Below, one piece after another: positions 1 to 26,614 of a stretch of DNA of 26,614 bases. The notes under the pieces are model-generated. The model ran no database searches, was not told the DNA's origin, and saw nothing but the letters and a program-made list of their open reading frames with translations. Source of the stretch: Saccoglossus kowalevskii (lineage: Eukaryota > Hemichordata > Enteropneusta > Harrimaniidae); assembly GCF_000003605.2 (NCBI RefSeq), contig NW_003126388.1, forward strand, positions 445,117-471,730. The letters run 5' to 3'. Every line of letters begins with the position of its first letter. Within the stretch, counting starts at the first letter, position 1. The position numbers were made by a program, and so were the translations under genes.

Positions 1-335
1 TTGTCGTACACAATAAGTGACAGTCAAAACAATAGCAGATATATTGTTCTTCGAGTCACCATAAGTTCAGTTTCCTGATAATCCCAGGTTGAAATTTGGT
101 AAACTAGAAAGAACTCGCACATCTTCACCAAGCAAGCAGCTCATATTGCGAGTTACACCTAAAGTTATCGTCCCATATTCATACGATGAAAACATTAGTC
201 AATACATCCATAAATTTTTCAGTTATAAATGAAAAAGATTTCTCCGAAATTGTTGTTTGGCAACCTCACCTGCAAATTTATAAAGATATGTATATGAAAT
301 GTTAATCTATAATTAAAAAAAAATTAAAATGTTGT
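1..335. other. AT-rich sequence, no gene seen
   Basis: I see no open frame with recognisable content, no RNA gene and no obvious repeat here. The sequence is ordinary AT-rich noncoding DNA. It lies downstream of the minus-strand SLC17 gene. Confidence 0.5.
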
Positions 336-662
336 TTATATAGTAATCGTACCCGTATATTCACCGAAATTTAATGATTTCGTACTTCCATCAAAGGCAA
401 CCCCTAGAAGTCTTAATAAGCCGCAGTCTGTTCTGCTGCAAAAATATGGAACAAACGCGAATATCATACTGATCATGAGAGCTGCAATGGCTGCTGCAAT
501 CAAGATTGTCGTGTTCAACAAAAGTTTTTTGTGAGTGTTAACTTTTTTCCTTAGACAGTGAAAATCTGGCAATCGTCGCGGCGAGTTGGAAAGTTTTTGA
601 ATTTGTATATCATGCCATTCGTATTTTGTCGGTGAACTGTGGTAGGGTAATAATATTGACAC
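336..662 (-). CDS. hypothetical ORF with one membrane segment
   Basis: An ATG-to-stop frame of 108 codons on the minus strand. Residues about 1-46 are polar and basic. Residues about 47-72 form a strong hydrophobic segment (around LIAAAIAALMISMIFAF), followed by a short tail with two cysteines (CSRTDC). That layout would suit a type II single-pass membrane protein or the first coding exon of one. I recognise no family, no acceptor or donor ties it to neighbours, and no polyadenylation signal follows closely. It could be a chance frame in AT-rich DNA. It is listed because the basic-then-hydrophobic organisation is more structured than the other small frames nearby. Confidence 0.22.
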   Translation of the reverse strand: MSILLPYHSSPTKYEWHDIQIQKLSNSPRRLPDFHCLRKKVNTHKKLLLNTTILIAAAIAALMISMIFAFVPYFCSRTDCGLLRLLGVAFDGSTKSLNFGEYTGTITI

Positions 663-1113
663 AGTATAATAGCTAAAGTTTTCTTTTAGTTTTTTTTTTT
701 AATTTCATCAAGGAGTCCTTTACATTCTAAAGATTTTTGTTTTACTGCTATGACAACGGTCTCACAAGGCTCTCGGACCGCAAAATGCCCGGCGTTTTTT
801 TATTGTTAGTGTTACACGACGAAAAGACAATCACAAGAAGAAAGAATAACAAAGAAAGAACAAGTACAGTTAGTCATGAATATAGTATGTCATTGCCACT
901 AACGAACACTGTTTGTTTTGTTTGTTTGGCTTTATTTTTACAGACTATAATATTGCTCAATTGAAAAATACTTCTAAATTACTTATAAAGTTAAATAAAA
1001 ATAAAGTCTTATTTTCAGTATGACAATTAAATATGATTTTTTCCAATCACATAATTAAAAATGGCACTTTCATTCAAGTCATAATGACCTGTGGGTAAAT
1101 GGTGTTTGTCTTT
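663..1113. other. noncoding sequence, nothing recognised
   Basis: A small plus-strand open frame lies at 737-964 but has no recognisable domain. Its first half is lysine/arginine-rich and its end is hydrophobic. I treat it as chance. No repeat structure is evident. Confidence 0.4.
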
Positions 1114-1660
1114 CTACATCAACAGTAGCAAGTGTGTAATTGTTTTAAAATGCTCCTCACAAAGAGTATACGAATCGTCTTCTCTAATTGTCCACGTTAT
1201 ACAACAATAATTTACAGCCAAATAATTATGCAAAATACTGAATGGAAATAGTTTTGTCACTGTGTCCGGTATGATCCAGTGCAGTCTAAGATAATTTCTC
1301 CAAATTTGTAAATTTTGTTCTGCAATTTCAAGGTTATTGTGCACATAAAAAATGTCATTTACACTAGTAGCCCGCCTCATCCACTGAAATACCTCTGGAA
1401 TAACTCTTTCCAAAAAACCGACTTGATATCAAGGAGGAACAAGTTATCCTTTCAGATGCAATAGATCGCATTTCTCTTACTTGCAATCAACTATGCAATT
1501 TTTTTTATAGAAAATTGGAATTTGCCAGCAAGTTTTCTAAATTATAATTGTTGATAAACTCGGTCAAAAAATCAGTTCCAGCTCTGCAAAGTATTCCACG
1601 GTTAGAAACAAATCATTTTGCTGAATCAATATCAGCTACCAAAAAATTTGTGTCAACCGC
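1114..1660 (-). pseudogene. decayed coding-like stretch, family not recognised
   Basis: On the minus strand, 1114-1413 is an open frame of 99 codons with protein-like composition (for example VIPEVFQWMRRATSVNDIF). Upstream, in a different frame, 1414-1640 reads as protein-like sequence broken by several stops (for example GILCRAGTDFLTEFINNYN). The two parts together look like one old coding sequence with at least one frameshift and two or more stops. I cannot name the family. An old transposon-encoded protein or a dead host gene would both fit. The stretch lies just downstream of the SLC17 stop codon on the same strand and could also be unused 3' flank. Confidence 0.25.
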
Positions 1661-1696
1661 ATATTAGGGTAGTTTTAGTTGATTATTACAAATATG

Positions 1697-1702
1697 TTTA
1701 TT
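1697..1702 (-). promoter_or_regulatory. candidate polyadenylation signal for the SLC17 gene
   Basis: The hexamer AATAAA reads on the minus strand 135 bases after the stop codon of the SLC17-like gene. A second AATAAA overlaps that stop codon (1836-1841), but it is less likely because it would leave almost no 3' UTR. The assignment rests on sequence match and position only. Confidence 0.35.
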
Positions 1703-1836
1703 TTGTCTGATCTGGACTGCCAGCAATTCTCCTGCAAAGAATATGGGATAAAGAGTCTTCTTGTCTGGTTCCCAGGAAGATCATTTTCTACAACATTAAT
1801 CTAAATTAATTTGAAAGCGAGGCCATGAAATAAGAT

Positions 1837-2073
1837 TTATTCGTGCTTTTGATGTTTATATATGTCATCCTCACTTCCACTATCAGTCTTCTCAATTCCC
1901 ACATTGTCAAATACCACCATATCTGTCTGCTGTGTCTTGTCCCTTTGTCTAGCTTCCTTGTCTTTGGCCCATTCCCGTTCATCCACTTTCAAAGTTAGCA
2001 GAACAGCAATTCCACCAATGACGTAAATCAACGCTGATAACGCGAAAATCTTCTGCCATTGTTCACGCGTATT
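1837..2073 (-). CDS. SLC17-like terminal exon: TM12 and cytoplasmic tail
   Basis: Enters in phase 0 after TTTTAG, with the stop TAA at 1837-1839. It encodes REQWQKIFALSALIYVIGG (TM12) and a tail of about 50 hydrophilic residues rich in D, E, K and Q. Confidence 0.9.
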   Translation of the reverse strand, partial: NTREQWQKIFALSALIYVIGGIAVLLTLKVDEREWAKDKEARQRDKTQQTDMVVFDNVGIEKTDSGSEDDIYKHQKHE

Positions 2074-5000
2074 CTAAAACAACAAAATATTGAATTAAAA
2101 GTGGTTTAACTATTTTTCGTGTGCTACCAAAGGGTGTGAGTGTCTACAGACAGTTATATATGCGAATGTACTGACTTGGTTGTCTAGACATAATTTTATC
2201 GAAATATATGTTATCCATGACGCGTAAGTTGCTTTCACTGCCATATATCATTCAGTTTAGCAAGTACATACATTTCGGTTTTTAGGATTGACATATTATC
2301 CCATAATCGCAGACGTCATCATCAATGATGATTCGTGATTCTATATATGGACTATCTCAGGTCTAGTATCAGATCTGGGAGTATTTACCTCCTCCGCTGT
2401 TGCTGCGCCAACAACCAAAGGTGAGAGCGATCCAGCAATACTACCAGCTGTGTTCGTAATGCCGAATAAAATACCACCAAATTTGGGTGCAATCTCAACG
2501 TGGTTAACTTTAAAACCAGGTGTGCCACATCCACTGAAAGCAGAAGATATTGTGATGAACAAAACTGCCAGCCCACGATTACAGCCGATCTGTCCACCCA
2601 TCATCAAGAAAACAGCCGGTAAGAACATACCTGAAAATACACGTTAAGTTTGTATCATAACTTATTCATTATAATAAAAAAAACATAATCCTCCACAAGA
2701 TCGTTTACCATTTGTTGATATCCAAAGCTTAGATTTAGACATTTCGTAATATTACTGCTGAATGCTATAGCGTGGCGTGTATAGGCCGTGCACTGTAAAA
2801 CTCGTATGTTTGCATTTCTGCTATGACAACGTTGTTCTATTAATAGGGGCACATACATGTATATTTAATAACAGCAGCAAACAACAATTGTATCGCTATT
2901 TTATCTTCTGATGCGATCGTGCGCAAAGCGTAAACAAATACAACGGCGTATAATTCCTCAATGCAATTAATATTGTGAGGTTATTACGAGGATACCGAAA
3001 AGTATGCACGAAGACAGCTGAGGTCTATGCAACCGTGTACTGTCTGAGTGCATACTTTGCGGCATCCTCGTAATCACCTTATCATTATACATTTTTTCCT
3101 CCAAAGGATACATCGTGGGGATGCCGAAATCAAAAAAGTTTATAACAGATTGAGCAAACTTCTTTCTATAGGGTCAAACTCGGGGGGGCTGCCATGTTTG
3201 TTTTTATTTTAAGAGGACGCGCGTAATCGTTCCATAAGTGGATACGCATATAGCAGTCATTACCCAATGACGTCAGTACTCTTCTCACTTGGATTGTTGA
3301 CATAATGTATCTCTGTCTGGTATAGTCCGCTAACCAACCGTAAAATATTGTAAACGTCCAAAGACCAAGTGATGATAAAGAAGACATGAAACCGTTCTAT
3401 ATGTGAAAGAAAATACATGTTTTTAATTACACTGGTTGTCGTAATGTTATTGAACTGGGTACGCCAAGTGTGACAAGAACGCATACACCAGAACCCAAAC
3501 TTACCGCTCCCAGGTTGAAGCCAAGTATTTGATCCATGTATTGCGGAAGACTTGTCAGTAGAGTATAGCTACCCCAGTTGCTGCAAAAGTGACCAATTGT
3601 GAGGCCCCACACCTGTGGTGATTTGAATATGGAGAGCCAAGGAACTCGCCAACCCTGAAAAAAGACAAAGAATTTAATTCTATGAGATATATTTTACATT
3701 GAAAACTCTTGGCAGCGCTTCGCTAAAGAACGTTATACCTTCACAGAAGAACTATATAAGTATAAATTTACTCACGGAGTTCACACAATGATAATGGCAG
3801 AAGATTATTATATTTCTGAACAGTACCAATGGAATGGAGTAGTATGGAGTGAAGTGGTAAATGGAAAGTGTACAACCACCAACATGGCGCCCACCAGTGC
3901 TAGATAAACATGTATTCATTGACAGTTGCTAGAGAAAGTCTCTTTGTCTAAACTGGTTTTGGCATTCAATAATGACAGCAAAAATGTTAATATTCAGCGT
4001 GTCTGAACATTCCTTGATTCAAAAGATTTGTCACTGATGTGAAGAGAGCGATTCGCTCACATCTTTAAGTGATTTGCATCAAGGCTTTAATTGTTGCTGC
4101 ATTGAATGCATGCGATACTAGTAAAAGCCTAAGCAAAGCATGTGAAGAACCTTAAGATTAGATGTGGTGGCAATGCTGATATATGTTTAAATCATTAACG
4201 ACCATTAATTTAATAAATCACAATAATTTTTTGTTATTTACCGATTTCTTCACGTTGGTAGTAATGGAGTTTACAATATAACTTCTTTCTTCTTCAGAGA
4301 TCCTAGGATGAGAATCTGGAATATCCCATATTAGGAGAAACCAAAAAACACACCAGCATAGCGATATTATGCCTAAACAGAAAAAAAGACACACTCGCGT
4401 AATTTTTCTTATACACGTGTTTGAAAAAATTGATAAAGAATCAATAATAGCTGGAAATGTGTTCTACATGTGTTCAAAAATACCGTGTAAGTTTAAATCT
4501 CTGATGATACGTATGAATGATAATGATAAATCGTCTAAATGTCGCATATTTGAGAAAATTCTTTGCGATATTGCCAATGAATGCTCTTTGGCGATTACAT
4601 ACACTGAGGTGGATATATTTTTTCCGAAAATCGGAAAGTATGTAATGTAATAATCACACACCGACTCATGCAACCAGTCAATATTTTTTTTAATATTTAA
4701 CACAACATTGATGAACTTACCAAATACGTAAAAACAAGATTCCCAACCTAGTGTGACAGACAGCACACCTGACAATGACATAGCAGCGATGCTTCCCCAG
4801 TTTGCACCTATAATACAGAATAGTATGAATGCAATAGAATGATATTTTGAATATCGAGTACGGAATGCATTAAGATGGTGAACCTATCAGATGCTATGTT
4901 GGGGTAATTGATGATCAAACTGCAATCCATCTTGCACATACGAACAGAGACTATTTTTTATGTGTAAGTTATGGCCGTTCATTGGCGAGATTTGGACAAG

Positions 5001-8000
5001 ATACTAATGCAGCGTTTTGTTTTCACTTCTATTATCTTTTGATTTTTCTTATTTTGAAATAAAAAATGATGTTCTCGATGACTGGTACACATTTTTGTGA
5101 CCCCTTTTCGGGGACTGATACAAACACTCGTGTCTGATGACGTCAATCTAAAAGAAAATTATATAATATATAGGTATAAACCTATGATTATGTTTTATGT
5201 TTTGTCAGGTTGATCTGATCAGGGTTGTGAACAATTGGAACACATAGGAACATGTTTAGTGGTTGGTTTAAGGGGTCATATGATGGAATCCGGGGAACTG
5301 GGAACTGGGAACACTTTATTGTTGTCCATTCTCCTTATTAAATTAACACTATTTTATTTTACAGTTTTTTTGGCGTCCAAGTGAGTCAGGTTTAATTGTG
5401 TCCATCGGATGAACTATTGGTGCATTTACTTCGATCGAGAAGCTCGAGACTGTTATTGGGTGCATATTATGGGTTGATATGTAGGGACTGGAATTATGTA
5501 ATAATAATTTCTGTACAAGGCTTCTAGCATGCTTTAACCCTCGCAATTTCATTATAAAAGTATAATTTGTTGATAATAAAAAATATATTAAGAAAGGAAA
5601 TATCTAACAAAACCATTTCTTGTTTGAATTGTTCTTTGTCTCGATACGTTTGTGTATGGTATTCGTTTCTATTGTACCGTAATACAAATCTTTTCTATAT
5701 CTCGAGACCTATTGACCTTGTTGACATTTTTTATTCATCTTATGTAACAAGCACATTTTTACTAATTCGATGAAGTTGATCTATATGTATGTGAGAATCA
5801 TTCAAGCAATTGTAGATATCAACATAACACCTGGATGCAACTGTTTATTACTTGTAATTATTACCTTCGTGTTTTTGCTTGTGGGCGCCCCTTTGTAAAG
5901 TTCTTCGTGACATTATATCGAATCATTTAGGCATTTAGAAACTCGTGTTTAATCCTTTATAATTTATCAGGAGATCATGCATAAGAATTGACTTCGAATT
6001 TTGCAATACAATTTCCCAAGATGTTAGGGAACGATGTGTGCCACAGTCATATAAAAAAAACATGTCACAGACAAACTAAAACGACATTTTAATTGTACCT
6101 TAGCGACCGGCAAGGGAGATAAGGTGTTATCGCAATATTTCCGATATTGCCACTCATTCACACGTATATATCATTAAGATCAGAGCAATTCGCATATTTG
6201 TGTATGGCATTGAAAACCTAACCTTCGCGGTTCAACGTCCACCAGGGCAAAATACATTATCCTTACAGCATGCAATCCTACTCCTACGAACCAATGACAC
6301 TGTAAATAAGCTAAAACTGGAAAACAGCAAAACAGCAAACTAACTAGTTGTCTAGGGTTTTACTCCCGTTTTTTTTATGTAGTTACTAATCTTAACCTTA
6401 AACCTGAGTGTTCAGGGTAGTTTCATCTTCAATGTGTGCACAATGAATACATACTAATAGACGAAGTAAACGAACAATGGAGGCCGTCGCGTCGCGCTCT
6501 GTTCGATATGCGCGACGACCACCACCCTTTAAGAATCACCACACAAGGAATAACAGATGTTATTTCAACCCTTTTTTTCTCTCGCACTCTGGGTGTACCA
6601 CCTACCAGAATTGCTGAAAGATATCAGTCTGCTTCTCTCTAGAGGTGGCGCCCATTTACCCCACATTCCATACGATGATGGGAAAACTGGACCCTGTAAT
6701 GACAGTACACGTTTCTGTGGTTAATTATTATGAAATATTACGATTTCAATGAAATAACAGAAAATTCGTCTGAGTATAATTCAATGAAACAGTCAACTTA
6801 TAAATCAGTTTGTTGTAAAACACGATACTCTATGTCGACTGACTTTCAAAAATATTTTAATATACACCTGGCAAAATCCTAAGAGAAACCGACAAGTGAA
6901 AATGGCTCCAAAACCAAGCCAAGCTGCAGCCGGTGTGAGCATTGTTAATATGGCACAGAATAAAATGCTGCCACCATACACACGCATTGCTCCGAATTTT
7001 CTTTCAAGCCATCCTCCCGGAATCTGTGTAATCGTGTAACCATAGTAGAAAGCTCCAAGCAGAATTCCTTCTTGGTAACTACTCCAGTTGAAATCTCCCG
7101 TCTAGTAATATATAACGTTAGTTTATAACATGTCTCAATACTTTCCAATAATATATATGCATGTATAGTCAAATCTACATGGATTGATCCGTTCATCTAA
7201 TTTACATATACAAACATATGAGCATGAAATACAAGATTTGTTATATTATACTATAGTGATAATTATGATTTACAGCAGAAACTGAAAAATATGATATTTT
7301 GTACTTCATCTTATACTGTCTTGGAATATTTCTTTTTGTTTTGATTTCTTAATACAAACAATTAAGGTAGAGATGCATGTTTGTGAGCCCTTGGGAGTGA
7401 TTTTTTTTTATTTTTTGTTTTTTATTATCTAAACAGTCTTGGCAATATACTGTTAAATTTTGGAGAATTGTGAATAGTGGAACATACTCAAAAAACGATT
7501 TTAAAATATAGATAACAGGTGCAAACATTCTCTCTTTTGAATGCTTAGCAAGATTTAGCAAGGCTGTACATAAATAATAAAAAAGAAACATGGTGAAATA
7601 AAAGAAATGACGGGATCTCCATATTATGCACTATATTTTAACAAAACGATAATACATTTAAATTTGGAACTGTTACAGCCATTTGTATTATGAGCATTAG
7701 CACACTTCTTACTGAGTGAATTGTTATGCAAATTAGCAATTATCTCAGCTTCTTTTTAGTGCACATCCCAGAACTTAAAAAAAATAGCTCCAGTTTTCAA
7801 GACGGCACTTTCTTCATAGTAAACAGATGTACCCACAAACCAAGTTTGACAGGAAACAGAAGCATGGTTTAGGAGCTATTTTTTTTAAATCACTTTTGAC
7901 CAAAAAAGCACATTTTTGTGCATATTTCAAACTACAGTGTCCATAAAAAAAATACTAAAAATTTTTAAAATTCATACAATGTGCTTTCTGAAAATATATA

Positions 8001-8544
8001 GTTTTGTGGACCAGGGAGGTCATCTTGGTTTCCTAATTAACTAATTAAAATACCTGTCAGGTAAACAGCATCTCTACCTTAAAGCGGGGGAGTCGTAACC
8101 TGCGCATGCGTCAGATGGCCATGGCGTTTCATTGTTTACAAACAAGCGTCTACCCATGAGGCTTTGCGTTTTAACGTGTGTTGTTATCGTCGCTCCCGCT
8201 TTAAACAAATGTATGATACGCGATTAACAAATAAACGACTGTTGGACAATTTGAGGTGGGTCCGTCAGTGCCTAGAAAAAACTGCTCTTGAGTTCAATAT
8301 TAAATTCCATATTCACCGTAAAATTTACGTATGACAAGCCGATGTAGGTATGTCCTTACCTCTTCCTCCTCAGTGACGGTTGCATTTATACCACATTCGT
8401 CTGCACTATCCTGTGCATCGCTGTCATGCCCAGTACTATTCACCATGGCAACGATGGCAACACTGAGATTATTTCGCATCGTGTATGCATTCAGCATTCC
8501 AAAGAAAAACCAGATTGCCAGCACGTGACGGGCTGCTATCAGGT
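1837..8544 (-). CDS. SLC17-family anion transporter (sialin/VGLUT-like), first coding exon missing
   Basis: Nine minus-strand exons join with consistent GT/AG sites and phases: 8544-8360, 7101-6868, 6693-6606, 4807-4721, 4372-4242, 3654-3505, 3396-3264, 2630-2389 and 2073-1837. They give 494 residues plus a stop, close to the full ~495-residue family length, so only a short N-terminus is absent. SLC17 hallmarks in order are MRNNLSVAIVAMV (TM1), a lumenal loop with two N-glycosylation sequons (NST, NAT), TQIPGGWLERKFG (TM2 and the 2-3 loop), WGKWAPPLERSRL (TM4-5), DSHPRISEEE (central loop), LPQYM and NGFMSSL (TM7-8), and GILFGITNTAGSIAG (TM11). The family moves organic anions (sialate, glutamate, urate) or phosphate across lysosomal, vesicle or plasma membranes. 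Here the usual TM4 glutamates and histidine are replaced (see findings), so the substrate and proton coupling cannot be inferred. The tail is hydrophilic and acidic, without a clear sorting motif. Confidence 0.93.
2389..2630 (-). CDS. SLC17-like exon H: TM9-TM11
   Basis: 242 bases, entering in phase 1 after TTTCAG and leaving in phase 0 before GTAAAT. It encodes MFLPAVFLMM, GFKVNHVEIAPKFGGILFG and ITNTAGSIAGSLSPLVVGA, the most conserved block of the family. Confidence 0.93.
3264..3396 (-). CDS. SLC17-like exon G: TM8-TM9
   Basis: 133 bases, entering in phase 0 after ATATAG and leaving in phase 1 before GTAATG. It encodes NGFMSSLSSLGLW, the second-half loop motif GWLADYTRQR and the VRRVLTSL segment. 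Confidence 0.9.
3505..3654 (-). CDS. SLC17-like exon F: TM7 region
   Basis: 150 bases, phase 0 at both ends, acceptor TTTCAG, donor GTAAGT. It encodes VPWLSIFKSPQVWGL, HFCSNWGSYTLLTSLPQYM and DQILGFNLGA, a close match to the TM7 region of the family. Confidence 0.93.
4242..4372 (-). CDS. SLC17-like exon E: TM6 and central cytoplasmic loop
   Basis: 131 bases, entering in phase 1 and leaving in phase 0 before GTAAAT. It encodes a tryptophan-rich TM6 (CWCVFWFLLIWD), then the conserved loop DSHPRISEEERSYI ending in TTNVKKS. Confidence 0.92.
4721..4807 (-). CDS. SLC17-like exon D: TM5-TM6
   Basis: 87 bases, phase 1 in and phase 1 out. Acceptor TATAG, donor GTAAGT. It encodes ANWGSIAAMSLSGVLSVTLG and the WESCFYVF segment. 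The split glycine codon at each end matches the neighbouring exons. Confidence 0.9.
4808..6605 (-). other. SLC17 intron between exons C and D
   Basis: AT-rich intron of 1798 bases. Apart from the MITE A fragment at 6481-6532 I see no coding or repeat structure. The short open frames within it carry no recognisable domain. Confidence 0.7.
6481..6532. mobile_element. MITE family A, internally deleted fragment
   Basis: About 50 bases carrying GTCGCG-rich sequence, the internal TGTTCGATATG block and the terminal GCGACGACCACCACCCTTTAA end of family A. Nearly all of the centre is missing. It lies in the SLC17 intron between exons C and D. The right TTAA is present and the left end is degraded. Confidence 0.6.
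6606..6693 (-). CDS. SLC17-like exon C: TM4-TM5 junction
   Basis: 88 bases, entering in phase 0 after ATTACAG and leaving in phase 1 before GTAGGT. It encodes GPVFPSSYGMWGKWAPPLER followed by SRLISFSNS. The WAPPLERS motif is diagnostic of SLC17. The position usually occupied by histidine before the MW pair is tyrosine. Confidence 0.9.
6868..7101 (-). CDS. SLC17-like exon B: TM2 to start of TM4
   Basis: 234 bases, phase 0 at both ends, acceptor ACTAG, donor CAG/GTGTAT. It encodes FNWSSYQEGILLGAFYYGY, the major-facilitator 2-3 loop motif GGWLERKFG, TM3 and the first part of TM4 (CRFLLGFCQ). Confidence 0.92.
7362..8082. mobile_element. MITE family E with 15-bp perfect terminal inverted repeats and TTAA ends
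   Basis: TTAAGGTAGAGATGC at 7362-7376 is matched exactly in inverse orientation by GCATCTCTACCTTAA at 8068-8082. The roughly 720-base interior is AT-rich with homopolymer runs and no coding capacity, as expected for a non-autonomous DNA transposon. TTAA at both ends suits a TTAA-duplicating superfamily (piggyBac or Kolobok type, inferred). It lies in the SLC17 intron between exons A and B, and its right TTAA is shared with the next element. Confidence 0.7.
8079..8204 (+). mobile_element. MITE family B copy 1
   Basis: 126 bases running from TTAAAGCGGGGGAGTCGT to CGTCGCTCCCGCTTTAA. The interior TTGTTTACAAACAAGCG is shared with the copies at 11944-12092, 12218-12372 and 21319-21468. It is a short inverted-repeat element without coding capacity, abutting family E through one shared TTAA. 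It lacks about 25 bases that the 12218 copy has near its right end. Confidence 0.75.
8360..8544 (-). CDS. SLC17-like exon A: TM1 and lumenal loop
   Basis: The acceptor is TTTCAG before 8544 and the donor is GTAAGG after 8360. The exon enters in phase 1 (two bases complete a split codon) and leaves in phase 0. It encodes TM1 with the conserved arginine of the R-x-N-L-S-V-A signature, then an acidic lumenal loop with two N-glycosylation sequons. Confidence 0.88.
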
Positions 8545-8858
8545 CTGAAACCTTAATTAACAAAAACAAATTATATACTAGTATATTTACGTTAATCACG
8601 CTATAACATGACAACTCGTATATTGTGCTCGTTCATGTCCTCTTACACAAGTCTGAAGCAATCTGAAATCAGACACATGAAATTTAAAACTAAACTGGCA
8701 CAAACTGTTTGATCTTTACTCTTGCGTACTTTAGGATGGCGAATGCGAACGATTGTTAATAGTACGTGACCCAAATCAATAGAATCGCGATACAAATAAG
8801 AATATAATCAAACGGCGATCTGAATTCGATCAATGAGCGACTCGAATGTGACAAGTGG
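8545..8858. other. upstream intron of the SLC17 gene; degenerate repeat at its end
   Basis: No coding exon is convincing here. From about 8745 the sequence is a degenerate repeat of roughly 22-25 bases with a core like GACCCGAATGCGATAA. It resumes at 9285 after a MITE insertion. Confidence 0.35.
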
Positions 8859-9500
8859 TTGAAGCGCGGTGGTCGTCGCGCAGCGCTTGTTCGAATTTCA
8901 TGTAAATGTATTTTACACGCGTTGTAAACGTCGTTATTAGTCCCATATCGAACACGACGCGGCGCGACGACTGCTGCCCTTTAAATTAAATAATAATAAT
9001 AAATGATAATAAAATAAATGCGACTGATTGTACTAATATTTACTAAATGGGGGGGGGGGGCTCTTGAATCCAGCCCAGACCCAAAAAAGTAAATTATGAA
9101 ATACAAAAACAGTGAAAATTCTCTACATTTTGAATATGAAGAAAAATTCTTTGCATACGAACACCTGATTAGGCACAAAATCTATAACACGTTCTCGCGT
9201 TATTTGAAACTGTTATTTTCATCCGACTCAGTAGCCAATCAGCGAGGATTTATAGTTGAACGAAAATTTAATCAATACGCGTCATTGAACGACTCAAATA
9301 TAATCATAGCCTAGTGCAATCAACGTGCTACCCGAATTCAATCAGTGGGAGACCCGAATGCGATAATGAATGCGTTGCCCGAAATGGTCCAGGGGCCACT
9401 AGAAGACAAGGATGCGATAAATGCGCATGACCCGAATGCGACGAGGTGCGCGTGACTCTAAAGCAATAAATGGGCAACTGGAATACAAGAACCCCAAAGC
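8745..9500. repeat. degenerate minisatellite, about 22-25 bp units, split by a MITE
   Basis: Successive blocks such as GAGCGACTCGAATGTGACAA, TGAACGACTCAAATATAATC, GGAGACCCGAATGCGATAA and GCATGACCCGAATGCGACGA recur on both sides of the family A element at 8859-8984. The units are too diverged to give a firm period. The segment 8985-9284 between the parts is plain AT-rich DNA with a run of twelve G at 9049-9060. Confidence 0.35.
8859..8984 (-). mobile_element. MITE family A copy, reverse orientation
   Basis: Runs from TTGAAGCGCGGTGGTCGTCG to GCGACGACTGCTGCCCTTTAA, with the family interior (TTCATGTAAATG, TAGTCCCATATCGAACA). The left TTAA has mutated to TTGA. The orientation is opposite to the best-preserved copy at 26164. 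Confidence 0.75.
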
Positions 9501-10819
9501 AACAGTGACTTGGAGACCTAAGTATGCGCAGTTACTCTTAGACTAGCTGCATGTATTACAAAACAATGATAGAAAAAAAGTCCGAAATTGAACAAATATC
9601 ACAGACGAAGAAACAAAATTCACACACACATTTTCTAATATAAACGGCGATTTTGAAAGCATTTAATTTTTTAGTTAAATTTTTCGCTGTTTACTTTCAT
9701 AGATTTAGCCACAAATCCGGTAGTTTTGAAAATTTACAAAGGTTTCAATCCAATATCCCTATAATTCTCGGTAAGTAACTTCGCCACGCATGTTAATATA
9801 AATTTACGGACCGGTTAGTGTTTTTTTTATGCCCTTTGAATTCGGGGGGTTAAAAGGGCATGTATTTACGAACAATTTGATTATCTGCCCAATATAACTA
9901 TCAATGTACCGACAAATGTGCTCTTGACATTTTTATGGTTATTATACATGTACCTATCAATGAAGGTCATCTTCATATCATTAGAACACTCGAGTTTTAG
10001 CCACACATAAAGGGATGCACTGTGTTCAAATTTACAATCAATGTTGTTTACGACTACTGCGCAGACAGAAGTACTGTCTAGTTAGGCTTACCTTATTTCT
10101 TCTGAAGGTTCGCAGATTCATGCTTTCACCCGCTTGATATACTCGATTTTCGAATCAAATTCTTAGCCGAGTCTTCCCGGACCAATCAGAAAATGCTTGC
10201 TCTGAATTGGCGTGTTGAGATTGGGAGATACAATTTTGTGAATAAACACATGTGCGGTGCAGCCGATACAGGTATTGCCTTCGAACAGAGAAGAAACGTT
10301 CACAAAAAAGACATTTCACAAAAGAAGTGCACAAATGTGTAGAGAAGAATAAACCGAATACCGTTTTCCCTAGATGCAGAAAGACGCTACTGTTCCAAGT
10401 CATTAAACGTAACGGGAGGTCAGAGGTAAAACTGGCGGATGTATACAATAATGCTTCAAAACACGCTTGAGATGTACATTGGCTCTAAAATGTAGTTCCC
10501 GTTTCCTTGATTCAAAAACAACCGCCCTGGGAGTATTGAGCTAATTCACAAATCATATATATACAGGACCCTTAATATCGCATCTTGTGTGGAGTAAACA
10601 TGAATTTGACCTTTACATTGTATTTTGAAAATACAACCTAATGTGAAATTTTGTATATTGCAGGTAGTAAGAGAGTTAACAATGATGATAATATGAAATA
10701 AATACGTTTATAAACTATTGTGGCAAAATACTCCTGTGTTTGTAGTTTACACATTTCTATTTTGACCACGTGTTTTGGAAGCAACTAAACTGTTGTTTTA
10801 TATCAAAAAATTATGTTAG
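9501..10819. other. noncoding sequence upstream of the visible SLC17 exons
   Basis: No exon can be supported. A strong minus-strand splice donor (AATAAG/GTAAGC) follows a short ATG frame at 10121-10092, but its phase does not fit exon A. Small frames around 10155-10470 on both strands overlap each other and carry no domain. Confidence 0.4.
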
Positions 10820-11126
10820 TTAAAGCGCGGTGGTCGTCGCGCTGCGCATGTGCGACATTTGTGTTGATAAACATTGATTTTCCCACAATCCAAGGCGCTC
10901 TTCAAATGGAAATCACAAGTATGAGCTTTGCCCTGGGCGCGTCTTGCACTGAATACCGCTGGTGACTCCTGCGATACCTTTCAATCACCAAAAAATTACC
11001 CAATTAAAGCTTAAAAACGTCTCAGTTCGTACTCGTTGATCTGCGCAACAGTCAAAGTCCCCATCTTTGTTTATATGAGACCCATATATCTCGCGCATGC
11101 GTGGCGCGACGACTACCGCCCTTTAA
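10820..11126 (+). mobile_element. MITE family C copy 1 (307 bp, ends shared with family A)
   Basis: Bounded by TTAAAGCGCGGTGGTCGTCG and GCGACGACTACCGCCCTTTAA, with intact TTAA on both sides. The ends match family A but the interior is unrelated to it. It contains CCACAATCCAAGGCGCTC, TCCTGCGATACCTTTCAATC and CAACAGTCAAAGTCCCC. The same interior recurs at 21143-21582. No coding capacity. Confidence 0.75.
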
Positions 11127-11943
11127 CGAGCGAATTACGCTCACTGCAGCTTCCAGTCGTTGCTATGCAGTGATCGTTATGCGTATGTCCCGACCTATAG
11201 TTATTCGTGTGTTATCACTGTATTTACGGTTAGCTCTCGCACGGCACGTCTGAGATAATACTTCATAATGGTGATATGTCAACACATTTGTCCGGCTTTA
11301 CGGAAATTAATAATGACAAACGAACACGTTCCAACGTCAATGTGGATCACGAATAACAACGTCTAAATATATAGAGCAGCAGAGTGACGGTGTACGTAAA
11401 TTATAACAACTGCAAAGTTACAAGATGAACGAAAGTTTCAGACGCCATTTGCATCTGATGAGTATTTTTTTCATAGTTATTCTTGCTGCGAAAAAAAGTG
11501 GATATGAAATCAGTACTTGGAGTAGCACATCGTGCAAGGTTGCGTGGTAATGGTAGTCTCGGCAAGATGAACTATTATTTATTGGTTTACCACAAAAAAA
11601 AAATGCAAGATGGGAAAAGCTGGGACGGAAACATCGCACAACATAGCAAGAATCTTCTTTCGAAAGAGGTGACAAAACCGACAAGACTAGGTAGTGATGC
11701 CTAACTATACCCATACTGTTTTAGATGATTTGGAAGTCAAATACAGAACCGTACTTGATATGTACATGGAAGGTACTAACGTTAATACCTTCCATGATAT
11801 GTGCAATGACATTTTGAAAAAAGTGGAAATCATGAAAAGCTGGATTTGTAACGTTTATTGTTACAAGACTGTTTTATCCAGTGTGTTCTTCATAGCCTCA
11901 GACTCAGGTGCATAGGACGCACTCGTGTAGTGTATCTTCAATA
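11127..11943. other. intergenic sequence, no gene seen
   Basis: Contains only small frames (11418-11915) with no recognisable content. No tandem or inverted repeat stands out. Confidence 0.45.
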
Positions 11944-12092
11944 TTGAAGGGGTTATCGCTAGCGCGAGTATTGAGTTCCAAGCGACGATAACAAGTCAAC
12001 GCACGCTAAAAAACGCAAAGGCCCATGGGTAGATGCATGTTTGTAAACAGCGACACGCTATGGCCGTCTGTCGCGTGGACAGGTAGCGTTAA
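11944..12092 (-). mobile_element. MITE family B copy 2, reverse and degraded
   Basis: The interior ACGCTAAAAAACGCAAAGGC and CCAAGCGACGATAACAAGTC match the reverse complement of the 12218-12372 copy. The outer end near 11944 is degenerate (TTGA), and the inner end (GGACAGGTAGCG) has lost most of the AGCGGGGGAGTCG terminus. The final TTAA at 12089-12092 is also the left boundary of the next MITE. Confidence 0.65.
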
Positions 12093-12221
12093 AGTGCGAT
12101 GGTCGTCGCGCTGCGTCCTGTTCGATGTGGGACTCATAGCGACGTACACAGCGCGTGTAAAATACATTGTTTGCTTACAAGAAATTCGAACACGCTCTGC
12201 GCGACGACCAGCGCCCTTTAA
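12089..12221 (+). mobile_element. MITE family A copy
   Basis: 133 bases from TTAAAGTGCGATGGTCGTCG to GCGACGACCAGCGCCCTTTAA, same length and orientation as the copy at 26164-26296. It is flanked on both sides by family B copies, each sharing one TTAA with it. The long open frame crossing this region is a by-product of GC-rich MITE sequence. Confidence 0.8.
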
Positions 12222-12372
12222 AGCGGGGGAGTCGTCACCTGCGTATGCGTCAGATGGCTATAGCGTGTCATTGTTTACAAACAAGCGTTTACCCATGAGC
12301 CTTTGCGTTTTTAGCGTGTGTTGTTATCGTCGCTTGGGACGTGCGTGCGCAGGTGTCGACCCTCCCGATTTA
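12218..12372 (+). mobile_element. MITE family B copy 3, longest
   Basis: 155 bases from TTAAAGCGGGGGAGTCGTCA to GTCGACCCTCCCGATTTAA. It contains TTGTTTACAAACAAGCG and GTGTGTTGTTATCGTCGC. It has a 3' segment (GACGTGCGTGCGCAGGTG) absent from the 8079 copy. It starts at the TTAA that ends the preceding family A element. Confidence 0.78.
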
Positions 12373-12533
12373 AGGTTCGGAAAGACGGGATACAATCTAT
12401 ATATGGTCTTTCGTATAACAGTGTTTTTTACGGAAGCCAATTCGGTGTGGCTGGACTTAACCGTATGCAGCAACGTCCAAGACCGCACTAATCACGCTAT
12501 CATCAAACTACGAGTAACTCCGAATGTTAAAAT

Positions 12534-12619
12534 TTGAAGCGCGGTGGTCGTCGCGCAGCGCGTGTTCCAATTTCATGTAAATAAACAATGTATTTTACGG
12601 CGTTGTATACGTCGCTATA
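12534..12619 (-). mobile_element. MITE family A, left half of a copy split by a LINE
   Basis: Begins TTGAAGCGCGGTGGTCGTCG and continues through TTTCATGTAAATAAACAATG to GTCGCTATA at 12619, where the LINE tail starts. The rest of the element resumes at 16857. Orientation is the same as the 8859 copy. Confidence 0.8.
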
Positions 12620-12748
12620 ATAATAATAATAATGTTTATTTCCAAAGTACCATAGGCCGCCGGCCCTAAGTACACTAAGTACATTTCTAGTATATGCTGT
12701 CACAGGTTACACATGGTAAAGATTTTAAACAAAAATTAAATACAATAG

Positions 12749-15698
12749 TTAGATATCATTAAGAATTACTTCCTCTAACAACGTTTCTCTATTAAGAAAA
12801 GAATAAAATAAATATTTAGCACAATTTCTAACAGTTTGTGGATTTTTGTTGGTCATTAGGTTAATGAACTGGTGTTGTAGGCGGGGCTGCTTAGTGTATA
12901 TGTTTGGAATATAGCGCTGCCTCAGCTCGTCGTAGGCGGGACAGAGAAGTAAAAAATGAAACTCATCTTCAACCCCACTACGACAAACTGGACAGATCCT
13001 GTTGGTCTCGGTATGTTTAGGCGGCGTCCCTTTTCAATCATTAAACTATGTGATGATGTTCTGAATTTTAACATAGCAAGTCGAAAAACTGTTTTCATTT
13101 CAATTATAAGATACGATTCCAGTTCCAGGTTACGTTTTTATAGTTTATATGAAGTTAATCTTTCAAATAAGTCTACAACACCACACCATTTTTGGAGATC
13201 GATGTCAAAACACCGCTGACGAAACAAGCCAAGAAACGCATTTTCATCATGTACCACAAATCTCCAAATCCGTAACTAAATAGTATTTTTCTCGCTACCC
13301 CATTGCTTTATTGAAACAATTTTTGTAACAAATATTTTAAAACACAGAGAAATAGACACTGGTCCAATTTTACATATAATAACCATTAGTGCATGGAGCG
13401 CTTTTGTTGCCTGATCTGCTAGATGTTGTTGGCATAATGACCAAGAACCACGTAGTGAGAATTTTATACCCAAATAAACGTAATACGGCACTACTTCAAT
13501 TATTTTTCCATCGTATCGCCACTGCTCGTATCTTCGTAACGGTCCTCCATTTCTAAAAACTATTACATTGGTTTTGGTTAAATTAACTCTCAAATGATAA
13601 TTATCACAATATGATTTCAACTTATTGTAATCTTTGCAATCCAATTGCATTGTAAGACATCAAAACTAAATCATCCGCAAAAAGAAGATAAAATAACTTA
13701 ATTAAACCCACAGAACAACCAGAACTATCACGTAAAAGCTTGTCTTCTACGTGGAGGTCATTTATAAAAAAAAAAAAGAATTGTAAATACATAGAGCTAA
13801 GAATGGAATACATTTTACCTCTAATACCTGCTTTACCAAGTTTGAAAAATAAAGCTACCCGATTGACTCGGTCGAATGCTTTTTCGAAGTCAATAAAAGC
13901 ACAACAGAAACGTCCCCGTTTAGTTGCAAGATGTTTTTGTACCAATGTGTGAATAATAAATACGTTGTCTATGTGCTATAGCCTGCCCTGAAACCCGCTT
14001 GTTTTTCTCTAGTAAATTCAATAATTTCATCCCATTTATGTAGCCTATTGTATAAAATTCTATTGACAATTTTACTTAATATTGGTAGTAATGTGATACC
14101 CCGATAATTACAAGCCTTATTCCTAGAATCATTTTTATGTATCGGGAATACAATACCTTCACACCATTGCTTAGGGGAAATGGTTGTATCGAAAATACTG
14201 TTGAAGATGCCATGTAATAATTGAATTAATTGAGGAGAGCAAAATTTGTAAAATTCAGGCGGTATGCCATCGCTGCCTCGTGATTTACCAAATTTCAACT
14301 GTAATTTGGTTCTCGTGTGAGTAGTTAAAATTACCATCCTGGACAGCAGATTCAATACTGCTCCACAAATTGTCGTGCTCAGTGTTTTTTCCACATTAAT
14401 AACTGGATTAAATAAAGAATTGAAATAATTAAACCATTCAGTTGGCCTAATTGAGGGTGGTGTGGGCTCGTCTGCATTTCGGAAGAATCCCCAAAACTTT
14501 TTGCTATCACTGTCACGAGCGGCTTTTTCTAACTCGGGTATTTGATTATTTTGATAGACCTTTTTCTTTTTTATAAGCATATCGCTGTATTCTTTTTTGC
14601 TAGTACGAAATTGTCGTAGTTTTCTTTGTAAATCTAACTTAGCGTTATTGCATTCAGTATCAAACCACCTAGCACAGTGAATGCTTACACTCTTGTTATT
14701 CTGGCGCCTGCGTGGTCGAGTATTCATGAATAAATCTGATAGTTTAGAGAGCCCCATTTATATCACCAATATCAGTGTCCAACTGAATGGTTTGGATCAC
14801 ATGATCAAAGTCACCTTCTATCCATTTTGCTTGGAATATTTTACATGATTCCCGATTCACATAATATCTCCTAAATTGTGGCATGCTTTTATTATTAACA
14901 GCTACAGTTTGACGATTACCAATAAAATACCCATCTATGGTGCATTCAAATGGCATGTGGTCCGATTCAGTTCTACATCCAACATGCAAATCAGATATAG
15001 TGCTAAAAATAGTTTGTGATCATACTAGCCCCATTGTAAGTTATGCATGTAAAGTGCCCTATGGTGTCAGAGGGTCCACGTCCATTTATGTTCCTAAGAT
15101 CGGTCGGTGGTTTTGCATACACTCAATAACTTATCTCCATAATTATTGTTTTCTACATCACAGTTACTACGCACGCCAATATCAATATTAGCAATGTGTG
15201 TGTCACCAATAGGCATATGAGTAGAATTTTCATCTTCGATAAAGTCATTTAGTACCCCTGTCCGTGCATTAAAGTCTCATATTAATAACACATTTGCGCC
15301 ATAATAACGTCTGAATAGATTTACTATATCAGATTCAATTTCTGCAAAAATAGTGTCGTTAGCATAGTGAGACCCAACAGGTCGTATGTACACAGCACCA
15401 AGGAGGAGTACGTTTTTATTTGGCACTTCTAACTTTAGCCAAGAATAGAATTTTTTGAGCATCGCATTTTCTCAACAAATTGCGAGAAGATGGTAAAAAT
15501 ACCACCCGAGTGTCTCCCCTTATTACCGGATCGCTGTGCGTCAACATAATAAGTACAATAATTTTCTAAATTAAAGGTGCATGAATCTACAAAGGTTTCA
15601 GTTAGAGCAATAATATCAAATTGTTTTAAATATGCAATAAATTCTGTATCGTCCCATTTACCTTTCAAACCTCTAACGTTCCAAAAAAGTAATTTCAC
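12749..15698 (-). pseudogene. LINE ORF2: endonuclease-reverse transcriptase, multiply broken
   Basis: Starts MKLLFWNVRGLKGKWDD (endonuclease N-terminus), then LTETFVD, the AVYIRPVGS block and SDHMPFE (endonuclease histidine motif). The reverse transcriptase begins near SRGSDGIPPEFYKF and includes NYRGITLLPILSKI, QAGFRAGYST, FIDFEKAFDRV and FADDLVL (the catalytic aspartate pair). The C-terminus has FRTSSHSLMIEKGRRLNIPR and, in another frame, CPAYDELRQRYIPN, before a stop at 12749. The coding sequence is spread over at least seven frame segments. About 25 residues that normally lie between FDRV and FADD are missing at a 12-base A run (13766-13777, plus strand). Confidence 0.88.
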
Positions 15699-15954
15699 TG
15701 TAATGTTGTCAATTTCATGAGGGCGTTGACCAGACTGCTACTTTGGTTGGAATATGATCACTTTATGTTGAGCGTCGTCGTATTCGTACAGTGTTCGTTT
15801 TCCACTCTGTTTCTTCACGGGCAGTTTGTCGTAATTCACGTATGTTAAGCTCATCATTCTTCAACGCTTTTCTGAACTCGAACAATTTTTTCCTTTTAAA
15901 TCTGATGTCTTTTGAATAGTCCTCATCAATATACATATTTGATCCTTGTAGCCG

Positions 15955-16386
15955 CTACGCGTTTTTTACGATAATTTCTTTGTCCTTGTAGTTAGTACAC
16001 ATGGCGACGATAAGTTTTCCGCCATTGAAAAACGGGCCGTTGACAACACGATGCACTCTTTGAAATTCCACATTTGAAGTAATTCCTAATTTGTCGTTAA
16101 TTATGCTTTTTACGATGATTTCAGACTCTTCCCACGATTCCGAACTTTTCTCCTGGTGGACCCCTTTAAATACTAGGTTATTTCGGCGAGATCTGTTACT
16201 CATGTCGTCATATTTACTATGTAGTTCTTTTAACTCTGATTTTAGTTCACGAATCCCGTTCAATACATCTGAACTGTATGAAAAGGAATGGCCCTCTAAA
16301 TTGGTAGGATTTGATTTGCGTATTTCACTTTTGAAATCATTGATTTCTGTACGCATCTCGGCAACGTCATCTTCTAGATTATTCAT
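15955..16386 (-). CDS. LINE ORF1 second part: coiled coil and RNA-binding-like domain
   Basis: 143 codons. Residues 1-26 and about 40-66 are heptad-rich and acidic/basic (LKSELKELHSKYDDM). RSRRNNLVFKGV follows, a block common at the coiled-coil/RNA-recognition junction of LINE ORF1 proteins. GITSNVEFQRVHRV and KEIIVKNA fit the rest of that fold. The role by family analogy is binding the element's RNA. The frame is intact here but shifted relative to the first part. Confidence 0.7.
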   Translation of the reverse strand: MNNLEDDVAEMRTEINDFKSEIRKSNPTNLEGHSFSYSSDVLNGIRELKSELKELHSKYDDMSNRSRRNNLVFKGVHQEKSSESWEESEIIVKSIINDKLGITSNVEFQRVHRVVNGPFFNGGKLIVAMCTNYKDKEIIVKNA

Positions 16387-16732
16387 GCGTTGCCTGTGAT
16401 TCTGTCAGAATCGCTGCTAGTTGTCGAGACAAAGAATTATTCATCTCAGAGATGTCATTTTTTGTAGCATACGTATGTGTTATTTGATCTGCTGAACACT
16501 CTGTATCCACCCCATTACCTTTCTGGCCTGTATGAGGTCCTGGATTACGTTCAACGTTACCGATAATTAACTGCTTGAATAGACATATTTGTACAGCAAG
16601 TGTCACTTGTCCTGTTAAATATGCAAATGAGGTCGCTAAACATGCACATGTCCACTCATCTTCGTCACCCTGGCGATTTCGACAAGAAAAACTCCCGATT
16701 CTGGCTCTATAAACTTCTAAAGATACTCCCAT
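16379..16732 (-). CDS. LINE ORF1 first part, with 2A-like motif
   Basis: 117 codons from ATG at 16732. Residues 59-66 read NVERNPGP, matching the core of 2A ribosome-skipping peptides except that the leading aspartate is asparagine. A hydrophobic stretch (about residues 42-58, AVQICLFKQLIIG) precedes it, as in known 2A contexts. The C-terminal half begins a heptad-like region (NDISEMNNSLSRQLAAILTE) that continues in the next frame. The stop overlaps the next ATG in ATGAATAA, which probably reflects a frameshift in one ancestral ORF1. Confidence 0.72.
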   Translation of the reverse strand: MGVSLEVYRARIGSFSCRNRQGDEDEWTCACLATSFAYLTGQVTLAVQICLFKQLIIGNVERNPGPHTGQKGNGVDTECSADQITHTYATKNDISEMNNSLSRQLAAILTESQATHE

Positions 16733-16856
16733 TATTACTGAGATAGTGAGAAGTACAAACCTCGTTGGATAATTGCTATGGAAACTACTGTTGAGTGATA
16801 TACCGCTGAAAATACTTGTAATTCTCGGAGAGCGACTTCAGCAGGCTCCACTCTGT

Positions 16857-16910
16857 TCGCTATAAGTCCCATATCGAACAGGACGCGGCGCCACGAACAC
16901 CACCCTTTAA
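16857..16910 (-). mobile_element. MITE family A, right half of the split copy
   Basis: Begins with the duplicated TCGCTATA (16857-16864), continues AGTCCCATATCGAACAGG and ends CACCACCCTTTAA with an intact TTAA. Joining it to 12534-12619 through one copy of the 8-bp repeat restores the layout of the uninterrupted copies. Confidence 0.8.
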
Positions 16911-17431
16911 ATCATCAGACAATTTTACAGCTATCATACTTGTGATCATTTTACTTCAACTCACCCATATGTTATTCAGAATAATGTTTTACTGGCGAAG
17001 ACGCCAAAATGAAACGAGCTAAGAAAAAATAACACTGGTTCTTTACGGGTAGTGGTGTATACGTGACGTGATATGTAACATAAAGAACGTAAACTAACAT
17101 TGTTGAAATATATATCACCATGTACGGTCAAAAGTGATGAAGATCCGAATCCGTCTGAGTTCCATGCACGCGTGAAGCGAACCTATTTAGGTATTGATTG
17201 ATTGTGGAAATAGAAATGAGCAAGAAATTTGCAAATACGCAAAGAACTAGAAAAAATACCTGACTCACTCATTTGCATTGGTTAGCCTGGCAATTCTGTG
17301 ATCATCTCGCAATTAGCGCGACTTCACACCAATTTTATATTAGTATCTTACTGTTTCTTAGTCACATACCCATGGTAAAGAAAAATAGATAATTATTTAC
17401 GCGTAATAATCGTGTCATAGTGAGAGCACTA
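16911..17431. other. intergenic sequence, nothing recognised
   Basis: AT-rich DNA between the split MITE and a larger inverted-repeat element. I see no coding or repeat signal. Confidence 0.45.
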
Positions 17432-17832
17432 CGATAAAGACTTTCCGTTTTCGACATTGTAAAATTCTTTCGTTTTTTGGGAGAAAAAAGTCTGAAAAAA
17501 CGGATTTTGAAAAAATTCAGAAATTTATATTACAAATTATTTATAACGAAATGTATTCCCTATGCACCTGTAAATAATTTTCATAATTACTGATTACACA
17601 AGAATATTACAGAAAAAAGATAAATTGCCATATTTTCTATATTTTTGCCTTTTATTTGTCTTGAATTATGACTGAAAGGAGCTGGATGAAATTACAAACT
17701 AAGTAGTGTGTTCAACATCTCATGTATGAACAATAACTTTAATAAATAAGGTTTTATTTGGTAAAAATACTGTATTTTGCTGCATAAAAACGAAAAAAAA
17801 TTCACAATGTCAGAAACTGAAAGTCTTTATCG
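17432..17832. mobile_element. inverted-repeat element family D, full copy (401 bp)
   Basis: The ends are 29-bp inverted repeats with 3 mismatches: CGATAAAGACTTTCCGTTTT at 17432 and, reading inward from 17832, CGATAAAGACTTTCAGTTTC. Both continue to GACATTGT. The interior is very AT-rich without coding capacity. No clear target duplication is seen, and the ends are not TTAA, so this is a different family from A, B, C and E. A shorter relative lies at 19453-19664. Confidence 0.68.
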
Positions 17833-19025
17833 CAATGTTGGATTATGATTTATTATGAACTAGAAAAAAATATTTCGACCACACACCAAATAGTATTCGT
17901 TCAATGAAAAAAAATGTACCGTTGAAACGAGAATAATACATATACTTAGTATGTACAATACAATTCAATGCATATAAACACATTTTTCCACTCTGTCAAT
18001 GTTTTACATTACGTTCAGTATCTTGTTCGCGTCAACTTAGTTAAACGCCTATGTACCCATCCTGTGTAAGATTTATACAAAAAATCAAGGTTCCTTCAAG
18101 TTCATATCGAGTATTTTTTATCGGTTTTTATGTTGTACATATCCCAAGGTAAAACGACGTGACTAATAATATTACACCAGTGGTGGTATGCGAATATAAA
18201 TTATTTGTGTGTGGAGATTCCAACCACAACTCAAACTGGAAATACACTTGCGCCACCAACACACTAAGATTAAGCATACTGACCAGAGCCTTTAACAGAA
18301 AGTAGTTTTCACATACAATGATACAACTCGTGCGATACGAGCTAGGTGCTAGGTGTTTATTATGTTGTGCGTTAACAAACTCCCTGGAGCTGAAATACTA
18401 TATGCAATACTCAGGTTGCTCATTTCACGTGGACATGGTCCCATTGTGGTGTTTAGTTAATCACCATGCCACTTCCCCGGTGACCCCAACATCTGTGCGA
18501 GCACTACGTCAATACTTGACAATTGTCTTTCAAGTCCGACGACAAATGTCTGAATAAATACACCTGTGTATAGCGTCAAAACAGTATGAAATCTCGAAAC
18601 ACGGGGACTGTGTGACCTCCAATACACCCAGTATGTAGGTGACGGGCCAAGTCTTTGTTATTTAACAGAACGAGTAGCTATTATTGTACGACTCGATTGT
18701 TATTTAAAACATTACTGTCTCTTACTTGGTTGGCGTGGTAACATGTCACAACTTTTTACTTGGGCGGCTGAACCACTCGGTGGGCGTGCTCAACGATCCA
18801 CCATGTTGATTGAAAACGTCACCAGAGTCGCGCAGATTTAATTCAAGACCAGACGCAATCAACACCCAGACGTTTATCGATAGCGAGGGAAACCAATGGA
18901 CGCGTATGTATGTTTTATTTTACAAATCTCGACGATCTATCGACAATAGGACACGATTAGCTATTATTTCTGTCTCGTGCGCGGTCCGTACCCTGAAATG
19001 GTTTGTAGTTCTGATTTTAGGTAAG
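17833..19025. other. intergenic sequence, no gene supported
   Basis: Open frames at 18318-18557 and 18810-19058 have no recognisable domain and no splice context. No repeat was seen before the tandem array at 19026. Confidence 0.4.
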
Positions 19026-19255
19026 GGTTGGTTATGGACGAGCGGTAAACTGTCTTAGTGCAAAGGGGTAGTCACGGACGGCGATACACCACCGTAGAGC
19101 CAGGGGGTGAATCACGGACGGGCGACACACCATCGTGGTGACATAGGTATTCATGTACGAGCGATTAACCTCCGTAGAGCCAGGAAGTAGCCTCAAACGG
19201 AAGATTGGTTTCAAGGGGTAGTCATTTACAGAGCGATACATGACCGTAGTGCCAA
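19026..19255. repeat. degenerate tandem repeat, about 40-bp unit, roughly six copies
   Basis: Units such as GGGGTAGTCACGGACGGCGA then TACACCACCGTAGAGCCAG recur as GGGGTGAATCACGGACGGGC, GGTATTCATGTACGAGCGAT and GGGGTAGTCATTTACAGAGC. Each unit combines a GGxxxTCAyGkACGxGCGA part and a CCGTAGWGCCA part. One unit is shortened. The array creates a small minus-strand open frame that is not a gene. Confidence 0.6.
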
Positions 19256-19452
19256 GTGTTGTGGTAATAACTTACGTCCCATTACTTGCAGTGAATGCTC
19301 AATTTGAACTGGTTAGCAATGCACATCATGCAAAATGTTTGCTTTAACGGTCACTGCATTTTCTGTTACGCCGAAAAGTATATAGCGTTCTATATTCCTC
19401 GTGCAAGGAAAACTTGTATGTAAGAACATAGACATATGTCATAACGACGTAT

Positions 19453-19664
19453 ACGATAACAACTTTATGTTTTCGACATTGTGAAGTTCTTTCGTTTTGG
19501 GGAGGAAAAAAACGATTCTGACAAGATAATTTAGAAATTTATATTACCGGTAAAAATAATTCATTACGAAATATATTCCCTATGCACCCATACATAATGT
19601 TCATAATTACCGATTACACAAGAATATTACACAATGTCGAAACAGAAATTCTTTCAAGTTATCG
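19453..19664. mobile_element. inverted-repeat element family D, internally deleted copy (212 bp)
   Basis: Follows the 17432 copy from CGATAACAACTTTATGTTTT through ATTCCCTATGCACCC and GATTACACAAGAATATTACA. It then jumps straight to the right terminal repeat (CAATGTCGAAACAGAAATTC). About 190 bases present in the larger copy are missing, a typical internal-deletion derivative. Confidence 0.65.
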
Positions 19665-19964
19665 CAGTGTTGTCATGCACACCCTTTGCCGATAGGACTT
19701 TCCTTGCAAGGAATCCCATATTAGCATTTCGAACTATGTTATTGAATATGTTAACAGCTTAACCAAATCTTAAATAAGGAGTAGTATTTTTTTAAATGGC
19801 AGACTAACACGATCTACTTGACGAATACTCAACCAAAGCAACTAACCCAGTGTGGCCAGTACTCATGTGATTTATATGTACTTGCTTTCATCCTCTTTAA
19901 TATTTGTATTCAAACATTAGAGAAACCATTGTTTTAAATTGTTGGGTACATCACCCATTGGTTC

Positions 19965-20292
19965 TATCCTCGGGGGCGGAGCTACGTCACAGACGTTCCA
20001 CGTTGCTAAGACGCGCACTACTGTACCATGCATTTCCATGGGCTCTGTGCGCTGCTGTGGAACGCCGGTCGAGCCGGTGAAAATTCGAGAAAACAATACA
20101 AACTCAACTTTGAAGTAATCCCGAACAATCAAATTTATATATGTTACACACGTAGGGCTAATCTTGTTGCACTGTTCAGAGGAGTCTCAACAATCACCCC
20201 AAAGTACCGTTTTCTGCGAGTTTTGGGCCTTTGTTTTCACCGCCGCCGGTTGCCAGGCGGTGAAAATGCCCGGATGTCCGCCCCCGAGGATA
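19965..20292. repeat. 16-bp perfect inverted repeat pair bounding a 328-bp segment
   Basis: TATCCTCGGGGGCGGA at 19965-19980 is matched exactly in inverse orientation by TCCGCCCCCGAGGATA at 20277-20292. The segment between is richer in G and C than its surroundings and has no coding capacity. It could be a single-copy non-autonomous DNA transposon. No target duplication is evident. Confidence 0.5.
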
Positions 20293-21142
20293 AACTGCTC
20301 TTCTATCAATAGGCTGTTTACGCAACGCGCTACATACGATATGACCACGTGGTACAAGTAATGAACATTATACCTTTCCACAGTCCCTTGGAGGGACTGT
20401 GACCTTTCATAATAATCGCACAGTAAATCATTTTTTTTATTTATTCAGTTGATGATAACTCATAATACAATTTGTTCATAATGATGCAGTACCTAACAGT
20501 ATTAAATATTCCGCGTTCTCATCTAGTAATGCATCTTTGGAAATATATATATTAGTAGCATTGGGATGAAAACATAGTGCAACAGACGAGTTTCTAGTTA
20601 TAGCGCCACCATTCGTTTTCTGTGCGAGAATGGGGAGGTTGATTTCGAGCTCACGCAATGTGTTCGTTGGTTTCGCTCGAACGTTTACGCAGTGAAATCA
20701 CCCCACCCATACGCAGACGAAATTGGAACGTGTTTGCACCCGGGCCTATACGCGCAAGCTTTCAAGATGACGACGGAACTCAAAACTTATCAATTGTACG
20801 TAACATAAACAAAAAAAGAGAGTTTCTACGTTTTACCTGACTAAATGTTTATTCTGCTATTTTAGGCCAATTCAAACGCACTACTATTAACAAAATGACA
20901 AAAACGATGCACATGTTGTGTGGTGTGCGCTTGAGCACCCCAATCACTGCAGAATTAACATGAAATACAAATTATCACCGTTTACCTTGCATTACCACGG
21001 TGATGGGTTGATTAAGAAAACATTTATTTGCCAACAAATAAAATATACGTAAAACACGTTTTGGGAAAGAAAAGTATCGTTTTCCAATTTACATGATGCA
21101 TTCTTCTTGTAGGTAAACTATACAAGATCTATTTTTCATGAA
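20293..21142. other. intergenic sequence upstream of the ARM-TIR-SAM gene
   Basis: Contains a 10-bp-stem palindrome at 20379-20401 (CACAGTCCCT, loop TGG, AGGGACTGTG). A CpG-containing stretch at 20600-20795 ends in a reasonable plus-strand donor (CAATT/GTACGTAA). That stretch could be a promoter or 5' noncoding exon of the downstream gene, but nothing proves it. No other gene is supported. Confidence 0.35.
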
Positions 21143-21582
21143 CAGTGGTCGTCGCGCTGCGCATGTGCGACATTTGTGTTGACAAACATTGATTTTCCCA
21201 CAATCCAATGTGCTCTTCTGACGGAAATTGCGAGTACGAATTTTGACCTGGGCGCAATGCGCACTACTACCACCGGTGACTCCTTCGATACCTTCCAATC
21301 ACCAAAGAAATTACATAGTTAAAGCGGGAGGGTCGTCACCTGCGCACGCACGGGAATTGAGTACAACACACGCTAAAAACGCAAAGGCTCGTGGGTAGAC
21401 GCTTGTTTGTAAACAATGACACGCTATGGCCATCTGACGCATGCGCAGTTGACGACTCCCTCGCTTCATAGTAACGCCTCAGTTTATATTCGTTGGTACG
21501 CGCCACAGTCAAAGTCGCTTTCTTTGTTCATATGAGTCCAATATTTCGCGCATGCGTGCCGCAGCGACCATTGCCCTTTAGA
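21143..21582 (+). mobile_element. MITE family C copy 2, interrupted by a family B element
   Basis: Matches the 10820-11126 element: CAGTGGTCGTCGCGCTGCGC, CCACAATCCAATGTGCTC and TCCTTCGATACCTTCCAATC on the left; CACAGTCAAAGTCGC and TCGCGCATGCGTGCCGC on the right. Both terminal TTAAs are degraded. A 150-bp family B copy splits it at 21319-21468. It ends about 190 bases before the start codon of the ARM-TIR-SAM gene, so it lies in its promoter or 5' UTR region. Confidence 0.75.
21319..21468 (-). mobile_element. MITE family B copy 4, nested inside family C
   Basis: Runs from TTAAAGCGGGAGGGTCGTCA to GACGACTCCCTCGCTTCA, with the interior ACACGCTAAAAACGCAAAGG and CGCTTGTTTGTAAACAATG of the family. 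Orientation is the same as the 11944 copy. The left TTAA is intact and the right is changed to TTCA. The uninterrupted family C copy has a TTAA at the corresponding place (in AAGCTTAAAAACG). Confidence 0.75.
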
Positions 21583-21771
21583 TACACTACAACTAGAAGT
21601 ACAAGAATACCTGGTATGAATAGAAATGTGTAATAGATAGAAAGGTAAATGTTGAAATGACAGACGTATGTACTGACACAAAAAATAAATGAATAAATAC
21701 TGATTACGTTATCGTTATTCATACTACAGGGTTTGAGACTGAAAAATTGATATCAACTTAGAAGACTGACA
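21583..21771 (+). promoter_or_regulatory. 5' flank / 5' UTR of the ARM-TIR-SAM gene
   Basis: AT-rich, with a possible 3' splice site TACTACAG at 21722-21729. A noncoding first exon further upstream could therefore join at 21730. An in-frame stop (TAG) lies between 21730 and the ATG at 21772, so translation should start at 21772. No clear TATA box placement can be assigned. Confidence 0.35.
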
Positions 21772-22728
21772 ATGGGTTGTGGAGCAAGCGCCACCGGCAA
21801 CGTGGACGTCTCAGGGACACCAACTAAATTGGAATCAACACGTAAAAATACATACCGTAATGCCCTAATGTTTTCGCAGCTAGAAGATGAAGAGGATCTC
21901 ATGGAAGACACTCCAGAAATAATAGAGGGGAAAGAAAAACTGCGTGCCTTGGTCGAGTATCTCGATAAAGCCGACGTTGAGTCTATTAGCACCCAAGCTG
22001 GTTTGGACACTCTACTAAGCGTGGACAGCGTGCTTGGTGACTTCTCTTCTTATGACAACATGCCGAAAATGAAGAAATACGGAATTTTTTTGGCTGATAT
22101 CAACTTTCCCAGAGTATTTGCAAATCTGTGGGATAAAATACGAAATCCGATAGACGAAGGATTGGATAGTAAAGAACAAAGTGTGATATATGCGTTTGCT
22201 CTTTTTGAAGGGTGTAAAACCATGATAGGCGGATTATGTGACAGCTCTGTTAGGTTCTCGTGTAAAATTGGTCAGGAAGGCGTCATTGGGCGCTTAGTTA
22301 CGGATTTGGAGAATCCCAGATTACAGCCCAGTGAGATATCGGAAGAAAGCAGCGTTATGGAAGAGGACGCCATCTACGGCATGCTCAGGAGTACTATCAT
22401 GTGCATGCACAACTCTATCAAAAACTGGTCCGATAACAAACCCTATTTCCGCGAAGCCAATGCAGTTAAACTGCTACATAAGTACGTCGAAAACTGTAAA
22501 AACCCGAGCATCCGGGCAAATTCTCTCTTCACATTGGTGTACATCGTGAACGAAGATGAGAATCACATGATCAGCGCCGGAGAGGAGATGGATTTTTTCA
22601 TCACAACGCTGAAAAAGTCGATCGAAAACACATACAGTCATCACATGTGTGAAGTTGGTGATTATACATTTACTGCGTTAGAGATTGTCGATGGGATCAT
22701 ACACCTCGCCGCTAATGATACAAACAAG
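21772..22728 (+). CDS. ARM-TIR-SAM exon 1: lipidation signal and first helical repeats
   Basis: 957 bases encoding residues 1-319, phase 0 donor AACAAG/GTAAAC. The start is the first ATG in a fair context (GACAATGG). Residues 1-40 are polar with the MGCGAS anchor; from about 45 the chain is alpha-helical and acidic. The frame runs on past the donor to a stop at 22809. An unspliced or intron-retained transcript would give a 345-residue form lacking TIR and SAM. Confidence 0.9.
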
Positions 22729-25661
22729 GTAAACTACATGTATGTAGATTTAAATCAAAGCTACTTGAAAATGGTAATTATCCGGAAATCATCAAACTAC
22801 GCCGCGTGAATTATAAAAGCAAATATACGACAAACTATCTTGATTAATTCTTACACGAGTTAAAAGTCAGTAATGAGCAATGTTATAGTCGGTTCCGGAA
22901 CTTATGTAGTATATGGGATTTCAATGAAGTAATCTGACTACATCGTTCCTAAAAATCGCGCCCTTTAATGACGTAAAGTGACATGAAGACGCCATTGTTG
23001 ATTTAGATCTGTGGTCGTCCGACAATTTAAGAAAATACAATTGTAATGATCTACCATATTCAAAATGACGAAAAACTTTACAACCAAACAAAATTGTCTG
23101 ATTGAACGACGTTGGTTATTGCGTCACGGATTTTAATAGTCGATAGAGGGCGTACTTTGAGAAAATGTATGTTGTATGTTACTTACACTGAGTTTGCAAT
23201 GTACAAGTACAGTTTGTCTTTATTTCCAGGAAAAACTAGTGGACAAGAATGTTCTTCCGTTGTTAGTAAAATTGCTCTGTGACGACTGCACAGACAGAGA
23301 GAATGAAAAAGCAGCAGTTGCTATCTGGAATTTGGCTTTTCACGAGAATAATAAAGAAAGAATCAAAGCCGAGCCAAATTGTTTGGACGGTGAGTTGATA
23401 TTATAATCAATGTAACAGTGCATTTAATAGTGCGACTATATTCAAGTAAGAAGATGGTGAATTGTTCGAGTTACGCCAATATATTATAGACCTCCCAAAT
23501 TGTAACTCGATGTTTGATTACCAGTTAACAGAACTTCGAGTTATGGGCAATACATATTTTTGTTTTTGTTGAACGTCCACACTTCGAGTTACGGGCAAAA
23601 TAGATTTTTGTTTTTGTTGAACGTCCACACTTCGAGTTACGGGCAAAATAGATTTTTTTGTTTTGTTTAAACGTTCAAATTTAATGACTCGAACTTTGAT
23701 TAACAGTAAACTGAACTTCGAATTACGAACGTGGTTTCTGAAAAATGGGCGTGTTCATTTTTGTAACTCGGTGTTTTCGTAACTTGATGTCCGTGCCTCG
23801 AACAATTGTTAAACGTCAGTAAACGCCACAATTATCCGTGTCTAGGCAGATAGGGCGAACCAATCAAGCCCGGTTAACTTCACTTGCAAATAATACATGT
23901 ATGTGTTTGCATAGAGCTTAAACGATTGAAAGAATCCAGTAATCAAGCCATCAGCAAGGCGTGTACAGGTGCACTATGGCAACTAGGTGGCATGGAACAG
24001 CAGCTCGAACATGCCGAATTGATGGCTGAGTTAAAGTCCAACGACGAAGAGGAGTCTGGTGAAACCAATCTTGGTCACGTGATGATAAGCTACCAATGGG
24101 ATTGCCAGAAAGTTATGATAAAGGTGAAAGACCTTTTGAAAGCGGCTGGTTTTCGTGTATGGATGGATGTAGATCAGATGGGTAAGTAGCTACGCGTGAG
24201 GCAATTTGGCGGCACAATAACGGCTATACATGTCATGTCAAGTCATGTCATTTCATGTTATGTTGTTACGTTACGCCACGCCACGTTACGCTATGTTACG
24301 TTACGCTATGTTATGTTACGTCACGCCATGTTATGATATGTTATGTTATGTAATGTAATGTAATGTAATGTAATGTTATGTTATGTTATGTTATGTTATG
24401 TTATGTTTGTGTCGTGTTCGTGTCGTGTTATTTCATGGTCACGTTCTTTCCATAGCTGGATCAACGTTAGAGGCAATGGCTGAAGCTGTGGAAAAGGCAG
24501 ACGTTGTGCTCATTTGCATGTCAGAAAAGTACAAAAACAGTCCAAGTTGTCGTACAGGTATACGTCATGATATCATAACATTTCATCATTTTTCGACGCT
24601 GTTACACTTGAACGAAGTATTCAAAGCTGATGGTGTCGCTGACAAAAGAAGTATATTCTTTCACGATATAATATCGGGATATTTCATGCGTGTTTTTATG
24701 TTCTATTTTATTTATGATTGGCCCTGTATAGATCTCGATGGGCGACACGTATCGACCTTAATTAATTTCACTTTTATTCCGTCAGAGGCGGAATACACAT
24801 ATAAGCTACGAAAAGACTTCATCCCAATACAAGTACAGGCGAACTACTCTCCCGATGGCTGGCTTGGAATTCTCGTCGGAACTAAGTTGTACTTTGATGC
24901 GAGTGCCGATTCACATTTAAACGAAACAGTGTCTAAATTGATCAGAGAACTGGGGGAGCGTGGGAAAACGTCAAAGACGGGGAAAGTAAAAGCGCACGGT
25001 GAGTACTGGTTGTTGTACAGTTCGAAAGGTCACCCTAAGTGATATGTATACGTATATATGTTATGCTAAGGTCGCGAGCGGTCGCTGAGCGGCCATATAA
25101 ACATACAAAACTATGAATTAGATTAAGTTCAGTAGCATATTTAAAGAGATGGTGTGGGAAGTTTATCTGTGTTTGAAAGTGCACCTCGACAATATGGTAT
25201 GATTTATCGTTGTTTTGGAAGTGACAAAATGTTTGAATATACTAAAAATAATTAAAATTACATAACAATTACAAAGTAATTACGGTAAAATGCGGCATGT
25301 TTATGGTTTGTGTCTGTGTATGTATTGGACGAGAGCTTGCAGTTCATCTGACGTATTCACATTTATTGCAGAGAAAATGGTAGCAGCAGACGCTACCGCG
25401 ATAACCAGCGCATCGCGTGGAGACCGCCCCTCTCTCGAGAAATGGAACAATTACGATGTACTGCAGTGGTTGTCTGACACAGAGCTGGGTCACGTGAAGA
25501 AGAGATTCACCGGATACAACGGGAAATCCTTGATTGCATTGAAAAAGATGGAAATGAGGGCGCCAGAGTTTTTCTACGCCACGTTGAAGCAGGACATGGG
25601 ATTTAAAAATATGCTAGACTTGACGAAATTTTCAACGGCATTGGAAGATATCAATGAATAA
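21772..25661 (+). CDS. ARM-repeat / TIR / SAM protein, predicted lipidated NADase-like signalling protein
   Basis: Six exons join in frame: 21772-22728, 23230-23389, 23915-24181, 24456-24557, 24786-24998 and 25372-25661, giving 662 residues. Residues 1-6 are MGCGAS, a myristoylation motif with a palmitoylatable Cys3. Residues about 45-410 are helical armadillo-like repeats (VDKNVLPLLVKLL, EKAAVAIWNLAFHENNKERI, SKACTGALWQLGG). Residues 427-555 form a TIR domain: HVMISYQWDCQ, AAGFRVWMDVDQM, AMAEAVEKADVVLICMSEKY, SPSCRTEAEYTYKLRKDFIP and DGWLGILVGTKLYFD. Glu496 aligns with the catalytic glutamate of SARM1. Residues 589-658 form a SAM domain (WNNYDVLQWLSDTELGHVKK). TIR domains either scaffold immune signalling or cleave NAD+; ARM and SAM modules in SARM1 mediate autoinhibition and oligomerisation. 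The order ARM-TIR-SAM differs from SARM1 (ARM-SAM-SAM-TIR), so this is not a simple ortholog. Catalysis and membrane anchoring are inferred. Confidence 0.93.
22729..23229 (+). other. ARM-TIR-SAM intron 1
   Basis: 501-base GT/AG intron. Apart from the short read-through frame at its 5' end, it contains nothing I recognise. Confidence 0.75.
23230..23389 (+). CDS. ARM-TIR-SAM exon 2: armadillo repeat
   Basis: 160 bases, acceptor TTTCCAG, donor GTGAGT, phase 0 in and phase 1 out. It encodes residues 320-372 with a textbook armadillo pattern (VLPLLVKLLCDD, NEKAAVAIWNLAFHENNKER). Confidence 0.92.
23533..23678. repeat. 48-bp tandem repeat, three units, in intron 2
   Basis: ACTTCGAGTTAYGGGCAA starts units at 23533, 23581 and 23629. 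The first two are each 48 bases and end GTTGAACGTCCAC; the third diverges at its end. Degenerate ACTTCGARTTACG-like pieces continue on both sides (about 23460-23800), suggesting a longer, older array. Confidence 0.75.
23915..24181 (+). CDS. ARM-TIR-SAM exon 3: last armadillo helices and first half of TIR
   Basis: 267 bases, phase 1 at both ends, acceptor GCATAG, donor GTAAGT. It encodes ISKACTGALWQLGG, a short acidic linker (SNDEEESGETN), then TIR box 1 (HVMISYQW) and the WMDVDQM strand leading into the BB-loop region. Confidence 0.93.
24229..24425. repeat. pentanucleotide microsatellite (ATGTT/ACGTT/ATGTA) in intron 3
   Basis: A nearly 200-base run of 5-base units, with blocks of ACGTT/ACGCC variants on the left and uniform ATGTA then ATGTT on the right. 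It fills most of the 274-base intron between the two TIR exons. Confidence 0.85.
24456..24557 (+). CDS. ARM-TIR-SAM exon 4: TIR helix B to strand C
   Basis: 102 bases, phase 1 at both ends, acceptor TCCATAG, donor GTATAC. It encodes GSTLEAMAEAVEKADVVLIC and MSEKYKNSPSCRT. The donor falls after the first base of the putative catalytic glutamate codon. Confidence 0.9.
24786..24998 (+). CDS. ARM-TIR-SAM exon 5: TIR catalytic helix and C-terminal part
   Basis: 213 bases, phase 1 at both ends, acceptor CCGTCAG, donor GTGAGT. The split codon restores GAG (Glu496), followed by AEYTYKLRKDFIPIQVQ and WLGILVGTKLYFD. A basic linker (GERGKTSKTGKVKAH) then leads to the SAM exon. Confidence 0.92.
24999..25371 (+). 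other. ARM-TIR-SAM intron 5
   Basis: 373-base GT/AG intron, AT-rich. No coding or repeat content was seen apart from a short palindromic GCGAGCGGTCGCTGAGCGGC stretch. Confidence 0.75.
25372..25661 (+). CDS. ARM-TIR-SAM exon 6: SAM domain and stop
   Basis: 290 bases, entering in phase 1 after TATTGCAG, with stop TAA at 25659-25661. It encodes a serine/alanine linker and a SAM domain with EKWNNYDVLQWLSD, FTGYNGKSLIALKKM and LKQDMGFKNMLDLTKF. An AATAAA overlaps the stop codon; no better polyadenylation signal is obvious downstream. Confidence 0.92.
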
Positions 25662-26163
25662 ATCAGTAAAGTGAACAGCGAAGAATACAGCTCACACAGT
25701 GAACTGTGACACATTTCTAATGTATTATGGGAATTTATGCTAATTAAGAATAGACGCGTGACGTTTTGTGTGTAGCGCCTTATACATTGTATATAATAAT
25801 AATAATTACATACCTTGTCATAACGTCTTCGAGTATACTGTCTTTCATAATCAACAGTGCTTATATTGTGCCATTATTATAAAATGATATTTTATTTCTA
25901 ATAATGTATTCTTAAAAAATATTTACATATATTTGACATATGTGAATGTATTGTGATGGTGTTACACTTTGTGTTTTTGTTTAAACCTGTTATGACCACT
26001 GCGTGTGTCGGACGGTAATTATATGTACGTGTAAAATTTGTTGGCGACGTTTACTTTATAAAAACATCCATGTATTGTTGAAACCACTCACAGTCCATTA
26101 GAAACAATTAGAAATAATTTAAAATATTTTGATATTGCATCGTGATAAGATTTATGATTTATC
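25662..26163 (+). other. 3' UTR / downstream flank of the ARM-TIR-SAM gene
   Basis: AT-rich, with short (AAT)n at about 25795-25807. The transcript end cannot be placed from sequence. Confidence 0.4.
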
Positions 26164-26296
26164 TTAAAGGGCGGTGGTCGTCGCGCCACATCCTGTTCGA
26201 TATGGGACTCATAGCCACGTATACAACGCGTGTAAAATACATTGTTTATTTACATGAAATTCGAACACGCGCTGCACGAGGACCACCGCCCTTTAA
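26164..26296 (+). mobile_element. MITE family A, best-preserved copy (133 bp)
   Basis: Bounded by TTAAAGGGCGGTGGTCGTCG and GGACCACCGCCCTTTAA, with intact TTAA on both sides and inverted repeats of roughly 35 bases allowing gaps. The interior has TTCGATATGGGACTCATAG and ACATTGTTTATTTACATG. I use it as the reference orientation for the family. It creates an artificial open frame. Confidence 0.85.
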
Positions 26297-26614
26297 AATA
26301 CAAAATTGGGATTTCTTCGAACCCATATCACCATGTTTACTGCAAAAAGATTATTTTATTTTATGAACCATCATGCACAAATGTTTCATGAAGATTCAGT
26401 ATCAAACCAAATTAATTACACATGCATAAAAACTTATTGCTTCGAAAAAAATATATCGTGGAGTTTCGCTGTATGATATACATGGCAATGGCTTGTTCAT
26501 TTATATAAATTTTGAAATATACACAGATGATAACAGTGCAGTTGTGAAACTTATATATCAGTAATCTTTTTATACTAGTTTACGTGTAATTATTGTAAAT
26601 ATATGTATAATGCA
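26297..26614. other. AT-rich intergenic sequence
   Basis: No gene, repeat or regulatory element could be supported up to the window end. Confidence 0.45.

Follow-up and report, generated by a model that had tools for sequence, protein, structure and literature searches.

In this study, we identified a gene of Saccoglossus kowalevskii that encodes armadillo (ARM) repeats, then a TIR domain, then a single C-terminal SAM domain. This order, already proposed by the initial annotation of the window (the whole stretch of 26,614 nucleotides that was analysed), is confirmed at the level of sequence by Pfam, by family profiles and by three paralogs. The gene is a member of a family of ARM-TIR-SAM paralogs, and its product is predicted to be a membrane-anchored (N-acylated), ARM-gated and SAM-clustered TIR effector, a tentative reading that we hold to be nearly, but not quite, evenly balanced. 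The features of the gene are listed in Table 1.

Table 1. Features of the ARM-TIR-SAM gene (window positions). The tandem paralog lies on contig C1913; C4441 and C843 carry further paralogs.
Feature	Position	Strand	Residues	Description
Gene	21772-25661	+	1-662	Six exons, GT-AG introns, joined frame without internal stop
Exon 1	21772-22728	+	1-319	Start codon, acylation motif, bulk of ARM region
Codons 1-8, MGCGASAT	21772-21795	+	1-8	Predicted N-myristoylation (Gly2, Ser6) and palmitoylation (Cys3)
Exon 2	23230-23389	+	320-373	ARM repeats; 160 nt, equal length in tandem paralog
Exon 3	23915-24181	+	373-462	Final ARM helices, linker, TIR start
TIR domain	24070-24967	+	425-556	Pfam TIR_2; introns 3 and 4 inside
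Exon 4	24456-24557	+	462-496	Mid-TIR; 102 nt, equal length in tandem paralog and C4441
Glu496 codon	24557..24787	+	496	Split by intron 4; aligned with human SARM1 catalytic Glu
Exon 5	24786-24998	+	496-567	TIR remainder and linker
Exon 6	25372-25661	+		Linker, C-terminal SAM, stop codon; paralogous exons in C1913 tandem copy, C4441 and C843
SAM domain	25431-25658	+	587-662	Four-paralog profile

The same genome contains at least three further genes with the ARM, TIR, SAM order: a tandem copy directly downstream of the window gene (contig C1913, with the counterpart of exon 1 at 476343-477308), one on C4441 and one on C843, the latter with a doubled plan, ARM-TIR-ARM-TIR-SAM. The window TIR is 50-63% identical to the four TIR domains of these three paralogs. 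The C843 model is usable from the first ARM piece on, the earlier part of the joined read having stops, and the C843 5' exon with its MGSKPS start was located apart, outside the joined model. A 48-base intron placed by the aligner in exon 1 of the tandem copy was read as exon, because the frame is open there. The family, the tandem copy, the doubled ARM-TIR form and the acylation motif are all absent from the initial annotation. In the window protein, Pfam TIR_2 was detected at residues 428-546 (E 4.8e-21; 75.9 bits, cut-off 28) and Pfam Arm as one repeat at residues 316-355 (E 1.1e-4; 22.6 bits, cut-off 20.6). The ARM fold is sequence-certain only for approximately residues 309-398; the stretch N-terminal of about residue 309 is assigned to ARM by its paralogs and relatives. 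In the C843 paralog, Pfam ARMC9_ARM scored above its cut-off, and the four-paralog ARM profile matched Vac8 best among PDB chains (E 2.7e-19). Vac8 is also N-acylated and has neither TIR nor SAM. A single-sequence AlphaFold2 model of the whole protein (mean pLDDT 39.3) was unusable and was discarded. All four family N-termini read M-G-x-x-x-S and three of the four M-G-C (MGCSSSIK in C4441, MGSKPSTV in C843). The tandem paralog is identical to the window gene over residues 1-8 (8/8), while only 25% of residues 9-48 are identical. In general, Gly2 with Ser6 indicates N-myristoylation and Cys3 palmitoylation; an N-terminal anchor of myristate and palmitate is thus predicted and probable.

It is tempting to speculate on how such a protein would work. 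Myristate and palmitate would keep the N-terminus at the membrane, the ARM solenoid would silence the TIR and take in the signal, and the lone C-terminal SAM would gather copies, allowing the TIRs to pair and gain activity. With the TIR tethered on both sides, by the membrane-held ARM region and by the SAM, activation might proceed by two-dimensional clustering at the membrane, whereas a SARM1-type ring is soluble and opens. For inhibition by ARM and oligomerisation through SAM, SARM1 itself is the precedent (PMC8635717). In immune or cell-death signalling, such an assembly would most likely process NAD+ or, failing that, serve as a TIR scaffold. Points against the effector reading are the absence of the SARM1 Trp, the wide occurrence of the Glu among TIRs, the match of the TIR profile to proteins other than enzymes, the weak Pfam score of the SAM, the unusable structure model, and the two loci C166 and C563, where no SAM was found in the stretches searched downstream.

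NADase activity of the window protein is plausible. In alignment A2, the position of the SARM1 catalytic Glu is occupied by Glu in 6/6 rows (5/5 family TIRs and SARM1). The ligand-binding Trp of SARM1 lies four residues ahead of this Glu (W71, E75), and the same source reports Glu in >70% of TIRs, including TLR1/2/6/10, and states that its presence does not follow activity (PMC7075850). At the Trp position none of the seven family rows listed has Trp (S, S, M, N, N, N, N; Ser492 in the window protein), and in alignment A2 the SARM1 Trp sits in an insertion unique to SARM1. Alternatively, the protein might be enzymatically inactive and serve as a TIR scaffold or adaptor anchored in the membrane, similar to Toll-like receptor adaptors, with its SAM and TIR recruiting partners, a possibility that we take seriously but hold to be somewhat doubtful. 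TRAM, a myristoylated TIR adaptor, provides a precedent, and the missing Trp is in line with this role, as is the limited value of Glu alone as an enzyme marker (PMC7075850). However, Glu is invariant in all five family TIRs, and the nearest PDB chain to the TIR profile is the CRISPR-associated TIR Cat1 (E 1.4e-4), with tir-1, RPS4 and SARM1 (E 0.006) among the first matches. SEFIR was second best, and TRAF3IP2 and MyD88 were also matched. Cat1 and RPS4 have enzyme activity.

Comparable proteins are SARM1/TIR-1, the ARM-SAM-SAM-TIR NAD+ hydrolases, which also carry ARM, SAM and TIR on one chain and Glu at the catalytic position; SARM1 forms an octamer that NMN controls via the ARM region. However, their TIR is C-terminal, whereas in the window gene and the three paralogs it precedes the SAM; they have two tandem SAMs, the window protein one; extra segments around Glu are absent from the window family, and the TIR clades differ. 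The family N-terminus bears the acylation motif, while SARM1 bears a mitochondrial signal. A rearranged SARM1, in which one SAM was lost and a shuffle placed the TIR forward, is very improbable: three domain kinds are shared, and SARM1 appears among the TIR-profile matches and, weakly, among the SAM-profile matches (E 0.55), but the window TIR is 25% identical to that of human SARM1 and SARM1 chains are absent from the best 60 of 99 ARM-profile matches, with Vac8, designed repeats and beta-catenin ranking higher. Moreover, a 19-row TIR tree separates the family clade (99/99) from the SARM1 clade (97/96), with a long-branch warning and with non-family rows taken from noisy spliced reads and partial exons. 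The genome also contains a separate match to the SARM1-type TIR (C1917) of 45 codons including two stops; its open part of 41 residues resembles an exon with intron edges and is treated as a candidate SARM1-type exon only, next to which 5897/7001 bases are N. A SARM1-derived origin of the TIR is therefore disfavoured by identity, profile matches, the C1917 exon and the tree. The initial annotation had suggested a lineage-specific stress or immune NADase or scaffold that arose separately from SARM1, unless all three domains fell within SARM1 in trees. For the TIR, the domain tested by tree, the separate origin holds, and the interpretation as a whole is partly supported. Among prokaryotic and viral contigs, neither the single TIR nor the TIR alignment gave a confirmed relative, in a search that needs near-exact short peptides and that distant relatives could escape; among plasmids, the one match was weak and came from Bernardetia (30%, with 66% of the query covered).

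The gene model agrees with the six in-frame exons that had been annotated. In every exon just one frame is open, and a splice-aware aligner written for this analysis recovered the same six. It had been considered that exons 1-2 or exon 6 belong to other transcripts; exons 1-2 and 6 recur in the tandem paralog. Exon 6 is very probably part of the gene, because three other genes of the genome repeat the domain order. Differences at codon positions 1/2/3 between window gene and tandem copy were 0.49/0.35/0.70 for ARM (n 340), 0.25/0.18/0.57 for TIR (n 127) and 0.45/0.32/0.64 for SAM (n 75). The SAM comparison with C843 gave 0.64/0.41/0.64 (n 74), without an excess of position 3 over position 1, and the linkers and residues 9-48 showed little or no position 3 excess. 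Pfam SAM_2 reached E 0.02 on the whole window protein, and exon 6 alone scored 20.4 bits, marginally below the cut-off of 20.5. The SAMs of the three paralogs were also below the Pfam cut-off, and their whole proteins showed none at E up to 1; when the SAM regions were searched alone, a weak SAM came first in two of three, C843 ranking Med10 and NUFIP1 before SAM_PNT. The four-paralog SAM profile had 16 PDB matches (E up to 10, best 2.2e-5), of which 14 are SAM or pointed-domain chains. Many span the first half only, SMS1 and SARM1 nearly all, and liprin, SMS1 and ETV6 rank above SARM1. Held-out SAM queries scored 126, 166 and 178 on the three paralogs, compared with 38-59 on 20 longer background stretches. 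Exon 6 comprises only 96 residues including the linker and thus has room for one SAM; the window protein showed one weak SAM stretch and no second. That ARM-TIR and SAM are adjacent transcripts, or that the C-terminal domain is not a SAM, is extremely improbable, since the weak Pfam score of exon 6 and the stop at 25042 on read-through past exon 5, which makes a TIR-ending intron-retention isoform possible, stand against the order shared by three other genes, the held-out scores far above background and the match of the SAM profile to SAM structures.

Further TIR loci were examined in the genome. C166 and C563, whose TIRs belong to the family clade, had no SAM within 1.8 and 3.8 kb downstream, and C4186, another TIR, none within 1.8 kb; the scores of 36, 51 and 36 lie within or below background. 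Loci L012 and L017 contain 929 and 808 N, and the C-terminus of the C255 stretch is unreadable (3504/9901 bases N). A 9244-residue open frame on C4202 was rejected as at least partly an N run (1356/3345 bases).

ARM-TIR proteins and TIR-SAM proteins are already in print. The complete ARM-TIR-SAM plan was not found in the literature searched, where the family list of Gerdol 2017 is represented only through citing papers. Mollusc ARM-TIR proteins, from oyster (PMC4346834) and Aplysia (PMC9334734), likewise join an ARM-type region and a TIR in one protein, but SAM is unmentioned for them in the accessible passages; those of Aplysia number 10 in the text and 11 in the table, and their function is given as unknown (PMC9334734). 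In ecTIR-DC family 6, ARM-like repeats are combined with Death and two TIR domains (PMC6836662). It is similarly an invertebrate TIR protein that has ARM-like repeats and lacks a transmembrane segment, but differs in its Death domain and second TIR, and SAM is unmentioned in the accessible description. The ARM-TIR-SAM plan may be one of the ecTIR-DC families, as compared through the descriptions in citing papers. The amphioxus protein Brafl1_131196, with a reported transcript (PMC2575513), shares TIR and SAM; in the accessible text ARM is unmentioned and the order follows only from the written name. As described, the architecturally diverse TIR group 18 (PMC7075850) and the uncharacterised TIR clades 10-13 (PMC13142454) also lie outside the TLR/SARM1 groups and include cnidarians, molluscs and others.

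Potentially, animals assembled a TIR effector of SARM1 logic a second time and independently, and the family represents it: an ARM-TIR-SAM protein with a lipid anchor that processes NAD+, is activated by clustering at the membrane and has an additional ARM-TIR-ARM-TIR-SAM form with two gated TIRs per SAM, although we consider this full reading rather unlikely. If the modules were assembled twice, in another order and with another TIR, ARM gating and SAM clustering may be a recurrent control of TIRs. If so, the comparison would test which SARM1 features are needed, the ring, the C-terminal TIR or metabolite sensing, and the N-terminal lipid signal would place such a TIR at the membrane. Pipelines that label all TIR-plus-SAM genes 'SARM' could conflate both kinds. 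In the Aplysia table, 'SARM' is defined as TIR plus SAM and comprises three genes, and therefore, as far as the accessible text shows, ARM-TIR-SAM genes could hide there (PMC9334734).

ARM-TIR-SAM proteins form a small gene family in Saccoglossus kowalevskii, with a predicted lipid anchor. The window gene, rebuilt from the sequence, comprises six exons encoding 662 residues in one open frame, with five GT-AG introns (228 to 525 bases; phases 0, 1, 1, 1, 1). A purpose-written splice-aware program returned identical exons, and the six in-frame exons of the initial annotation were borne out. Retention of intron 5 would stop the protein shortly past the TIR, without the SAM, possibly giving a SAM-less isoform. 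The whole protein was searched against the S. kowalevskii genome (572 Mb, 4830 contigs; the window lies on C1913, 445117-471730), and six of the 37 matches were the gene's own exons. A tandem copy has six exons in the same order, with exons 2 and 4 equal in length, and encodes 644 residues with 42% identity to the window protein. The copy on contig C4441 shows the same order with exons 1 and 2 fused. The gene on contig C843 stays in one frame between its first ARM piece and the stop codon, and the exon closing its first TIR reads on into the second ARM region with no intervening stop codon or splice site. Therefore, ARM-TIR-SAM is common to the four genes. Held-out SAM queries scored 126 (C843), 166 (C4441) and 178 (tandem copy) against a background of 38 to 59 over twenty 3.8-kb stretches. 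Downstream of the related TIRs on contigs C166 and C563, no SAM was found within 1.8 and 3.8 kb, and a gene on C255 is interrupted by an assembly gap.

Coordinates of the family genes and of other features (window positions unless a contig or a contig stretch, L010 or L041, is named)
Feature	Position	Strand	Remark
Window gene	21772-25661	+	Six exons
Intron 2 repeat	23533-23667		48-base tandem repeat, 2.8 copies
Intron 3 repeat	24265-24407		Short repeat of TATGT type
Intron 5 retention	24999-25042		
Tandem copy	C1913:476343-482988		Outside window; starts 5.6 kb downstream of window gene; own-genome search
C843 gene	L010 7662-2612; 5' exon in L041	-	ARM-TIR-ARM-TIR-SAM
C843 exon closing first TIR	L010 7662-6917	-	
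Transporter exons	6805-7101; other open frames within 2341-8632	-	Major facilitator, SLC17-like by eye
Retrotransposon remains	12749-16837	-	LINE-type, by eye

In Pfam, TIR_2 (E 4.8e-21) and a single Arm repeat (1.1e-4) of the window protein lie above their cut-offs, and SAM models lie below theirs. Sequence searches secure the ARM at about residues 309-398. ARM-only relatives in the same genome match residues 205-400 or so, and from these, from the paralogs and from ARMC9_ARM, which exceeds its cut-off in the C843 paralog, we infer that the N-terminal part is probably ARM as well. An ARM profile of the four paralogs matched Vac8 (2.7e-19) and other ARM proteins in PDB, with no SARM1 chain among the best 60 of 99 matches. 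Taken alone, these Pfam searches would leave the SAM identity open, because no SAM model matched the whole sequences of the three paralogs with an E-value of 1 or below and the C843 C-terminal domain ranked two unrelated families first. When the four C-terminal domains were combined into a profile, 14 of its 16 PDB matches (E up to 10) were SAM or pointed-domain proteins, several being versions of one same protein. These include liprin-beta-1 (2.2e-5), SMS1 (1.4e-4, spanning nearly the whole domain) and ETV6 (2.8e-4); SARM1's own SAM matched weakly (0.55). Of the two other matches, one is a DNA polymerase and one an uncharacterised protein. With this profile and three paralogs repeating it, the order first read, ARM, then TIR, then one C-terminal SAM, proved right.

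An origin separate from SARM1 had also been proposed, and for the TIR this is supported at the sequence level. The other four family TIRs share 50-63% identity with the window TIR, and human SARM1 25%. SARM1 has extra segments beside its catalytic Glu, whereas the family TIRs lack them. A tree of 19 rows places the family TIRs in one clade with those of C255, C166 and C563 (99/99); a separate clade (97/96) unites human SARM1 with a piece of C. elegans TIR-1 and a SARM1-type exon of the S. kowalevskii genome, on contig C1917. Over 45 residues this exon shares 56% identity with human SARM1, in a stretch with two stop codons (41 residues open). Some of the sequence in the non-family rows is rough, and the tree output carries a long-branch warning; therefore, the tree supports separateness, not deeper placement. 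A TIR profile matched Cat1 (1.4e-4), a SEFIR domain (9e-4) and tir-1 (0.0028) first in PDB, then RPS4 (0.0059) and SARM1 (0.0061). At an E-value limit of 1e-3, TIR_2 matches the genome 43 times; several of these matches cluster on C999, C4557 and C1466, and some are adjoined by LRR or Toll-like reads.

All five family TIRs retain the Glu that aligns with the catalytic Glu of SARM1. According to one study, the SARM1 Trp four residues before it binds ligand, and Glu alone does not track TIR activity (PMC7075850). At the Trp position, the seven family rows listed carry Ser, Ser, Met, Asn, Asn, Asn and Asn. We lean only slightly towards putative NAD+ processing over a scaffold role, and the mechanism proposed for the ARM-TIR-SAM protein is a reasoned guess.

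The initial annotation did not contain the N-terminal acylation motif. As a general rule, Gly2 with Ser at position 6 signals myristoylation, and a Cys at position 3 can take palmitate. The window protein and tandem copy both begin MGCGASAT (8/8 identical; residues 9-48 only 25%), and across these codons third positions differ in 75%, first and second in none. C4441 begins MGCSSSIK and C843 MGSKPSTV. By this rule, myristoylation is predicted for all four N-termini and palmitoylation for three of them.

The window protein is an invertebrate-type TIR protein that reuses the kinds of module found in SARM1 but arranges them differently. In the parts of the literature available, ARM-TIR proteins are recorded in oyster (PMC4346834) and Aplysia (PMC9334734), an ARM-Death-TIR-TIR gene of ecTIR-DC family 6 in clam (PMC6836662), and a TIR-SAM transcript in amphioxus (PMC2575513); a 2026 preprint describes uncharacterised mollusc and cnidarian TIR clades apart from SARM1's clade 8 (PMC13142454). 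Neither an ARM-TIR-SAM protein nor an acylated one turned up in the literature listings and passages searched, the bivalve TIR survey of Gerdol 2017 lying outside the search. Elsewhere in the window, one of two tested transporter exons matched MFS_1 (E 7.2e-10), and one of two tested retrotransposon pieces weakly matched the reverse transcriptase model RVT_1 (E 0.008, below cut-off).
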